This document shows positions 1-64,000 of a DNA stretch of 64,000 nt, piece after piece; positions within the stretch are counted from its first letter, which is position 1; each line of letters opens with the position of its first letter. The stretch is from the NCBI RefSeq assembly GCF_000178155.2, contig NZ_ADKM02000091.1:62001-126000 (forward strand), written 5' to 3'. A program made the position numbers and the translations under genes. The notes beneath the pieces were generated by a model that saw nothing but the letters and a program-made list of their open reading frames with translations, was not told the DNA's origin and searched no databases. The stretch comes from Hominimerdicola alba 8 (GTDB taxonomy: Bacteria > Bacillota > Clostridia > Oscillospirales > Ruminococcaceae).

Positions 1-6
1 AATAAT

Positions 7-564
7 ATGGTAACAGCCGGCGATTTCAGAAATGGTATGACGTTCGAGGAGGACGGCAATGTAATGCAGATAGTTGAGTTCCAGCACGTAAAACCTGGTA
101 AGGGCGCTGCGTTCGTAAGGGCTAAGGTAAAGAACGTTATAACAGGTTCCATCAACGAAAAGACTTACAACCCCACCGCAAAGTTCCCTACCGCTTACGT
201 GGAGAGAAAGGATATGGAGTATTCATACAGCGACGGTGATCTGTATTACTTCATGGATTCCGAAACTTATGAGCTTATCCCTGTAAACAAGAGCGAGCTT
301 TCCGATAACTTCAAGTTCGTTAAGGAGAACATGGTCTGCAAGATACTGTCCTACAAGGGTCAGGTATTCGGCGTTGAGCCTCCTTTCTTCGTAGATCTGG
401 AAGTTACCGAGACCGAGCCGGGCGAGAAGGGCAACACAGCTACCAACGCTACCAAGCCTGCAACTGTTGAAACAGGCGCTGAGATCAGAGTTCCTCTGTT
501 CATCAACACAGGTGACAGGATCAGGATCGACACACGTACCTGCGAGTACATGGAGCGTGCATAA
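7..564 (+). CDS. efp: Elongation factor P
   Basis: Translation factor that binds between the P and E sites of the ribosome and helps peptide-bond formation at proline runs. The 185-residue length and three-beta-barrel layout fit the family: an N-terminal KOW-like domain at about 1-60, a central OB domain at about 65-125 and a C-terminal domain ending in the conserved [17 protein letters not shown] stretch. The tip loop is KPGKG with Lys32, the residue modified in Bacillus-type EF-P. No modification gene is visible here. The ATG lies six bases from the window edge, so its promoter and ribosome binding site are out of view. It is followed at 38 bp by an acidic zinc-ribbon gene, so the two may be cotranscribed. 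Confidence 0.97.
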
Positions 565-602
565 GATTTTAACTGACTTCTTTGAGTTAGGAGGTTGCTA
601 TT

Positions 603-1010
603 ATGGAACTGAGCAATAAGGCGGCTTATATAAAGGGTCTTATGGAAGGCATGAAGATCGACGAGAGCACCGATCAGGGCAAGGTCTTAAAGGCTATGGC
701 TGAACTGATGGAAGAGATGGCTAAGGCTATCGAGGATGTCACTGTTCTGGCTGACGAAACTGTTGATGTTGTTGACAGCCTCAGTGATGATCTGTCTGAT
801 CTGGAAGACGACTTCTATGAAGAGTACTACGATGATGAAGACGATGACGATGATGTTTTCGATGATGATACTCTGTATGAGTGTGTATGTCCTTCATGCG
901 GTGAAACTATCGTTATGGACGACAAGATGGTCGAAAACGGTTCGATAGAGTGCCCAAACTGCGGCGAGAGCCTTGAGTTCGATTTCTCTGACGATGATAC
1001 TGAGGAATAA
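603..1010 (+). CDS. CD1247-type acidic zinc-ribbon protein
   Basis: Small protein of 135 residues. The N-terminal helical segment (AAYIKGLMEGMKIDESTDQG) resembles the clostridial CD1247 N-terminal domain. It is followed by a very acidic Asp/Glu-rich linker at about 65-90 and a C-terminal zinc ribbon with two Cys pairs (CPSCGE and CPNCGE). The start is set by an AGGAGG sequence nine bases upstream. Members of this family often sit next to efp in Clostridia, as here. Function is unknown; the ribbon suggests nucleic-acid or protein binding, but that is inference. Confidence 0.85.
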   Translation: MELSNKAAYIKGLMEGMKIDESTDQGKVLKAMAELMEEMAKAIEDVTVLADETVDVVDSLSDDLSDLEDDFYEEYYDDEDDDDDVFDDDTLYECVCPSCGETIVMDDKMVENGSIECPNCGESLEFDFSDDDTEE

Positions 1011-1039
1011 TTTTCCGCATCGCAGATAGATAATATGTT

Positions 1040-1168
1040 TCAGGGGTGGTGTGATTCCACACCGGAGGTGATCGCGGCAAGCTGACCGCGTAAGTCCTCG
1101 ACCGCACAAAAGTGCGCTGATCGGGTGAGATTCCCGAACCGACGGTAAGAGTCCGGATGGAAGAAACG
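1040..1168 (+). promoter_or_regulatory. FMN riboswitch (RFN element)
   Basis: The sequence carries the conserved RFN blocks in order: AGGGGTGGTGTGATTCCACA, CCGGAGGTGAT, a variable GC-rich arm, GATCGGGTGAGATTCCCGA, CCGACGGTAAGAGTCCGGAT and GGAAGAAAC. It lies directly upstream of a terminator and of the riboflavin transporter gene, the usual arrangement for FMN-dependent premature termination. Confidence 0.95.
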
Positions 1169-1184
1169 ACATTTTTTCGCAAAC

Positions 1185-1214
1185 AAAGCCCCCGAGTGCA
1201 TGCTTGGGGGCTTT
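1185..1214 (+). terminator. Expression-platform terminator of the FMN riboswitch
   Basis: The stem AAGCCCCCGAG / CTTGGGGGCTT (one G-T pair) closes a TGCATG loop and is followed by a short T-rich run. It lies between the aptamer and the ribU ribosome binding site, as expected for an intrinsic terminator controlled by FMN. Confidence 0.8.
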
Positions 1215-1260
1215 CTATCGTTTCTCCCGAATATTTATGTATTATTTGGAGGAATAAGTT

Positions 1261-1884
1261 ATGTCAAATACTGTCACAGCAAAGAAAACACCTTTTTTTA
1301 CCACTCGCAAGCTGGTGGTCATGGCAATGCTCAGTGCCATCGCGACTGTGGTGTACTACCTTGATTTCCCTGTGCCGCTGATGCCTGACTTCATCAAGAT
1401 GGATCTTTCCAATGTCATCTCGCTGCTGGCAAGTTTTGCACTGGGTCCCGTTGAGGGCGTGGTCGTATGCCTGATAAAGAATGTGGTGCAGCTTATGATA
1501 AAGGGCGCAGGCACTACAATGGGTATAGGTAATATCTTCGATTTTGTGACCTCTGCGGCGTTCTGCCTGACAGCGGGTCTTATCTACAAAAACCACAGGA
1601 CCAGAAAATATGCTGTTATCGCATGCGTTGTCGGTGCGCTGGTGTTCACAGTCATCAGCCTGCCGCTGAACTACTTCATCGTTTACCCGATATATTTCAA
1701 GGCTTTCGGCGGCGAAGCTGCTATACTGGGCATGTACCGTCAGCTCAATGCAAATGTTGAGAGCACTTTTCAGGCGCTTTGCATGTTCAACCTGCCTTTC
1801 ACATTCGTAAAGGGTGTTCTCTGTGCTGTGGTGACGATGGTCATCTACAAACCGCTGTCACCTGTACTTAAGGGCAAAAACTGA
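1261..1884 (+). CDS. ribU: Riboflavin ECF transporter S component RibU
   Basis: Integral membrane substrate-binding subunit of an energy-coupling-factor importer for riboflavin, which works with EcfA/EcfA'/EcfT encoded elsewhere. The 207 residues hold about six hydrophobic segments. The N-terminal RKLVVMAMLSAIATVVYYLDFPVPLMPDF region, the FIKMDLSNV motif and the GPVEGVVVCLIKN loop are typical of RibU. A TTTGGAGGAATAAGTT ribosome binding site precedes the ATG. The upstream FMN riboswitch strongly supports the flavin substrate. An intrinsic terminator follows directly, so this is a single-gene unit repressed by FMN. Confidence 0.96.
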   Translation: MSNTVTAKKTPFFTTRKLVVMAMLSAIATVVYYLDFPVPLMPDFIKMDLSNVISLLASFALGPVEGVVVCLIKNVVQLMIKGAGTTMGIGNIFDFVTSAAFCLTAGLIYKNHRTRKYAVIACVVGALVFTVISLPLNYFIVYPIYFKAFGGEAAILGMYRQLNANVESTFQALCMFNLPFTFVKGVLCAVVTMVIYKPLSPVLKGKN

Positions 1885-1897
1885 ATGATATCTGCTG

Positions 1898-1929
1898 ACC
1901 GACTGTCCTGCATGGCAGTCGGTTTTTTT
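1898..1929 (+). terminator. Terminator of ribU
   Basis: The 8-bp stem ACCGACTG / CAGTCGGT with a short loop is followed by seven T residues, 14 bp after the ribU stop codon. Confidence 0.9.
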
Positions 1930-1938
1930 GTCGCCGCG

Positions 1939-2367
1939 CTATTTCTTTACCATATTTCTGCTGCCGCAAACAGGGCATACGACTATCTGCCGCCCGCTGC
2001 CCTCCGGTGTGGGCAGTTTAGCGCCGCAGCTGCACCTTGCAGAAGCCGTGTGTGCCCCTCTGACAGGGCGTACCGCACTGCGCGGGTCAAAGCTGTTTGC
2101 AGGTTTACTGTGTCGGAACAAAGAGTTCATACGCATCGTGAATCGCAGGTTCTCGTTCTCACGTTTGCCGATGTCTTTCGAGAATACCCTTGATATGTTG
2201 ATTATCATGTAAAGCCCCGATAATGCTATCACTGAATGTGCATCAACGTGCGGTATTCTCCAGAGGACTATGTATCCCAGCAGCGCGATCAGCAGACAGA
2301 GGGCTGTATTCGCAAAGAAAAGCGTGTCAAAGCCGTATCGTCCCTGCATGAAGTTTGGTCGTTTCAT
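1939..2367 (-). CDS. Small membrane protein with C-terminal zinc ribbon
   Basis: 142 residues read from the ATG at 2367, chosen because GGGAGGA lies six bases upstream. Longer in-frame readings would run into the upstream repeat element. Two hydrophobic segments (about residues 14-35 and 42-58) are followed by a basic stretch and a C-terminal CxC...CPVC zinc-ribbon-like motif, suggesting a cytoplasmic zinc ribbon anchored by a membrane hairpin. Function is unknown. The gene converges on ribU with only 54 bp between the stop codons. A 124-bp repeat and a 103-bp palindromic element occupy the DNA just upstream of its start. Confidence 0.7.
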   Translation of the reverse strand: MKRPNFMQGRYGFDTLFFANTALCLLIALLGYIVLWRIPHVDAHSVIALSGLYMIINISRVFSKDIGKRENENLRFTMRMNSLFRHSKPANSFDPRSAVRPVRGAHTASARCSCGAKLPTPEGSGRQIVVCPVCGSRNMVKK

Positions 2368-2392
2368 ATTTTTCCTCCCGCAATTTATTACG

Positions 2393-2516
2393 TGGTTATC
2401 CCGCTGACACACCACAAAAACGGCGGTTTTACAGAACTTAAGGTGGTTGGCGTATGGGCGCTCAATTATCCTTTTGTTTACAGCATTTTCAGCTGGTGTG
2501 CTAAAGGGATAGTCAT
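2393..2516 (+). repeat. Repeat family A, copy 1 (124 bp, MITE-like)
   Basis: This sequence recurs, inverted, at 11932-12090 with over 90% identity outside one insertion. Its ends form imperfect inverted repeats around the pattern ATCCCnnTnnCACACCA. It contains no gene. It lies in the upstream region of the small zinc-ribbon protein and abuts a copy of the 103-bp palindromic element. Confidence 0.85.
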
Positions 2517-2525
2517 AATTTATTA

Positions 2526-2628
2526 TATAGCAATCCAACTTTTTAAATTCACAAAATCCAGTCGCAAAAGCTGGGATTTATGGGTTTTGTGACTGGATTT
2601 TGTCTGAATTTTAAGGCGGATTGCTATA
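2526..2628 (+). repeat. 103-bp palindromic element, copy 1
   Basis: The ends are TATAGCAATCC and GGATTGCTATA, a perfect terminal inverted repeat. The interior pairs over most of its length (for example AAAATCCAGTC with GACTGGATTTT), so the whole element can fold into one long hairpin. Same-length copies occur at 34436, 40941 and 41271. The flanking TA suggests a TA target as in IS630/Tc1-type MITEs; that origin is inference. Confidence 0.9.
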
Positions 2629-3011
2629 GTAAACGGAATTTTTGTCGCTAACTTATAGGTGTATCCTTGCTGTGCAGCACCATTCAGTATTATAACATAT
2701 GGGAGGATATATGGACAGCAGGTCATATGTAAATTTTTTGTTAAAAGGCTTACTCGTGCAGACTTAAACGTTTTCTGAAAACGAATACTTTCCATAATAT
2801 GGAAAGCTTTAGCAGATGCGCACAAACAGCAGCAAAATTTATATTGCATAATGACGATTGCATAATTTTGCGGTTTATGTTACCATAATTCAAGTGAAGG
2901 GTATTTGCCGCATGACGCCTGAAAGGGTATAAGGCGTTACGCGGTGCATCGTCCCCGCTTTTATCGGGTAAATGTGGAAGCGGGTGCTGTTCTGATAAGG
3001 AGGATATCGAT
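2629..3011 (+). promoter_or_regulatory. Leader region with two hairpins upstream of solute-binding protein
   Basis: This 383-bp stretch holds no convincing gene. Near its 3' end are two stems: CCGCATGACGCCT (2908-2920) with AGGCGTTACGCGG (2932-2944), and CCCGCTT with AAGCGGG (about 2955-2986). The ribosome binding site AAGGAGG follows. I could not place a strong promoter. The hairpins probably lie in the 5' leader of the lipoprotein mRNA. Confidence 0.45.
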
Positions 3012-4442
3012 ATGATAAGAATGAAAAGGTTAATGGCAGGCGTTTTTGCGCTGACTATGTGTGTGGGTATGGCTGCATGCGGCAGCAGTGAGGGTTCTGA
3101 TACCGCTGCAAGTTCGGCAAATGCTATCAAGCTGAATGACGATCAGCAGGCTGTTGTTGATGAAGCTGCAAACAAACTCCCCGAACTTGAACTGGATAAC
3201 AGCACCATCAAGTGGATGGCTCACTATGACATCAATCCGGGTGACGGCAACGTAACACCTCCGGGTCTTCAGATGTTCAAGGACACTTATGACGGCAAGA
3301 TCGAGTTCGTACAGACCACATGGGAAAACCGCTATGCCGACCTTGCAAAGCTGGTAATGGCAAACGATTCGCCTGACTTCTTCCCTGCATCTGATATGGA
3401 CGGTTTCCCGAAGGGTGCTATCAAGTCCATGTTTGAGCCTGTGGACGAATTTGTTGACCTGAACAGCGAACTCTGGTCTGATGTAAAGGCTACCAGTGAA
3501 GCATTTGTGTTCAACGGCGGTCACTATGTTATACCGATAAAGTCTGCACCTAACTTTGTGTGCGTATACAATACAAAGACCATTGAAGATCACGGTTATG
3601 ACGATCCCGCTGAACTGTATTACAATGATGAATGGACATGGTCTAAGTTCACTGAGATGTGCCTTGATTTCGTTGATGCTGATAACGACCTCTATGCGCT
3701 GGACGGCTACTGGTACGGTCAGGCGCTCAACGATACCTGCGGCGTGCCGCTCATCGGCATGAAGGACGGTCTGCTGGTAAACAACATGGCTGATCCCGCA
3801 GTCGGCAAGGTGCAGGAACTTATGTATAACCTCCAGAAGAATGAAGTAGTATTCGACCGTTCTTCCAACAACTGGTCTACCAGAGGTGACGGCACTACAG
3901 GCGAGGGTCTTGGTTCTTACCAGACATTGTTCATACCTGTTGGTCTGTGGGGCATCGAAAATTCACCCGAAGCTGTAAAGCCTTTCGGAGATGTTGAGGC
4001 AGGCGAGATAATGTTCTGCCCGATGCCGAGAATGGACGATTCTGACAAGTACTACGTATCTGCAAGAGTTGAGGGTTACCACATCGTAAAGAATGCGCCT
4101 AACCCGATGGGCGTTGTGGCTTACATGAACTGCCTGAAAGTCTGCGATACTGAGGCTTCGGAGATCACTGAGCAGCAGCTGAGAGATGATTATAAGTGGA
4201 ATGATGATATGATCCAGATGCGCGATGAGATCTACAAGCTGGTAAACACCAACCCTGTTTACGACTTTGAACACGGTGTTTCAAACGAAATGGAATCATT
4301 GATGCAGACTGTTAACCAGTACACCATGATAACAGGCGGCGGCGCAGGCACATGGACAGCCTGCGTTGAAGAGAACAAGACCGCTGTTGACTACCTTATC
4401 AAGGAAGCCAACGAAAGCATCGGTGCATCAACTGCCGAATAA
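3012..4442 (+). CDS. ABC transporter extracellular solute-binding lipoprotein
   Basis: 476-residue family 1 solute-binding protein, probably for a sugar or oligosaccharide. The signal peptide ends in a lipobox with Cys23 (VGMAAC), followed by a Ser/Ala-rich linker. The mature domain has typical features: an early KWMAHYDIN strand, a DSPDFFPAS segment, aromatic-rich binding-site stretches (DEWTWSKF, DGYWYGQAL) and a late VARVEGYHIVKNA-like strand. The start is set by AAGGAGG eight bases upstream. No permease or ATPase gene is adjacent and terminators bracket the gene, so it is an orphan receptor that must use permeases encoded elsewhere. The substrate cannot be told from sequence. Confidence 0.9.
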   Translation: MIRMKRLMAGVFALTMCVGMAACGSSEGSDTAASSANAIKLNDDQQAVVDEAANKLPELELDNSTIKWMAHYDINPGDGNVTPPGLQMFKDTYDGKIEFVQTTWENRYADLAKLVMANDSPDFFPASDMDGFPKGAIKSMFEPVDEFVDLNSELWSDVKATSEAFVFNGGHYVIPIKSAPNFVCVYNTKTIEDHGYDDPAELYYNDEWTWSKFTEMCLDFVDADNDLYALDGYWYGQALNDTCGVPLIGMKDGLLVNNMADPAVGKVQELMYNLQKNEVVFDRSSNNWSTRGDGTTGEGLGSYQTLFIPVGLWGIENSPEAVKPFGDVEAGEIMFCPMPRMDDSDKYYVSARVEGYHIVKNAPNPMGVVAYMNCLKVCDTEASEITEQQLRDDYKWNDDMIQMRDEIYKLVNTNPVYDFEHGVSNEMESLMQTVNQYTMITGGGAGTWTACVEENKTAVDYLIKEANESIGASTAE

Positions 4443-4454
4443 TAAAGATCATCT

Positions 4455-4490
4455 GCCGCCTGCGGTATTTCACGCAGGCGGCTTCTTTAT
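4455..4490 (+). terminator. Terminator of solute-binding protein gene
   Basis: A perfect 10-bp stem GCCGCCTGCG / CGCAGGCGGC with an 8-nt loop is followed by TTCTTTAT, 12 bp after the stop codon. Confidence 0.85.
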
Positions 4491-4496
4491 AGCGTG

Positions 4497-4531
4497 AAAA
4501 TGCCCCGAAGCGTACCGCTTCGGGGCATTTT
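4497..4531. terminator. Bidirectional terminator between convergent genes
   Basis: AAAATGCCCCGAAGCG pairs with CGCTTCGGGGCATTTT around a short TAC loop. The A-run and T-run on either side make it an intrinsic terminator on both strands. It serves the minus-strand CAP/dockerin gene and backs up the plus-strand lipoprotein gene. Confidence 0.85.
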
Positions 4532-4555
4532 GGTCAGTTAAAAACTATGGTGCTG

Positions 4556-7195
4556 TCATTCAGCTGTATCAGCAGTTTTCTGTTTATCGTTCCCGTCTGT
4601 GGGTATAACAAAATCCTGATCTATCACCAGCGCCTTTACGCCCTTTACGTGGGCGGCGATCTTTGAGGTGTCGGTGACATTCAGCTTGCCGTCACGGTTA
4701 ACATCTGCCATGTCGCGCTGTTCGCTGTCAGCAGGTGCGCGTCTGCCTTTGGTGAAAGCCGATGACAGGGAAGTATCGGTAACGTTTATCTGACCATCGT
4801 GGTTGATATCGCCATACTGATAGACTTTTACATCTATGGAAGACATCTCACTGTCCGCCGTGATGCTTGAATGTACAGGTGCGCAGGACTTCTTCACTAC
4901 CCAGACTTCATACTCGCCGTCGGGCAGGTCGGCATAGAATGTGCCGCTTATCACAGCCACTACATTGTATATCACGCCGTCACTGCTGACAAATGAAACT
5001 TCGGTGTTGTCTTCATTTGCACCCTCTATGCTGACCGCTGTGTTGCAGTTGAACTCTATCAGGTCAGTGCGGTCGCCGCCCTTGTAGTCTTCGGGCGCTA
5101 CTATATTAAAGGTGTTCGTGGTCGTGCCGCTGTAGTTGCCGATGCCTGTGACGGTCACGGTAGATGTGCCTATCTCCAGATTGTTTTCATAGCTTACTCT
5201 GTAGTCAATGCCCTCAATGAGTTCTTCGCCCGATACCTGACTGTTCAGCGCAAGCCTTAGCATTATGGGCTTGCCTGTGTATTTCACTTCGCCCAGCTTT
5301 GTTTCAGCCCACGGGTAACCGATATCTGCGGGCAGTATCTCAAAACTGAGTTCCAGTGTGTCCACGTAGTCGCCCATTCCCTTTACGACCGCCATGCCTG
5401 TGCCCGCATTGCGGTTATTTTTGTAGGTGACAGTGTAGTCGCTGTTTTTTACGAGGGTGTAACTGCCTTCTTTGATGGTCAGCTTAGGTTCGATATCTCT
5501 GCCCGTGTAGTAGATGCCCTCGCTCTTGAATGTGATATCCAGTTTTGAAAGCGCCGCAGGGTCGCGCCTGACTATCTCAAAAGCGACTTTTTTCTCGCCG
5601 CTGAAATAGCCGATACCTTTGATGATGACATAGCCTGTGCCGATAGCCGTGTTGTCGGTATAGCTTATCGTGTAATCTGTATCAGCCGTCAGTCGCTTTT
5701 CGCCCGAAAAAACCTTTATCTTCGGTTCGACTGCCGAACCTGTGAAGATGTGTTTCTCCTCAGTGAAAGTCACCTCAGCCACCGCCACAGAAGTTGCGGG
5801 CATTATCTCGCGGTCGATCTCCTTGCCGCATATACTGCATTTGCGGTATCTCAGACCCTCATCAGTTTCGGTGGGCAGAGTTTCGATTATCCAGCCGCCG
5901 CGTTCGTGCTTGTGGGTAATGGTGATGGCGGCGCACTTTTCGGGGTAATAGTCCTGCGGTGAATGACCGAGATAGCAGTAGAGGGTACCCTCCTGCTTTG
6001 CCGTGATAAGTGCGGTCGCGCCCGACTCTATCCTGTCAGCGAGGTCTTTGTAGCTTCCGCCGTCAGCCGCGTAAAGCAGACGATATCCGCCGCTGCTGAG
6101 AGGGTGGTCGTACCCGTTTAAAAGCATTGTCTGACCTATCTCCAGTTCGTAGCTGTCCTTTTCAAAGCCTAAGGTGTAATCGCTGTCGTCCAGCAGGTCG
6201 AAATAGTTGACCTTGTAGCTGATGGGTGTTTCAACGCCGTCTTTGTAGATGCCTTTTATCTCCACATCGACCGCATCGTTCTCAGGCAGAGGTCCGGGGT
6301 TGAATATTATACATGTCCCGAAACCCATGTACTGGTCGTTGATATTGAAATACCCCACCATATCGCTGACGCTGTTCGACGAGTTTTTGTCAAAAGTCCA
6401 TGTCTTGCCCGTCAGCTTAGATGTCACCTTTACCACGACTTTGTCCCTGTCGGGCTTGTCGTAGGTGTTGTTCAGCGTCACCGAGTAGGCGTAGCCGTTC
6501 TCGTTTTTGCCTATCAGTTCGTTGGGCATCTGTGCGGGCGGCCAGCAGAGGTAGTCCCCCGTGAACTTGTCCGCCCTCGTCCTGTCCCTGACATACATGG
6601 CAGTGCCGAAACCTGCGATGCCGAGCCCCGTCTTCTTCATTTCGGGGTTGAGTATCCACCGCCTGTGCCCCATCGAGGGAATGTTCATCGAGTCGGTGTC
6701 AGACATGTAGCCCTGTATAACAGATGTCTGTATATTCATGTAGCCCTTGCCGATATTGCATTCGCCAGATGCCTTGTAAGCCGCCGCATAAAGTTCATCG
6801 TCCATGCCTGCGGGCTGTTTTGGCTGATGGCTGAGCGGCTGGTCGCTGTTCATGTATATTATCAGGCTGGCATTCTGCGCCGCGATGTTGTAGCTGTCAT
6901 CAAGTTCCACATCATAAGGCAGACCTGCCAGATATCTACAGAAATTGATGGAGTTAAGCCCCTCTTCCAGCGTGTCCTCCGCGACCTTTCCGCTCTTGAC
7001 AGGGGAAACCGCAGAGTAGGCTTCTGCGTATTCGGGAGCAGTGTGTATATTGAAGAAAAGCCTGTCATACATGTCTTTTATTTCAGCCTGCGTGTGTCTT
7101 TCAATGTCATAAGCGCTCACCGAGAATATCGTAGCCGCCGCCGCTATCGAAGCCATAGCCGCTGTGACTATCCCTTTTAACAGTTTCACGGTCAT
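4556..7195 (-). CDS. Secreted CAP-domain protein with Ig-like repeats and type I dockerin
   Basis: 879-residue exported modular protein. After a signal peptide (hydrophobic 5-28) comes a CAP/SCP-PR1 domain at about 75-205 with the GHRRWILNP motif. Then follow a region ending in a CSICGK Cys pair within the common H-x-GxW...C-x2-CGK module, and three similar beta-sandwich repeats of the FTG/YTGRxxEP...DYTVxYxNNxxxGTGxxxxKG type. A dockerin occupies about 793-856, with two calcium loops, GDINHDGQINVTDTS and ADVNRDGKLNVTDTS. A GGAGGG site fixes the ATG. The dockerin implies attachment to a cohesin-bearing scaffold or cell-surface complex. The catalytic or binding role of CAP proteins in cellulosomes is unknown. 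Confidence 0.93.
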   Translation of the reverse strand: MTVKLLKGIVTAAMASIAAAATIFSVSAYDIERHTQAEIKDMYDRLFFNIHTAPEYAEAYSAVSPVKSGKVAEDTLEEGLNSINFCRYLAGLPYDVELDDSYNIAAQNASLIIYMNSDQPLSHQPKQPAGMDDELYAAAYKASGECNIGKGYMNIQTSVIQGYMSDTDSMNIPSMGHRRWILNPEMKKTGLGIAGFGTAMYVRDRTRADKFTGDYLCWPPAQMPNELIGKNENGYAYSVTLNNTYDKPDRDKVVVKVTSKLTGKTWTFDKNSSNSVSDMVGYFNINDQYMGFGTCIIFNPGPLPENDAVDVEIKGIYKDGVETPISYKVNYFDLLDDSDYTLGFEKDSYELEIGQTMLLNGYDHPLSSGGYRLLYAADGGSYKDLADRIESGATALITAKQEGTLYCYLGHSPQDYYPEKCAAITITHKHERGGWIIETLPTETDEGLRYRKCSICGKEIDREIMPATSVAVAEVTFTEEKHIFTGSAVEPKIKVFSGEKRLTADTDYTISYTDNTAIGTGYVIIKGIGYFSGEKKVAFEIVRRDPAALSKLDITFKSEGIYYTGRDIEPKLTIKEGSYTLVKNSDYTVTYKNNRNAGTGMAVVKGMGDYVDTLELSFEILPADIGYPWAETKLGEVKYTGKPIMLRLALNSQVSGEELIEGIDYRVSYENNLEIGTSTVTVTGIGNYSGTTTNTFNIVAPEDYKGGDRTDLIEFNCNTAVSIEGANEDNTEVSFVSSDGVIYNVVAVISGTFYADLPDGEYEVWVVKKSCAPVHSSITADSEMSSIDVKVYQYGDINHDGQINVTDTSLSSAFTKGRRAPADSEQRDMADVNRDGKLNVTDTSKIAAHVKGVKALVIDQDFVIPTDGNDKQKTADTAE

Positions 7196-7370
7196 CGTGA
7201 TCCCTCCTCATGTTCACGGTCTTACCGAGTTGGATATACGTCTGTGTGTTATCTGAATTGTCAAAAGACATGCGGTGTGCATTTTAAGTGATCTGCTATG
7301 AAAGAAAGACATACTTCAAAAAGGGGAGCGATGCTGTTCTTCTCGTTAAAATGCACATTGATTTGGTTTA

Positions 7371-7399
7371 AGTATAGCACATTTTTGCTTTTATTTCAA
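7371..7399 (-). promoter_or_regulatory. SigA-type promoter for the CAP/dockerin gene
   Basis: On the minus strand TTGAAA (7394-7399) and TATACT (7371-7376) are separated by 17 bp. The transcript would carry a 165-nt leader containing the 12-bp inverted repeat 7346-7357 / 7276-7287. Confidence 0.75.
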
Positions 7400-7521
7400 C
7401 AAAAATGCGGTGGCATTTAGAACGAATTTGCAAAACTTGCTTTGTGGATTTCCACCAAAATATAAATCGTTTAACGTGCGTAAATGGGCGGCGCAAGAGC
7501 ATTTGTTTGTCAAGATGCTGT

Positions 7522-7536
7522 GATGTAAACGTTACC
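7522..7536. promoter_or_regulatory. LacI-family-like operator box
   Basis: GATGTAAACGTTACC has the AACGTT core of LacI/CcpA-family operators. Nearly the same 15-mer (GATGTAAACGTTATC) recurs at 47683. It lies between the divergent promoters of the CAP/dockerin and lipoprotein genes. Confidence 0.4.
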
Positions 7537-7580
7537 TTAAAAGCTAATTTGTGATAAGTGATAATTTTTGCCTGCGGTCA

Positions 7581-7609
7581 TTGAAAAAACTGCGGAAATC
7601 TGCTATAAT
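7581..7609 (+). promoter_or_regulatory. SigA-type promoter for lipoprotein gene
   Basis: TTGAAA (7581-7586) and TATAAT (7604-7609) are separated by exactly 17 bp, 87 bp upstream of the lipoprotein start. Confidence 0.85.
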
Positions 7610-7695
7610 ACAACCATTGGAAGATAGGGCGGAAATGTCCGCCGTTTATTTATTTCGGGGTGAGTTTCCCCGTTAAAGAAAGGCTGGGTACAATA

Positions 7696-8652
7696 ATGAA
7701 AAAGATGCTTGCAATGACACTGGCACTGACCATGAGCGCACTTGTATTTGCATCATGCGGCGATACCGCTGATGAGAGCAAGGCTGATGCCACCACAACA
7801 ACTACCACCACTGCTGCTGAAGAGAGCGTTGCTGAGGAAGAGTCCTCTGCTGCTGAGGAGAGCGCAGCTGAAGCAGAGTCTTCTGCTGCTGAGGCAGAGA
7901 GCGAGGCTGAGGCTGAGCCTGCTGAGAGCACTGCTGAGGGCGAAGGCGAGTCCGAAGGACCTGCTGAGTTCGATATAACTAAGGTAGAGGGCTATGATGA
8001 AGCAGCTACCGAAACAGTTATCGAACTGCCTGACCAGATATCCGATGCGTGGGCAAACGGTCTGGGTTCATATTCTTTTGACGAGGGCAGCGGTGATAAC
8101 TTCATCGACGGCAGAACTTTCGACAGAGATAAGGATGTTCATATGGTCGTTGAGTTCGAGTATACCGAAACTTTCAACAAGATGATAGAGGACGCAGCTA
8201 CCGACCAGCATAAGACACAGATAGTTATCGGACCCAGCCATGCAAACGGCTGGACCAAGTTTGGCGAAACTTTTGAGGGTCTGGTTACAGATTACCCCTC
8301 AGTAAATGACCCGAACCTGACTGAGTATGTCGTAGCGAACGGCGAAGATCTGGCTACTCCCGAAACTAAGGACACCAAGCCCAAGGGCGACCAGGTATGG
8401 CCTGATGTATTCGTTAAGGGCGATGGTTTCATCAAGATAGGCAATCACGATGTCAAGTCCATCGAGTTCACCATTCCCGCAGAGCAGATCAATGCACTTA
8501 TCGATAACTCCACTCCCGATCCGGAAGATCCCGAAAAGTGGGGCGATGGCATTCTGTTCCAGATCGGCGGCAATATGTACATCACCAAGATCACTATAGA
8601 TCAGGGCAATGTATTCCTCAAGTCGCAGATCGTTGAAAGCGGCATGGCATAA
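7696..8652 (+). CDS. Lipoprotein with acidic Ala/Glu/Ser linker and beta-rich domain
   Basis: 318 residues from the ATG at 7696. An upstream in-frame start would spoil the classic KK-hydrophobic-LVFASC signal peptide (lipid Cys21). Residues about 25-90 are a low-complexity Thr then Ala/Glu/Ser linker, the kind that spaces surface lipoproteins from the membrane. The remaining 220 residues are Asp/Gly/aromatic-rich and predicted mostly beta (for example TQIVIGPSHANGWTKFGETFEG, ILFQIGGNMYITKITIDQG), reminiscent of a carbohydrate-binding beta-sandwich. I do not recognise the family. The gene is monocistronic with its own promoter and terminator. A role in surface carbohydrate binding is inference. 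Confidence 0.8.
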   Translation: MKKMLAMTLALTMSALVFASCGDTADESKADATTTTTTTAAEESVAEEESSAAEESAAEAESSAAEAESEAEAEPAESTAEGEGESEGPAEFDITKVEGYDEAATETVIELPDQISDAWANGLGSYSFDEGSGDNFIDGRTFDRDKDVHMVVEFEYTETFNKMIEDAATDQHKTQIVIGPSHANGWTKFGETFEGLVTDYPSVNDPNLTEYVVANGEDLATPETKDTKPKGDQVWPDVFVKGDGFIKIGNHDVKSIEFTIPAEQINALIDNSTPDPEDPEKWGDGILFQIGGNMYITKITIDQGNVFLKSQIVESGMA

Positions 8653-8671
8653 TTATCAAGCATAAAATGCT

Positions 8672-8704
8672 GATATCCCCTGCATATGCGGGGGATATTT
8701 TTGT
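8672..8704 (+). terminator. Terminator of lipoprotein gene
   Basis: The stem ATATCCCC / GGGGATAT closes a TGCATATGC loop and is followed by a T-rich run. Confidence 0.85.
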
Positions 8705-8834
8705 TTTGGTCTGAAACTTGTGCAGAGTGTACTATGATGGCATCTAACTATTGTGCAAATACACAAAAATAATTGCCGAGTTATGTTGCCGTTGTTCATA
8801 ACGGGGAAAATGTGCGGCAAAAGCCTCATGACTA

Positions 8835-8863
8835 TTTACAAAGCGGCGGGAGTGTGATATAAT
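8835..8863 (+). promoter_or_regulatory. SigA-type promoter followed by a 5' hairpin
   Basis: TTTACA (8835-8840) and TATAAT (8858-8863) have a 17-bp spacer. Transcription would begin near 8870, at the left arm of the hairpin ACAGAGG...CCTCTGT (8871-8897), which is followed by a run of seven T. The leader to the downstream ATG is about 125 nt. Confidence 0.8.
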
Positions 8864-8992
8864 CCTTTTTACAGAGGGAAAGGAATTTACCTCTGTAAAC
8901 TTTTTTTGACCGCCCTTGTAAGGCGCTGCGATACTGTACACGCTCATGCGGGTGCAGAGAGAGATAAATATTCCTATGGAGGCTTCAGATAA

Positions 8993-9517
8993 ATGAAAAA
9001 AATGATCGTGTTGACAGCAGTTTGTATGGCGCTCATGCTTTGTGGCTGCGGCAGTAAAGGTTCGGCTGAAAAGAAAGAAGATGTCACTGCACTGACTACG
9101 GCTGATGAGATGATGACTTCCGATGGTCATACCACCGAGAATTTCTCGATACCGCCCCGTGAAACTTTTGCAGAGGTACCTGCTGAGGCTGAACAGTCTT
9201 TCGACAGCGTGATACAGATAATCGACAAGACATTCCCGAAAGCTAAAAAGAGCGTAAAGAGATATTACGGCTATCTTGGCGAACAGCAGGTCGATGGCAC
9301 ACTCAGCTATGTTTTCGCCATCTATGACAGCGTTGAGGGCGTTCATACTCCCGTTGTCACCGCAGCAGTGACCGCCGATAACAGCAGGGTCTATGCACTT
9401 GATGAAGACAGTGAACAGTTCTGGCTGATAGAAGAACTCACCCCCGTAAAGGAAAAGGCTGAGTTCAGCTGGACGGTAACAGCTTCCCCCGATGAAGTGA
9501 CTACCACAGAAGAATAA
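8993..9517 (+). CDS. Small lipoprotein of unknown function
   Basis: 174 residues with a lipoprotein signal peptide (MLCGC, probable lipid Cys19). A polar Thr/Glu-rich linker to about residue 60 is followed by a roughly 100-residue alpha/beta domain containing SVIQIIDKTFPKAKKSVKRYYG and a beta-rich second half. The start is fixed by TATGGAGG about ten bases upstream. I recognise no family. It stands alone between a promoter and a terminator. The genes on both sides also encode envelope proteins, but nothing links them functionally. Confidence 0.75.
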   Translation: MKKMIVLTAVCMALMLCGCGSKGSAEKKEDVTALTTADEMMTSDGHTTENFSIPPRETFAEVPAEAEQSFDSVIQIIDKTFPKAKKSVKRYYGYLGEQQVDGTLSYVFAIYDSVEGVHTPVVTAAVTADNSRVYALDEDSEQFWLIEELTPVKEKAEFSWTVTASPDEVTTTEE

Positions 9518-9521
9518 CAGT

Positions 9522-9550
9522 GAGCGGACGATGTGTCCGCTCTTTTATTT
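9522..9550 (+). terminator. Terminator of small lipoprotein gene
   Basis: The stem GAGCGGAC / GTCCGCTC with a short loop is followed by TTTTATTTT. Confidence 0.88.
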
Positions 9551-9603
9551 TGTTTGCTTAATTGATACCTCGTATATTTCCATGCTTTAGGCATTTCCGA
9601 CTA

Positions 9604-9632
9604 TTGAAATGAATGACATGTTATGTTATAAT
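9604..9632 (+). promoter_or_regulatory. SigA-type promoter for O-antigen-ligase-like gene
   Basis: TTGAAA (9604-9609) and TATAAT (9627-9632) have a 17-bp spacer, 41 bp upstream of the chosen start. Confidence 0.85.
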
Positions 9633-9672
9633 ATATTATGTATGATTTTTTTACAAAGAGGTGTTTGCACGC

Positions 9673-11850
9673 ATGAATAGAGAAGATCTGCTTGACTTCA
9701 ATTTCGACTGGCGTGATGAAGAAACTTTCAAGCAAGCGCTGAAAGATTCCAATCTGTCTGAAAAAGAAAAACTCAGGCTGCGTGATGAGCGTATGCGCAG
9801 GCTCGAACTTGAAGAACTGAGAGCCGAGAACAGCGATTATGATGATTATGATTACGACGACGATGATGAAGAGTTAGAAGAACCTCAGCCCGAAGAGAAT
9901 GAAGTAACTGATGGTAAAGAAAAAAATGATAAAAAAGACAGGAAGAGCAAAAAGGGTAAAGACCCCGATGGGCTGATAGTCGCTATAAAGGGCGATTACC
10001 CCATGCGCAAGACTTTTGTGGCGCTGCTTATGTGCATCTTCACAGCGATATTGCCTTATGTTTCCTACATGCACTCGCAGCCCGGCAGTGAACTGACCGA
10101 GAAGTATTTCACCTTTGAAAACGGCTATATCACCGACTGGTTCCTGTTCCAGAAAGAGTTTTTCGTGGTCATAGCTGCGGTCATACTCTGCGGTATCTTT
10201 CTGGTGGAAGAATTCTTCGTTGAAAAACACTGGAAAGATATCCCGCTGCGCAAAAAGAATATGCGGCTGCCGCTTGTGCTGACAGGACTGTACGCATTGC
10301 TGCTCATCATATCGGGTATAGCTTCCGAACATAAGGAACTTGTCATGATGGGCGTTGTCAAGCAGTACGAGGGTCTGCTGGGCGTGCTGGGCTACCTTAT
10401 AATATTCCTTGCGGCGATAAATTATTTCTGCGATACAAAGTCGCTGAAACGTTTCAGTTGGGCGATGATAATCACGACCCTTGCCGCAAGCATCTTTGCG
10501 GTGATGGAATATATGGGCTATCCGCTGCAATCGACCGAGTTTATGGCTCATCTGATAGCCCCCGCTGATAAGTACGAGGTCGCAAGATCTCTTCACAGTA
10601 CTTCCAGCAACGTGCATATCACCTTCTTTAACTCCAACTATTTCGGCTCTTTCTGCGGACTTATGTTCCCGCTGACCGCCGCACTGGGTCTTGGCAGTAA
10701 GAATATCGCCATGAAAATACTGGGTCTTACCGCTGCCGCAGGTATCGCAGTGGGCGCAGTGCTTTCAAACTCTTCGGGCGGACTCTATTCAGTGGCAGGC
10801 AGCGGCGCGATACTATTTATAATATACCTTATATACTGGTGCCGCGGAACTATCAGGCGCGTGCCCGCGCTTATAGCTTTTGTCTGCGCAGCAGCTGTCT
10901 GCGCAGCAGGCATGTTCTATATGGTAAATTACAATGACGGATTCCGTAAACGCTTCACAGAGGTCGTAAACAACGGTTCTTCCTCGAAGACCACTGTTGA
11001 AGAAAAACGCGCTAAACTCGCCGCTGACCACTTCGTACTGAAAGAGATATGTCAGGACGGCAGCAAGCTGGTACTCGATGACTACAGCGGCAACACCGTC
11101 ACTGTTGAGGGCTACCTCGCTGACTCAGGCATCAACGCAGTTCGCTTCTACGATACTGAGGGCGAACCTCTCGATACTTATGTCGATGACGACAAGTGCT
11201 ACTGCTTCACCGATGACAGATATCTCAACTGCAACTTCAAGTTCTCGGTTTCGGATAAGCTGTATATCGATCTCGGCTATGAAAAGAAACTGGTCTTCCA
11301 GTACGAGGACGAAAAGTTCAAGCCCTACGTTCACAGCCTCTACACGATGGAAGAGATAAACACCTACAAGGGTCCCGAATTCTTCAAAAAAGACCTCAGC
11401 GCCTTTACAGGTCGTTTCTTCATCTGGGGCAGCACCATCTCGATGCTTGATGACTGCATACTCATCGGCAAGGGCAGCGGCAACTATGTCACTTATTTCC
11501 CGCAGTATGACTATGTCAGCCTGCTGGAAGTCTACGATACCCCCGCGATGGTGGTCAATAAGCCGCATAACTGGTATCTCGGCGTTGCGGTAGACTCAGG
11601 CGTGATCTCGCTGATAGTCCTGCTGACACTGCTGGGCGCTTTCCTGGTAAAGGGCTTTAAAGCAGTCATACTCCACCCTGTTCAGGATCGTTTCACTCAC
11701 CTGAGATTGGGCATCTTCGTTTCGGTGATCGCTTTCATGGTGGTCGGCATAGTAAACGACAGCTATGTGTGCGTCAGCCCCGTGTTCTGGTTCATATTCG
11801 GCGTGGGCTGGTATTCGGTAAGCGGAAATAAAGTCATCGAAACAGACTGA
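9673..11850 (+). CDS. O-antigen ligase/polymerase (Wzy_C) family membrane protein
   Basis: 725 residues from the ATG at 9673; the AGAGGTG upstream is its ribosome binding site, which argues against a GTG start 12 bases earlier. A charged cytoplasmic N-terminus (about 1-110, with a DDYDYDDDDEE run and a Lys-rich run) precedes about ten to twelve membrane segments. An outer loop of about 180 residues separates the later segments and contains the family signature FTGRFFIWGSTISMLDDCILIGKGSGNYV. Such proteins join or polymerise lipid-linked glycans at the outer membrane face. The gene stands alone, without glycosyltransferases, so a stand-alone ligase for a cell-wall polymer or protein glycan is possible. 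Confidence 0.82.
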   Translation: MNREDLLDFNFDWRDEETFKQALKDSNLSEKEKLRLRDERMRRLELEELRAENSDYDDYDYDDDDEELEEPQPEENEVTDGKEKNDKKDRKSKKGKDPDGLIVAIKGDYPMRKTFVALLMCIFTAILPYVSYMHSQPGSELTEKYFTFENGYITDWFLFQKEFFVVIAAVILCGIFLVEEFFVEKHWKDIPLRKKNMRLPLVLTGLYALLLIISGIASEHKELVMMGVVKQYEGLLGVLGYLIIFLAAINYFCDTKSLKRFSWAMIITTLAASIFAVMEYMGYPLQSTEFMAHLIAPADKYEVARSLHSTSSNVHITFFNSNYFGSFCGLMFPLTAALGLGSKNIAMKILGLTAAAGIAVGAVLSNSSGGLYSVAGSGAILFIIYLIYWCRGTIRRVPALIAFVCAAAVCAAGMFYMVNYNDGFRKRFTEVVNNGSSSKTTVEEKRAKLAADHFVLKEICQDGSKLVLDDYSGNTVTVEGYLADSGINAVRFYDTEGEPLDTYVDDDKCYCFTDDRYLNCNFKFSVSDKLYIDLGYEKKLVFQYEDEKFKPYVHSLYTMEEINTYKGPEFFKKDLSAFTGRFFIWGSTISMLDDCILIGKGSGNYVTYFPQYDYVSLLEVYDTPAMVVNKPHNWYLGVAVDSGVISLIVLLTLLGAFLVKGFKAVILHPVQDRFTHLRLGIFVSVIAFMVVGIVNDSYVCVSPVFWFIFGVGWYSVSGNKVIETD

Positions 11851-11870
11851 CTTCACTAAAAAGTATAAAT

Positions 11871-11910
11871 TGCCCCTGAGCGCTCTTTTAAACGCTCAGG
11901 GGCATGATTT
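11871..11910 (+). terminator. Terminator of O-antigen-ligase-like gene
   Basis: GCCCCTGAGCG pairs with CGCTCAGGGGC around a CTCTTTTAAA loop and is followed by ATGATTTTTG. Confidence 0.85.
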
Positions 11911-11931
11911 TTGTATCGGTATATTTATAAT

Positions 11932-12090
11932 ATGACTATCCCTTTAGCACACCAACTAAAAATGCGGTAAACAAAAGGATAATTGAGCGCCCCATATCTT
12001 TCCCCCGCCTGCGGCGGGGGAAAGATATACGCCAACCACATTAAGTTCTGTAAAACCGCTGTTTTTGTGGTGTATCAGCGGGATAACCAT
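11932..12090 (-). repeat. Repeat family A, copy 2 (159 bp), interrupted by a hairpin
   Basis: Inverted relative to copy 1 at 2393-2516 and nearly identical to it, except for about 34 extra bases that form the perfect palindrome at 11994-12028. Without the extra bases it restores the 124-bp element. No coding capacity is seen. Confidence 0.88.
11994..12028. repeat. Perfect 15-bp-arm palindrome nested inside repeat A
   Basis: ATATCTTTCCCCCGC and GCGGGGGAAAGATAT flank a 5-nt loop. It is absent from copy 1 of the host repeat, which indicates either insertion into this copy or deletion from the other. Confidence 0.85.
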
Positions 12091-12179
12091 ATATTATAAT
12101 GACTGCACAAAAAAGCGGAAGCACCCTAATGCTCCCGCCAAATTTTTTCTAAAAAATAAAACTCCCGTCCATGTCAATA

Positions 12180-12217
12180 ATTATGAATTATGAATTATGA
12201 ATTATGAATTATGAATT
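12180..12217. repeat. 7-bp tandem repeat (ATTATGA)
   Basis: About five head-to-tail copies of a 7-bp unit end exactly at the stop codon of the fumarase gene. This is a simple AT-rich microsatellite with no spacers. Confidence 0.85.
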
Positions 12218-13059
12218 CAGATCTCCCCTTCTGCGTGGCGGGTGACATGACAGCCTACATTGACCGATACAGGCAGACCCGCGATGTGAGTCGGTGCCTG
12301 CTCGATGTTTACTGCAAGACATGTCTGCGTGCCGCCAAAGCCCTGAGGTCCTATTCCCAAACGGTTTATCTTCTCCAGTATCTCAGCTTCAAGGTCGGCG
12401 TACAGCTTCTTGGGGTTACGCTGACTTACAGGTCTGCACAGTGCCTTTTTCGCAAGATATGCACACTTCTCAAAATCACCGCCGATGCCTACGCCTATCA
12501 CGATGGGCGGACATGGGTTCGAGCCTGCCTGCGCACATACGCCCACTACCCAGTCGATTATCTCCTCGCGGGTAACAGACGGTGTCATCATTTTCAGCTG
12601 TGACATGTTCTCACTGCCGAAGCCCTTAGGCGATACCATGATGTGTACCTTGTCGCCGTCAACTATCTTAAGGTGTACCACAGGCGGAGTGTTGTCACCC
12701 GTATTGACACGCTCAAGAGGGTCGCCCACTATCGAACAGCGCAGCCGCCCGTCTATATAGCCGCGCGAAACGCCGTTTTTCAGCGCTTCGTTCAGCGAAC
12801 CGCCGACAAAATGTACGTCCTGACCCACTTCCATGAAGATAACAGCCATGCCGGTGTCCTGACATATCGGTATAGTTTCGGTGCGGGCAACGTTTATGTT
12901 CTCGATTATGTCATCGAAAACATTCTTTCCCACCACCGATTCTTCACGCTCTCTGCCTGCCTTGATACAACTCTCCATATCTTCGGGCAGATAAAGGTTC
13001 GCCTTTATACAAAGCTCTCTCACAAGCTCTTCTACTTCTTTGACATTTACCTCACGCAT
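12217..13059 (-). CDS. Class I fumarate hydratase (or L-tartrate dehydratase) alpha subunit
   Basis: 280-residue alpha subunit of a two-part [4Fe-4S] hydro-lyase. It contains the characteristic ICQDTGMAVIFMEVG, NTPPVVHLKIVDGD, GSENMSQLKMMTPS and GGTQTCLAVNIEQAPTHIAGLPVSVNVGCH motifs; the cysteines in ICQD, SNPCPP and NVGCH are the likely cluster ligands. Reaction: fumarate plus water to malate (tartrate dehydration cannot be excluded). An AGGAG site precedes the ATG. The beta subunit, normally the next gene, is absent: downstream lie a tandem repeat and an interrupted MITE-like element. Upstream genes encode an XRE regulator and a membrane protein with small gaps, so all three may be cotranscribed. 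Confidence 0.9.
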   Translation of the reverse strand: MREVNVKEVEELVRELCIKANLYLPEDMESCIKAGREREESVVGKNVFDDIIENINVARTETIPICQDTGMAVIFMEVGQDVHFVGGSLNEALKNGVSRGYIDGRLRCSIVGDPLERVNTGDNTPPVVHLKIVDGDKVHIMVSPKGFGSENMSQLKMMTPSVTREEIIDWVVGVCAQAGSNPCPPIVIGVGIGGDFEKCAYLAKKALCRPVSQRNPKKLYADLEAEILEKINRLGIGPQGFGGTQTCLAVNIEQAPTHIAGLPVSVNVGCHVTRHAEGEI

Positions 13060-13083
13060 TTTTGGTTACTCCTAATTTATAGA

Positions 13084-13566
13084 TTATAAAAACAGCCCGA
13101 CCGCCAAAACTATCACCCATACTGCCGCAATGCCTGCCGCGATGGATCTGCTGACACGCCATGTGCTTTGGTAGGCTTCTGCCTGTATATCGCTTATCTT
13201 CTCTACAGCGATAACAGGGCTTTGCGGACGCTTGCTGTCATACATCAGCTCCATCTTCCCGCCGACTTTCGGTGAGTATGGTGAAAAATCGTTCTCTGTC
13301 ACCGGAGGTGTGGGCGGAAGTTCAGCCGTGTACTCTCTTCCGTCAGCGGTGTAGCTGACATGCAGCCGATACATCGCCGCACTCTTCGTCTGTGTGGGCT
13401 TGCGTATTACCTGCACCATGATGACTTCGCCCGCAGTGCGCCTGCCGTTCTCTCTCAGCCGCCTGTGCTTTCTGTAGGAGAATATCGGTGCGATGCACAA
13501 AACTTCGGCTATCACGGTCATCAGCGCGGCGCATACCCATGCCGTGACTGCAAAAACAGTTTCCAT
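13084..13566 (-). CDS. DUF3592-like membrane protein
   Basis: 160 residues from the ATG at 13566, which overlaps the stop of the upstream regulator gene (TGATG), implying translational coupling. Hydrophobic segments at both ends (about 3-28 and 135-158) frame a domain containing RTAGEVIMVQVIRKPTQ, YRLHVSYTADGREY and a GKMELMYDSKRPQ motif, the pattern of DUF3592 proteins. Function is unknown. Coupling to an XRE repressor resembles small regulator-plus-membrane-protein pairs, but no partner is evident. Confidence 0.7.
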   Translation of the reverse strand: METVFAVTAWVCAALMTVIAEVLCIAPIFSYRKHRRLRENGRRTAGEVIMVQVIRKPTQTKSAAMYRLHVSYTADGREYTAELPPTPPVTENDFSPYSPKVGGKMELMYDSKRPQSPVIAVEKISDIQAEAYQSTWRVSRSIAAGIAAVWVIVLAVGLFL

Positions 13567-13973
13567 CACATGTTCAGCAGAGTTTTTATCTCGCTTATCA
13601 CAGGTATTATGTTGTCAACAGTCTTGACCATCTCGAACAGCCTCAGCCTTTCTTCCTCATCGATGATGCCGTCCCTTGCGATATCTACAAGGTCTTTCGA
13701 TATCTTGTCAAGGTCAGATGCAGAGTTTGCAAACTCTATAACGATGCGGTCGAGATTTTTCTCTATCTTGACAGGTGAGGTGTCGCGCAGAAGAAAATCA
13801 GTGGTCACACTGAAAAAGTTACTTATCGCCACTATCTTCTCAGCATCGGGCAAAGACTGCCCCAGTTCCCACTTGGAAACTGTCTGCCTGCTGACATCCA
13901 GCGCATCTGCAAGATTTTCCTGCGAACAGCCGCTTCTGTTCCTCAAAAAAAGCAGCTTATCTCCGATATTCAT
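13566..13973 (-). CDS. XRE-family transcriptional regulator
   Basis: 135 residues. An N-terminal helix-turn-helix at about 1-60 (NIGDKLLFLRNRSGCSQENLADALDVSRQTVSKWELGQSLPDAEK) binds DNA. The C-terminal part is helical and acidic and may mediate dimerisation. AAAGGAAG lies upstream of the ATG, and a promoter is visible at 14044-14072 on the minus strand. It is the first gene of a likely operon with the DUF3592-like protein and the fumarase alpha subunit. Its signal is unknown. Confidence 0.88.
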   Translation of the reverse strand: MNIGDKLLFLRNRSGCSQENLADALDVSRQTVSKWELGQSLPDAEKIVAISNFFSVTTDFLLRDTSPVKIEKNLDRIVIEFANSASDLDKISKDLVDIARDGIIDEEERLRLFEMVKTVDNIIPVISEIKTLLNM

Positions 13974-14043
13974 ACTTCAAACTTCCTTTCTCAATGCCCT
14001 CATGCAGTCTGTGGGCAGGCTACTATAAAAGACCTTCCATGAC

Positions 14044-14072
14044 ATTATAACACAAATACCTTTTCTTTGCAA
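14044..14072 (-). promoter_or_regulatory. SigA-type promoter for XRE operon
   Basis: On the minus strand TTGCAA (14067-14072) and TATAAT (14044-14049) have a 17-bp spacer. The remaining DNA up to the divergent promoter at 14218 shows nothing else clear. Confidence 0.75.
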
Positions 14073-14217
14073 GATGTTAGCGGCAATTTACTTCATAAAA
14101 AATTGAGGTCATCATGACGGTAATGAGAAAATTGTGACCCACGTACATATCTGTTGCTGAACGAGTCTTGAAAAATATGAATATTCTATAACTTTTTTAA
14201 CGCAGGTGAAAAAACTC

Positions 14218-14246
14218 TTGTAATGTTAAGAAAGATGTGATATAAT
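14218..14246 (+). promoter_or_regulatory. SigA-type promoter for the LacI-GGDEF-EAL gene
   Basis: TTGTAA (14218-14223) and TATAAT (14241-14246) have a 17-bp spacer. The leader to the ATG at 14330 is about 76 nt. Confidence 0.8.
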
Positions 14247-14329
14247 ACATAATAGATATAAATGATTAAAGATAAATCTGTTAACAATATACAATTTTTG
14301 CATCTAAAATAGTGCTATGGGGGGTCTTT

Positions 14330-17300
14330 ATGAAAAATGACCATAAACAGCGCACGCTGATAGGCGTTGTGATCAATGAACCCGATCTGGATTTCTACAG
14401 CAAGACCATGTACTATATCCAGAAAGAGATCTTCGCGCATGATTCCGATGCGGCAATATTCAATACTCTGCTGACACAGGAAGATCAGTTTTGTATAGAG
14501 AACTCTGTTTTTTCGCTGATAAACCCCAAGCTGATAGACGGTTTGCTGGTGTTCGGCGGTACTATCAGGTCTGAGGAGGTATCTGCCGAAGTACGCCGTT
14601 TTATCGATCACAGCGGCATTCCCGCTATCTATGTGGAAACCGATCCTGTTACTCCTGCCTGTGTCATGTTTGATAATGACGAATGTACCGACAAGGTGGT
14701 GCGCCATCTTACCGAGTGGCATAATGTCCGCGATGTCTGTTATGTCAGCGGACCTGAAAAGAGCCTTTTTCATCAGCGGCTTCTTACCAGCTTCCGCAAG
14801 TCGTTTGCCGAACAGGGCATAGACCTTACCGAAGACAGGGTATTCTACGGTAATGACTGGGTCTGTGATTTCGGTATTATCGCAAATGATATCATCAGAC
14901 GCGGTCTGCCAGAAGCTATTGTCTGCTGCAGTGATTTTACCGCAGCGGGAATGCTGGGCGCTCTCAGTGAAAGGGGAGTCGATGTGCCCGAAGATGTCAT
15001 AGTGACAGGCTACAGCCGCAATGAGCCTTTTGCATCTGATTATGTGAACATAACGGGCATCGAGCGCCGCCCCGAAACAATGGCGGTCGAAGCTGTCCGC
15101 AGGCTTATGTCCGCAGTTACGGGGGAAGAGTATGTCCCCGCTGAGAAAAAGCCTTGCTGCGTGCTGCGCAAGGGTGTCACCTGCGGCTGTGAGCGTATCG
15201 ACTATGCCGCTCTTGCAAGGTCGGCTATGGACAATATGGTGTCAACAAGGCGTGACGGTTTCGACTCCTATTACAATGTAATGTCTGAAAACCTCATCAG
15301 TGCCGTCAATATGGACGAATTTCTATGGCGGCTGGACTGGTATACAAAATATCTCGGTGATTTCGAGGGCTTCTGGCTCTGCCTGAATGACGGCATAATG
15401 CACGTTCCGGGCGATAAGCTGGAGGGGTATTCCGAAACGATGTACATACCCTACAGCCATCAGAACGGCGCGGGCGCTGTTCCCGGCGGTGCAGGCTTCA
15501 ATCGGCAGGAACTCCTGCCTGCTATTTTTGAATCGCGTGACAAGCCGATGGCTTTCATCTTTAACTGCCTGCATTTCAGACATGTCAATTACGGTTATAC
15601 TGTGCTCAGCTATGGCGATACAGGTGCGTTCTTCGATAGGCACTATGTAATGTGGCTGAGGTATACCGCTATTGCCATAGATAAACAGCGCCGCCATATG
15701 CTTTATAATGATACGGTATCGGAAGATCAGGTCAGAGATCCGCTGACAGGTCTGCTCAACGTGCGCGGCTATAAGAATATAATGAAACAGCGCTGCGGCA
15801 AGTTCAACTTTCCTGATAAGCTGATGCGCATAATCTCGGTGGATGTCGAGAACCTGCGCGGCATAAACTCGGCTTACGGCTACGGTGAGGGCGACAGAGT
15901 TCTTCAAAGGCTGGGCATGGTGCTAAATAACAGCGCAGGCGATGACGACATCTGCGTAAGGGTCAGCGGTGATGAATTTTTCATCTGCGGTCTTATAGAT
16001 GCGGCTGTTCCTGTCGATGATGTGCCTGGCAACCTCGAAAGGAACCTCGATGCTTTCAATACAAGTTCAAACTTTGATTACGGTGTGCATTTCTACACTT
16101 CCAGAGTGACTGCCCCCGTGACCACTCCCGATATCCTCGACACTCTGCCATATGAAGCCAACTACCAGCGCACGCTGGTCAAGGATAACCACAATAAGAA
16201 GCGCAGGGTCATCTCCAATGAAGATGGCTTGCAGATATCTGACAATTTCGACCCCGAAGAGCGCAAGCTGGTGTCGAAGATGCTCAATGACAATCTGCTC
16301 ACCTACCACTTCCAGCCGATAGTCAGTGCCAAAACAGGCGATATCGTGGCGTATGAAGCGCTGATGCGTTCGGGCGGAGATATCAAGCTGTCACCGATAT
16401 CGATACTCAACCACGCCGCCGCTATGGGCAGACTTGATGATGTAGAGCGGCATACCATGCACAATCTCTTCAAATTCTGCCATGATAATAAAGAACAGCT
16501 GGGCGACAGACAGCTGTTTATAAACAGTATACCGTCATGCACCCTTTCCGATAAGGAGTTTGAAGAGTTATGCGATAATTACAGCGATATACTGGACAGA
16601 ATAGTCATCGAGTTCACTGAACAGACCGAAGCGAGCCGTCAGCAGCTTGATAAGGTGATCGAACGCCGCGACCGCAGAGGTTTCGGCATAGCCATCGATG
16701 ATTACGGCACAGGCTACTCGAATATCAGCAGTCTGCTGACTTTCATGCCCAACTGCGTCAAGATAGACCGAAGCCTTATCATGAATATCCACGAGGACAA
16801 GCGTAAACAGCACTTTGCGCAGAATATAATAGACTACGGTCACGACAATAATTTCAGGGTACTGGCTGAGGGCGTTGAGAAGTCGGAAGAACTGCGTGCG
16901 CTCATCGGCATGGGCATAGACCTGATACAGGGCTACCTTACCGCCAGACCTGCCCCGAAACCTGTCACCATGATAAGACCCGATATACGTGACAAGATAA
17001 GGGAATGCAACCGTATCAGCGAATCTGTCAGGGTCAAGAAGACTTTCTTCACCTCAGAAGCACAGGAGATATCGCTGATGTCGCTGGATTTCGATAATTA
17101 TACCGAAGTTTTCGTGACCTCTGATGAGTGTACGCTCAAAGGCACCGAAGGATACGACTCAGCACTTACCATTCGCATCAAGGACGGTCTTGACTGCACA
17201 CTGCGTCTGGTCAATGCACACCTCTCCTGCGAGAACAATGATGCCTGCATAATCATCGGCAGAGGAAGCAGGCTTACCCTTGAGATAGTGGGTGACTGTG

Positions 17301-18070
17301 CTCTCGGCGGACCTGTCAGCGTGACTGCGGGCGCATGGCTGGATATCGTCGGTGACGGCGACCTGACCATGACATCAGCCACCAACCAGAGTTACGGTAT
17401 CGGCGCAGACCCGTTAAGTTCCTACGGCGGTATCGGAGTCCATCTGTGCGGCAAACTGGATATGAAGCTGGACGGCGAGTGCTGTATCGGAATCGGCGGC
17501 GGCTATTCCAATGAGATGAGCCGCATAGATATCGACTGCAACGAACTTAATATCGAACTGGCAGGCAAACACCTTGTCTGCGTGGGCAGTTCCGAGTCTG
17601 AAACTGCCATAACGGTCAGAAATACCAAGATGAAGCTGAGCAACCGCTGTGTTTCGGGCATAGCTATCGGAAGCAGCACAGGCAAGATAACAGCAGTCAT
17701 TGAGAACAGTGAACTTATCTACGATGCTTCGGGTGATACCATAGCGGGCATCTGCTCAACAGCCTCCGAAAACAGCCTCGCAGTGCTCAAACACTGCAAT
17801 ATAAGCATGCTGATGCGCGCCAAGAATATAGTCGGGATAGGCTCTGAACAGGGCGCTATGTCTGTGCTGGCAGAAAACTGCGATCTCAATGTGGTCTGTG
17901 AAGGCGCAAAAGCTATCGGCATCGGCTGTTTCAGCACCGAAAGCACCATAGCGCTGAAAGAATGCAGAGGCAAGGTGAGCGTCAGCTCCAGTCAGGGCGC
18001 AGCCGTCACCGCAGCAGACGGCAGGCTCATCATTGAGGGCGACAAACTCGAATGCCTGTATAACGCGTGA
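14330..18070 (+). CDS. LacI-type sensor / GGDEF / EAL / beta-helix fusion protein
   Basis: 1,246 residues from the ATG at 14330, chosen for the GGGGGG site upstream. No signal peptide or membrane segment is seen, so it is probably cytoplasmic. Residues about 10-275 resemble the effector-binding domain of LacI regulators without the DNA-binding helix-turn-helix. A linker domain (280-450) is followed by GGDEF (about 465-625; DPLTGLLNVRGY and SGDEF at about 545, no RxxD inhibitory site). EAL spans about 660-885, with EALMR, IDDYGTGYSN, VKIDRS, AEGVE and QGY motifs that look intact. The last 340 residues are Gly/Ile-rich short strands resembling a right-handed beta-helix. Predicted role: sugar-responsive cyclic-di-GMP turnover. 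Confidence 0.85.
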   Translation: MKNDHKQRTLIGVVINEPDLDFYSKTMYYIQKEIFAHDSDAAIFNTLLTQEDQFCIENSVFSLINPKLIDGLLVFGGTIRSEEVSAEVRRFIDHSGIPAIYVETDPVTPACVMFDNDECTDKVVRHLTEWHNVRDVCYVSGPEKSLFHQRLLTSFRKSFAEQGIDLTEDRVFYGNDWVCDFGIIANDIIRRGLPEAIVCCSDFTAAGMLGALSERGVDVPEDVIVTGYSRNEPFASDYVNITGIERRPETMAVEAVRRLMSAVTGEEYVPAEKKPCCVLRKGVTCGCERIDYAALARSAMDNMVSTRRDGFDSYYNVMSENLISAVNMDEFLWRLDWYTKYLGDFEGFWLCLNDGIMHVPGDKLEGYSETMYIPYSHQNGAGAVPGGAGFNRQELLPAIFESRDKPMAFIFNCLHFRHVNYGYTVLSYGDTGAFFDRHYVMWLRYTAIAIDKQRRHMLYNDTVSEDQVRDPLTGLLNVRGYKNIMKQRCGKFNFPDKLMRIISVDVENLRGINSAYGYGEGDRVLQRLGMVLNNSAGDDDICVRVSGDEFFICGLIDAAVPVDDVPGNLERNLDAFNTSSNFDYGVHFYTSRVTAPVTTPDILDTLPYEANYQRTLVKDNHNKKRRVISNEDGLQISDNFDPEERKLVSKMLNDNLLTYHFQPIVSAKTGDIVAYEALMRSGGDIKLSPISILNHAAAMGRLDDVERHTMHNLFKFCHDNKEQLGDRQLFINSIPSCTLSDKEFEELCDNYSDILDRIVIEFTEQTEASRQQLDKVIERRDRRGFGIAIDDYGTGYSNISSLLTFMPNCVKIDRSLIMNIHEDKRKQHFAQNIIDYGHDNNFRVLAEGVEKSEELRALIGMGIDLIQGYLTARPAPKPVTMIRPDIRDKIRECNRISESVRVKKTFFTSEAQEISLMSLDFDNYTEVFVTSDECTLKGTEGYDSALTIRIKDGLDCTLRLVNAHLSCENNDACIIIGRGSRLTLEIVGDCALGGPVSVTAGAWLDIVGDGDLTMTSATNQSYGIGADPLSSYGGIGVHLCGKLDMKLDGECCIGIGGGYSNEMSRIDIDCNELNIELAGKHLVCVGSSESETAITVRNTKMKLSNRCVSGIAIGSSTGKITAVIENSELIYDASGDTIAGICSTASENSLAVLKHCNISMLMRAKNIVGIGSEQGAMSVLAENCDLNVVCEGAKAIGIGCFSTESTIALKECRGKVSVSSSQGAAVTAADGRLIIEGDKLECLYNA

Positions 18071-18079
18071 TGATATCAA

Positions 18080-18107
18080 AAGCAGCGGACATGCTCCGCT
18101 GCTTTTT
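18080..18107 (+). terminator. Terminator of GGDEF-EAL gene
   Basis: AGCAGCGGA pairs with TCCGCTGCT around CATGC and is followed by TTTTT. Confidence 0.88.
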
Positions 18108-18152
18108 GTGCGTGTGCCGGTCAAGAAAAAGCCTGCGAAAACGGTTTTATAA

Positions 18153-18165
18153 GGAAACGTTTAAG
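18153..18165. promoter_or_regulatory. LacI-type operator box
   Basis: GGAAACGTTTAAG, with an AAACGTTT palindromic core. The identical 13-mer recurs at 18728, just downstream of the lacI-type promoter. Confidence 0.5.
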
Positions 18166-18419
18166 TTGTCCGCCGGGAACATTTTTGAGCGAAGCCGGAG
18201 ATTTTCGCGAAAACGCCCTCAGCCGATGAAAATGATATCCGCAGATATCCCGATGGACAGACTTGACATCAGAACAGGCTGAAAAATGGTGGTGAAATTG
18301 TACATAAATACTCAAAATACTATATGTAGTATGACTAAAGTTGCTCTAAGCCGCATAAATTGTTGTTAATCAAACCGGTAATTTGCACAAAGAAATACCA
18401 ATTGTACCAAATTCTGCCC

Positions 18420-18431
18420 GAAAACGTTTTA
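18420..18431. promoter_or_regulatory. LacI-type operator box
   Basis: GAAAACGTTTTA, with a perfect AAAACGTTTT palindrome, lies in the 690-bp intergenic region upstream of the LacI-family regulator. The rest of that region is AT-rich and I see no gene in it. Confidence 0.5.
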
Positions 18432-18688
18432 TGAAAACGATAACTGAAATTTTCGGTACAAAAAAACAGACACGCAAGGAATAATCGATAAAAGTCATTC
18501 ACATTTTATGTAAAGTTTGTACACTGTTTTTTGCGTGTGTTGCTGTTTTTACAGAAATTGGAATGACGAAAGTTACACATAGGTTACAAGGTTAACATGT
18601 AACTTGACAAACTGCACAAAACAAGGAATGGCAGTTTGTTTAATGCTACATAATTTATTACATCAGGCATAAAAATCTTAAAAAACAC

Positions 18689-18717
18689 TTGAAATTTGAA
18701 AGAAAATATAGTATATT
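18689..18717 (+). promoter_or_regulatory. SigA-type promoter of the LacI-regulated transporter unit
   Basis: TTGAAA (18689-18694) and TATATT (18712-18717) have a 17-bp spacer. Two operator-like boxes lie directly downstream at 18728 and 18763, consistent with autorepression. Confidence 0.7.
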
Positions 18718-18727
18718 TCTAATTGAC

Positions 18728-18774
18728 GGAAACGTTTAAGACAATTACGAGGGTGAAAACACGAAAACGTTTTT
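18728..18774. promoter_or_regulatory. Paired LacI-type operators next to the promoter
   Basis: GGAAACGTTTAAG (18728-18740) and GAAAACGTTTTT (18763-18774) are spaced about 35 bp centre to centre, immediately after the promoter and before the regulator's start codon. They are the probable sites for autoregulation. Confidence 0.6.
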
Positions 18775-18799
18775 ACCAACAGAAAGGCGGAAACATCGG

Positions 18800-19810
18800 A
18801 TGGTTTCATTAAAAGATATTTCCGTTCGCTGCGGCGTTTCGGTCGCTACGGTCAGCAAAGCGCTGAACGGACATAAGGACGTCAGCGAAGCGACGAGGGA
18901 AAGACTGCTGAAAGCTGCCAAAGAGATGGGATATTTCCCGAACTCACAGGCACGCGCTCTAAAAACGAACAAAACGCTGAATTTAGGCGTAATGTTCTCC
19001 GATGAAGCGGGCAGCGGTCTGACTCACGAATTCTTTGCAAAAGTGCTCAACAGCTTCAAGATAGAGGCTGAGGCGGCAGGATATGATATCACGTTCATCA
19101 ACAAGAACGTCGGTCGTCAGAAAATGTCAACTTACGAGCACTGCAAGTATAGGAATGTTGACGGCGTGGTCATAGCCTGTACCGATTTCTCTACTCAGGA
19201 TGTCTATGAAGTCATAAACGGTGATATACCTGTTGTGACGATAGACCACATATTTGACTGTCGCACCGCGATAATGTCAAATAACGAGAAGGGTATCGAA
19301 GAACTGGTGAACTATGTGGCTGATATGGGTCACAGGCGCATCGCTTACATACAGGGCAACCGATCGGCTGTTGCGGACAGAAGACTTGCGGGCTTCTGCA
19401 AGGCTTGTATGAATCGCGGGATAGAAGTTTCACCCGAGCTGCTGCTTGCCGGGGACTATCACAATCCCGAGAAGACCTATGAGCTTACGAAGGAGCTTAT
19501 TGCGATGAACGACAGACCTACCTGTATTTTTATGCCGGACGATTATTCGTCAATGGGCGGTCTTGGCGCGATAAAGGATTCGGGACTGTCGGTACCGAAC
19601 GATATCTCAGTGGTAGGGTATGACGGGATAGCTTACTCACAGCTGTTGTCGCCGAAGCTCACAACGTATTTGCAGGATACGGCAGAGATAGGCACCGAAG
19701 CGGCGAAAAAGCTGATATCGCTGATCGAAAATCCACAGACGACCTTTACTGAGGTCGTAACAGTAGACGGACGGCTGATAGAAGGCGCGTCAGTCAAAAA
19801 GATCATATAG
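18800..19810 (+). CDS. LacI-family transcriptional regulator of sugar transport
   Basis: 336 residues. The N-terminal helix-turn-helix plus hinge helix (LKDISVRCGVSVATVSKALNGHKDVSEATRERLLKAAKEMGY) binds palindromic operators. Residues about 60-336 form the periplasmic-binding-like effector domain, with typical PVVTIDH, GHRRIAYIQG, PTCIFMPDDYSSMGGLGAIKDSGLSVPNDISVVGYDG and TTYLQD motifs. AGAAAGGCGG precedes the ATG. It lies 67 bp upstream of a sugar ABC importer, which it presumably represses until the imported sugar binds. Strong AACGTT boxes surround its own promoter. The inducer is unknown; a plant cell-wall oligosaccharide is likely. Confidence 0.93.
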   Translation: MVSLKDISVRCGVSVATVSKALNGHKDVSEATRERLLKAAKEMGYFPNSQARALKTNKTLNLGVMFSDEAGSGLTHEFFAKVLNSFKIEAEAAGYDITFINKNVGRQKMSTYEHCKYRNVDGVVIACTDFSTQDVYEVINGDIPVVTIDHIFDCRTAIMSNNEKGIEELVNYVADMGHRRIAYIQGNRSAVADRRLAGFCKACMNRGIEVSPELLLAGDYHNPEKTYELTKELIAMNDRPTCIFMPDDYSSMGGLGAIKDSGLSVPNDISVVGYDGIAYSQLLSPKLTTYLQDTAEIGTEAAKKLISLIENPQTTFTEVVTVDGRLIEGASVKKII

Positions 19811-19877
19811 GCATTGACCGCGGCAAAACCGCTGCGGTGAAATAATATGATAATGCAAAATAAGGAGGAAATTTATC

Positions 19878-21395
19878 ATGGCAAATCTGAAGAAGTTACT
19901 CGCAGGCGCAATGGCGCTGTGCATGGCAGGCGCAATGTTCGCATCTTGCGGTCCTGAGGAAAGCAAGAACGACAGCAAGTCGGGTAACACAAACGCTGGC
20001 ACTAACGACAACAAGGGTGGCGAAGAAGGCGGCAACGAAGGCGGCAACGAAGGCGGCGACGCAGCAGGCGACCTGAAGGAGGAAAAGCTCCCTAATATCC
20101 CTCAGAATGTTGAAGGTAGCGATGCTTCCAAGAAGGTACTGAAGATCTATACATGGAACGATGAGTTCAAGAGCAGACTGAGAGCATTCTACCCTGAGTA
20201 CGATGCAGAAAAGTCCGGCTATTCCATAGGCGCTGACGGTGCTGACGTTGTAGGCGAGCACGAGTACCTGAAGGACGGCACTGAGATCGTTTGGGTAACA
20301 ACTCCTTCTGCTGATAACGCTTATCAGAACAAGCTGGACGAGGATCTGGCTAAGCAGGCTGATTCCGATGACAAGATCGATATGTTCCTGATCGAGGCTG
20401 ACTACGCTCTGAAGTATGTAAATGGTCCTTATGTTAAGCCTGTTACCGATCTGGGTCTGACCGATGCAGATCTGGCTGACCAGTATCAGTACACCAAGGA
20501 TATAGTAACCGACTCCAACGGTGTTCTTGAGGGCGTTTCCTGGCAGGCAACTCCCGGTCTGTTCGCTTACAGAAGAGACATCGCTAAGGAAGTTCTGGGT
20601 ACCGATGATCCTACCGAAGTTCAGGCTCAGCTGTCTGACTGGGATAAGTTCAACGAGGTAGCTAAGAAGATGAAGGACGCTGGTTACTTCATGCTCTCCG
20701 GTTACGATGATGCTTACAGAACCTTCTCCAACAACGTTTCTCACGCTTGGGTAAACAGCAACTATGAGATCGTAGTTGACGATAACCTGATGAAGTGGGT
20801 TGACCAGACTAAGGATTACACCGACAATGGTTACAACAACGGTACATCTCTGTGGGATGATCAGTGGAATGCTGACCAGTCTTCTGCAGGTAAGGTATTC
20901 GGTTTCTTCTATTCTACATGGGGCATCAACTTCACTCTGGCTGGCAATGCAGGTGATGAACTCCAGGGTCAGTACGCAGTTTGCGAAGGTCCTCAGGCTT
21001 ACTACTGGGGCGGTACTTGGATCTGCGCAGCAGACGGCACCGACAACCCTGATACCGTTGCTGATATCATGAAGGCTCTGACCTGCAACAAGGATATCAT
21101 GCTGGATATCACCAAGAAGACTCAGGACTACACCAACAACAAGTCCGCTATGGAAGAACTGGCTAAGGACTTCTCTTCTGAATTCCTCGGCGGTCAGAAC
21201 CACATAGCTCTGTTCACAGCAGCAGCTCCTAACATCGACGCTTCTAAGGCTGGTCCTTACGATCAGGGTCTGAACGAGTCCTTCCAGGCTGCGTTCAAGG
21301 ATTACTTCCTGGGCTCTGTAGACAAGGAGACAGCACTGCAGAACTTCTACAAGGCTGCACAGGAGAAGTATCCTGATCTGAAGGTTGCTAAGTAA
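19878..21395 (+). CDS. Carbohydrate ABC transporter solute-binding lipoprotein
   Basis: 505 residues with a lipoprotein signal peptide (MFASC, Cys24), then a Gly/Asn/Glu-rich linker with GGNEGGNEGG repeats, and a family 1 sugar-binding fold (KVLKIYTWNDEFKSRLRAFYPEY...). It recruits sugar to the two permeases encoded just downstream. AAGGAGG precedes the ATG. The coding sequence uses a very restricted set of codons, which produces a long open frame on the opposite strand and usually marks high expression. A strong hairpin separates it from the permease genes and may allow more binding protein than permease to be made. Confidence 0.95.
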   Translation: MANLKKLLAGAMALCMAGAMFASCGPEESKNDSKSGNTNAGTNDNKGGEEGGNEGGNEGGDAAGDLKEEKLPNIPQNVEGSDASKKVLKIYTWNDEFKSRLRAFYPEYDAEKSGYSIGADGADVVGEHEYLKDGTEIVWVTTPSADNAYQNKLDEDLAKQADSDDKIDMFLIEADYALKYVNGPYVKPVTDLGLTDADLADQYQYTKDIVTDSNGVLEGVSWQATPGLFAYRRDIAKEVLGTDDPTEVQAQLSDWDKFNEVAKKMKDAGYFMLSGYDDAYRTFSNNVSHAWVNSNYEIVVDDNLMKWVDQTKDYTDNGYNNGTSLWDDQWNADQSSAGKVFGFFYSTWGINFTLAGNAGDELQGQYAVCEGPQAYYWGGTWICAADGTDNPDTVADIMKALTCNKDIMLDITKKTQDYTNNKSAMEELAKDFSSEFLGGQNHIALFTAAAPNIDASKAGPYDQGLNESFQAAFKDYFLGSVDKETALQNFYKAAQEKYPDLKVAK

Positions 21396-21432
21396 TTTAC
21401 CAACTTGACAATATAATAGTTTAAAGCGTAAG

Positions 21433-21460
21433 TCGGGGACGGGAATTGACCCGTTCCCGA
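21433..21460 (+). terminator. Intercistronic hairpin/attenuator after solute-binding gene
   Basis: TCGGGGACGGG pairs with CCCGTTCCCGA around AATTGA and is followed by TTTATTTTTT. It lies between the binding-protein gene and the first permease gene. Partial termination or 3'-end protection is likely. Confidence 0.7.
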
Positions 21461-21513
21461 TTTATTTTTTGGTAAGTTATAAATAATGCAATACTGATAT
21501 AGAGGGTGCTTGA

Positions 21514-22449
21514 ATGAAACATAAGTCAATCAGCTACGCTAAATGGGGCTATATCTTTATTATTCCATTTTTTGTAGCATTTATACTGTTTAACCTTATC
21601 CCGCTCGTTTCGACTTTCTATAACTCGCTCTTCGAGAATTATAAGGGCAGAGGCGGTCTGGTACAGGTCGGTCCTAACTTCATAGGTCTTGATAATTTCA
21701 GAACGATGTTTGCTCCCGAGACCGAGCTGGGTAAATATTTTGGAAACACATTTGTTCTTTGGATACTGGGCTTTATCCCCCAGATATTCTTCTCGCTGCT
21801 CTTCGCTTCATGGTTCACTGACCTGAGAATGAAGCTCAAGACTGGCGCTTACAAGGTAATATTCTATCTGCCAAACGTTATCATGGCTGCTGCGATGGGT
21901 ATGTTGTTCTATACAATGTTCGCTCAGAACGGTCCTATCAACAGCATTTATATGTCTATAACAGGCAAGGATTCTCCTTACATGTTCTTTGACAACGTGT
22001 GGTCACAGAGAAGCGTTATCGCTATCATCAACTTCCTGATGTGGTATGGTAATACCACTATCATGCTCATGGCTGCTATCAACGGTGTTGACCCCTCGCT
22101 GTATGAGTCTGCTCAGATCGACGGTGCAACTCCTTCGCAGACATTCTGGAAGATCACTCTTCCCCTTATCAGACCTATACTTCTGTATGTTCTTATCACT
22201 TCACTGATCGGTGGTCTGCAGATGTACGATGTACCTCAGATCATTACCAAGAACGGTGAGCAGGTACAGAGAACTTCGATGACCGTTGTTATGTATCTGC
22301 AGAAGCATCTGTACAGCAAGAACTACGGTATGGCAGGTGCGCTGTCGGTAATACTTTTCGTTGTTGCCGCTGTACTAAGCCTGATAGTATTCTATGTTAC
22401 AACTGAAAGAGAACCTAAGAAGAAAGTGAAGAAAGGGGGTATAAAGTAA
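21514..22449 (+). CDS. Sugar ABC transporter permease (MalF/UgpA type)
   Basis: 311 residues with six membrane segments. The coupling motif EAA-G appears as YESAQIDGATPSQTFWKITLPLIRP at about 205-230, which docks on the ATPase. GAGGGTG precedes the ATG. The first of two permease genes; its stop overlaps the start of the next gene. The N-terminal segment and the following loop with a GLDNFRTMF motif are typical of CUT1 sugar importers. No ATPase gene follows, so the complex probably uses a shared MsmK-type ATPase such as the one at 54247. Confidence 0.95.
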   Translation: MKHKSISYAKWGYIFIIPFFVAFILFNLIPLVSTFYNSLFENYKGRGGLVQVGPNFIGLDNFRTMFAPETELGKYFGNTFVLWILGFIPQIFFSLLFASWFTDLRMKLKTGAYKVIFYLPNVIMAAAMGMLFYTMFAQNGPINSIYMSITGKDSPYMFFDNVWSQRSVIAIINFLMWYGNTTIMLMAAINGVDPSLYESAQIDGATPSQTFWKITLPLIRPILLYVLITSLIGGLQMYDVPQIITKNGEQVQRTSMTVVMYLQKHLYSKNYGMAGALSVILFVVAAVLSLIVFYVTTEREPKKKVKKGGIK

Positions 22450-23324
22450 TGGCAGCACCGGTAGATGCAGTTGGCGAGATGAGTAACTCCAAACAGCTGC
22501 TTATCAGACGTGTAATCAGCTACACTGTCCTTACTATATTCGCAATTTTGTCGTTGTTCCCCTTCTTTATCCTTCTTATTAATATGACCCGTGATACTAA
22601 CTCTATCCAGAAGGGTTTCTCCCTCGTTCCGGGTTCGTACCTTATTAAGAACTTTAAGACGGTACTCGGCAAACACGACTGGAAGATGCTCAGCAGCTTG
22701 AAAAACAGCCTTATCATTTCCGGTCTGACAGCTCTGCTGTCTACATATTTCTCGGCTCTGACCGCATATTCCATCCACGTTTACGACTACAAGCTGAAGA
22801 AGTTCCTGTTCACCTTCATTCTGATGATAATGATGGTTCCTACTCAGGTATCTGCGCTCGGTTTCGTAAGACAGATGTCAGACTGGGGTCTGACCAACAG
22901 CTTCATCCCACTGATCATTCCTTCCATCGCAGCACCTGCTACATTCTTCTTTATGAAGCAATACATGGACAGCGCACTGCCTCTGGAGATCGTTGAAGCG
23001 GCTCGTATAGACGGTTCGGGTGAGTTCAGAACATTCAATGAGCTGGTAACTCCTATCCTGAAGCCCGCTATCGCTGTTCAGGCTATATTCACATTCGTGT
23101 CCAGCTGGAACAACTTCTTCATTCCCGCACTGATCCTTGATGACAAGAACAAGAGAACTCTGCCTATCGTTATCGGTATCATCAGAAGTGCCGACTACGC
23201 ATCGTTCGATATGGGCGCGGTTTACATGGCTATCGGTATCTCTATCATACCTGTTGCTATCGTTTACCTGATACTCTCCAAGTTCATTATCCGTGGTATC
23301 GCATTGGGTGCAGTTAAGGGTTAA
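22449..23324 (+). CDS. Sugar ABC transporter permease (MalG/UgpE type)
   Basis: 291 residues with six membrane segments. The EAA loop reads IVEAARIDGSGEFRTFNELVTPILKPAIAV. The start codon overlaps the stop of the upstream permease (TAATG), and GGGGG lies upstream, so translation is coupled. Together the two permeases form the heterodimeric channel of a CUT1-type importer for the substrate of the lipoprotein encoded at 19878. A terminator follows. Confidence 0.95.
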   Translation: MAAPVDAVGEMSNSKQLLIRRVISYTVLTIFAILSLFPFFILLINMTRDTNSIQKGFSLVPGSYLIKNFKTVLGKHDWKMLSSLKNSLIISGLTALLSTYFSALTAYSIHVYDYKLKKFLFTFILMIMMVPTQVSALGFVRQMSDWGLTNSFIPLIIPSIAAPATFFFMKQYMDSALPLEIVEAARIDGSGEFRTFNELVTPILKPAIAVQAIFTFVSSWNNFFIPALILDDKNKRTLPIVIGIIRSADYASFDMGAVYMAIGISIIPVAIVYLILSKFIIRGIALGAVKG

Positions 23325-23370
23325 TGCACTAAATAAGCCTATAAGTTGCTTATCATATTAATTTCGGAAG

Positions 23371-23406
23371 ATCGCTGCATTCATTTTAATGGGTGCGGCG
23401 ATTTTT
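23371..23406 (+). terminator. Terminator of the sugar transporter operon
   Basis: ATCGCTGCA pairs with TGCGGCGAT (one T-G pair) around a 14-nt loop and is followed by TTTTT. Confidence 0.75.
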
Positions 23407-23418
23407 CGCGCTGAGAAA

Positions 23419-23470
23419 TAAAAAGCAGATGACCGACCGCCTGATGCAGTCAAAGTCATCTGCTTTTTTT
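23419..23470. terminator. Bidirectional terminator between convergent units
   Basis: AAAAGCAGATGAC pairs with GTCATCTGCTTTT, and an A-run and T-run flank the stem. It can serve the minus-strand ArsC-like gene as well as the plus-strand transporter operon. Confidence 0.8.
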
Positions 23471-23493
23471 ACGTATATCCTGCTGAAATAGGG

Positions 23494-23835
23494 TCATTCC
23501 CATTTTTTCCAGATGTCAGGGCAATAACCGACAGTCGCCTGCCTGCCGTTGCGGACAATAGGTGCTGCGATAAGGCTGGGCTCTTCCAACAGCTTTTCGC
23601 GCTTTTCTTCTGCCGACCCCAGATATTTCAGCAGATCAGCAGTCTGCCCCTTAGCCTTAGGATCGATGAGTTTCTCAATTTCGCCAACAGCTTTCAGCAC
23701 CGAGTCGAACTCGCCGCCGCTCATACCCTTGCTGACCAGATCGACCGACTGGAATTTTATTCCGCGCTCCTTGAACCAGCGTTCTGCCTTTTTAGTGTCA
23801 AAACTCTTTGCTTTCCCGAAAATCTGTATGTTCAT
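23494..23835 (-). CDS. ArsC/Spx-family thioredoxin-fold protein lacking the catalytic cysteine
   Basis: 113 residues with the ArsC-like fold. The N-terminal strand and helix read MNIQIFGKAKSFDTKKAERWF, where the family consensus has Cys at the position of Ser11 (codon AGT rather than TGT). The C-terminal VRNGRQATVGYCPDIWKKW motif is retained. ArsC relatives reduce arsenate or act as anti-adaptors/regulators (Spx). Loss of the nucleophile argues against reductase activity and makes a binding or regulatory role more likely. The start overlaps the stop of the response regulator gene by four bases, so the two are coupled. Confidence 0.85.
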   Translation of the reverse strand: MNIQIFGKAKSFDTKKAERWFKERGIKFQSVDLVSKGMSGGEFDSVLKAVGEIEKLIDPKAKGQTADLLKYLGSAEEKREKLLEEPSLIAAPIVRNGRQATVGYCPDIWKKWE

Positions 23836-24458
23836 CTCTTCACCTCAGTGTAATAATATACCGCCAGCTGAGTCCTGTCCCGCAGCCCCAGCTTGTCCAG
23901 CAGATTGCTTATGTAGTTGCGCACAGTGCCCTCTCCCAGAAACAACTCTGCCGCTATCTCCTTATTGCTCAGCCCCGAAGCCACCGCCTCCATGATGTCC
24001 CGCTCCTTGTCGCTTATGCCGTGTGCCGCAAAGTCAAATTCCTCCCTGCGGGTCATAAGTTCGGGCAGTCGGCTGACTATCTTCTCGCCAAATACGCTCT
24101 GACCGTTCGCCACAGCCTCCAGCGCTGCCGCTATGCCCTCGAAATCCTGTTTGAGCATATAACCCTTAGCCCCCATACTCAGCGCCTTGACGATGTACTC
24201 GTCGTCGTTGAAGGTGGTCAGGTAAAGTATCTTTGCATCGGGGTGTGCCGCAAGTATTTTCTCGCCCGCTTCCAGACCCGTCATGCCTTCCATGCGTATG
24301 TCCATCAGCATAACATCGGGCTTCAGCTGTTCATACAGCCCGATGGCTTCTTCGCCGCCGCCTGCCATCGCCTCAACGGTTATGCGTCCCGTACTTTCAA
24401 GTATGGTCTTCAGCGAAAGCGCCACCAGTTTGTCATCGTCTGTTACAATTATCCTCAT
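23832..24458 (-). CDS. NarL/LuxR-family response regulator
   Basis: 208 residues. The receiver domain at 1-120 has acidic Asp7/Asp8, phospho-acceptor Asp53 (VMLMDIRM), a conserved Thr (LYLTTFND) and Lys103. The C-terminal LuxR-type helix-turn-helix at about 145-205 contains ISDKERDIMEAVASGLSNKEIAAELFLGEGTVRNYISNLLDKLGLRDRTQLAVYY. The cognate histidine kinase, usually adjacent in this family, is not in this cluster, so the regulator is an orphan here. It lies between a PH-like membrane protein gene and an ArsC-like gene in the same orientation. Confidence 0.93.
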   Translation of the reverse strand: MRIIVTDDDKLVALSLKTILESTGRITVEAMAGGGEEAIGLYEQLKPDVMLMDIRMEGMTGLEAGEKILAAHPDAKILYLTTFNDDEYIVKALSMGAKGYMLKQDFEGIAAALEAVANGQSVFGEKIVSRLPELMTRREEFDFAAHGISDKERDIMEAVASGLSNKEIAAELFLGEGTVRNYISNLLDKLGLRDRTQLAVYYYTEVKR

Positions 24459-24484
24459 ATTAACCTCACTGCCTTATGCAGAAT

Positions 24485-25162
24485 TTATTGCTGAATATCA
24501 ACGTCTGCGGACAGATATTTTTTTGTACTGTCAAGCAGTCTGAAAAGCCGCCTGTACCTGTTGCAGGCGAGAAAGATCACTCTGCCGCTGAAAAACTCAG
24601 CCCTCACGATATTGAAATATCCTTCGCGGTGTTCAGGCGGTGTATCATCATCTGTGGGGAGCATTTCGGGCTTTGGGATGCTTTCGGGATCTTTGCCCAT
24701 GCTTTCAGCGAAACGTCTGTTGGCTTCGTACAGCGTCATCGCCAGATAGTTATGCGTCTCTTTCACTCCCATGTCATCAAGAGGAGACGGGTCGCACGCC
24801 TGATCGGTCAAACGGACGGACATCAGCTTGTCAAGCGGCAGATCTGTCACGATAATGCCTTTGTCGTATTCCAACAGCCGCTTGTCGGTCAGCGCAAATT
24901 TTCGGGTCAGACCGCCTGATGCCATCATCGGAAGCGAAAGCACTGCCCAAAAGCCTGCCAGTCCGCCCCACAGCTGCAGCAGCATCACAGGTTCTCTGAG
25001 ACCGTGTGACCCTATGATAACTGCTGAAAAAAACACAGCGGGTATCATAAGTATCCATACAGGCACGCCCCAATGACTGAAAAACACAGCCGGTCTGCCG
25101 TACCAAAGCAGTTTTTCGTTACTGTCCAACTGCTTTTTCCAGAATGGTTTGTCAAAAAACAT
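24485..25162 (-). CDS. Bacterial PH-domain-like membrane protein
   Basis: 225 residues from the ATG at 25162, chosen because CGGAGGA lies nine bases upstream. The N-terminal LDSNEKLLWYGRPAVFF motif and two following hydrophobic segments (about 30-50 and 60-80), then a FALTDKRLLEYDKGIIVTDLPLDKL strand set, match bacterial PH-domain membrane proteins. The last 80 residues are charged. Function is unknown. It has its own promoter and is followed at 26 bp by the response regulator gene. Confidence 0.78.
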   Translation of the reverse strand: MFFDKPFWKKQLDSNEKLLWYGRPAVFFSHWGVPVWILMIPAVFFSAVIIGSHGLREPVMLLQLWGGLAGFWAVLSLPMMASGGLTRKFALTDKRLLEYDKGIIVTDLPLDKLMSVRLTDQACDPSPLDDMGVKETHNYLAMTLYEANRRFAESMGKDPESIPKPEMLPTDDDTPPEHREGYFNIVRAEFFSGRVIFLACNRYRRLFRLLDSTKKYLSADVDIQQ

Positions 25163-25189
25163 TTGCTGTTCCTCCGTATTTCTATTACG

Positions 25190-25218
25190 ATTATACCACA
25201 CCCCCGCGAATAAAGCAA
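25190..25218 (-). promoter_or_regulatory. SigA-type promoter for PH-like/response regulator/ArsC-like operon
   Basis: On the minus strand TTGCTT (25213-25218) and TATAAT (25190-25195) have a 17-bp spacer, 28 bp upstream of the start codon. Confidence 0.8.
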
Positions 25219-25244
25219 GACTGATATCGCAAAATAAAAAGGGC

Positions 25245-25366
25245 AAAAAAATAGCAGGTCAACGGTGACCTGCGGAAAATAAAACAAAAAAACTATGTGT
25301 AGAACAAAAGAAAGGAGACAACAAAACGGATGTTAATTCAATCAACTATTCGATTTCCTTAACACC
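25245..25366 (-). ncRNA. Candidate small RNA with anti-Shine-Dalgarno segment
   Basis: On the minus strand a promoter (TTGACT at 25396-25401, 17-bp spacer, TATAAT at 25373-25378) is followed about 115 nt later by a strong intrinsic terminator (GCAGGTCA / TGACCTGC, loop CCGT, then TATTTTTTT, at 25273-25245). Between them is no plausible gene. The middle is a U/C-rich single-stranded stretch containing TCTCCTTTC (25310-25318), the complement of a GAAAGGAGA ribosome binding site. A promoter-loop-terminator unit with an anti-SD motif is the usual layout of Gram-positive trans-acting regulatory RNAs. The family is not recognised. The adjoining 25402-25706 is AT-rich with no feature I can support. 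Confidence 0.65.
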
Positions 25367-25706
25367 ATCTATATTATAAACTGTTTCCCGCGAAAAGTCA
25401 AGGGGTGTTTCGGAATTTTCTGAAAAAATAGCAAATTTCAGCAATGTGCACAATTTTCATTTTTTTATGTTTGCAATACCACTAACAAAACCTTAAATAG
25501 GGTAAAAAGCATTTAAATTCATTATTTTTGTTAACATTTCCATGTGAAGAAACTGTTTCATATTTTATCATGATAGCATGCAAACGAATTAGAACGCAAA
25601 AGTTCACTTGCCAAAAATTGCTTTTTTGTGAATGAATAATTGCGCAGTGATGACCCATAATAAGACCAGAAACGGTGTAAAAGCCGAAAAGAAAGGACTG
25701 ATACGA

Positions 25707-25916
25707 ATGCTGGATAGGATAGCCCTCGCGCTGCTGATAATCGGCGGCATCAACTGGGGATTGCTGGGCATCTTCGAGTTTGACCTGGTAGCTTTCATCT
25801 TTGGCGGACAGGCTGCGTTCCTGTCGAGGATAGTTTATACACTGGTGGCGATATCCGCCGTCTGGTGCATCTCGCTCTTCTTTAAGGACAGAGAACTGCT
25901 CCCCGACCCCGCGTAG
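25707..25916 (+). CDS. DUF378 small membrane protein
   Basis: 69 residues from the ATG at 25707, preceded by GAAAGGA at nine bases; an in-frame start 75 bases upstream lacks such a site. The sequence MLDRIALALLIIGGINWGLLGIFEFDLVAFIFGGQAAFLSRIVYTLVAISAVWC matches DUF378: two membrane helices with the invariant GGINWGL motif. Function is unknown. Note that its ribosome binding site matches the anti-SD segment of the neighbouring candidate small RNA. Confidence 0.9.
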   Translation: MLDRIALALLIIGGINWGLLGIFEFDLVAFIFGGQAAFLSRIVYTLVAISAVWCISLFFKDRELLPDPA

Positions 25917-25929
25917 TTCATCGCTGAGC

Positions 25930-26055
25930 GCCCTGCATTCCATCGAGCGCAGGGCAGGGAAGTCCCCAACACCCATCGCGCACCCGTCACGGGCTTGCAG
26001 CGCGTAGGGAAAATGCCGCGCTGTAAGCCGACATGGGGACTTTTCTGCCCTGCGC
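25930..26055. ncRNA. Highly structured intergenic element (candidate RNA or mobile hairpin)
   Basis: A 22-bp outer stem (25947-25968 with 26034-26055, 20 matches) encloses a second 13-bp stem (GGCTTGCAGCGCG with CGCGCTGTAAGCC, about 25992-26029) and a small CCCG/CGGG hairpin, forming a three-way junction. The left arm can alternatively pair with GCCCTGC at 25930-25936. No T-run follows, so it is not a simple terminator. It lies between the DUF378 gene and the foldase gene. No coding potential is seen. The remaining DNA to 26250 shows nothing else. Confidence 0.55.
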
Positions 26056-26261
26056 TTGTTCTGTTTCGGCTATGTGACCCAAGCGCCGCAGCGATAACAT
26101 GTGTATTCTGACCGCCCCACGCTCACTCACAACTCCATAAAACGCTTTCTGCCAAAAAAAGCGAACAGAATATTTCTAATTAAAACACAATTCCATCACA
26201 ATTATGCTTTATAATGTAGTCTGTAACAATGTATATTATGTGATGAAAGGAATTGTTTTCT

Positions 26262-27512
26262 ATGATAAAGAAATTTGCTGCGCTGCTGCTGGCGCTTTCC
26301 CTCTGCGCAGGTTCACTGGCGAGCTGTGCAGGTAAAGATGACGGCAAGGACAGCAAGGCTGAAAGCGTAACTGCCGAACAGGATACTACTGCCGCTGAGG
26401 ACGATGCCGGTCCTGCCGGTCCTGTACAGGAAGAAGTACTGCCTGTCGCATCTCTCACCGTTGACGGCAAGGAGATAGATACTGCCAACTACACTATGAT
26501 GACCGTTGACGGCATCGATATCAGCTTTGATGAGTTCAGGTTCTATTATTTCTATAATCTTGACAGCTATAAGCAGAACTATGGTGTGACCGAAGATGCT
26601 CTGCGCGATAATCAGGTGGCTTATAATTCTTTCCTCTCGGAAGTCGTAAGGGCTATCAAGCAGGAACTCGTTACCGATAAACTCGCCGCAGAACACGGCA
26701 TCGTGCTGGACGATGAAGATCAGCAGGTCGTTGATAACAATATGCAGAATGCAAAGGCAAATTATGACTCTGAAGAAGAATTTCAGAAGGACATGCAGCG
26801 CGCACATCTGACAGAAGAGATCTATAAGAAAATGTTCGTCCGCGCCCAGACATATAATAAGGTGATGAGCACACTTTTTGCCAATGACGGCGAATTTGCA
26901 ACTTCTCACGATGATTTCCTGAAAATGATACAGGATCCCGAACAGTATGCCCATGAGGTACATATAATGATACCTTTCTATTCGCAGGCAGAACTTGATG
27001 ACAGCACTGCTGAGGGCTATGATGAACTGACTCTTTCCCAGAAGATAGGCGCCAAGAGCGCGGCTTATTCCGCACTTGACGATGAAGCTAAGGAAACTGC
27101 TAAGGCAAAGGCTAAAGAAGTTGCTGAGGAAGCCCTCGAACGTGCAAAGAACGGCGAAGATTTCAATAAGCTGGTTGAAGAATACGGCTGGGATATCGGT
27201 CTTGAGGACCCGACTAAGGGATACTATATGAAGAAGGATAACACGGGCGGCTACCCCGAAGATCTGCTCGATGCGGCATTCTCACTCAAACCGGGCGAAG
27301 TTGCCGATACACTTGTGGAGAATGATACTTTCGGCTATTTCATAGTAAAGCGCATCGAACCGGATATGGACTACGTAAACGAGAATATCGACTCGATGAT
27401 AGCTTCCAACGATCAGCCTGCTATACAGGAAAAGTTCACTGAGATAATGGATGCGATGGAAGTTACCTACTGTGATGTATGGAACAAGCTGACAATCGAC
27501 AGCATAACCTGA
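26262..27512 (+). CDS. PrsA-like foldase lipoprotein (parvulin-type peptidyl-prolyl isomerase)
   Basis: 416 residues from the ATG at 26262, 11 bases after GAAAGG; the alternative TTG is too close to that site. Lipoprotein signal peptide (GSLASC, Cys22), acidic linker, then a SurA/PrsA N-terminal helical domain at about 60-220. A parvulin-like domain at about 225-385 contains HEVHIMIPF, ALERAKNGEDFNKLVEEYGWD, GGYPEDLLDAAFSLKPGEVADTLVE and GYFIVKRIE. It folds exported proteins at the outer face of the membrane. Monocistronic with its own terminator. Confidence 0.9.
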   Translation: MIKKFAALLLALSLCAGSLASCAGKDDGKDSKAESVTAEQDTTAAEDDAGPAGPVQEEVLPVASLTVDGKEIDTANYTMMTVDGIDISFDEFRFYYFYNLDSYKQNYGVTEDALRDNQVAYNSFLSEVVRAIKQELVTDKLAAEHGIVLDDEDQQVVDNNMQNAKANYDSEEEFQKDMQRAHLTEEIYKKMFVRAQTYNKVMSTLFANDGEFATSHDDFLKMIQDPEQYAHEVHIMIPFYSQAELDDSTAEGYDELTLSQKIGAKSAAYSALDDEAKETAKAKAKEVAEEALERAKNGEDFNKLVEEYGWDIGLEDPTKGYYMKKDNTGGYPEDLLDAAFSLKPGEVADTLVENDTFGYFIVKRIEPDMDYVNENIDSMIASNDQPAIQEKFTEIMDAMEVTYCDVWNKLTIDSIT

Positions 27513-27522
27513 TGAGATCATC

Positions 27523-27552
27523 AAGCCCTGCTCATATGAGCGGGGCTTTTTT
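27523..27552 (+). terminator. Terminator of foldase gene
   Basis: AAGCCCTGCTCA pairs with TGAGCGGGGCTT and is followed by TTTTTT. Confidence 0.9.
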
Positions 27553-27688
27553 ACATCACGGACACAGATATGCAAGCAAAAAAACACCGGGTCATTGGCG
27601 AATTTCTTCAATAGTTTTCAAAAATCATAAAATACAGATGACATATCATACAAACCCAAAAAATATCGAATTTTTTTTCAAAAACCTA

Positions 27689-27717
27689 TTGACAAACGGA
27701 CGGTTATGGTGTATAAT
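27689..27717 (+). promoter_or_regulatory. Consensus promoter of the tRNA cluster
   Basis: A perfect TTGACA (27689-27694) and TATAAT (27712-27717) with a 17-bp spacer lie 55 bp upstream of the first tRNA. Confidence 0.93.
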
Positions 27718-27772
27718 AGATACTGTTGTGAGGGACGAAACGAAAACGAAACGAACTTCACAAAGTAAATAT

Positions 27773-27845
27773 GGGGGTTTAGCTCAGCTGGGAGAGCATC
27801 TGCCTTACAAGCAGAGGGTCACAGGTTCGAGCCCTGTAGTCCCCA
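27773..27845 (+). tRNA. tRNA-Val(UAC), copy 1
   Basis: Full cloverleaf. The anticodon loop CTTACAA gives TAC, and the T-loop is canonical (TTCGAGC). The acceptor GGGGGTT pairs with AGTCCCC with wobbles. CCA is not encoded. Confidence 0.95.
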
Positions 27846-27893
27846 TCAGTCAGAGAGTGCGCAGAATTTTTCTGCGCACCACTTTTCTGACAC

Positions 27894-27967
27894 GGCCCGG
27901 TAGTTCAGTTGGTTAGAACGCCGCCCTGTCACGGCGGAGGTCGTGAGTTCGAGTCTCATCCGGGTCG
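27894..27967 (+). tRNA. tRNA-Asp(GUC), copy 1
   Basis: Cloverleaf with anticodon loop CTGTCAC (GTC), discriminator G73 and canonical D and T loops. Confidence 0.95.
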
Positions 27968-27976
27968 CTTAAATAT

Positions 27977-28052
27977 GCTTCTGTAGCTCAGTCGGTAGAG
28001 CAGGGGACTGAAAATCCCCGTGTCGGTGGTTCAATTCCACTCGGAAGCACCA
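27977..28052 (+). tRNA. tRNA-Phe(GAA), copy 1
   Basis: Cloverleaf with anticodon loop CTGAAAA (GAA), discriminator A73 and an encoded CCA. Confidence 0.96.
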
Positions 28053-28054
28053 TT

Positions 28055-28127
28055 GCGGATTTAGCTCATCTGGTAGAGCGCCACCTTGCCAAGGTGGAGG
28101 TAGCGAGTTCGAGCCTCGTAATCCGCT
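28055..28127 (+). tRNA. tRNA-Gly(GCC), copy 1
   Basis: Cloverleaf with anticodon loop TTGCCAA (GCC), acceptor GCGGATT / AATCCGC, discriminator T73 and a canonical T-loop. Confidence 0.96.
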
Positions 28128-28130
28128 CTC

Positions 28131-28159
28131 TTTATCCCGATGCAGAGTGTCGGGATAAA
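28131..28159 (+). terminator. Hairpin after first tRNA block
   Basis: TTTATCCCGA pairs perfectly with TCGGGATAAA (10 bp, 9-nt loop). Only a short T-run follows, so it may be a weak terminator or a processing signal before the divergent tRNA. Confidence 0.55.
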
Positions 28160-28168
28160 TTTGATAAT

Positions 28169-28242
28169 GCGGGTTTATTTCAACGCTAGAATACCTTTCT
28201 TCCTGAGAGGAGAAACTTGTTTAACTCAAGTGACCCGCTCCA
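28169..28242 (+). tRNA. Divergent tRNA-Gly(UCC)-like RNA with altered elbow
   Basis: 74 nt including an encoded CCA. Acceptor GCGGGTT / GACCCGC (one wobble), anticodon stem CCTTT / AGAGG with loop CTTCCTG (anticodon TCC), and T-stem ACTTG / CAAGT fully paired. It lines up without gaps to an ordinary bacterial tRNA-Gly(UCC), but the elbow is changed. D-loop G19 is C, T-loop C56 is T and 57 is A (TTTAACT instead of TTCGANT), position 10 does not pair with 25, and base 37 is T. Glycyl identity bases (G1-C72, C2-G71, C35, C36, U73) are kept. This pattern resembles staphylococcal tRNA-Gly species used for wall synthesis rather than translation. A pseudogene is the alternative. Confidence 0.7.
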
Positions 28243-28246
28243 CCGG

Positions 28247-28270
28247 ACGCCGATAGTCATCGGCGTTTTT
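28247..28270 (+). terminator. Terminator after the divergent tRNA-like gene
   Basis: ACGCCGAT pairs with ATCGGCGT around AGTC and is followed by TTTT. Confidence 0.85.
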
Positions 28271-28275
28271 CATAT

Positions 28276-28348
28276 GCGGATTTAGCTCATCCGGTAGAGC
28301 GCCACCTTCCCAAGGTGGATGTGGCGAGTTCGAGTCTCGTAATCCGCT
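28276..28348 (+). tRNA. tRNA-Gly(CCC)
   Basis: Cloverleaf with anticodon loop TTCCCAA (CCC). It has the same acceptor stem as the tRNA-Gly(GCC) copies and discriminator T73. It reads GGG codons. Confidence 0.95.
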
Positions 28349-28358
28349 TCTATAGCAC

Positions 28359-28431
28359 GCGGATTTAGCTCATCTGGTAGAGCGCCACCTTGCCAAGGTG
28401 GAGGTAGCGAGTTCGAGCCTCGTAATCCGCT
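28359..28431 (+). tRNA. tRNA-Gly(GCC), copy 2
   Basis: Identical in sequence to the copy at 28055. Confidence 0.96.
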
Positions 28432-28470
28432 CTTTGGGTCTTTCTTTTGAAAGACTTGAAAATAATATAT

Positions 28471-28543
28471 GGGGGTTTAGCTCAGCTGGGAGAGCATCTG
28501 CCTTACAAGCAGAGGGTCACAGGTTCGAGCCCTGTAGTCCCCA
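28471..28543 (+). tRNA. tRNA-Val(UAC), copy 2
   Basis: Identical to the copy at 27773. It begins the second Val-Asp-Phe-Gly block. Confidence 0.95.
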
Positions 28544-28592
28544 TCAGTCAGAGAGTGCGCAGAGTTTTTTCTGCGCACCACTTTTCTGACAC

Positions 28593-28666
28593 GGCCCGGT
28601 AGTTCAGTTGGTTAGAACGCCGCCCTGTCACGGCGGAGGTCGTGAGTTCGAGTCTCATCCGGGTCG
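28593..28666 (+). tRNA. tRNA-Asp(GUC), copy 2
   Basis: Identical to the copy at 27894. The preceding spacer differs by one extra base and one substitution. Confidence 0.95.
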
Positions 28667-28675
28667 CTTAAATAT

Positions 28676-28751
28676 GCTTCTGTAGCTCAGTCGGTAGAGC
28701 AGGGGACTGAAAATCCCCGTGTCGGTGGTTCAATTCCACTCGGAAGCACCA
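28676..28751 (+). tRNA. tRNA-Phe(GAA), copy 2
   Basis: Identical to the copy at 27977, with encoded CCA. Confidence 0.96.
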
Positions 28752-28753
28752 TT

Positions 28754-28826
28754 GCGGATTTAGCTCATCTGGTAGAGCGCCACCTTGCCAAGGTGGAGGT
28801 AGCGAGTTCGAGCCTCGTAATCCGCT
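28754..28826 (+). tRNA. tRNA-Gly(GCC), copy 3
   Basis: Identical to the copies at 28055 and 28359. Last tRNA before the cluster terminator. Confidence 0.96.
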
Positions 28827-28830
28827 CTAC

Positions 28831-28862
28831 AAAGACTCCCGATGTATCGGGAGTCTTTTTTT
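28831..28862 (+). terminator. Terminator of the tRNA cluster
   Basis: AGACTCCCGA pairs with TCGGGAGTCT around TGTA and is followed by seven T. Confidence 0.93.
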
Positions 28863-28875
28863 GACATTTTGCACC

Positions 28876-28904
28876 TTGAAAAACTGAGTGAATTGTGCTA
28901 TAAT
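28876..28904 (+). promoter_or_regulatory. SigA-type promoter for Mbeg1-like hydrolase
   Basis: TTGAAA (28876-28881) and TATAAT (28899-28904) with a 17-bp spacer, 20 bp before the start codon. Confidence 0.85.
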
Positions 28905-28923
28905 AACAATTAGAGGTGATAAA

Positions 28924-30054
28924 ATGGCAAATATTCTTGACTATCTTGACTGGCGCGGCGATATTCCGTTCTCAGTGTCGTCCTTTAACGAGGTCGATGC
29001 TCTCATACTTGCTGAGTTAAGCTATCTTCCCGCTGAGGAAATACTGCCCGCCGATATCAGCAAAACCGTCACGATAAGCGAACTCTGTGAACGATTCGTG
29101 CCCGATATAATCCCGATAGAAGACCGCATAGTCAGCTTTGATGACGATGTGAAGCTGCTGCATAAGCTGGCAGAATCCCATCGCTTTGACGGCATGCGTC
29201 TGATGGGCTATGTCAACCGCATTGACCCCGATGAAGACCTGCAATTCGCGGCTATGACCTGCATATTCGATAACTTCACCTACGTGGCTTTTCGCGGTAC
29301 CGACAGCACACTTGCAGGCTGGAAAGAGGACATGAACATCAGCTTCATGAAAGAAACTGCCTCCCAGAGCATGGCTGTGCGCTATGTCGATGAAAACTTT
29401 GCCGATACAGATACCGTCCTTGTCTTTGGCGGACATTCCAAAGGCGGAAACCTCAGCGCCTACGCCGCCGCTTTCTGCAAGGAAGAGATACGTCAGCGTG
29501 TGCGGGCAATATTTGCCTTCGACAGTCCCGGCTTCAACGAAGAAGTCGCTGCCTCGCACGAATACCTTGCCATCACCGAAAAAATGATAAGCATTATCCC
29601 CCAGTCATCACTGGTGGGTCAGCTTCTCTCAGGCAGTTCGGAACCACGTATCGTCAAGAGCAGTGCAGGCGGCATCATGCAGCACTTTGCCTATTCGTGG
29701 CAGGTGCGCCGCAGCTGTTTCGATTACGCAGAGGAACTCTCCAAGCTGGGCGTTTTCGTCAACAAGACTATGACTGGCTGGATATCTTCACTTGATGAGC
29801 ACGACAGACAAAGTTTCGTCGATGCGGTATTCACAGTCCTTGAATCTGCACAGAGCGAAACTTTCAATGAGCTCGGCAGCAATAAGCGCAAGTCCTTTGC
29901 ATCGATAATCAAGGCATTGACAAAACTTTCGCCCGAACAGCAGTCTGCCGCCAAAAAAGCGCTCTCTCAGTTGGCTACCTATGGCAAAAAAGCTCTTCTT
30001 TCGGGTTTTGGTGACGACAAAGAACCTCTCAGGCTGACATCTTCGTCCAAGTAA
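28924..30054 (+). CDS. Mbeg1-like (DUF2974) alpha/beta hydrolase
   Basis: 376 residues from the ATG at 28924, with AGAGGTG upstream and the promoter directly before it; an upstream in-frame start would overlap the -10 box. N-terminal ANILDYLDWRGDIPFSVSSFNEVDALILAELSYL is the family hallmark. FVAFRGTD-like (YVAFRGTDSTLAGWKEDMN) forms the oxyanion region and GGHSKGG holds the predicted nucleophile Ser172. FDSPGF carries a possible acidic residue. No signal peptide, so a cytoplasmic esterase or lipase of unknown substrate is predicted. The C-terminal 100 residues are helical and specific to this clade. Confidence 0.9.
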   Translation: MANILDYLDWRGDIPFSVSSFNEVDALILAELSYLPAEEILPADISKTVTISELCERFVPDIIPIEDRIVSFDDDVKLLHKLAESHRFDGMRLMGYVNRIDPDEDLQFAAMTCIFDNFTYVAFRGTDSTLAGWKEDMNISFMKETASQSMAVRYVDENFADTDTVLVFGGHSKGGNLSAYAAAFCKEEIRQRVRAIFAFDSPGFNEEVAASHEYLAITEKMISIIPQSSLVGQLLSGSSEPRIVKSSAGGIMQHFAYSWQVRRSCFDYAEELSKLGVFVNKTMTGWISSLDEHDRQSFVDAVFTVLESAQSETFNELGSNKRKSFASIIKALTKLSPEQQSAAKKALSQLATYGKKALLSGFGDDKEPLRLTSSSK

Positions 30055-30124
30055 AGATATTGGTGAGAATTCACTTATATCAACAAGAAAATTTGTGCTT
30101 TACGCTGAAAATGTTAATAAAGCG

Positions 30125-30153
30125 TTGATTTCAAAGTTATAATGGGTTATAAT
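30125..30153 (+). promoter_or_regulatory. SigA-type promoter for small membrane protein
   Basis: TTGATT (30125-30130) and TATAAT (30148-30153) with a 17-bp spacer. Confidence 0.75.
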
Positions 30154-30196
30154 TAAATCATAAAATTTATTTCAATTTATCAGGGGGGATATTTTC

Positions 30197-30487
30197 ATGG
30201 AACCGATAAAGGCTTTTATACAGAAATGGCGTGACAAACTGGCATATATGGAGTTCGGCGATCTTTTCCCGCAGGACCGCAAATGCGATACCCGCGATAT
30301 CAGGAGCGTGCTGTTCTTCATAGGCATCTATCTGGGTGCATTGATAATCTGTGCGCTGCTTTTCGTTGTGCTGGGCGCTATACCTTATGTGGGCTGGCTG
30401 TTCAGGGTGATAGCTGTGCCTGTAGCTGTCTATGCGCTGGCAGGCATGCTGCATATATTGCTACAGTATATGAAGTATAACAGCTAG
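30197..30487 (+). CDS. Small two-helix membrane protein of unknown function
   Basis: 96 residues. A cytoplasmic charged N-terminus of about 38 residues precedes two closely spaced hydrophobic helices (about 39-65 and 67-88). GGGGGGAT lies nine bases before the ATG, with a clear promoter upstream and a terminator downstream, so it is a real single-gene unit. No family is recognised. Confidence 0.7.
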   Translation: MEPIKAFIQKWRDKLAYMEFGDLFPQDRKCDTRDIRSVLFFIGIYLGALIICALLFVVLGAIPYVGWLFRVIAVPVAVYALAGMLHILLQYMKYNS

Positions 30488-30512
30488 TATACTGTGCCAA
30501 ACAGGTCTTGAT

Positions 30513-30548
30513 GACACTTCTGCTGTCGTGCAGGGGTGTCTTTTATTA
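30513..30548 (+). terminator. Terminator of small membrane protein gene
   Basis: GACACTTCTGC pairs with GCAGGGGTGTC (with G-T pairs) around TGTCGT and is followed by TTTTATTAT. Confidence 0.7.
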
Positions 30549-30572
30549 TATTTGCAGATTTTTCCGCGCAAG

Positions 30573-30607
30573 AAAAGACACCTCCGCTTTCAGCCGCAGA
30601 GGTGTCC
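30573..30607 (-). terminator. Terminator of hybrid histidine kinase gene
   Basis: On the minus strand GACACCTCTGCGGC pairs with GCGGAGGTGTC and is followed by TTTTCTT, just after the stop codon at 30615. Confidence 0.8.
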
Positions 30608-30614
30608 GTATATC

Positions 30615-33600
30615 CTATTTTTCCGCTTCACTGAAATACTCGATGACGGCTTTTACGCCGGCGATGCTCGCTTTGTATTCCTCGAAGACTTCTTCGTGCT
30701 TCGCTCTTACATACCCCTCGTCGCCGTCGCGGGAGGCAAATTCCAGCAGTTTTGCATGTTCGCTCAGCAGTTGCAGACCCACCGTCAGCGCCGCGCTCTT
30801 GACGCTGTGTATCAGCACCCTGTAGCCGTCAAAGTCACTTTTGCCGAAAGCCTCAGCCAGCTTTTCCGACTTGTCAGCGTCCACATAGCCCGCCAGCGTG
30901 TCAAGATAGAATTCCCGCGAACCCATACAGTATTCCATGCCCAGTACAGGGTTCAGCCCGCTGACCATTTCGCACATCTTTTGCAGTTCACCCACCGTGA
31001 AGCTGTCAGGCTGTTCTTCCTCAGCCGCCTTTTTCTCTTCCTCAGTCACCATAGTCACCTTCTCCGCAGGCAGATATTTTTTCAGCGCTTTTTCAAGAAG
31101 CTGACTTTCGATGGGTTTTGTCAGATAATCGTCAAACCCCGCCCTAAGATAGCTTTCCTTAGCGCCCACCACAGCGTTCGCTGTCAGTGCGATTATCGTA
31201 GTTTCAGCATCTCTCATGCCCTGTTCGTCTATCATGTTCAGTGTTTCGATGCCGTCCATACCCGGCATCATGTGGTCGAGCAGTATCACATCATACCGCT
31301 TCTCCCTTATCATCGAAAGTGCCATATATCCCGAATTTGCCGTTTCGGGAACTATGCCGTACATCTTCATCAGGCTCACAGCCACTTTGATGTTCATTTC
31401 GTTGTCGTCCACCACAAGCACCTTAGCTTCAGGCGCAAAGATGTGCTTCGCGTTCTCACTGTGGTGTGTCACACTTCTGCTGCTGTATTTGCCCATAGGC
31501 GAACTGTCAGCAATACTCTGTTTCAGCCTGAACCAGAATGTGCTGCCCACACCGTAGATGCTTTCCACATGCAGCTCACTGCCCATCATCTCCAGCAGTT
31601 TTGTCACTATGGACATTCCCAGCCCTGTACCCTCTATGCTTCTGTTTCGCTTCTCGTCCAGCCGCCTGAAAGTTTCAAACAGCGCCCCGATGTCCTCTTC
31701 CTTTATGCCGATGCCTGTGTCAGCTACCTCAACATAAAGCACCATATCCTTTTCGGTGAGGTCTTCCGCCTTTACTGTCAGCGTCACAGAACCTTTTTCA
31801 GTATACTTGACCGCATTTGTCAGCAGATTTGATATCACCTGCTTTATCCTCATGTCATCACCGATCAGTTTTGCCGGCAGTGCAGGGTCAGCATTGACTT
31901 TCAGCGTCAGGTCTTTCGCCGCAGCCCTTGCCGATACCGCCGTGACCAGATCGTTTATCATCGATGCTGTGCCGTAAGCCGCAGGTATTATCTCCATCTT
32001 GCCGTCTTCTATCTTCGAGAAGTCGAGTATGCTGTTTATCAGCGAAAGCAGTGTCCTGCCCGCGCTCTGTATGTTGACAGCGTATTCCTTTATATCATCG
32101 TCTGTGCATTCGCGCAGTATCATCTCATTCATACCCAGCACCGCATTTATGGGCGTGCGTATCTCATGGGACATCTGCGCCAGAAAACTGCTCTTCGCTT
32201 CGTCTGCCGCAATAGCCGAGTCAGCCGACTGCTTCAGCTGTCGTTTAGCTTCGTCCTGCATGGCTATCAGGTTGTTTGTAAGCATGTATACCGCAATGAT
32301 GCAGACCAGCAGTATCACCAGACATACCACGCCGTACATCAGGATACCGCTGTATACGCTTCCCACATTCTTTGAGAGGTATACAGTAAAGCCCGTGTCA
32401 TCTGTGCTGTCTGCCATGATAGCCCGCACCTTGCCGTCATAATCGATTATGAATGATATGTCGTCTGCATCGGGCTTTACCGATATGTAAGGCAGTTCAG
32501 CAACATTCGTTGGCTTGTCGTCTGTCATGCGGTAAGCGGTGTTCGGGTGACTTATTATCGCGCCTTCGGCATCGCACATAAAAGCGTATCCGTCTTCGGC
32601 GTATTTTTCACCGAGAATGTTCACCAGCTTATCCATGTAGAAATCTATACCGAAACTTCCCAGATATGCGCCTGTCTTTGCGTCTATGACCTTTTCTGCG
32701 AGCGTCACGCAGTAAAGTCCCGTCTGTTCATCGAAATACGGCGCTGATATGCACCATCCTTCCTCCGAAGCCTCCAGCTGTTTGAACCAGTCCCTGTCCT
32801 CAACATGCCAGTCTTCACTCGGTTCCCAGCCGTTGTTCATTATCACGGTATGCTCCCATTCGGGATTGGTTATGTAGCTTGCCGAGATATCGGGGTACTG
32901 CACCGTTATGTCGTCCAGATAATCAACCATGCCGTCATAATCTTTCAGCATGTTCGGGTCGGTGGATATCACACTGCAAAACATGTCGAGTATGCTCTTC
33001 TGCGTGCTCACCCACTGCTTCATCTGACCTGTACAGCTTTTCAGTTCTTCTTTCATCTGCCCCCTGCCCCAGCGGTAGGTAGCGATGGTGTTTATGTACA
33101 TGCTCATGACGAACACCAGCGTCAGCGCAATGCTTATCAGCCGCTTGAAGTGCCTGTCTACCGTCAGTTCTTTAGAACTTAGCCTGAGCCGCTTTTTCTT
33201 CTTTTCGGTGCTGACTATGCTGTTGTAGGAAGTTATCTCCGCAATCATCTCACTGAGTTTGCTGCCCGCACTGCGTATGCTCTCAAATTCAGCTTCATAA
33301 TCGGTGGAACTCCTGATGTTGTCAGGGCTGGAACCCGCGATGATGCGCTGGAGCGGTTCCTGCAAGCCCGCAGTTATCCTGCTCAGGAACTTTTCCTTGC
33401 CGTCCAGTGCGTCCTCAGCTTTTTTTGCTGCCCTTGCTGTCGTGAGATACATGTATATCAGCACTGTAAAAACTATCAGCGAGATGCCCAGCATCGCCGT
33501 CAGCGGGAGAAAAGCATTCTTATAGAATGACAGGTCGTTCTCGCTCACTATCAGGAACCACCCGAAAGCCGACCTTACCGCGAACATGTTGTCGCCCCGC

Positions 33601-34316
33601 CGTCTTACATTGACAGTGTCGCTGCCTGCTTTTGCCAGCGAGAAAACTTCCGCATAATCGGGCAGCCCTGTGATGATATCCTTGCCCACCAGCTCAGGGT
33701 CGGTGCAGCCCGCGATAATGCCCTGTTCGGTCACTATGACAGCTTCGCGCTCACCATTTGCATACATCTGCTGTATGTGTTCTTTTATACGTTCCATGTT
33801 GTAGTCCAGCGCCACTACAGTGTCGCCGTCCCCAAGCATCACCGAAACAGTGTAGCATATCCTGCCCGTAGCTGCATCAATATACGGGTCGGTCACATAA
33901 GGACTTCCCATGCTGCGCCGCGCACCCATGTACCAGCTGCGCTTGCATGCTACGTAGTCATCGGGCGCATCGAAATCGGGTATTATCGCCCAGCCTGTGC
34001 CTGCTGCATAAGCGTTGTAGCATACACCATCGCTGTCCTCTTCCAGTTCTTTTTTGCGAATTGTGATGAACTTTTCAAGTTCGTCCTTGTTATCTGACAA
34101 CGGTTGTGCGCCCAGCGCCAGACTCATGACATTCGCACGCGCATCGTTTATGGTATCTTCCAGCTGTCCGCTGACTTCTTTAAGTTTTGTCCTGCCCGCA
34201 TCGTTAGCCTGCTCGGTGGTTATCCTGAAGACCAGTGCGGTTTCCATTATCATAGCCGTGACCAGCAGCACAGCCGCCAGAGCAACGGTAACTATCATTT
34301 TAGTATTTTTCTTCAA
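30615..34316 (-). CDS. Hybrid sensor histidine kinase with duplicated dCache sensors, REC and HPt
   Basis: 1,233 residues from a TTG start preceded by GGTGGTGAGG (an ATG 18 bases later is possible). Order: TM, dCache-like sensor (about 30-270), TM, a degenerate HisKA-like segment (about 303-365, FLSRITAGLQEPLQRI with no His), TM (about 393-415), second dCache (about 415-660), TM, and an intact HisKA (SHEIRTPINAVLGM at about 718). HATPase_c (DTGIGI, GTGLGMSIV), REC (LLDHMMPGMDG, Asp near 1017) and HPt (LIHSVKSAAL, His near 1169) follow. It senses extracellular small molecules and runs a phosphorelay. No DNA-binding output regulator is adjacent. Confidence 0.93.
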   Translation of the reverse strand: MKKNTKMIVTVALAAVLLVTAMIMETALVFRITTEQANDAGRTKLKEVSGQLEDTINDARANVMSLALGAQPLSDNKDELEKFITIRKKELEEDSDGVCYNAYAAGTGWAIIPDFDAPDDYVACKRSWYMGARRSMGSPYVTDPYIDAATGRICYTVSVMLGDGDTVVALDYNMERIKEHIQQMYANGEREAVIVTEQGIIAGCTDPELVGKDIITGLPDYAEVFSLAKAGSDTVNVRRRGDNMFAVRSAFGWFLIVSENDLSFYKNAFLPLTAMLGISLIVFTVLIYMYLTTARAAKKAEDALDGKEKFLSRITAGLQEPLQRIIAGSSPDNIRSSTDYEAEFESIRSAGSKLSEMIAEITSYNSIVSTEKKKKRLRLSSKELTVDRHFKRLISIALTLVFVMSMYINTIATYRWGRGQMKEELKSCTGQMKQWVSTQKSILDMFCSVISTDPNMLKDYDGMVDYLDDITVQYPDISASYITNPEWEHTVIMNNGWEPSEDWHVEDRDWFKQLEASEEGWCISAPYFDEQTGLYCVTLAEKVIDAKTGAYLGSFGIDFYMDKLVNILGEKYAEDGYAFMCDAEGAIISHPNTAYRMTDDKPTNVAELPYISVKPDADDISFIIDYDGKVRAIMADSTDDTGFTVYLSKNVGSVYSGILMYGVVCLVILLVCIIAVYMLTNNLIAMQDEAKRQLKQSADSAIAADEAKSSFLAQMSHEIRTPINAVLGMNEMILRECTDDDIKEYAVNIQSAGRTLLSLINSILDFSKIEDGKMEIIPAAYGTASMINDLVTAVSARAAAKDLTLKVNADPALPAKLIGDDMRIKQVISNLLTNAVKYTEKGSVTLTVKAEDLTEKDMVLYVEVADTGIGIKEEDIGALFETFRRLDEKRNRSIEGTGLGMSIVTKLLEMMGSELHVESIYGVGSTFWFRLKQSIADSSPMGKYSSRSVTHHSENAKHIFAPEAKVLVVDDNEMNIKVAVSLMKMYGIVPETANSGYMALSMIREKRYDVILLDHMMPGMDGIETLNMIDEQGMRDAETTIIALTANAVVGAKESYLRAGFDDYLTKPIESQLLEKALKKYLPAEKVTMVTEEEKKAAEEEQPDSFTVGELQKMCEMVSGLNPVLGMEYCMGSREFYLDTLAGYVDADKSEKLAEAFGKSDFDGYRVLIHSVKSAALTVGLQLLSEHAKLLEFASRDGDEGYVRAKHEEVFEEYKASIAGVKAVIEYFSEAEK

Positions 34317-34353
34317 AACCTCACCACCCGCTATAAATTTTTACACCTTGTTA

Positions 34354-34382
34354 ATTATATCACATCTGAGCCGAAATGTAAA
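34354..34382 (-). promoter_or_regulatory. SigA-type promoter for hybrid kinase gene
   Basis: On the minus strand TTTACA (34377-34382) and TATAAT (34354-34359) have a 17-bp spacer, about 38 bp upstream of the start. Confidence 0.8.
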
Positions 34383-34435
34383 GCTGTTTATGTTAAAAGC
34401 AACATATTTTTCGCTCCAAAAACCGCCATTCCAAC

Positions 34436-34538
34436 TATAGCGATCCAACTTTTTAAATTCACAAGATCCGGTCGCAAAAGCTGGGATCTATGGGTTTTGT
34501 AACTGGATTTTGTCTGAATTTTAAGGCGGATCGCTATA
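34436..34538 (+). repeat. 103-bp palindromic element, copy 2
   Basis: Same orientation as copy 1 (2526) and about 93% identical to it. Ends TATAGCGATCC and GGATCGCTATA. The rest of the 34540-34657 gap shows only a small GTCTGC/GCAGAC hairpin. Confidence 0.9.
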
Positions 34539-34657
34539 AGCAGCGATAACCTGTCGCACACCGTATCGCACTATGTCCCCCCGCCATTGTCTGCGCAACA
34601 GCAGACTGCAAAATGTGAATTATGGATTAAAATAGCGTTTACTTTCCCGCAAAGCCC

Positions 34658-34686
34658 TTTACTTTTGGAAAAAAAAGTGATATAAT
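34658..34686 (+). promoter_or_regulatory. SigA-type promoter for PHP phosphatase gene
   Basis: TTTACT (34658-34663) and TATAAT (34681-34686) with a 17-bp spacer. Confidence 0.75.
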
Positions 34687-34733
34687 AATCCACGAAGTTT
34701 TACGGCAGCTGCCGATAGTCAGGAGTAATCACA

Positions 34734-35453
34734 ATGCTGATAGATTTTCATTCGCACTTTTTGCCCGCGATAGATGACGGTTCGCGAAATGTCAAAGAGT
34801 CGGTGGGTATTCTGGATATAATGTCACAGAGCGGTATCGACAAGATAATCGCCACACCACATTTCTACTGTACCGAACAGACATCTGACAGGTTCATTGA
34901 GCGCCGTGACAACGCTTTTGAAGAACTTAAGCCCCATCTCAAAGAGGGTCACCCGCAGATAGGCTTCGGTGCTGAGGTGCTTTATGACCACTCGCTGGTA
35001 AATTATGACAAGCTGCCCGACCTTTGCATAAAGGGTACAAAATGGCTGCTGCTGGAGATGCCCTATACCGATCTTGATGACAAGATAATCGATGGTGTTG
35101 AAGCTATAACCAATCGCGGTGACCTTAAGGTGCTTGTGGCACATATCGAAAGGTATCTGAATTTCACCTCGATGAAGCGCCTTGATCGGCTGATGCACCT
35201 CGAACTCATCGGTCAGATAAATGCAAAGTCGCTGATGTCATTCACCTCCCGCCGCCGCTGTATGAAACTTATCGAGAAAGGCTATGTGCAGGTGCTTGGG
35301 TCTGACTACCACCGTATCGGCAGGGGCGATATCACCATCGACCACGGATTTGATGTCATCACCAAAAACAAGAAATTCGATGATTTTGCCGAGTACGCCG
35401 AATCAAACGGCAGAAAGATACTCGATGATGAACCGCTTGACAGCATACTATAA
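34734..35453 (+). CDS. CpsB/CapC-type tyrosine-protein phosphatase (PHP domain)
   Basis: 239 residues covering the whole PHP fold. Metal ligands occur in the N-terminal DFHSHFLPAIDDGS, in ATPHFYC, in the central LLEMPY and VLVAHIERY, and in the late GSDYHRIGR. Family members remove phosphate from tyrosine residues of bacterial tyrosine kinases that control capsule or exopolysaccharide synthesis. CAGGAGTAATCAC precedes the ATG. The partner kinase is not in view, and the gene is alone between promoter and terminator, so its target is unknown. Confidence 0.9.
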   Translation: MLIDFHSHFLPAIDDGSRNVKESVGILDIMSQSGIDKIIATPHFYCTEQTSDRFIERRDNAFEELKPHLKEGHPQIGFGAEVLYDHSLVNYDKLPDLCIKGTKWLLLEMPYTDLDDKIIDGVEAITNRGDLKVLVAHIERYLNFTSMKRLDRLMHLELIGQINAKSLMSFTSRRRCMKLIEKGYVQVLGSDYHRIGRGDITIDHGFDVITKNKKFDDFAEYAESNGRKILDDEPLDSIL

Positions 35454-35464
35454 AGATATTCTAT

Positions 35465-35502
35465 AATAACAGCAATGCTTTATGCACTGCTGTTATTTTT
35501 TT
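35465..35502 (+). terminator. Terminator of PHP phosphatase gene
   Basis: AATAACAGCA pairs with TGCTGTTATT, with further pairing inside, and is followed by TTTTTTT. Confidence 0.88.
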
Positions 35503-35556
35503 GTCATTATTTTCAACAGAATGATGTGCATAGCTGAAAAAAATTCAAAAAGCCTA

Positions 35557-35585
35557 TTGACATACTAGGAAATAAGTGCTATAAT
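35557..35585 (+). promoter_or_regulatory. Consensus promoter of the SUF operon
   Basis: TTGACA (35557-35562) and TATAAT (35580-35585) with a 17-bp spacer. Confidence 0.9.
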
Positions 35586-35592
35586 ACATATA

Positions 35593-35615
35593 AATCCTAT
35601 TTAGCTAATAGGATT
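35593..35615. promoter_or_regulatory. Inverted-repeat operator just downstream of the suf promoter
   Basis: AATCCTATT and AATAGGATT, 9-bp perfect arms with a 5-nt spacer, start about 8 bp after the -10 box. It is the probable site for the Rrf2 regulator encoded at the end of the same operon. Confidence 0.65.
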
Positions 35616-35660
35616 AGTAAAAATCAAATCAAAGACGAAAAATGAAAAGGAATGATCTTA

Positions 35661-36410
35661 ATGTCACAACTTCTGGAAATAAAAGACCTCACTGCGGGCG
35701 TTGAGGAAAAAGAACTTCTCCACAGCGTAAGCCTGACAGTGGGCGCAGGTGAAACGCATGTCCTCATGGGACCCAACGGCGCAGGCAAATCCACACTCGG
35801 CAGCGTGATAATGGGCAGCCCCGAATATGCTGTAAGCGGCGGCAGACTGTTTTTTGACGGTGAGGATATCACCGATGACTCAGCAGATAAGCGTGCAAAG
35901 CGCGGCATCTTCCTGTCATTCCAGAACCCTGTCGAGATAGCGGGTGTCACCCTTTCGGAATTTCTGCGCAACGCCCTCGAACAGGTCACAGGCAAGCACC
36001 TGAAACTCTGGGATTTCAAGAAAAAACTCCGCTCCTGCATGGAAATACTCGGTATGGATGCTTCCTACGCCGACCGCGACCTGAATGTGGGCTTTTCGGG
36101 CGGTGAAAAGAAAAAGGCAGAGATACTCCAGCTTCTGGTCTTAGAACCGAAGCTGGCTATCCTCGATGAAACAGATTCGGGTCTTGATGTCGATGCCGTA
36201 AAGACCGTTTCGGCAGGCATAGATGAATATAAGAAGCGCACAGGCGGTTCACTCATCGTCATCACCCATAATACCAAGATACTTGAAGCCCTCAGAGTCG
36301 ATAAGACCCATATCCTCGCCGCAGGTCAGATAGTGGCAGAGGGCGGTGCAGAACTGGTCGATGAAGTAATAACAAACGGTTTCGAGAAATACATCAAAGG
36401 CGGTAAGTAA
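35661..36410 (+). CDS. sufC: Fe-S cluster assembly ATPase SufC
   Basis: 249 residues from the ATG at 35661, ten bases after AAAAGG. ABC-type ATPase with Walker A GPNGAGKST, the SufC-specific LSFQNPVEIAGVTLSEFLR stretch, signature FSGGEKKKAE, Walker B LAILDETDSGLD and switch His (VITHN). It powers the SufBCD scaffold that builds iron-sulfur clusters. First gene of sufC-B-D-S-U-rrf2, all tightly spaced. Confidence 0.97.
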   Translation: MSQLLEIKDLTAGVEEKELLHSVSLTVGAGETHVLMGPNGAGKSTLGSVIMGSPEYAVSGGRLFFDGEDITDDSADKRAKRGIFLSFQNPVEIAGVTLSEFLRNALEQVTGKHLKLWDFKKKLRSCMEILGMDASYADRDLNVGFSGGEKKKAEILQLLVLEPKLAILDETDSGLDVDAVKTVSAGIDEYKKRTGGSLIVITHNTKILEALRVDKTHILAAGQIVAEGGAELVDEVITNGFEKYIKGGK

Positions 36411-36414
36411 AAGC

Positions 36415-37827
36415 ATGAAAGAAGAAAAAACACAAGTCGCTGATATAGACCGCTCACTCTATGACTTCCGCTATGAAGAAGACGAGCGTGATTATCTCGG
36501 CAGCGGCATAACAGCCGATATAATAAAAGAGATATCTGACGAAAAAGGCGATGCCGACTGGATGCGCGAATTCCGCCTTAAGTCAATGGAAATATACAAC
36601 AAGACCCCGATGGTTGAATGGGGACCTTCCATCGAGGGGCTTGATATCGACAACATCGTCACCTATATAAGAACAAAGTCGCGCATGAACACCGACTGGA
36701 ACGATGTCCCCGATGATATCAAGAATACATTTGAAAAGCTGGGTATCCCTCAGGCAGAGCGCGAGAGCCTTGCAGGTGTCGGCGCACAGTACGACTCTGA
36801 ACTTGTCTACCACAATGTCAGAAAAGAAGTGGCTGAATCGGGCGTAGTCTATACCGACCTTGAATCGGCAATGCACGATGAACGCTATGCCGAAATGATA
36901 CGCACCCATTTCATGAAGCTGGTACCTCCCACCGACCATAAGTTCGCCGCACTTCACGGCGCAGTCTGGTCGGGCGGCAGTTTTGTCTATGTTCCAAAGG
37001 GCGTAAGACTTGAGATACCCCTGCAATCCTATTTCAGGCTGAATGCCAAAGGTGCAGGTCAGTTTGAGCATACCTTAATAATCCTCGAAGAAGACAGCTA
37101 CCTGCACTTCATAGAGGGCTGTTCTGCCCCGAAATACTACGAAGCAGGTCTGCACGCAGGCTGTGTCGAACTGTATGTGGGCAAGAATGCCACACTGCGC
37201 TATTCCACCATCGAAAACTGGTCGAAGAACATGTATAACCTCAATACCAAGCGCGCACTTGTTGACGAGGGCGGCAAGATAGAGTGGGTGTCAGGTTCTT
37301 TTGGTTCGCATGTCAGCTACCTCTACCCAATGAGCATACTTAACGGCAGAGGTGCGCGTGCAGAGTTCACAGGCATAACCTTCGCGGGCGAGGGACAGAA
37401 CCTCGATACAGGCGCAAAGATAGTCCACAATGCTCCCGATACATCATCGTATATGAACACCAAATCCATCTCCAAGAGCGGCGGCATAAGCACTTTCAGG
37501 AGTGCTGTGACCGTAAACGAAAAAGCCGCAGGCAGTAAGTCGGCAGTAAGCTGTGAGTCGCTCATGCTCGACCGCATCTCCCGTTCGGATACTATCCCCG
37601 TAATGGATATCCGCACAGATAAGGCAGATGTGGGGCACGAAGCCAAGATAGGGCGCATCAGCGATGAAACTGTTTTCTACCTTATGTCACGCGGACTCAG
37701 CGAGGAAGAAGCCAAAGCTATGATAGTGCGCGGCTTTGCAGATAACGTTTCTAAAGAGCTGCCCCTTGAATACGCAGTGGAGATGAACAATCTCATCGGT
37801 CTTGAAATGAAAGGCAGCATCGGCTAG
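36415..37827 (+). CDS. sufB: Fe-S cluster assembly scaffold SufB
   Basis: 470 residues, normal length. The beta-helix core is recognisable from SGGSFVYVPKGVRLEIPLQSYFRLN, EGCSAPKY, TIENWSKNMYNLNTKRA and the C-terminal IGRISDETVFYLMSRGLSEEEAKAMIVRGFA. It forms a complex with SufC and SufD on which nascent clusters assemble. It lies four bases after sufC, and its own ribosome binding site (GGCGGTAAG) is inside the end of sufC. Confidence 0.97.
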   Translation: MKEEKTQVADIDRSLYDFRYEEDERDYLGSGITADIIKEISDEKGDADWMREFRLKSMEIYNKTPMVEWGPSIEGLDIDNIVTYIRTKSRMNTDWNDVPDDIKNTFEKLGIPQAERESLAGVGAQYDSELVYHNVRKEVAESGVVYTDLESAMHDERYAEMIRTHFMKLVPPTDHKFAALHGAVWSGGSFVYVPKGVRLEIPLQSYFRLNAKGAGQFEHTLIILEEDSYLHFIEGCSAPKYYEAGLHAGCVELYVGKNATLRYSTIENWSKNMYNLNTKRALVDEGGKIEWVSGSFGSHVSYLYPMSILNGRGARAEFTGITFAGEGQNLDTGAKIVHNAPDTSSYMNTKSISKSGGISTFRSAVTVNEKAAGSKSAVSCESLMLDRISRSDTIPVMDIRTDKADVGHEAKIGRISDETVFYLMSRGLSEEEAKAMIVRGFADNVSKELPLEYAVEMNNLIGLEMKGSIG

Positions 37828-37839
37828 GGAGGTAATGAC

Positions 37840-38730
37840 ATGGAAAAAATAATACTAAATAAACTCCCTGTGCCGACTTTCGGCTGGCTGAAAGTCAACT
37901 CGGCTGAACGCGATGCGGCAGCTTTCGGCACCGGTGAAGAAAGGGAAGTGCTGCTGGCAGACGGCTCCCGCGCCGAATTATCGGGCGGCAGGTCGGTATT
38001 TGAAGTAACTGCCGCAGAAAATGAAAAGACTTCCGCAGTAATATATATCAGCGGCAGTGAGGGCAAGGACCTCACCACCAATGTAAAAGCCGCCGCAGGC
38101 GCTGAAGTGAAGCTGGTGCAGGTCTACGAGAACAGCGGTCCTGCCATCGGCTCGGTCAATGCAGATATCGCTGAAAATGCCGCCTTTGAACTGGTACAAC
38201 TCTATATCGGCGGCAAAGATACCGTCAGCGGGATATACGCCGACCTCGCTGGCAGAAACTCCTGCTTCAAGGCGGATATCGGATATCTGCTGGACGGCGA
38301 TGAAAAGCTGGATATAAACCTTGTTGCTTCCCACGCAGGCAAAAAAAGTCAGTCTGAGATATCCGTAAAAGGCGTGATGCGCGGCAGTTCTGAAAAGACT
38401 TTTCGCGGCACTATAGATTTTCTCAACGGTTCATCGGGCGCAAAGGGCGCTGAAAATGAGGAAGTCCTCCTCCTTGATGAAACCGTCCGCAACAAGACAG
38501 TCCCGCTGATACTCTGCGCCGAAGAAGATGTCGAAGGTTCACACGGCGCGTCCATCGGCAGGATAGACGAAGCACAGATATTCTACATGCAGTCACGCGG
38601 CATACCTGTCGATAAGATATACGAACTGACCGCCCGCTCGCGCATCGCGCAGGTGGTGTCAAAGATATCCGATAAGGATACCGCAGACCGCGTGAATGCC
38701 ATTCTCACAGGGGGTGAGGAAGATGGCTAA
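37840..38730 (+). CDS. sufD: Fe-S cluster assembly protein SufD (short form)
   Basis: 296 residues, shorter than the 400-plus residues of enteric SufD and typical of clostridial operons. The C-terminal motif SHGASIGRIDEAQIFYMQSRGIPVDKIYELTARSRIAQVV is the SufBD signature; the N-terminal region is reduced. It partners SufB. GGGAGG precedes the ATG. The 3' end overlaps sufS by eight bases, which couples translation. Confidence 0.93.
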   Translation: MEKIILNKLPVPTFGWLKVNSAERDAAAFGTGEEREVLLADGSRAELSGGRSVFEVTAAENEKTSAVIYISGSEGKDLTTNVKAAAGAEVKLVQVYENSGPAIGSVNADIAENAAFELVQLYIGGKDTVSGIYADLAGRNSCFKADIGYLLDGDEKLDINLVASHAGKKSQSEISVKGVMRGSSEKTFRGTIDFLNGSSGAKGAENEEVLLLDETVRNKTVPLILCAEEDVEGSHGASIGRIDEAQIFYMQSRGIPVDKIYELTARSRIAQVVSKISDKDTADRVNAILTGGEEDG

Positions 38731-39943
38731 CACTTTCACAAAGGCTGATTTCCCCGTGTTTGATGCCTATAAGGAACTCACCTATCTCGATAATTCTGCC
38801 ACCCAGCAGAAACCCCGCGCCGTCCTCGAAAGGGTCGAAAAATACTATCGCGAGGAAAATGCCAACCCTCTGCGCGGATTGTATGAACTCAGCGTAAAAG
38901 CTACCGATGCCTACGAGAATGCCCGTGAAGCAGTCAGAAAGTTCATAAACGCAAGAAGCATCAAAGAGATAGTTTTTACCCGCAATGCCAGCGAGAGCCT
39001 TAATCTGGTCGCCTACAGCTACGGCAGGGCGAATATCAGCGCGGGTGACGAGGTGCTTGTAGCCATATCCGAACACCACAGCGATCTGCTTCCCTGGCAG
39101 ATACTCTGCAAAGAAAAGGGCGCAGAACTTAAGTTCCTCGAATGTGATGAAAGCGGCAGTTACACCGCAGATGCCCTTAAAGCCGCCCTCACGCCCAAAA
39201 CAAAACTCTTCTGCATCGCACAGATATCAAACGTGTTCGGCAGACTCAACCCAATAAAAGAGTTTGCCGCCATCTGCCATAAAAACGGCACGCTTATAGT
39301 CTGTGACGGTGCCCAGAGCGTACCCCATATCGCCACAGATGTGCAGTCGCTCGGCGTTGATTTCCTGACATTCTCAGGACATAAGATGCTGGCACCGATG
39401 GGCATCGGCGTACTCTACGGCAGGGAAGCTATCCTTGACAGAATGCCGCCCTTTCTCTACGGCGGCGAGATGATAGATACAGTCACCCGATGCGGCGCAA
39501 CTTTTGCCGAACTGCCCCATAAATTCGAGGCAGGCACCGTCAATGCGGGCGGCGCGGCAGGTCTGCATGCGGCGATAGACTATATAAACGAACTGGGCTT
39601 CGCTGAACTTGAACGCCGTGAAGACGAACTGACATCCCTCGCATTTAACGAGATGAAGAAGATACCCCACGTAAACATCATCGGTGCAGATGACCCCCGC
39701 GACCATCACGGCATACTTACTTTCACAGTTGACGGTGTTCACCCCCATGATATCGCAGCCATATTCGATGCCGAAAATATCGCCATAAGAGCAGGTCATC
39801 ACTGCGCACAGCCGCTCCATCAGTTCTTGCGCGTGCCTTCAACAGCAAGGATGAGCCTTGCTTTCTATAATGACGAAGAAGATATCCGCCGCTTTATCAG
39901 CGTGCTGAAAACACTCAGGAGGAAAATGGGATATGACAGATAA
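38723..39943 (+). CDS. sufS: Cysteine desulfurase SufS
   Basis: 406 residues from the ATG at 38723, inside the end of sufD. Class V aminotransferase fold. PLP-binding Lys221 lies in FSGHKMLAPMGIGVLYG and catalytic Cys361 in RAGHHCAQPLHQF. LDNSATQQKP marks the N-terminus. It converts cysteine to alanine and passes the persulfide sulfur to SufU. The 3' end overlaps sufU by 11 bases. Confidence 0.97.
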   Translation: MANTFTKADFPVFDAYKELTYLDNSATQQKPRAVLERVEKYYREENANPLRGLYELSVKATDAYENAREAVRKFINARSIKEIVFTRNASESLNLVAYSYGRANISAGDEVLVAISEHHSDLLPWQILCKEKGAELKFLECDESGSYTADALKAALTPKTKLFCIAQISNVFGRLNPIKEFAAICHKNGTLIVCDGAQSVPHIATDVQSLGVDFLTFSGHKMLAPMGIGVLYGREAILDRMPPFLYGGEMIDTVTRCGATFAELPHKFEAGTVNAGGAAGLHAAIDYINELGFAELERREDELTSLAFNEMKKIPHVNIIGADDPRDHHGILTFTVDGVHPHDIAAIFDAENIAIRAGHHCAQPLHQFLRVPSTARMSLAFYNDEEDIRRFISVLKTLRRKMGYDR

Positions 39944-40364
39944 TTTTTACGGCGAGGTGCTGACCGACCATAATCTGCACCCCCTGCATAAGCACGAACT
40001 TCCCACCGCCACATGTTGTCATGAGGGTGTCAATTCCACCTGCGGCGATGATATCGTGCTCAACCTTGAAATAAAAGACGGCATCATCGTCAACGGTTCA
40101 TATACAGGAAGCGGATGCGCCATATCGCAGGCATCCGCCGATATAATGCTCGAACTCGTCATCGGCAGAACGCCCGATGAAGCACAGCACTATAAGGAAC
40201 TGTTCTTTAAGATGATAGGCGGCGATATTACCGAAGAGGAACTTGAAGAGCTTGAAGAAGCAGGTGCTTTGCAGAACGTTGCAAAAATGCCCGCGCGCGT
40301 AAAGTGCGCGATGCTGGGCTGGCGCACACTGGAAACGCTCCTCAGCGGAGAAGGGGGTGGGTAA
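39933..40364 (+). CDS. sufU: Sulfur-transfer/scaffold protein SufU
   Basis: 143 residues of the IscU/SufU fold. Zinc and sulfur ligands are the Cys of NSTCGDDI, of GSGCAISQASADIM and of KCAMLGWRTLE, with the SufU-type insertion between them. It accepts persulfide from SufS and hands it to SufBCD. AGGAGG in the end of sufS precedes the ATG. The rrf2 gene starts right after the stop codon. Confidence 0.96.
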   Translation: MTDNFYGEVLTDHNLHPLHKHELPTATCCHEGVNSTCGDDIVLNLEIKDGIIVNGSYTGSGCAISQASADIMLELVIGRTPDEAQHYKELFFKMIGGDITEEELEELEEAGALQNVAKMPARVKCAMLGWRTLETLLSGEGGG

Positions 40365-40817
40365 ATGAAGATATCGACAAAGGTCGAGTTCGGCATAGTG
40401 GCGCTGGCAGATATCGCCATCTATTCGGTAAACGGCGAAACTGTATCCTCCTCAGACATCTCAAGCAGACAGAACATCTCGCAGAAATACCTCGAACAGA
40501 TACTTGTGGCACTGCGTCAGGCAGGTTTTATACGCGGTCAGAAAGGCTCGCGCGGGGGCTATACGCTCGCCCGTCCCGCCTCTGAGATATCATTTTCCGA
40601 GATACTTAACGGATTGGACAATAATATCCTCGCGGATACCTACGTTTCGGAAGACGATACAGACGGCGGACTGCGCGACAAAGTCAACAGCTGTATCTGG
40701 GATAAACTCAACGGCTATATGCGTGAGTTCACAGCTAAAATGACACTTGCCGATTTCATAGAACTCCATAAGAGCGAAAGTGAAGAAAATGATGGTAGTT
40801 TCATGTACTACATCTGA
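40365..40817 (+). CDS. Rrf2-family regulator of the SUF operon
   Basis: 150 residues. The N-terminal winged helix (MKISTKVEFGIVALADIAIY ... ISQKYLEQILVALRQAGFIRGQKGSRGGYTLA) is typical of IscR/CymR relatives. IscR binds [2Fe-2S] through three cysteines near residues 92-104, whereas this protein has a single Cys110 in the equivalent region. Cluster sensing would thus need another ligand set or a dimer-bridging mode. As the last suf gene it probably autoregulates through the inverted repeat at 35593-35615. Confidence 0.9.
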   Translation: MKISTKVEFGIVALADIAIYSVNGETVSSSDISSRQNISQKYLEQILVALRQAGFIRGQKGSRGGYTLARPASEISFSEILNGLDNNILADTYVSEDDTDGGLRDKVNSCIWDKLNGYMREFTAKMTLADFIELHKSESEENDGSFMYYI

Positions 40818-40822
40818 AATAA

Positions 40823-40859
40823 GCGGTCTTTTCTACAGCGAGAAGACCGCCGTTTTTTT
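40823..40859 (+). terminator. Terminator of the SUF operon
   Basis: GCGGTCTT pairs with AAGACCGC around a 12-nt loop and is followed by CGTTTTTTT. Confidence 0.88.
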
Positions 40860-40940
40860 ACCGAAAAAACAGCAAAGCAGATATCTCCGTCTTTTCTGTC
40901 ATAACGGTATCAGAGGCTTGCTCGCGCCCCTGAAATGCAC

Positions 40941-41043
40941 TATAGCGATCCGCCTTAAAATTCAGACAAAATCCGGTCACAAAACCCATAAATTCCAGCT
41001 TTAGCGACCGGATTTTGTGAATTTAAAAAGTTGGATTGCTATA
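40941..41043 (-). repeat. 103-bp palindromic element, copy 3
   Basis: Inverted relative to copies 1 and 2. Ends TATAGCGATCC and GGATTGCTATA. It lies between the SUF terminator and the clostripain promoter. Confidence 0.9.
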
Positions 41044-41081
41044 AACTAAACACTAACACCAATTTTGACAAAAACTTCACA

Positions 41082-41133
41082 ACATTCAGCGCTTACAGCC
41101 ACAAAAAGCACAGTGTATGCGAGCGCTGAATGT
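41082..41133. repeat. 12-bp inverted repeat between two palindromic elements
   Basis: ACATTCAGCGCT (41082-41093) and AGCGCTGAATGT (41122-41133) are perfect complements with a 28-nt loop. No T-run follows. It could be an operator pair or part of an older element. Confidence 0.6.
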
Positions 41134-41227
41134 CGAAATAAATATGTCGTTTACTGTAACATCGTTATGACTGTGACGGCTTCTGCATTTCTCGAATGAT
41201 CTTACGTGAGAACTTCCCGCACAGCCT

Positions 41228-41256
41228 TGACAATCATGGGCTTTTCGTGTAAAATA
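41228..41256 (+). promoter_or_regulatory. SigA-type promoter for clostripain-family protease
   Basis: TTGACA (41228-41233) and TAAAAT (41251-41256) with a 17-bp spacer. Transcription would start near 41263, so the next palindromic element forms most of the mRNA leader. Confidence 0.75.
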
Positions 41257-41270
41257 TATATGTTGTAACC

Positions 41271-41373
41271 ATAGCGATCCGCCTAAAAATTCGGATAATA
41301 CCTAGTCACAAAACCCATAGATCAAAGCATTTGCGACCGTATCCTGTGAATTTAAATAGTTGTATCGCTATAA
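41271..41373 (-). repeat. 103-bp palindromic element, copy 4 (diverged)
   Basis: Same length and orientation as copy 3 but with scattered substitutions and degraded ends (CATAGCGATCC, GTATCGCTATA). It lies between the promoter at 41228 and the ribosome binding site at 41384. Confidence 0.85.
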
Positions 41374-41394
41374 ATCTAAATCGGAGGTAAGCAT

Positions 41395-43716
41395 ATGGAT
41401 AATAATAATCGTCCCCTTTCCAGAAAAAAGAACTATCAGGCGGGCGGTACAGGCGCTTATAGACGCGGCAGCGGTCTTGGCACAGGACCCGTTGGTCAGG
41501 GCGCGGGCAGCAGCGGCGGTGGCGGCGGCGTAAACCGCGCAGCTATCGGCGGAGGCGGTTCGCTGCTGATCGTGATCGCGGTGGTGCTTTTCAACCTGCT
41601 GGGTAAGGGCGGCTCAGGCGGCGGGACTAATGTCGGTTCACCGAGCAACTACGGCACAGCCCCCGCAGGCTATGAAGCTGTAGATACTACAGGTTATACC
41701 GCTTCGGGCGGCACAGCCGCCGATACCACAGTCGCAAGCGGCTCGCGCGATAAGTATACCGCTATCAAGGGCGGCGGCAAGGATACTGTCACCATGATGG
41801 TCTATATGTGCGGCACCGACCTCGAAAGCAAGTACGGCATGGCTTCTTCGGATCTCTCTGAGATGGCTGCCGCAAAGTACGGTGATAACGTTAATATAAT
41901 CGTCTATACAGGCGGCTGCAAGGGCTGGAAGACCAAAGGCATCAGCAGCAGCGTCAATCAGGTGTATCAGGTGAAAAGCGGCGGACTTAAAGCCCTTATC
42001 AGTGATGACGGCTCGAAAGCCATGACCGACCCTGACACACTCTCGGCTTTCATCAAGTACTGCAATAAGAATTTCCCCGCAGACCGCAACGAACTTATCC
42101 TCTGGGATCATGGCGGTGGATCGGTCAGCGGCTACGGCTATGACGAGAAGAACAGTTCCAAGGGTTCGATGGGTCTTGCGGGCATCAACAAAGCCCTGAA
42201 AGACGGCGGCGTGAAGTTCGATTTCGTAGGCTTTGATGCCTGCCTGATGGCTACTGCCGAAACTGCTCTCATGCTCAACGAGCATGCAGATTACCTCATC
42301 GCGTCTGAGGAAACTGAACCCGGTATCGGCTGGTACTATACCAACTGGCTCAATAAACTGGGTGAGAATACCTCAATGCCGACTGTTGAGATAGGCAAGA
42401 ATATCGTTGATGACTTCGTGACAGCCTGCGGCAAGAAATGCCCGTCCTCTGCCACCACCCTTTCTGTCATCGACCTCGCAGAGTTTTCAAATACCGTTCC
42501 GTCCAAGCTGTCAGGCTTTGCAAATTCCGTCAGCAATAAGATAACTGCCGATGACTATAAGTCGGTGTCGACCGCAAGAAATAATACCCGCGAGTTTGCA
42601 AAAAGTTCCAAGATAGATCAGGTCGATCTGGTAGACCTTGCCGAAAAAGTCGGCACTTCCGAAGGCAAAGCACTCAGCGAAGCCCTGAAAGGCGCAGTGA
42701 AATATAACCGCACATCTTCCAGCATGACCAATGCTTACGGCGTTTCCATCTACTTCCCCTATAAGCGTACTTCATATGTCGATACCGCGTGCAGCACCTA
42801 CAGTGCCATCGGTATGACAGATGACTACAGCAGATGTATCCGCCAGTTCGCCAAGCTGGAAACCAGCGGTCAGATAGCCGCGGGCGGCTCAGGTTCGCCG
42901 CTCGATGCGCTCTTTGGCGGAAGCAGCGGCGGTTCGGGCGGCAGTTCAGATGTCATCGGTGAACTTCTGGGCGCATTCTTAGGCTCAGGCAGAGGTATAA
43001 ACGGTCTTGACCGCGCAAATATCGACTTCATGTCAGAGAACACTATCTCAGATGATGATACCGCAGAATACCTTTCGCTGAACTACTTTGACGCTAACAA
43101 TCTCGTCTGGGAAGAGGATAAGGGCAAGTATACTCTCGACCTCCCGGAGGATCAGTGGTCACTGGTGCAGTCCATCGACCTTAACATATTCTATGATGAC
43201 GGCGAGGGCTATATGAACATGGGTCTTGACAATATGTTCAGCTTTGAAGACGGCAAGCTGGTGGCTGATACCGACAGGACATGGGTGTCAATCAACGGCA
43301 CTCCCGTATGCTACTATCACACCGATACCGTTGGCGACAGCGATGATTATACCATCAGCGGCTATGTGCCCGCACTGCTCAACGGCAGCCGCGTCGATCT
43401 CATACTGAATTTCACCGATGAAAACCCAGACGGTGAAGTGGTCGGCGCTACAGAAGCCTACGTTAACGGCGAAACTGATACCATCGCAAAAGGCGAGATA
43501 GAGATCAATGAAGGCGATACTCTCGACTTCTTATGTGATTTCTATGACTATGACGGAAATTATCAGGACAGCTATATGATGGGCAAACAGGTCACTGTAA
43601 ACGGCGACCTTAAGATATCCGACACCGATCTCGGTGACGGCGAAGCAAGGATAATGTATAAGATAACAGATATCTATAATAAGGAATACTGGACTCCTTT
43701 CATTTCCGTAAGATAA
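41395..43716 (+). CDS. Clostripain-family (C11) cysteine protease, membrane anchored
   Basis: 773 residues. A basic Gly-rich N-terminus is followed by one membrane helix at about 56-70, a Gly/Thr-rich spacer, and a C11 domain at about 125-490. His239 (LILWDHGGGS) and Cys283 (VGFDACLMA) form the predicted catalytic dyad. A Gly/Ser linker at about 500-525 leads to a C-terminal beta-rich region of about 250 residues with no recognised family. The helix would place the protease outside the cell. CGGAGG precedes the ATG. Clostripain relatives cleave after Arg or Lys and may mature surface proteins; the substrate here is unknown. Confidence 0.92.
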   Translation: MDNNNRPLSRKKNYQAGGTGAYRRGSGLGTGPVGQGAGSSGGGGGVNRAAIGGGGSLLIVIAVVLFNLLGKGGSGGGTNVGSPSNYGTAPAGYEAVDTTGYTASGGTAADTTVASGSRDKYTAIKGGGKDTVTMMVYMCGTDLESKYGMASSDLSEMAAAKYGDNVNIIVYTGGCKGWKTKGISSSVNQVYQVKSGGLKALISDDGSKAMTDPDTLSAFIKYCNKNFPADRNELILWDHGGGSVSGYGYDEKNSSKGSMGLAGINKALKDGGVKFDFVGFDACLMATAETALMLNEHADYLIASEETEPGIGWYYTNWLNKLGENTSMPTVEIGKNIVDDFVTACGKKCPSSATTLSVIDLAEFSNTVPSKLSGFANSVSNKITADDYKSVSTARNNTREFAKSSKIDQVDLVDLAEKVGTSEGKALSEALKGAVKYNRTSSSMTNAYGVSIYFPYKRTSYVDTACSTYSAIGMTDDYSRCIRQFAKLETSGQIAAGGSGSPLDALFGGSSGGSGGSSDVIGELLGAFLGSGRGINGLDRANIDFMSENTISDDDTAEYLSLNYFDANNLVWEEDKGKYTLDLPEDQWSLVQSIDLNIFYDDGEGYMNMGLDNMFSFEDGKLVADTDRTWVSINGTPVCYYHTDTVGDSDDYTISGYVPALLNGSRVDLILNFTDENPDGEVVGATEAYVNGETDTIAKGEIEINEGDTLDFLCDFYDYDGNYQDSYMMGKQVTVNGDLKISDTDLGDGEARIMYKITDIYNKEYWTPFISVR

Positions 43717-43729
43717 CATATCCCATAAT

Positions 43730-43760
43730 GGCAGATGCCGCGTGCATCTGCCGTTTTTTT
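43730..43760 (+). terminator. Terminator of protease gene
   Basis: GGCAGATGC pairs with GCATCTGCC around CGCGT and is followed by GTTTTTTT. Confidence 0.9.
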
Positions 43761-43795
43761 GTTATTTTTTTATCATGCCCCTTTCAAAGCCGACC

Positions 43796-43806
43796 GAAAA
43801 CGTTTG
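43796..43806. promoter_or_regulatory. LacI-type operator-like box
   Basis: GAAAACGTTTG, matching the half-site of the boxes at 18420 and 18763. It lies in the 740-bp region upstream of the pectinesterase. Confidence 0.35.
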
Positions 43807-44015
43807 TACATTTTGTGCAGTTATTTTATGGCAGAACTTTTTTCTGAACTGCCTGAAATGTCATCGCGCCATGACCGTATTTTGAATATCTGTCCAACTT
43901 CAATAATAACTTGACTTTTGGATAATATGGTTCATATTTCAACGAATGCTAATCGATTATGGGTCAAAATCAACAGTTATGAAAAGTGTTTACCGTGAGA
44001 TTTGACAAAAATTGC

Positions 44016-44030
44016 ATGACCGATGGTCAT
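44016..44030. promoter_or_regulatory. Palindromic site upstream of the pectin operon promoter
   Basis: ATGACC-GAT-GGTCAT is a perfect 6-bp inverted repeat 16 bp before the -35 box. It could bind an activator; the binder is unknown. Confidence 0.4.
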
Positions 44031-44045
44031 TGTTGGCGAAAACTC

Positions 44046-44074
44046 TTGACTTGAATATTATTTAATGATATACT
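44046..44074 (+). promoter_or_regulatory. SigA-type promoter of the pectin locus
   Basis: TTGACT (44046-44051) and TATACT (44069-44074) with a 17-bp spacer. It predicts a leader of about 375 nt before the pectinesterase ATG, with no gene in it. Confidence 0.65.
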
Positions 44075-44143
44075 CTAAAAAACTTGAACGGATATTCCGT
44101 AAACGCCATGTTTAGGGCTAAAACGCAATAATTGATAAATCAC

Positions 44144-44157
44144 GATAAACGTTTTCG
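44144..44157. promoter_or_regulatory. LacI-type operator box in the pectin operon leader
   Basis: GATAAACGTTTTCG has the AAACGTTT core. Its position about 65 bp downstream of the predicted start of transcription fits roadblock repression by a LacI/CcpA-type protein. Confidence 0.5.
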
Positions 44158-44457
44158 AGGTTAAAAAATTTATATATATTAAATAGCGGCAAAACGCTTG
44201 TATACTATATATGTAATATAAATATTAAGACCTTCAACGTAAATTGAAAAGTTAACCCGTCTCAAATTGTCATACAAGATAATGTCCGAATTTCACATGT
44301 ACAAAACAGCACATGCCTGTTCGGATATCATAAAAAGTCCATGACCGAATTTGATATATTTCCACCTTTTTTCCTATTATCCTCATATCGACGCTGCTGC
44401 GGCATGTTCCGCAGCAGAGGTCATATGGTCGGGAAAAGGCTCAAGGAGGATCCAAAA

Positions 44458-45372
44458 ATGAATGAGATAAGACTTTCGCCCACAGAAAGCCTTGCAGATG
44501 CGCTGAAAAACGTTCAGCCCCATACAAGACTTCTGCTCGCTCCCCGCGAGTACCGCGAAAAGATCGAGATCTGCACGCCCGACATCGAGATAGTCGGCTG
44601 CGGCGCAGACAAAACAAGGATAGTGTACGGCGACTATGCCAAAAAACTTGACGAAAATGGCGTTGAGTATAACACTTTCCGTACATATACTGCGGCAGTA
44701 CTTGCCGATGGTGTCACTTTCAGAGAATTGACTGTAGAGAACGACTCCCGCTCGCCCGAAATTAAAGGGCAGGAGGTCGCGCTTACAGTAGTGGCAGACC
44801 GCTTTACTGCTGAAAACTGCACTTTCCTGTCAACGCAGGATACAGTCTTCTGCGGTCCGCTCCCCGATGACCTTATAGCCCGCTACAAGGGCTTTCTTAA
44901 AGACCCTCTGCGCGCTTCGGGCAGCTTTACCCAGCGCTTTGCAGACTGCATCATCGCGGGCAATGTGGATTTCATATTCGGCTGCGGCGATGCTCTGTTT
45001 GAAAACTGCGAGATACGCTCGGTCACAGATGTTCGCGGCGGAGGCTTCACAGCCGCACCCGCTCATGCCCTTTCTCAGCAGATAGGTTTCGTATTTGACC
45101 GATGCCGCTTCACACGCGAAAACGGCGTGGCAGACGGTGCGATATTTCTCGCAAGACCCTGGCGTGACTACGGCAAGTGCAGTTTTATCAGCTGTACTTA
45201 TGACAGCCACATCTCGCCTGAGGGCTTTGATAAATGGAACGACACAGACCGTGACAAGACTGCACGCTTTGCCGAATACGGCAATATCCCCGCCGGCAGA
45301 GTGTCGTGGGCGAAAACGCTCACCGAAGATGAGCGTGACGAACTGATGAGGCATTTCCATACAGAAAAGTAA
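44458..45372 (+). CDS. Pectinesterase (CE8), cytoplasmic form
   Basis: 304 residues from the ATG at 44458, which has AAGGAGG eight bases upstream; in-frame starts further upstream lack a site. Right-handed beta-helix of the CE8 family with catalytic residues Gln127/Asp128 (STQDTVF), Asp171 (GNVDFIFG) and Arg233 with Trp235 (ARPWRDYG). It removes methyl esters from galacturonate units. There is no signal peptide, so it should act on imported oligogalacturonides. First gene of the locus, followed at 46 bp by an AraC regulator. Confidence 0.93.
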   Translation: MNEIRLSPTESLADALKNVQPHTRLLLAPREYREKIEICTPDIEIVGCGADKTRIVYGDYAKKLDENGVEYNTFRTYTAAVLADGVTFRELTVENDSRSPEIKGQEVALTVVADRFTAENCTFLSTQDTVFCGPLPDDLIARYKGFLKDPLRASGSFTQRFADCIIAGNVDFIFGCGDALFENCEIRSVTDVRGGGFTAAPAHALSQQIGFVFDRCRFTRENGVADGAIFLARPWRDYGKCSFISCTYDSHISPEGFDKWNDTDRDKTARFAEYGNIPAGRVSWAKTLTEDERDELMRHFHTEK

Positions 45373-45418
45373 TCGTTAACACAGCCCATAAAGCTGTAAT
45401 AGAAATCGGAGGAAAAGA

Positions 45419-46174
45419 ATGAACATTATCGTGTACGTTGGAAGAAACATGAAGACTTTCACCTGCAAACAGCATTGCCACGATGAGTGGGAACTGGTAT
45501 ACTGTACAGGCGGCGGCGGAAGATTTGAGTTTCAGGACAGAACACTGAAATACAGCGCGGGTGACCTTGTGATAATCCCGCCACATGTCCTTCACGCCAA
45601 CAACAGTGACGAGGGCTTCACGAATATCCACATAAATATAACCGATGCGACTTTTAATTTCAAGGAGCCTCTGCTTATCTCCGATGACAGCGAAGAGCAT
45701 ATACGCAACGCTTTCACCGATGCTTTCTATTTCTTCAACAGCGAGATAAACAGCCGCCAGCTGATAATTGCGGCTTTCGGCAACCTTATCGTAAACTATG
45801 TCATAGCTTTCCGCAATACTAAGCCTCTGCGTGATGTGGTGGATGAAATAAAATCCAATATCATGCAGAACTTCACCGACTGCGACTATGAACTTGACAC
45901 ATACCTCAAAACTATCCCGTTCAGCTACGACTACCTGCGTAAGCTGTTCAAGAGCGAGATGGGCATGACACCCCACAGCTACCTGACAAATCTGCGTATA
46001 CAGATGGCTGAGAAACTGCTCTGTTCTTCCGAAACGGTCGAGCAGAATATATCTGAGATAGCCTATATCTGCGGCTATTCCGATTCTCTGTACTTCTCCC
46101 GCGTTTTCAAGAAGAACTTCGGCTGTTCGCCCAAGAATTATGCCGCAAAGCGTATGAAAGCGGGTGAAGTCTGA
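45419..46174 (+). CDS. AraC-family regulator with cupin sensor
   Basis: 251 residues. The N-terminal cupin-like domain (CKQHCHDEWELVYCTGGGGRFEFQDRTLKYSAGDLVIIPPHVLHAN) likely binds a sugar or sugar acid. The C-terminal AraC DNA-binding domain at about 150-248 has two helix-turn-helix motifs, ending in ISEIAYICGYSDSLYFSRVFKKNFGCSPKNYAAKR. CGGAGG precedes the ATG. Its place inside the pectin locus makes it the probable activator in response to a galacturonate derivative. Confidence 0.92.
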   Translation: MNIIVYVGRNMKTFTCKQHCHDEWELVYCTGGGGRFEFQDRTLKYSAGDLVIIPPHVLHANNSDEGFTNIHINITDATFNFKEPLLISDDSEEHIRNAFTDAFYFFNSEINSRQLIIAAFGNLIVNYVIAFRNTKPLRDVVDEIKSNIMQNFTDCDYELDTYLKTIPFSYDYLRKLFKSEMGMTPHSYLTNLRIQMAEKLLCSSETVEQNISEIAYICGYSDSLYFSRVFKKNFGCSPKNYAAKRMKAGEV

Positions 46175-46296
46175 ACGAGCCGCATCCGCCTTACGCAGAA
46201 AGCGTCCAAATTAATCAGATGCACAGCGTTCCCCTGACAATGTGCGGTCTATCCCTGATGCTGTTTACGGCTTTCGGCGAAAAGGAGATGTAACGA

Positions 46297-47544
46297 ATGG
46301 CTTTTAACGTTATCAACGAGGCAAGAAGATGCCTCAACTGTAAAAATCCAATTTGCAAAAAGGGATGTCCCATAAGTACCGATATCCCAAATGTTATCCA
46401 GACTTTCCTTTCGGGTGATATCGACTCTGCGGGCGCGACTCTCTTTGAGAACAACCCCCTCAGCGTGATATGCTCACTGATATGCAACCACGAAAATCAG
46501 TGCGAAGGTCACTGCGTACTCGGTAGAAAGGGTGCGCCTGTACATTTCAGCAACATCGAGAACTATATCAGCGACAACTATTTCGAGAAACTCGATCAGG
46601 GTGTCATCGAAGAACTGGAACTGGATAAAGTCAAGAAAAAAGGGAAGCGTGTCGGCGTTATCGGCGGCGGTCCCGCAGGCATAACCATCGCGATACTTCT
46701 TGCAAGAAAGGGCTACGATATCACAATTTTCGAGTCCCGCGAGAAGATAGGCGGTGTCCTCCGCTACGGTATACCCGCGTTCCGTCTGCCAAAAGACCAT
46801 ATCGAGCGCTATAAAAGGCTTCTCATCGCACTGGGCATCAAGATACGCCCCAATACCTCCATCGGCACCACGATAACCGTTGACGATATGTTCCGTGACG
46901 GCTACCGCGCGATATTCATCGGCACAGGTGTCTGGAAGCCGAATACACTGCACATCAAGGGCGAAAGTCTGGGTAATGTCCATTTCGCCATCAACTACCT
47001 GACAAATCCCGATGTCTATACTCTCGGTGACAGCCTGAACATCATCGGCGCAGGCAACTCCGCTATGGATGTTGCAAGAACTGCCCTCCGTCACGGCTGT
47101 AAGCGGGTGACCGTTTTCTCCCGTTCCGAGCATATAGCCGCAAGCATCACTGAAGTCGAGTTCGCAAAGATAGACGGTGTCGAGTTCGTCACAGGTGTCG
47201 AACCGACAGAGATAACAGACGAAGGTACTATCTTCGTTGATACGGTAAAGGGCGAAGACGGTGTACGCCGCCGCGTTGAGGGTACCGAAAAACTCTATCC
47301 CGCAGCATCTACGATAATCGCAGTATCTCAGGGACCGCGCAACCGCATAGTTTCAACGACCACAGGTATCGATGTAACCGACAGGGGACTGCTGGTAACG
47401 AATACCTTCGGCAAGACTACCCGCGACGGCATATTCGCAGCAGGCGATGTGGTGCTGGGCGCAAGGACGGTCGTCGAAGCTGTAAACTACTCCAAGCAGG
47501 TCGCACAGACTATGGACGAATACCTGAATTCGCTTGAAGACTGA
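46297..47544 (+). CDS. GltD/NfnB-like NAD(P)H-dependent flavoprotein oxidoreductase
   Basis: 415 residues. The N-terminal Fe-S domain has CLNCKNPICKKGCP and a second set, CSLICNHENQCEGHC. An FAD-binding GxGxxG (VIGGGPAGITIAILLARKGYDITIFE) and an NAD(P)-binding GAGNSAMDVARTALRHG follow, ending in GIFAAGDVVLGARTVVEAV. This is the glutamate-synthase small-chain/NfnB architecture, but no large subunit is adjacent. AAAGGAGATG precedes the ATG. It may supply or remove reducing equivalents during uronate catabolism, for example with ferredoxin; that role is inference. Confidence 0.88.
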   Translation: MAFNVINEARRCLNCKNPICKKGCPISTDIPNVIQTFLSGDIDSAGATLFENNPLSVICSLICNHENQCEGHCVLGRKGAPVHFSNIENYISDNYFEKLDQGVIEELELDKVKKKGKRVGVIGGGPAGITIAILLARKGYDITIFESREKIGGVLRYGIPAFRLPKDHIERYKRLLIALGIKIRPNTSIGTTITVDDMFRDGYRAIFIGTGVWKPNTLHIKGESLGNVHFAINYLTNPDVYTLGDSLNIIGAGNSAMDVARTALRHGCKRVTVFSRSEHIAASITEVEFAKIDGVEFVTGVEPTEITDEGTIFVDTVKGEDGVRRRVEGTEKLYPAASTIIAVSQGPRNRIVSTTTGIDVTDRGLLVTNTFGKTTRDGIFAAGDVVLGARTVVEAVNYSKQVAQTMDEYLNSLED

Positions 47545-47624
47545 GTAGTTTAATATTATCATATCTTTATGAACGATTTCTGATGCCTGCCCGCCGCAAA
47601 TGAATGAGTGCGGGCATGGTCACT

Positions 47625-47653
47625 GTGCTGTACGTTATTTTACAGCACTTTTT
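47625..47653 (+). terminator. Terminator after GltD-like gene
   Basis: GTGCTGTA pairs with TACAGCAC and is followed by TTTTT. It separates the pectinesterase unit from the transporter unit. Confidence 0.75.
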
Positions 47654-47682
47654 GTACAAAAATGAACAATTCGCACAGCATC

Positions 47683-47698
47683 GATGTAAACGTTATCA
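47683..47698. promoter_or_regulatory. LacI-type operator box before the pectin transporter unit
   Basis: GATGTAAACGTTATCA is nearly the same as the box at 7522. A further AAACGTT occurs near 47729. The rest of 47700-47960 is AT-rich with no supportable gene. Confidence 0.45.
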
Positions 47699-47960
47699 CA
47701 GCAGATTGTGCGGGACAAAACAGACATTAAACGTTGTTAAGTGCTGTTTTTGAATGGTTTTGTGAATCATATATGTGAACGCGGAATTACGCGGTTTTGG
47801 TCATTAAAACAGCTGTCCGAGTCGAAAAATTGCGGCGAATTTGTCAAACATGACAAAACAGCACCGCAAAATAAGTGCAATATGTCGAATTGTTTTATTA
47901 CTCTTTTTTGGTTAGATGATTTAATTGTCCGATTAATCCATAAACAGTCTTGTATTGGTC

Positions 47961-47990
47961 TTGTAAATTAAGGCTAACATAGGTTAAAAT
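47961..47990 (+). promoter_or_regulatory. Probable promoter of the pectin transporter operon
   Basis: TTGTAA (47961-47966) and TAAAAT (47985-47990) with an 18-bp spacer, about 105 bp before the first start codon. Confidence 0.4.
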
Positions 47991-48094
47991 ATATAAAGAA
48001 AACACACCGATTTGAAAATTTTTATATTAATTTAGCCCAAAAGCTGTAAATTTCGGCAATGGAAAAGGATCGGCATGTTAGGGGAACGAAAATA

Positions 48095-48712
48095 ATGAAT
48101 TTATCTTTAAAGCAATACAGGGCGATAGACTTGGGGCTGATGCTGTTCATTGTAGCAGCGGCGGAAGCCCTTATCGCACACGCGGCGAGGTTCTGGTTTC
48201 CTGAGGAGATCTACGTGCTGTCACCGACGCTCGCGATGGTCTGTATCGTCATGATGCGCTGGGGCAGATACGCGGTGCTTCACGCCGTCGGCGGAAGTCT
48301 TGCGATGTGCATAGCCCTCGGCGCTGAACCGAAACAGTACGCAGTCTACTGCATCGGTACTTGCCTTTCACTGACAGCTATGCTGTTCTTCCGCAAACTG
48401 AAAAAGTCAGAGGTGAGAAACAGCCCCAAGCTGACACTGCTGTTCGCATTGACGGCCTACATCACCGCCCAGCTGGGCAGATGGCTGGTAGGTCTGCTGA
48501 TGGGCGGCTCACCAAAAGATATCGTGCAGCTATTCGCCACCGATTCGCTGACTCTGCTGTTCACATTAGTGGCAGTACATCTTGCCCGCAAGATCGACGG
48601 ACTGTTTGAAGACCAGATAGACTATCTGGTACGTACACAGGCTGAACGTCAGAAAAGCGGCATGCCCGATCAGGGCGACACCGAATACGGCGAAAGCACA
48701 GGATCATTTTAA
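48095..48712 (+). CDS. Polytopic membrane protein at head of the pectin transporter operon
   Basis: 205 residues from the ATG at 48095, with TAGGGGAA upstream; an in-frame ATG 36 bases earlier has no site. About six hydrophobic segments fill residues 8-170 and a charged cytoplasmic tail follows. I do not recognise the family; size and layout recall S components of ECF importers, without a diagnostic motif. It lies 29 bp before the first permease gene, so it is probably cotranscribed and may assist the importer. Confidence 0.65.
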   Translation: MNLSLKQYRAIDLGLMLFIVAAAEALIAHAARFWFPEEIYVLSPTLAMVCIVMMRWGRYAVLHAVGGSLAMCIALGAEPKQYAVYCIGTCLSLTAMLFFRKLKKSEVRNSPKLTLLFALTAYITAQLGRWLVGLLMGGSPKDIVQLFATDSLTLLFTLVAVHLARKIDGLFEDQIDYLVRTQAERQKSGMPDQGDTEYGESTGSF

Positions 48713-48741
48713 AACGAAAAGAACATGGGAGGTTTTACAAA

Positions 48742-49806
48742 ATGACGATCAATGCTGCTGACTATCTCATCTTTGACGAGGAAAGCGGTACTTACATCGA
48801 AGACCCCGAACAGGCGGTCCGCGACGATGTAGAAAAACACCACTGGCTCAATGTGGCGCGAACGGTTGCTAAGGACTGGCGCCTTTACCTGATGCTGGTA
48901 CCGATGATACTGGTGTTCCTGCTCTGGAGATATTTCCCTATGTACGAACTGCTGGGCAGCTTCAAGCTGACTGAGGACGCTAAACCCGTTGCAGACCAGT
49001 ACTATTCAGGTTTCTCCTATTTCAGGACTCTGCTGACAGGCACAGGCAACACCGAACTTTCATCACAGTTCTGGAGAGCTTTCAGAAACACTTTCCTGCT
49101 GAGCTTCTACGGTCTGGTATTCGGCTTCCCGATGCCGATCATCATCGCGCTGTTCTTCAACGAGATCCGCTCGAACATCGCAAGAAGCGTTTATCAGGTA
49201 CTTACATACCTGCCTAAGTTCATGTCCACAGTCGTTATGACTTCTCTGGTAATGATGCTTGTAAAGCAGGGTTCAGACTCCACAGGCATGCAGCCCGGCG
49301 TTATCGCTCACATGCTTTCTTCGATGGGTCTTATATCCACCGAAACTGCATACGCAGGCATGCTCAATAATCCCAGCTTTTTCAGGGCGATATACCAGAT
49401 AAGCGGCATCTGGGAGAGCGCAGGCTACGACAGCATCGTGTTCTTCGCCGCTATAATCGCCATCTCACCGACAAGCTATGAAGCCGCTCAGATCGACGGC
49501 GCAAACAAAATGGCTCAGATGAGATACGTTGTCCTGCCCAGCATTCTTTCGACCATCGTTATCATGCTGATAACAAGGATCGGTTCACTGCTGAACATCG
49601 GCTACGAAAAAGTACTGCTGCTCTACAACCCCAACACTTATGTTACCGCAGACGTTGTTTCGACTTTCGCACAGCGCAACGGTATCGCAGGTTCGCTTAA
49701 GGGTATGGCTTCTGCGGCAGAAATGATGAACAATGTTATAGGAATGCTGCTGGTTATCGGTGCAAACACCATCTCCCGCAAGGCTTCCGATGTATCACTG
49801 TATTAA
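48742..49806 (+). CDS. ABC transporter permease (LplB type)
   Basis: 354 residues. An unusual hydrophilic N-terminus of about 45 residues precedes six membrane helices. The coupling loop is SYEAAQIDGANKMAQMRYVVLPSIL. The W-R-YFPMYELLGSFK segment after the first helix is typical of LplB permeases that import uronate-type oligosaccharides. GGGAGG precedes the ATG. It pairs with the permease encoded 12 bp downstream. Confidence 0.94.
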   Translation: MTINAADYLIFDEESGTYIEDPEQAVRDDVEKHHWLNVARTVAKDWRLYLMLVPMILVFLLWRYFPMYELLGSFKLTEDAKPVADQYYSGFSYFRTLLTGTGNTELSSQFWRAFRNTFLLSFYGLVFGFPMPIIIALFFNEIRSNIARSVYQVLTYLPKFMSTVVMTSLVMMLVKQGSDSTGMQPGVIAHMLSSMGLISTETAYAGMLNNPSFFRAIYQISGIWESAGYDSIVFFAAIIAISPTSYEAAQIDGANKMAQMRYVVLPSILSTIVIMLITRIGSLLNIGYEKVLLLYNPNTYVTADVVSTFAQRNGIAGSLKGMASAAEMMNNVIGMLLVIGANTISRKASDVSLY

Positions 49807-49818
49807 AGAGGTAGCCCC

Positions 49819-50715
49819 ATGAAAAGAAAACTAGAAATATCCGAACTCATTTTCAAACTGCTGAGCTACCTGCTTCTGACCATGTTCGCGGTCGGATGTC
49901 TTTACCCCTTCGTTTATACCGTGTCCTCTGCTATCAGCGGATACGTTGAGGTCAGGGACTCAACTATAGTCCTGTTTCCTAAGAACGTACAGTTCGATGC
50001 GTTCAAGGACGTATTTAACGACAACGTGTTCTGGAACTCCTACACCAATACCCTGTTCCTTACATTCTACGGCACTATCTGGGAGATGATACTGTCCATC
50101 TTCGGCGCGTATGCACTTTCCAAGAAGCGCCTGCTGTTCCGCAAAGGCTTCAACTTCTTCCTGGTATTTACCATGTGGTTCAGTGCAGGTCTGGTACCCC
50201 AGTACCTCAACTACTTAGCTACCAAGCGTGCTTTTCAGGGCATCGGCATAATGGATGACAAGTGGCTGGTAGTTATAGCAATGGGTATGCAGGCAATGAA
50301 TATCATACTGCTGAGAAACGCTTTTGAAGGCGTTCCTTCCGAGATCGAAGAAGCTGCCATCGTTGACGGCGCTACCGAACTTCAGGTACTCAGCAAGGTG
50401 TACCTGCCAATGAGCAAATCCATACTGGCAACTGTAGCACTGTTCTTTGCGATATCCCGTTGGAACGGTTACTTCTGGGCAAGACAGATGATCTCCAAGG
50501 CCGACGACCAGCCTTTGCAGGTGTATATGCGACTCAGACTGGAGGAGTACTCCGATCCTGAGAGTACCACCAACTGGCAGCTAAGCCATTCGTATGCTCC
50601 CGATTCGGTCATATATGCACTTATCGTATGTTCCATAATACCGATACTGGTCATCTATCCGTTCATTCAGAAGTATTTTGCTAAGGGCGTAAACGTCGGC
50701 GGCGTAAAGGAATAA
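49819..50715 (+). CDS. ABC transporter permease (YtcP/LplC type)
   Basis: 298 residues with six membrane helices and the coupling loop IEEAAIVDGATELQVLSKVYLPMSKSI. The C-terminal IQKYFAKGVNVGGVKE ending is characteristic of LplC/YtcP permeases. AGAGGT precedes the ATG. It forms the channel with the LplB-type permease. A short hairpin (TCAAATGCT / AGCATTTGA, 50727-50747) separates it from the solute-binding gene. Confidence 0.95.
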   Translation: MKRKLEISELIFKLLSYLLLTMFAVGCLYPFVYTVSSAISGYVEVRDSTIVLFPKNVQFDAFKDVFNDNVFWNSYTNTLFLTFYGTIWEMILSIFGAYALSKKRLLFRKGFNFFLVFTMWFSAGLVPQYLNYLATKRAFQGIGIMDDKWLVVIAMGMQAMNIILLRNAFEGVPSEIEEAAIVDGATELQVLSKVYLPMSKSILATVALFFAISRWNGYFWARQMISKADDQPLQVYMRLRLEEYSDPESTTNWQLSHSYAPDSVIYALIVCSIIPILVIYPFIQKYFAKGVNVGGVKE

Positions 50716-50804
50716 CATTCGTACAGTCAAATGCTGTAAGCATTTGATATATAAAAACTAGGCTATTCAGCCTAAATGAAGGAATCCTAAAAGGAGGATC
50801 AGTT

Positions 50805-53015
50805 ATGAAAAGAACAAGACTCACAGCCGCAGTCCTGTCAATTATAATGGCAGCAACTGCAATGGCAAGCTGCGGAGGCAGCACAAGCAATGACAACAGT
50901 GCAGCAAACAGCAACGGCACTACAGCAAGCGGCAGCGCTGCTAAACCCGGTGAACAGCCTACCGAAACAAAAGATACTTCCGAGCTGCTCCCTGTAGCAC
51001 CCGGCACTGTACTGAGAATGGCTTGCGGCTACAACAGCGACAAGACAGGTATGAGCTTCACCGCTGACCTTGCAGGCGAGGGCATCACCCTTGCAGACGG
51101 CAAGACCTATAACTCAGGCGACCTCAAGCCTACATGGCAGGCAGTTGAAGAACTGTTTGGCATAAAGATCGAAGACAAGTATCAGGGCAACAGCGCCGCT
51201 GATGAATACCAGTACTGGGACGCTCAGATGGATCAGGTAGATATGCTCAGCGGTACCGCTACACTGCTCTCCGAGAACGGTCAGCAGGGCAAGCTGGTAA
51301 ATCTGGCTCAGTACCTCGATAAGATGCCTAACTTTAAGGCTTATCTTGATGCTAACCCCATCGTAAGACTGTCCATCACAGGCGCAGCAGCAGGTCCTAA
51401 TGCAGGCGCTATCTACTTCTCGCCTTACTTCGACGGTGTTGACGATATCGAGCGTATGCCCCTTATGAGAACCGACTGGGTAGAGAAGCTGCTCAACGGC
51501 GAGGGCGAGTTCACCGCTGATAAGAGCGGCAAGACTGCTGACCCTGTTTATACTCCTTATATGCCTACTTCCGGCACTGTTGATGTTGATGTTGTAAATG
51601 CAGACGGCACAGCAGTTGAAACTCTTACCAAGAACTATGATGCTTACGGCAACATCGTTGATAAGATGAACGCTAAGGGCTCTATGAGCGGCGTTGAGGC
51701 TGTTAATATGCTCCGTGAGTATATCGACAAGACCTATGACGGCTACTATGGCACAAATCGTGCTGACCTCTTCATCGGTCAGAATGCTGCATGGGACGCT
51801 GATGAACTGACTGCTCTGCTGAGATGCGTAGTTTCCAACGCTCCTACTCTCAACGGCACCGACAGCGTACAGGGTCTGTTCTCCAGAGAAGATGCTAACA
51901 ACCAGAGAAGAGTTGACCTCTATCGTTTCGCAGGTACCCTCTTCGGTATACGCGGCATGGAGTCAAGACTTGACTACCTCTATGTTGGTACCGATGGTGA
52001 ACTCCATGACTCCAGAAACGAAGTTGAAACTTATGAAGCACTCTCCAAGATGCACGACCTCGCAACTGAGGGTCTGATCTCTAAGGGCTTCATCAATTCC
52101 GAAGATGTAAACAGTGAGAAGTACCTGTCTGACGACAACGGCTTCATGCACTATGACTACAACCAGACCCAGACTGCTTACAACGCTACCGCACTGGATA
52201 ACGCTGCCGGCGAGAAGTACATGGCAGTTATGGTACCTGTTGCTAAGTGGAACGACGGCGAAGAGAAGTACATGAGATTTACCGAGTCCTGGAGATCTGT
52301 AAAGGTCGATGGTTGGGGAATCTCCGTTGCAGGTGTAGGCGATAACACCGATAAGCTGAACGCTTGCCTCAGACTTATCGACTACGCTTACAGCCCTGAT
52401 GGACAGATATTGATGTCCTACGGTCCTGATGCTTTCGTTAAGCACGATGACAGCGGCAATGTCGTTACATTTACCTTCAACGGTAAGGAGTGGCCTGTTG
52501 TTTCCGACGAGTCCTACAACGATCTGTGGGAACTGCAGAACGGTAACTACACCAACTACGCTCGTTACTACATCGGTTCTACCCTGAGCTTCGTAAAGAG
52601 CCAGGCATTCGAGTTCCAGTGCACACACGAAGTCGGCAAGGAGGGTGCAGGTCACATCTCCAACGCTATCGCACTGGGCACCATCAAGCACCCTGAGCTT
52701 GCAATAGCTGACAACTCATGGTACACCTCTGTTCCTACCGTTCTTCCTCAGGAAGTTGCTGAGACTAACGCTATCAACGAACTGACCGCACTGAGCGCTT
52801 CCGGATCGTTCGGTCAGGGCAAGGAGCAGTCCAACCTCTACGTTGACATCATCGCTAAGGGCTTCACAGGTGAAACAGGTTCCGATGCAGCAGCTACCGC
52901 TAAGAAGGTATCCGATACCGTTGCTGACGGCGGCTGGGGCGGCACGACCTACCTGACCAGAAGAAACGAAGCATGGCACAGACTGCTTGACTTCTACAAA
53001 ACCATCAACGGCTGA
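50805..53015 (+). CDS. Large LplA-type solute-binding lipoprotein
   Basis: 736 residues, longer than the 500-550 usual for LplA-like proteins. Lipoprotein signal (AMASC, Cys23), a Ser/Asn/Thr-rich linker, then the solute-binding fold (LKPTWQAVEELFGIKIEDKY ... DQVDMLSGTATLLSENGQQGKLVNLAQYLDKMPNFKAYL). The extra length falls in the middle and C-terminal third. AAAGGAGG precedes the ATG. In this setting the ligand is most likely an oligogalacturonide or rhamnogalacturonan fragment. A perfect hairpin follows the gene. Confidence 0.93.
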   Translation: MKRTRLTAAVLSIIMAATAMASCGGSTSNDNSAANSNGTTASGSAAKPGEQPTETKDTSELLPVAPGTVLRMACGYNSDKTGMSFTADLAGEGITLADGKTYNSGDLKPTWQAVEELFGIKIEDKYQGNSAADEYQYWDAQMDQVDMLSGTATLLSENGQQGKLVNLAQYLDKMPNFKAYLDANPIVRLSITGAAAGPNAGAIYFSPYFDGVDDIERMPLMRTDWVEKLLNGEGEFTADKSGKTADPVYTPYMPTSGTVDVDVVNADGTAVETLTKNYDAYGNIVDKMNAKGSMSGVEAVNMLREYIDKTYDGYYGTNRADLFIGQNAAWDADELTALLRCVVSNAPTLNGTDSVQGLFSREDANNQRRVDLYRFAGTLFGIRGMESRLDYLYVGTDGELHDSRNEVETYEALSKMHDLATEGLISKGFINSEDVNSEKYLSDDNGFMHYDYNQTQTAYNATALDNAAGEKYMAVMVPVAKWNDGEEKYMRFTESWRSVKVDGWGISVAGVGDNTDKLNACLRLIDYAYSPDGQILMSYGPDAFVKHDDSGNVVTFTFNGKEWPVVSDESYNDLWELQNGNYTNYARYYIGSTLSFVKSQAFEFQCTHEVGKEGAGHISNAIALGTIKHPELAIADNSWYTSVPTVLPQEVAETNAINELTALSASGSFGQGKEQSNLYVDIIAKGFTGETGSDAAATAKKVSDTVADGGWGGTTYLTRRNEAWHRLLDFYKTING

Positions 53016-53082
53016 TATCAAGTCATGCAGCCGTGTTTAACAAGATCATTCACGGCACTCAATATTATGTGAAATGAGGGAA

Positions 53083-53109
53083 CGTATCGGGCGATAACCG
53101 CCCGATACG
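53083..53109 (+). terminator. Intercistronic hairpin after solute-binding gene
   Basis: CGTATCGGGCG pairs perfectly with CGCCCGATACG around ATAAC, and pairing extends outward (GGGAA with TTTCCC). No T-run follows, so transcript-end protection or processing is more likely than full termination. Confidence 0.6.
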
Positions 53110-53140
53110 AAGTTTCCCTTGAACATAAAGGAAGGTACTT

Positions 53141-53737
53141 ATGTACAAAAAACAAATGCTTTTTCAGAAAATCGCGTGTATGCTGGCACTTATCGCAGCA
53201 GCACTTGTATTCGTTTATTCGCTGGGTATGTCTACAGACCTGTACGACGCCTTAGCAAGAACGATCTTATACCCCGATTACAATCTTGAGCAGACATCAG
53301 TCGCAGGTTCAAGAGTGTATTACGATATGTTCTCCTTCAACCGGACCTTCACAAGGGTCAGCATAGGACTTATCCTCGTTACACTCGTTCTGTTCATTAC
53401 GAACACAAATGTTAGAAGAAAATATTATATCGGTAACTACGTTTCCGCAGGACTGTTCTCAGTTGCTGCACTGGGCGTGACTATCTGGTCTGTTCCTCAG
53501 ATAATGGACTATAAGTCAAAGTTCCAGAACAATGTTGACTTTGAGGCACTCAAAGCATTCTCTAAGGACTGGGGCACTCTCTACATAGGACCCAACGATA
53601 CTTTCTGGTTCGATATCAGCTTTGCTGTATTTGGTTTCCTTATCTTTACAGTCGTACTGCTGGTGTTGAATGTTATTTTGAAAATCCTCGTGATGAAGGC
53701 TGAGCAGAATGCCATTGGCAAGGGAAGGGGTGTGTGA
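53141..53737 (+). CDS. Four-helix membrane protein in the pectin transporter operon
   Basis: 198 residues. Hydrophobic segments at about 10-30, 72-88, 97-118 and 158-182; the region between the first two (YPDYNLEQTSVAGSRVYYDMFSFN) and that before the last are probably extracellular. GGAAGG precedes the ATG. No family is recognised. The stop lies one base before the next start, so translation is coupled to a second four-helix protein and then to the transporter ATPase. An accessory role in the importer is inferred from position only. Confidence 0.75.
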   Translation: MYKKQMLFQKIACMLALIAAALVFVYSLGMSTDLYDALARTILYPDYNLEQTSVAGSRVYYDMFSFNRTFTRVSIGLILVTLVLFITNTNVRRKYYIGNYVSAGLFSVAALGVTIWSVPQIMDYKSKFQNNVDFEALKAFSKDWGTLYIGPNDTFWFDISFAVFGFLIFTVVLLVLNVILKILVMKAEQNAIGKGRGV

Positions 53738-53738
53738 C

Positions 53739-54254
53739 ATGCCGGTAAGAAATGATGCAGAGATCAGAAAAGACCGCCTGCGCTTTACTAAAAACAAGCT
53801 GTCCGCAAACCTGATAATCTTTGCGATAGTTGCAAATGCGCTCTACTTCGTCAGTATATATAGTTCGGACGTCGGAAGCTATTATTACAAGCTGTTTATC
53901 GGCGGTTCGATAGTTTACAATCTGGTATTTATGCTCGCAGCCTTCCTTTCATCGGAAGGCATCAAAAATTATAAGCTCGGCTATGCCTGTTCTTCAGTGG
54001 TACTGGGTATCCTCCAGATCTGTAGGATCCTATACATACCAATGAAAGCACATAAGGCAGCCAACCCCGTTGCCGATGCAAAGAACGCAACAGTAATGGG
54101 ATCCGGTCAGTTCAGATATGTTTCATTCTGCCTTATAGTTTCTGCGGTACTGCTTATCGCCGCAGGCATCATAGGATTTATGAAGACCACTACACTGAAC
54201 AGCTACCTGGCAGAGCTTGAAAGAAAAGGACAAGAGGGAACAGACGATGAGTGA
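53739..54254 (+). CDS. Four-helix membrane protein upstream of msmK
   Basis: 171 residues from the ATG at 53739, preceded by GGAAGGGG. Basic N-terminus, then hydrophobic segments at about 22-40, 50-70, 76-98 and 128-150, with a charged tail ending EGTDDE. No family is recognised. The 3' end overlaps the ATPase gene by eight bases, which argues for a functional link with the ABC importer. Confidence 0.75.
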   Translation: MPVRNDAEIRKDRLRFTKNKLSANLIIFAIVANALYFVSIYSSDVGSYYYKLFIGGSIVYNLVFMLAAFLSSEGIKNYKLGYACSSVVLGILQICRILYIPMKAHKAANPVADAKNATVMGSGQFRYVSFCLIVSAVLLIAAGIIGFMKTTTLNSYLAELERKGQEGTDDE

Positions 54255-55305
54255 TCTTAAATTACAGCATCTCGAGAAAATTTATGACAATAAGGTGCAG
54301 GCAGTTTATGACTTCGACCTCGATGTCAAAGACGGCGAGCTGATAGTCCTCGTAGGACCGTCAGGCTGCGGCAAATCCACCACACTGCGCATGGTCGCAG
54401 GTCTGGAGGATATTTCCAAAGGCAAACTCATCATCGATGGCAAGGACGTCACCCGCATGCCCCCTAAAGACCGCGATATCGCAATGGTCTTCCAGAACTA
54501 TGCGCTATACAGCCACATGACCATATACGAGAACATGGCGTTCTCACTTATGCTCCGCAAAGAGAATAAGAACGAGATACACCAGAAAGTCCTCGCAGCT
54601 GCCGAGATACTCGATCTCACCAGCCAGCTGAACAAGAAACCGAGCCAGCTTTCGGGCGGTCAGCGCCAGAGAGTTGCAATGGGTCGTGCGATAGTACGCC
54701 GTCCAAAGGTGTTCCTGTTTGACGAACCCCTTTCAAACCTCGATGCAAAGCTGAGAAGCGCCACCAGAAGAGAGATACTTCTCCTCCATAAGCGCCTCAA
54801 TGCTACCATGCTCTACGTTACCCACGACCAGACTGAGGCTCTTACCCTCGCAGACAGGATAGTCTGTATGTCTATGGGTCATGTACAGCAGATAGGTACT
54901 CCGCTTGAACTCTACGATACTCCCGCAAATCTCTTCGTGGCGAGTTTCATAGGTCTGCCTCCGATGAATCTCTTTGATGTTGAGATATCCGATGGTCAGG
55001 CTATCAACAGCGATTTCGCAGTTGACCTCACCGCCGAAGAAAAGGAGCGTCTCGCACCTTATGAGGGCAAGGTAGTAACAATGGGCGTGCGCCCCGAAAA
55101 TGTCGTAGAACGCGGCAATATCACAGTAAATGTATTCTCCAACGAGAATCTTGGTCTTAATACACTGGTAAACGGTACTACAGGCAAGCATAAGATAACC
55201 TGTAAGTTCAGGGGCTGGTGTAACTATAAGGCAGGCGACGAAGTCAAAGTTTCTTTCGACAGAAAGCACTTCTTCGATAAAGAAACCACCAAAGCCATAA
55301 GATAA
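54247..55305 (+). CDS. Sugar ABC transporter ATPase (MsmK/UgpC type)
   Basis: 352 residues from the ATG at 54247. Walker A GPSGCGKST, Q-loop VFQNYALYSHMTIYENMAF, signature LSGGQRQRVAMGRAIV, Walker B VFLFDEPLSNLDAKLR and switch His THDQTEA. A C-terminal TOBE/regulatory domain spans 240-352. It energises CUT1 sugar importers and is often shared by several of them; it could also serve the importer at 21514-23324, which lacks an ATPase. Unusually it is surrounded by four small membrane-protein genes. Confidence 0.96.
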   Translation: MSDLKLQHLEKIYDNKVQAVYDFDLDVKDGELIVLVGPSGCGKSTTLRMVAGLEDISKGKLIIDGKDVTRMPPKDRDIAMVFQNYALYSHMTIYENMAFSLMLRKENKNEIHQKVLAAAEILDLTSQLNKKPSQLSGGQRQRVAMGRAIVRRPKVFLFDEPLSNLDAKLRSATRREILLLHKRLNATMLYVTHDQTEALTLADRIVCMSMGHVQQIGTPLELYDTPANLFVASFIGLPPMNLFDVEISDGQAINSDFAVDLTAEEKERLAPYEGKVVTMGVRPENVVERGNITVNVFSNENLGLNTLVNGTTGKHKITCKFRGWCNYKAGDEVKVSFDRKHFFDKETTKAIR

Positions 55306-55319
55306 GGGAGGTTCTTCAG

Positions 55320-55898
55320 ATGGCAAATCAGAAAACCGCAGGCAGACAGAACCGCGGTATAAAAGAGGCGCTGCGCAAATCGATGGTATCGCTCAAGCGC
55401 TCACCTCAGAATATCCCGCTGGCAGCACTTGCCGCAGCATTCTTTATCTACTCGCTGAACCTTTCTTCCATCGCCAAAACCACCTCGAGGATAAACGGCG
55501 CGAACATGGGTCAGTGCGAGTTTGCTGCAATGCTGTTCTCAATACTGGCGTTCGTTGTGTTTTTGAGAACTTTCCCGCGCCGCAAGCCTGCAAACAAGGT
55601 AATGCTGGGACTGCTGTTCTTCATGCTGGCACTTCTGGTCGGCGTGGATATCATTTATATCTCCCGCATAACCGATGCGCTCACTCGTGAGGTCAACCCG
55701 ATCCAGGTCAGTGCAGATTCACAGTTCATAAACACCGCTAAAAGTGTAGTTTCCGCTCACGTAATATGTGTCGGCATAACAGCCGCACTCCTTGTGCTGC
55801 TTCCTTTCTATTCAAAGGCTATCCGTAAGATAAATACCTCCATCGAAGTCGAGGGTAACGGCAGCATGGGTGCGATAGATATCTCAGGCGAGGACTAA
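55320..55898 (+). CDS. Four-helix membrane protein downstream of msmK
   Basis: 192 residues. A basic N-terminus of about 35 residues, then hydrophobic segments at about 38-52, 66-82, 92-112 and 142-165, and a polar tail. GGGAGG precedes the ATG. It lies 14 bp after the ATPase gene. No family is recognised. Confidence 0.75.
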   Translation: MANQKTAGRQNRGIKEALRKSMVSLKRSPQNIPLAALAAAFFIYSLNLSSIAKTTSRINGANMGQCEFAAMLFSILAFVVFLRTFPRRKPANKVMLGLLFFMLALLVGVDIIYISRITDALTREVNPIQVSADSQFINTAKSVVSAHVICVGITAALLVLLPFYSKAIRKINTSIEVEGNGSMGAIDISGED

Positions 55899-55918
55899 GC
55901 TATCAGAGAGGTCTGTAT

Positions 55919-56566
55919 ATGGCAAAGAAAAGCAGTAAAAAGATGCCCGCAGAGAGATCTGCGGCAGATTACTATAAACTCAAAACAAGCGCGGTAGACA
56001 GGCTGGTCAGTACCAAAAAAGCCCCTGAGGTCACCGATGAAGAAATTAGAAAATATACGTCACGCGGGAAATTTCGGATCCCCGCGTGGCTGAAGATCGT
56101 ATTTGTGAAATTCTGGTTCGCAGGTGCGATATGCTATTTCTTCCTCTGGGGTCTGGGGCTTTATATACAGGGGCTTGATCTTATGGCTGCTTTGTCCATA
56201 GGTCTTGGCGTTGCCAACGACCTTATGGTCAATAAACTTCTGCGCAATTTTGAGCCGACAGAACGTGCCTACGATAAATGGCAGATGGTCACCGTGAGAA
56301 AATACTGGTCGATCTTCATAAATGTCATCTATTCTGGTGTGGTGCTTTTCCTCGTCTTTCAGATCTACTATGCCGTCAACAGTCTGGCAGGCGTAAACGC
56401 TTCTGCCGACCCTACACAGGCACAGGCGATGTTCGGTGTTGAACCGATGCTCTTCGGTATCCTTTACATGGCAGTCGATCTGCTGCTTGTAAAGATCAAA
56501 AACACATTTGTAAACATTCTCCGCGATGCAGGCGCATTCAGCCCGCGTACCGCCGAGAAGAAGTGA
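55919..56566 (+). CDS. Four-helix membrane protein with basic N-terminus
   Basis: 215 residues. The first 60 residues are charged (KKSSKKMPAERSAADYYKLK...). They are followed by helices at about 63-85, 90-108, 135-158 and 180-200, with a conserved-looking cytoplasmic loop (NKLLRNFEPTERAYDKWQMVTVRKYW). AGAGAGGT precedes the ATG. Last of the membrane-protein genes before the pectinolytic enzymes. Function is unknown. Confidence 0.75.
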   Translation: MAKKSSKKMPAERSAADYYKLKTSAVDRLVSTKKAPEVTDEEIRKYTSRGKFRIPAWLKIVFVKFWFAGAICYFFLWGLGLYIQGLDLMAALSIGLGVANDLMVNKLLRNFEPTERAYDKWQMVTVRKYWSIFINVIYSGVVLFLVFQIYYAVNSLAGVNASADPTQAQAMFGVEPMLFGILYMAVDLLLVKIKNTFVNILRDAGAFSPRTAEKK

Positions 56567-56625
56567 GATAAGGCGCTGCTCCGACTATCTGAGCCGTGAC
56601 AGCACCGCAAAGGAAAGTGTCTGAA

Positions 56626-58167
56626 ATGATAAAAGCATTATTCATAGGCTCTGTCAGCGCATGCTTTGAACTTGACAATGACAGCGCCTACTATAACGAT
56701 TACGAATATACAGTAAAGCTGAACGGCAGGGAAGTCCTCAGCGGCAACACCAATGTCTTTTCCCTCTTCGATCTCGAACCTCATACCGATTATACGGTGG
56801 AGGTCACAGGTCATGACCCGCTCAGCTTTAAAACTGCAAAAGAAACTTCCGCAGTCAGCGTAAAAGACTTCGGCGCAGTGGGTGACGGTGTTGCAGATGA
56901 TACTCTCAGTATCCAGACAGCTGTCAACTGCCTGCCCGCAGGCGGAAGACTCCGCTTCCCCGAAGGCACCTACCTGACAGGTCCCATAAACCTCAAGAGC
57001 CATATTACCATCGAGTTCACCGAAAAGGCAACTCTCTTAGGTACGACCGATATGGCGAGATACCCGAAGATACCGGGTGTCATAACTGACCTCGTCACAG
57101 GTGAAGAAGTCCACTTCGGCACATGGGAGGGCAATGCTGTCCCAATGCACCAGGCACTTCTCTTTGCTGAGTATGCCGAGGATATCAAGATAGTCGGCAG
57201 AGGTACCGTTGACGGCAACGCACAGAACAGTCAGTGGTGGGTAGATGTGAAAAATCAGGAAGTTCCCCGCCCACGACTTATATTCTTCAATCGCTGCAAA
57301 CTGGTGACGGTACACGGCATCACGGCACAGAACGCCGCTTCGTGGCAGCTGCACCCCTACTTCTCCACCGAACTTCAGTTCCTTGACCTTTCGGTCAACG
57401 CACCTAAAGACAGCCCTAATACCGATGCACTCGACCCTGAGGCTTGTGATACGGTAAATATTGTCGGCTGCCGTTTCAGCGTTGGTGATGACTGCATAGC
57501 AATCAAGTCAGGCAAGATAGAGATAGGCAGAAAGTTCAAGCAGCCAGCTAACCGCCACACTATCCGCAACTGCATCATGCAGTTCGGTCACGGCGCCATA
57601 ACTCTCGGCAGCGAGATGGCAGGCGGTGTCAAAAATCTGTCAGTCAGCCGTTGTATCTTTAAGGAAACTGACAGAGGTCTTCGTATAAAGACCCGTCGCG
57701 GCAGAGGTAAAGACGCTGTCATAGACGGCATCGAGTTCAAGAATATCAAAATGGACGGCGTGCTGACACCCATAGTTATGAATATGTGGTATAACTGCTG
57801 TGACCCCGACAGATATTCCGAGTATAACACCACCCGCGAGAAACTGCCCGTTGATGACAGAACTCCTTATCTCGGCAAGTTCACTTTCCGTGATATGGAA
57901 TGCCTTAACTGCCACGTTGCGGCATGCTACTGCGATGGTCTTCCTGAAATGCCTATCGATGAGATAACAGTCGATAACATAAAGTTCACATATGCAGAGA
58001 ACGCTAAATCAGGCGTTCCCGCCATGAAGAACAATGCCGAAGAAATGTGCCGCGCAGGTCTTTACTTCGACAATGTAAGAAAACTCACCGTGAGAAATGT
58101 CACAGTTGAAGGCTGTGTCGGTGATGAAGTCACAGCACACAACGTAGCCCTGTTCACTGAGGAGTAA
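56626..58167 (+). CDS. Polygalacturonase family GH28, cytoplasmic
   Basis: 513 residues from the ATG at 56626, ten bases after AAAGGAAAG. A short N-terminal beta-sandwich (about 1-75) precedes the GH28 beta-helix starting VKDFGAVGDGVADDT. Catalytic acids are Asp267 (NTDALD) and Asp288/Asp289 (GDDCIAIKSG), with His322 (FGHGAITLGSE) and the RGLRIKT motif. It hydrolyses alpha-1,4-galacturonan from chain ends or inside. No signal peptide, so it should act on imported oligomers. The stop is two bases before the next gene. Confidence 0.94.
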   Translation: MIKALFIGSVSACFELDNDSAYYNDYEYTVKLNGREVLSGNTNVFSLFDLEPHTDYTVEVTGHDPLSFKTAKETSAVSVKDFGAVGDGVADDTLSIQTAVNCLPAGGRLRFPEGTYLTGPINLKSHITIEFTEKATLLGTTDMARYPKIPGVITDLVTGEEVHFGTWEGNAVPMHQALLFAEYAEDIKIVGRGTVDGNAQNSQWWVDVKNQEVPRPRLIFFNRCKLVTVHGITAQNAASWQLHPYFSTELQFLDLSVNAPKDSPNTDALDPEACDTVNIVGCRFSVGDDCIAIKSGKIEIGRKFKQPANRHTIRNCIMQFGHGAITLGSEMAGGVKNLSVSRCIFKETDRGLRIKTRRGRGKDAVIDGIEFKNIKMDGVLTPIVMNMWYNCCDPDRYSEYNTTREKLPVDDRTPYLGKFTFRDMECLNCHVAACYCDGLPEMPIDEITVDNIKFTYAENAKSGVPAMKNNAEEMCRAGLYFDNVRKLTVRNVTVEGCVGDEVTAHNVALFTEE

Positions 58168-58169
58168 TT

Positions 58170-59297
58170 ATGTACGAAAATATTGACGCATATATCGACA
58201 GCCTGCTGAAAGGCTCCACTCCCGATAAGCCCCTGTGGAATATCGAGAGCATCAGACAGGGCAAACCCGCCCACTGGAATTACATAGACGGCTGTATGAT
58301 GACTGCTCTGCTGAATTTCGCAGAGATCACAGGAGATAAGAAGTATTCCGACTTCGTCTGTGATTTCATCGACTACTACGTTGGTGATGACGGTTCTATA
58401 CTCGGTTATTCAAAGGATAAATACAATCTTGATGATATAAACGAGGGCAGAGTGCTGTTCGACCTGTACGATATGACAGGCAAAGAGAAGTATCTCAAAG
58501 CTATCGAACGCCTGCATGCCCAGATAGCCGAACAGCCTCGCACAAACACAGGCAACTTCTGGCATAAGCAGATATATCCGAACCAGATATGGCTGGACGG
58601 CATCTATATGGCGCAGGTCTTTTATGTGCGCTATCAGCTGAAAAACGGCGGCGATATCAGCGATACTCTGTCGCAGATAAAGAATGTCCGCAAATATATG
58701 TTCAGTGAGGAAAAAGGGCTGTGCTATCACGGCATGGACTGCTCAAAGTCAGCTTTCTGGGCTGATAAGCAGACAGGTCTTTCAAAGAACTTCTGGCTTC
58801 GTGCCATCGGCTGGTTCACCGTTGCGCTGGCTGATATAATAGCCTATACCGACGGTTCAGACCGTGAAGAGTTCATCTCGGTGTTCCGCGATGTGATAAA
58901 AGGCATATCACAGTATGCCGACCCCGAAACAGGCATGTATTATCAGGTGGTAGACTGTGGCGGCAGAGAGGGCAACTACCTCGAAACCAGCGGCAGCAGC
59001 ATGATAGCCTACGCAATGCTCAAAGGTGCAAGACTGGGCGTTATCGATGAAAGTTATGCCGCACTTGGCAGAAAGACCTTTGACGGCATCTGTAAAAAGT
59101 ACCTCACCGTTAGCGAAAACGGCGAACTTCATCTCGGCGGCATCTGCCTTGTGGCAGGTCTTGGACCCGAAGATAACAAGCGCCGTGACGGAAGCTATGA
59201 GTACTATATCTCAGAACCCGTAGTCGAGAACGACGCAAAAGGCGTTGCTCCTTTCCTCCTCTGCTACACAGAAGTTCTGAGAACACAGAAAAACTAA
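58170..59297 (+). CDS. Unsaturated rhamnogalacturonyl hydrolase (GH105)
   Basis: 375 residues of the alpha6/alpha6-barrel GH105 family (YteR type). The predicted catalytic acid is Asp143 in QIWLDGIYMAQVFYVRY, the same residue number as in Bacillus YteR. Substrate-binding stretches include GKPAHWNYIDGCMMTALL, FWLRAIGWFTVALAD and GNYLETSGSSMIAYAM. It releases 4-deoxy-unsaturated galacturonate from lyase products, implying that pectate or rhamnogalacturonan lyases act outside the cell. It sits between GH28 and GH4 genes in the same operon. Confidence 0.95.
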   Translation: MYENIDAYIDSLLKGSTPDKPLWNIESIRQGKPAHWNYIDGCMMTALLNFAEITGDKKYSDFVCDFIDYYVGDDGSILGYSKDKYNLDDINEGRVLFDLYDMTGKEKYLKAIERLHAQIAEQPRTNTGNFWHKQIYPNQIWLDGIYMAQVFYVRYQLKNGGDISDTLSQIKNVRKYMFSEEKGLCYHGMDCSKSAFWADKQTGLSKNFWLRAIGWFTVALADIIAYTDGSDREEFISVFRDVIKGISQYADPETGMYYQVVDCGGREGNYLETSGSSMIAYAMLKGARLGVIDESYAALGRKTFDGICKKYLTVSENGELHLGGICLVAGLGPEDNKRRDGSYEYYISEPVVENDAKGVAPFLLCYTEVLRTQKN

Positions 59298-59390
59298 GCG
59301 TTTGACCTTTCCTGTCTTGTGTTGTTTCCTCCGCATTTGCGGGGGAAACGATGCAAATATAAAGGGAAATACAAATATAAAGTGGTAATT

Positions 59391-60788
59391 ATGAAGAATA
59401 TTAAGATCGCATATATCGGCGGCGGCTCAAAAGCATGGGCGCGCGTTTTCATGAAAGACTTAGCCCTTGCCGAAGACCTCAGCGGTGAGATAGCACTCTA
59501 TGATATAGACCTGCCCGCCGCAGAACTCAACCGCCGTATCGGTGAGCGCATAAACGCCCACCCCAACACCATTTCAAAATGGGATTACAAAGTTTATCCC
59601 GAAATAGGCACCGCTCTTGACGGCGCAGATTTCGTCATCTGCTCTATCCTTCCCGGTACTTTCGATGAGATGGAGGGCGATGTCCACCTGCCCGAAGAGT
59701 ACGGCATCTACCAGTCGGTAGGCGATACCGTAGGACCCGGCGGCGTGCTTAGGGCTATGCGCACAGTCCCCATATACGAGGGCTTTGCACGCGAGATAAA
59801 AGCCCACTGCCCCGATGCGTGGGTCATAAATCTCACCAATCCCATGACGGCATGCACGAAAACACTCTACGATGTTTTTCCTGAGATAAAAGCATTCGGC
59901 TGCTGTCACGAAGTCTTCCACGCACAGGAATTTTTAAGCTGTGCAGTCCATGAACTGATGGGCGTTCCCCGCCCACACCGCAGTGAGATCATCATCGATG
60001 CCTGCGGCGTGAACCATTTCACATGGATAACCGAAGCAAATTACAAGGGTACCGATCTTTTGAAGATACTGCCCGAATTTATCGATAAATTCTACGAGCA
60101 GGGCTACTGTGAGCATGTCGGCTCGCAGCCGCAGGAATTCCGCGATAATCCTTTCCGCTACGGCAATAAGGTCAAGATGGATCTGTTCAGACGCTTCGGC
60201 GTGCTGGCTGCGGCAGGCGACAGACACCTTGTAGAATTTCTGAACAACAGCTGGTACATAAAGGATAAAGCCGATGCCGAAAGCTGGCTCTTCCACCTGA
60301 CTACCGTTGCATACCGCAAGCAGGACAGGCTTGATAAGATAGCACAGTCACAGCGCATTGCTGACGGCGAAGAGCAGATAGATGTTTCACACAGCGATGA
60401 AGAAGTTGTTGAACTGATGAAAGCACTGCTGGGTCTGATACCTCCGAAGGTTTCCAACGCCAACGTTGTGAATGTCGGTCAGATGCCTCAGCTGCCTCTC
60501 GGCTCGGTGGTCGAAACAAACTGCGTGTTCGCCCACAACAGCTTAAAGCCCGTGACATCAAAGCCGCTGCCTAACGATGTTAACGCACTTGTTCTCAGAA
60601 ATGCCATAAATATCGAGAACACCTACTACGGTATAAAAGAGCGCGACCTCAACAGGATATTCGAGGCTTTCATAAACCAGCCCCTCTGCAGCAGCCTGAC
60701 AGTGGCTCAGGGCAAAGAACTGTTCAATAAGATGCTGGCTGCCACCGAAGCCTATTTAAAGGACTTCTACCCCTCTACGAGGCTCTGA
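59391..60788 (+). CDS. Alpha-galacturonidase, GH4 family (LplD type)
   Basis: 465 residues from the ATG at 59391; the longer in-frame reading has no family similarity. Rossmann motif MKNIKIAYIGGGSKAWARVF binds NAD. Metal and substrate ligands lie in INLTNPMTACT, GCCHEVFHAQE and GVNHFTWITEA. The length and the KAWARVFMKDL start fit the LplD subgroup, which splits digalacturonate using NAD and Mn2+. It yields free galacturonate from GH28 products. Only a weak ribosome binding site (AAAGTGG) is seen. Confidence 0.92.
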   Translation: MKNIKIAYIGGGSKAWARVFMKDLALAEDLSGEIALYDIDLPAAELNRRIGERINAHPNTISKWDYKVYPEIGTALDGADFVICSILPGTFDEMEGDVHLPEEYGIYQSVGDTVGPGGVLRAMRTVPIYEGFAREIKAHCPDAWVINLTNPMTACTKTLYDVFPEIKAFGCCHEVFHAQEFLSCAVHELMGVPRPHRSEIIIDACGVNHFTWITEANYKGTDLLKILPEFIDKFYEQGYCEHVGSQPQEFRDNPFRYGNKVKMDLFRRFGVLAAAGDRHLVEFLNNSWYIKDKADAESWLFHLTTVAYRKQDRLDKIAQSQRIADGEEQIDVSHSDEEVVELMKALLGLIPPKVSNANVVNVGQMPQLPLGSVVETNCVFAHNSLKPVTSKPLPNDVNALVLRNAINIENTYYGIKERDLNRIFEAFINQPLCSSLTVAQGKELFNKMLAATEAYLKDFYPSTRL

Positions 60789-60790
60789 CA

Positions 60791-61789
60791 GTGACAGACG
60801 CATTCTTGTTCGCAGCTGAGGCGGTACTGCCCATAGTGCTCCTGATAGTGCTGGGCTATGTGCTCAAGCGGCGCGGTATGTTAACAAAGCCCTTTTTAGA
60901 TGTGGGCAATAAGCTGACTTTCCGCGTGCTGTTGCCCGTCATGCTGTTCTGTAATGTCTATAAGATCGACCGCCTGTCAGATGTCAATGTGGCATTCGTG
61001 CTGTACGGCATCGGGGCGGTGATCATCCTTTTTCTTGCGGCGATAGCAGTGTGCTGTGCTTTCACAAAAGACAACGCAAAGCGCGGTTCGCTGATACAGT
61101 CGGTATTCCGTTCAAATTATGCGATAATCGGCATACCGCTCGCAGCATCGCTTTTCGGAGATAAGGGCGCAGCCGCCGCAGGTGTGATGTCAGCTTTCTG
61201 TGTACCGACTTTCAATATCCTGGGCGTTATAACGCTGGTGATATTCAACGGAAATGAAGAAAAGCAGAAAGCCGATATAAAAAAGATATTTCTGGGAGTT
61301 GTAAAAAATCCCCTTATAATCGGCACAGTTACAGGTCTTGCAGTGCTTGGCATACGCGAGATATTTGTAAAAACAGGCATATCTTTCCGCCTGAGCGATG
61401 TGACGGTGCTGTTTAAAACACTGGAAAATATAAAGTCGATCTGCACACCTCTCGCGCTGATAGTGCTGGGCGGCAAGTTTGAATTCTCTGCCGTTTCAAG
61501 ACTGCGCCGCGAGATAATTTTCGGCACACTGGTCAGAACAGTGGCAGTTCCCGTCATTGGTCTTGGCACAGCTTTATTGCTGAAAAATACAATGTCACTT
61601 TCGGGTGAACATTTCGCTACATATATGGGTGTTTTCGCGACTCCCGTAGCAGTGGCATCAGCAATAATGGCAAAGGAAATGGGCGCAGATGACGAGTTGG
61701 CAGGTCAGCTGGTAGTCTGGACGAGCCTTGTCAGTACCGTGACGATATTCATTTATGTCACCGTACTGAGAATTATCGGAATATTTTAG
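60791..61789 (+). CDS. AEC-family transporter
   Basis: 332 residues from a GTG two bases after the GH4 stop. Ten membrane segments in two halves, with the family's VLPIVLLIVLGYVLKRRGMLT start and NYAIIGIPLA and FATPVAVASAIMAKEMG motifs. AEC (auxin efflux carrier) proteins move organic acids across the membrane. In this locus an export or uptake role for galacturonate or a keto-sugar acid is likely but not shown. Confidence 0.9.
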   Translation: MTDAFLFAAEAVLPIVLLIVLGYVLKRRGMLTKPFLDVGNKLTFRVLLPVMLFCNVYKIDRLSDVNVAFVLYGIGAVIILFLAAIAVCCAFTKDNAKRGSLIQSVFRSNYAIIGIPLAASLFGDKGAAAAGVMSAFCVPTFNILGVITLVIFNGNEEKQKADIKKIFLGVVKNPLIIGTVTGLAVLGIREIFVKTGISFRLSDVTVLFKTLENIKSICTPLALIVLGGKFEFSAVSRLRREIIFGTLVRTVAVPVIGLGTALLLKNTMSLSGEHFATYMGVFATPVAVASAIMAKEMGADDELAGQLVVWTSLVSTVTIFIYVTVLRIIGIF

Positions 61790-61900
61790 ATGTCCGTTTC
61801 GTCCATAAAATCAGACGGTTTGGTTATCGCTTTTATGGGCTGTCAGCGGTACAATATAAATAAGCTAATTGTTTTACTTAATTACACGGAGGTAATAAAA

Positions 61901-62656
61901 ATGATACTTGATATGTTCAGCTTAAAGGGCAAAGTTGCTATCGTAACAGGCAGCGACACAGGTCTTGGTCAGGGCATCTCTAAGGCTTTTGTTGAGGCAG
62001 GTGCTAAGGTGCTCGGCGTTTCCAGAGTTGAAAGCACAGCTACACAGGAAATGCTCGGTGAAGATAACTTCCAGTTCATCGTTGCAGACCTTTCCACTCT
62101 TGATCCGATAGATAATATCATAAATACAGCTGTTGAAAAATTCGGCAGACTTGATATACTGGTAAACAACGCAGGCGTTATCAAGCGTGAAGACAGCATC
62201 GACTTCTCAGTTGATAACTGGGATCTGGTAATGAACGTAAACTGCCGTACACTGTTCTTCCTGTCGCAGGCTGCTGCAAAGCAGTTCATCAAGCAGAAGA
62301 GCGGCGGCAAGATCATCTCCACCGCAAGCATGCTCTCCTATCAGGGCGGCATAAGAGTTCCCAGCTACACCGCAAGTAAGTCGGCAGTAAAGGGCATAAC
62401 AATGACTATGGCTAACGAGTGGGCTAAGTACGGCATCAACGTAAATGCCATCGCACCCGGCTACATGGCTACCAACAACACTAAGGCACTCCGCGCTGAT
62501 GCTGAAAGAAGCGAAGCTATCCTCGAAAGGATACCCGCAGGCAGATGGGGCACACCTGATGACCTGATGGGCGCAGCAGTATTCCTTGCATCATCTGCAA
62601 GTGATTATGTTAACGGCTTCACCCTCGCAGTAGACGGCGGCTGGCTGGCAAGATAA
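61901..62656 (+). CDS. kduD: 2-dehydro-3-deoxy-D-gluconate 5-dehydrogenase KduD
   Basis: 251 residues from the ATG at 61901, with CGGAGG seven bases upstream. Short-chain dehydrogenase with the NAD motif TGSDTGLGQGISKAF, NNAG, catalytic Tyr156 and Lys160 (YTASKSAVKG) and the C-terminal VNGFTLAVDGGWLA. It interconverts 2,5-diketo-3-deoxygluconate and KDG, the step after ring opening of the unsaturated uronate released by GH105. The usual partner KduI (isomerase) is not in view. Confidence 0.93.
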   Translation: MILDMFSLKGKVAIVTGSDTGLGQGISKAFVEAGAKVLGVSRVESTATQEMLGEDNFQFIVADLSTLDPIDNIINTAVEKFGRLDILVNNAGVIKREDSIDFSVDNWDLVMNVNCRTLFFLSQAAAKQFIKQKSGGKIISTASMLSYQGGIRVPSYTASKSAVKGITMTMANEWAKYGINVNAIAPGYMATNNTKALRADAERSEAILERIPAGRWGTPDDLMGAAVFLASSASDYVNGFTLAVDGGWLAR

Positions 62657-62677
62657 GCTATCAGGAGGACGACTAAA

Positions 62678-63649
62678 ATGGATAATACTAAGTTTTTGGA
62701 ACAGCTTGAATGCACAGGCATCGTGCCCGTAATAAAGCTGGAGAATACAGACGATGCAGTTAACCTCGCAAAGGCACTTTACGACGGCGGCATACACTGC
62801 GCTGAGGTAACTTTCCGCGCTGAGGGTGCAGATAAAGTCATCTCTCAGATGGTAAAGGCTTATCCCGATATGCTGGTAGGCGCAGGCACAGTACTCACCA
62901 CCGAGCAGTGCGACAGAGCCATCGAAGCAGGCGCAAAGTTCTGCGTTGCACCCGGTCTTAACCCGAAGGTAGTTCAGCACTGCCTCGATAAGGGCGTTCC
63001 TTTCGCACCGGGCGTTGCAAACGGTTCGCAGATAGAGCAGGCTATGGAACTGGGTCTGGACTTCGTTAAGTTCTTCCCCGCTGAGCAGGCAGGCGGTCTG
63101 CCTTACATCAAGGCTGTTTCCGCTCCCTATTCTTCCATGAAGTTTATGCCCACAGGCGGCGTAAATGAGAATAATCTGAACACTTATCTGGCGTTCAAGA
63201 AGATAGTATGCTGCGGCGGCAGCTGGATAGTTCCCGATAAGCTGGTAAAGGCCGGCAAGTGGGAAGAGATAACCGCTCTCTGCCGCTCGGCAGTAAACAA
63301 GATGCTGGGCTTTGAACTGGCACACATCGGCATCAACTGCGACAGCGAGTCTGAGGCACTTGATGTTACCTCCAAGTTTGACAAGCTGTTCGGCTGGGAG
63401 CAGAAGAACGGCAACAGCAGTGTGTTCGCAGGCGGCGCAGTTGAGTGCATGAAGGCACCTTTCAAGGGCGCTAAGGGTCACATCGCTGTAAGAACTAACA
63501 GTGTCCGCAGAGCAGTTTATCAGCTGGCACATCAGGGCATCGAAGCTGATATGTCTACCGCCAAGTACGATGCTGACGGCAGAATGACAGTCGTTTATCT
63601 CAAGGAAGATTTCGGCGGCTTCGCAGTACACCTTGTAGAGAAAAAGTAA
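62678..63649 (+). CDS. KDPG/KHG aldolase with C-terminal VOC-like domain
   Basis: 323 residues. Residues 1-205 are a complete class I KDPG aldolase: GIVPVIKLE, CAEVTFR, VGAGTVLT, catalytic Lys131 in DFVKFFPAEQAGG and FMPTGGV. It splits 2-keto-3-deoxy-6-phosphogluconate into pyruvate and glyceraldehyde-3-phosphate. The remaining 115 residues (LGFELAHIGINCDSESEALDVTSKFDKLFGWEQ ... FGGFAVHLVEK) look like a single VOC/glyoxalase-type domain, an added part of unknown role found in some clostridial relatives. AGGAGG precedes the ATG. Confidence 0.93.
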   Translation: MDNTKFLEQLECTGIVPVIKLENTDDAVNLAKALYDGGIHCAEVTFRAEGADKVISQMVKAYPDMLVGAGTVLTTEQCDRAIEAGAKFCVAPGLNPKVVQHCLDKGVPFAPGVANGSQIEQAMELGLDFVKFFPAEQAGGLPYIKAVSAPYSSMKFMPTGGVNENNLNTYLAFKKIVCCGGSWIVPDKLVKAGKWEEITALCRSAVNKMLGFELAHIGINCDSESEALDVTSKFDKLFGWEQKNGNSSVFAGGAVECMKAPFKGAKGHIAVRTNSVRRAVYQLAHQGIEADMSTAKYDADGRMTVVYLKEDFGGFAVHLVEKK

Positions 63650-63670
63650 TTCAAAGGAGATAGGATAGAT

Positions 63671-64000
63671 ATGGCAAAGATAGTTACAATGGGCGAGATA
63701 ATGCTCAGATTGTCTACCCCAAATAACGAGAAGTTCATACAGGCAAATCAGTTTGATATAAACTACGGCGGCGGAGAAGCTAACGTTGCAGTATCACTGG
63801 CAAACTACGGCCACGATGCTGAGTTCATCACCGCTGTTCCCGATAACCCCATCGGCGCAAGCGCTGTTGCAGCACTGAGAAAGTACGGCGTTGAAACCAA
63901 GCACATCGCAAGATGCGGCAAAAGACTGGGCATCTATTTCCTTGAAACAGGTGCTTCCATGAGAGCGTCAAACGTTGTATATGACAGAGCAGATTCTTCG
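63671..64000 (+). CDS. kdgK: 2-keto-3-deoxygluconate kinase (partial, cut by window end)
   Basis: The first 110 residues of a PfkB-family sugar kinase: MAKIVTMGEIMLRLSTPNNEKFIQANQFDINYGGGEANVAVSLANYG, followed by GRLGIYFLETG-like KRLGIYFLETGAS. The GGGEANVA motif and start match KdgK. AAAGGAGATAGG precedes the ATG. It phosphorylates KDG to KDPG for the aldolase encoded 21 bp upstream. The C-terminal catalytic GAGD region is beyond the window. Confidence 0.9.
   Translation, partial: MAKIVTMGEIMLRLSTPNNEKFIQANQFDINYGGGEANVAVSLANYGHDAEFITAVPDNPIGASAVAALRKYGVETKHIARCGKRLGIYFLETGASMRASNVVYDRADSS

Follow-up and report, generated by a model that had tools for sequence, protein, structure and literature searches.

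A tRNA-Gly(UCC)-like gene with an altered elbow, standing in the midst of a tRNA array, raises the question of whether it serves translation, serves some other use of glycine or is a mere relic. Such an element is found in the window, by which we mean the whole 64,000-nucleotide stretch of Hominimerdicola alba 8 DNA that was analysed. A first-pass annotation made from the letters alone had compared it to the staphylococcal glycine tRNAs that act outside translation, and the comparative evidence presented here lends support to that comparison.

Reading the sequence, we found a complete 74-nt tRNA-Gly(UCC)-like gene with an encoded CCA (Table 1). The 7-bp acceptor stem, the 5-bp anticodon stem with anticodon TCC and the fully paired 5-bp T stem of the first-pass description were all recovered, as were the T at position 37 and the T loop TTTAACT; the acceptor stem ends in a U7-G66 pair, and the anticodon stem reaches 6 bp when C32-G38 is counted. 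Omitted from that description is a T10-T25 mismatch in the D stem, seen in the window copy; of the 12 distinct sequences of the element, 10 have it. The fold of the element beats all 200 shuffles (z -2.96). Ordinary annotation can overlook such tRNAs: in the window, the element is absent from the ARAGORN output and unlisted by Rfam at the gathering score, with no Rfam tRNA match for 28120-28290 even at E <= 10, and across the genus ARAGORN is silent at the element in 18 of the 22 loci that carry it.

Table 1. Features at and around the element, in positions of the window
Feature	Position	Strand	Remark
Sigma-70 promoter ahead of the tRNA array, consensus 12 of 12	27689..27717	+	
tRNA-Gly(GCC), directly upstream of the element	28055..28128	+	ARAGORN
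Spacer hairpin, tRNA-Gly(GCC) to element	28133..28157	+	judged by eye
tRNA-Gly(UCC) gene of putative non-proteinogenic type, encoded CCA	28169..28242	+	22/29 genus genomes, covariation
D arm: 3 pairs, T10-T25 mismatch, loop AACGCTA, GC for G18G19	28178..28192	+	
Anticodon loop CTTCCTG: UCC, U37, C32-G38	28199..28205	+	32-38 C-G in 12/12 distinct sequences
T arm ACTTG-TTTAACT-CAAGT: A49-U65, U51-A63, T loop without C56	28215..28231	+	
Terminator-like hairpin and short T run, right after CCA	28246..28267	+	loose script criterion

Using blastn, we found full relatives of the element in 22 of 29 Ruminococcus genomes, source included, among them all 13 genomes of at least 95% completeness. The seven genomes without a copy are 70-92% complete; the covariance model reached at most 69 bits in them, compared with 88-98 bits for true copies, and the matches inspected there are ordinary tRNAs. 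The 22 copies, all of which encode CCA, comprise 12 distinct sequences. An identical 74-nt sequence is common to seven genomes with differing flanks, and the element is letter-identical in Ruminococcus albus KH2T6 and AR67. Standard pairs fill 95.1% of the pair cells across the 12 distinct sequences, and 6 pairs show two-sided changes, 4 of which belong to the five T-stem pairs. Covariation scored 0.318, compared with 0.141 after shuffling and no more than 0.132 in slid controls. Because the element recurs in 22 of the 29 genomes with covariation above both shuffles and slid controls, we regard this as more than chance. Judged from these alignments, the element is conserved and structure-constrained and is not a decaying copy; neither lost pairing nor lost conservation, named beforehand as signs of a pseudogene, was seen.

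The source genome encodes a separate canonical tRNA-Gly(UCC) on another contig (loop CTTCCAA), and the element aligns to it without gaps, as had been claimed. A second ARAGORN tRNA-Gly(UCC), whose body differs (GCCGTATTGGTC...ACGGCT), lies at G000:C35 on the reverse strand of L001 and has the ordinary loop CTTCCAA and an ordinary T loop. As a canonical set we used 11 distinct tRNA-Gly genes from Ruminococcus and other genera. The distinct element sequences have C-G at 32-38 and a pyrimidine at 37 in 12 of 12 and A57 for G57 in 11 of 12, whereas none of the 11 canonical genes has any of the three; conversely GG at 18-19 is present in 11/11 canonical genes and in 0/12 element sequences, where GC (2), GT (7) and AC (3) replace it. 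The canonical genes carry A37, the T loop TTCGA and G51-C63 in 11/11 and G49-U65 in 10/11, and one of them (L086) shares the T10-T25 mismatch. The proposed loss of the G19-C56 elbow contact stood in part: the window copy has C19 and T56 and G19 is lost in 12/12 sequences (G18 alone is kept in 9/12), but C56 is kept by 6 of the 12, and its loss is not general.

Other positions do not vary at all. The anticodon-loop stretch CTTCC and U33 are invariant, and so are, in 12/12 sequences, G1-C72, C2-G71, U73, C35 and C36, which an excerpt of PMC9976931 gives as glycine identity bases; the earlier statement that the glycyl-tRNA synthetase identity bases are kept is therefore correct for the main ones. 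We also surveyed base 37 in the 40 distinct ARAGORN anticodon arms around the 51 Rfam tRNA matches of the source genome, and found A in 33, G in 7 and a pyrimidine in none, while 32-38 is C-G in a single arm, that of a tRNA-Ala(GGC), and T-A in 10. As base 37 is always a purine and C32-G38 occurs in 1 of 40 arms, it is the pyrimidine at 37 that is exceptional, not C32-G38 by itself.

The non-proteinogenic (cell-wall) tRNA-Gly(UCC) isoacceptors of Staphylococcus were reportedly described by Giannouli et al. in 2009. According to excerpts of four papers, the S. aureus isoacceptors are aminoacylated, evade EF-Tu and supply wall synthesis, the set has UU or CU for G18G19 and A-U at 49-65 and 51-63, and staphylococci are the sole example of wall-dedicated tRNAs given in reviews (PMC4052509, PMC8007984, PMC9976931, PMC4810233); G49-U65 and G51-C63 are given as strong EF-Tu pairs in the excerpt of PMC4052509. 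For comparison we used six distinct tRNA-Gly genes on IMG/VR contigs L246 and L249, which we infer from their matching features to be the wall-type isoacceptors of the reviews. Of the 161 phage records that L246 matches, 157 are Staphylococcus; L249 matches one Staphylococcus epidermidis phage (99.9% over 85% of its length) plus 87 records of mixed names. All six genes have C32-G38, a pyrimidine at 37, A57 and A-U at both 49-65 and 51-63, and none has GG at 18-19 (TT in 1, CT in 4, C- in 1). The anticodon loop CTTCCYG is thus found in 12/12 element sequences, 6/6 staphylococcal genes and 0/11 canonical genes, a signature derived here from the recovered staphylococcal genes and not taken from a published criterion. 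A seventh gene of the class, on contigs L281 and L282, has the same signature plus the T10-T25 mismatch; its host is unsettled (L282 has a single 75-nt match to a Staphylococcus phage, L281 none), and it was left out of the staphylococcal counts.

The T stem resembles the staphylococcal one less uniformly. The window copy has A-U at 49-65 and U-A at 51-63 where the source canonical tRNA has G-U and G-C; across the 12 element sequences, 49-65 is AU in 3, GU in 4 and GC in 5, and 51-63 is UA in 3, AU in 3, GU in 5 and GC in 1. The weak EF-Tu pairs of the staphylococcal type appear to be reproduced only in part. A FastTree tree of the 74-nt genes, built with a masked anticodon loop to look for a link of descent between the Ruminococcus and staphylococcal genes, favoured neither common origin nor convergence firmly.

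Among the genomes of the family and the order that were scanned, we saw no copy of the element outside the genus Ruminococcus. The covariance model gave 88-98 bits in the 8 Ruminococcus genomes sampled among 396 family genomes and at most 76 bits elsewhere; 30 loci were kept, 27 of them readable by a simple pattern, and the 19 readable loci from other genera are ordinary tRNA-Gly, in a scan that divergent relatives below ordinary-tRNA scores could escape. The pattern scan of 394 order genomes returned one match, the source genome, and a looser pattern returned two among 398 phylum genomes, the source genome and the genome of L280. An origin from a phage or plasmid was rejected after a distant blastn found no match to the element in the phages or plasmids collections. 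Across genome_contigs (84,980 species), the pattern matched at 38 loci; the Ruminococcus element accounts for 20, and the 18 others were sorted by eye. Five of these others, four in Propionibacteriaceae and L110, have a CTTCCYG loop and a FemAB match in 5/5 (103-123 bits). The remaining 13 comprise two CTTCCYG tRNAs (L113 and L115), five tRNAs that have a CCC anticodon in the loop TTCCCGA, and six chance matches, with a FemAB match in 6/13 (best 68.9 bits). Since that of L113 reaches 34 bits only and L115 has none, a pyrimidine at 37 does not by itself imply Fem, and since three of the four Propionibacteriaceae genes have G18G19 and a normal T loop, the anticodon loop is the sole feature that they share.

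Three further loci can be described individually. At L110:6171-6365, two tRNA-Gly(UCC) genes adjoin, one with the canonical loop CTTCCAA and one with CTTCCCG and a broken G18G19, in a genome that has FemAB; the CTTCCCG gene may be a duplicate en route to the same role. L280:1501-1577, in the other genome of the phylum, is tRNA-like, with GCGGTCG in the acceptor, CTTCCCG as its anticodon loop, TGCAA as its T loop and an encoded CCA; it has no ARAGORN call, and its fold is not clearly above shuffles (z -1.00). L149:482-555, on a contig of the viral collection, is a tRNA-Gly(UCC) whose anticodon loop reads CTTCCCG and whose variable loop reads AGAT; its D loop is shortened.

A Fem-type transferase, whose presence the first-pass annotation had proposed to check, is found throughout the genus. 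FemAB matches one gene, as two adjacent pieces, in each of the 29 Ruminococcus genomes, and 3 of 14 control genomes match. The source FemX-like protein (367 aa from the chosen ATG) scores 193.5 bits against PF02388. Among solved structures the lipid II:glycine glycyltransferase 6snr ranks first (E 2e-42), followed by Weissella FemX; the protein misses the NCBIfam FemX equivalog cut-off (140.7 versus 500). From 30 genus loci we extracted 28 proteins, L156 and L183 having no separate protein (L183 being, by position, the second piece of the L165 gene). The source protein scores 677-873 bits against these 28, proteins from other genomes reach no more than 372 bits (best 53 of 58), and the equivalent of Lys305 of Weissella FemX is K in 28/28, with a numbering that presumes the chain to start at residue 1. 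The source genome also encodes a dimeric-type GlyRS. The fem gene and the element lie on different contigs of the source genome, with no physical linkage. FemAB is present in 71 of the 155 family genomes sampled outside Ruminococcus while the element tRNA was unseen outside the genus in the family and order samples, indicating that Fem does not require the element tRNA; co-occurrence with Fem, considered as proof of role, is weakened by the same 71 genomes.

The element lies in an array of ARAGORN-called tRNA genes, in the order Val-Asp-Phe-Gly(GCC)-element-Gly(CCC)-Gly(GCC)-Val-Asp-Phe-Gly(GCC); a nearly letter-identical Val-Asp-Phe-Gly cassette flanks the element on both sides (27772-28128 and 28470-28827). 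In 22/22 loci a tRNA-Gly(GCC)-type gene precedes the element, with a gap of 3-44 nt from its 3' end. The spacer hairpin recurs, by eye, with altered sequence in the loci with long spacers and is missing at spacers of 3-6 nt. A hairpin and T run follow the CCA in 21/22 genus loci by a loose script criterion, the remaining locus entering masked bases; a stricter terminator scan of the window did not list the hairpin. Because a terminator-like site (27857-27879) intervenes between the sigma-70 promoter and the element, this promoter is only a candidate for the element. Elsewhere in the window, Rfam places an FMN riboswitch at 1032-1172.

Several explanations compete for these observations. The missing ARAGORN and Rfam calls in the window, together with the T10-T25 mismatch, are what a decaying tRNA pseudogene might show, but the genus-wide conservation, the compensatory changes and the CCA retained in every copy point the other way; with conservation and covariation both contradicting it, we rejected this reading, which we find scarcely credible. 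A specialised translating tRNA-Gly, decoding GGA/GGG conditionally, would account for the invariant UCC anticodon and U33 and for the kept tRNA fold, and C32-G38 does occur in one ordinary tRNA of the source genome. Against such a role stand the pyrimidine at 37, universal in the element and seen in none of the 40 source-genome arms, the G18G19 broken in 12/12 sequences and the existence of a canonical UCC tRNA, and we hold it to be distinctly improbable. Very improbable, in our estimate, is a regulatory RNA, be it a T-box decoy or an uncharged tRNA competing with the canonical tRNA-Gly. The invariance of CTTCC would suit this role, and a staphylococcal glyS T-box reportedly answers to non-proteinogenic tRNA-Gly. 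The T-box decoy raised by the first-pass annotation nevertheless found no glycine T-box to act on in a search of the source genome with RF00230: of its eight matches, six are above the cut-off and none is on the glyS contig (C75), and a glycine specifier was recognised in 0/8, downstream genes and specifiers being judged by eye with a model that could miss a divergent glycine T-box.

The same dedicated Gly-tRNA might instead serve another aminoacyl transfer, such as small-molecule, lipid or peptide tailoring, and not wall branching. An excerpt of PMC12945691 describes FemX-like double-GNAT enzymes of natural-product pathways that likewise use Gly-tRNA. Furthermore, the literature matches listed include no paper on the wall chemistry or the peptidoglycan type of Ruminococcus, so wall glycine in this genus is undocumented here. 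However, the Ruminococcus FemX-like enzyme is one conserved gene in 29/29 genomes whose closest solved relative is a lipid II glycyltransferase, and it looks like core metabolism; we consider this alternative unlikely.

By analogy with the staphylococcal system, we think it probable that the element yields a non-proteinogenic tRNA-Gly dedicated to FemX-like glycyl transfer, and that it is the counterpart of that system across the genus. This reading is favoured because of the conservation and structural constraint of the element, the separate canonical tRNA-Gly(UCC), the staphylococcal signature and the FemX-like gene in every genus genome. The element would probably be transcribed together with the adjacent tRNA genes and processed in the manner of a tRNA. 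Charging with glycine by the dimeric GlyRS is suggested by the acceptor stem of the element and by U73 and C35/C36, among the invariant identity bases. By staphylococcal precedent, the pyrimidine at 37, C32-G38 and the loss of G18G19 would keep the Gly-tRNA from EF-Tu and the ribosome, and A49-U65 and U51-A63 in the T stem of the window copy may add to this avoidance. The charged tRNA could then supply glycine to the single FemX-like transferase of every Ruminococcus genome searched, the acceptor most likely being a peptidoglycan precursor.

No report of such a tRNA-Gly in Ruminococcus appears among the literature matches listed, as excerpted. If the proposed role is true, gut and rumen bacteria would provide a second, genus-wide case besides staphylococci, the division of aminoacyl-tRNA between translation and wall synthesis would become testable by comparison, and an undescribed peptidoglycan or other glycyl modification would be predicted in Ruminococcus. 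The C32-G38/pyrimidine 37 signature also offers a sequence tool to find such tRNAs. More tentatively, and at slightly less than even chances, tRNA-Gly reserved for non-ribosomal glycine transfer may form a class that spans phyla, which would imply an undescribed glycine-modified wall in widespread commensals of gut and rumen. The marks of this class, proposed with the same reserve, would be pyrimidine 37 with C32-G38, a broken G18G19, A57 and a variable loop that starts AG. Staphylococcus and the whole genus Ruminococcus would be its cases, a proposal to which we give just under half our credence, with L110, L111 (Propionibacteriaceae), L280 and L149 as possible further members.

Compared with known systems, the element resembles the Ruminococcus canonical tRNA-Gly(UCC) in its similar acceptor stem, U73, UCC anticodon and gapless alignment, and differs from it where the canonical gene has A37, G18G19, the TTCGA T loop and G51-C63. 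With the wall-type tRNA-Gly(UCC) of Staphylococcus it shares the UCC anticodon, the loop CTTCC[CT]G with C32-G38 and pyrimidine 37, the replacement of GG at 18-19, A57 (in all but one of the 12 sequences), the encoded CCA, the location inside a tRNA array, a variable loop that starts AG (10/12 distinct Ruminococcus sequences, 6/6 staphylococcal genes) and, in the window copy, A49-U65. It differs from the staphylococcal genes in an acceptor stem close to that of the Ruminococcus canonical tRNA-Gly and in a T loop that starts TTT in 6/12 sequences; furthermore, Staphylococcus has several copies where the source genome has one, and the function of the element is proposed by analogy. The partner enzyme, like FemX of Weissella viridescens and S. 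aureus, belongs by sequence to the FemAB family and keeps the Lys305 equivalent. In contrast to staphylococcal FemX, the Ruminococcus protein lacks profile positions about 240-298, a stretch that presumably corresponds to the coiled-coil arm found in the staphylococcal enzymes.
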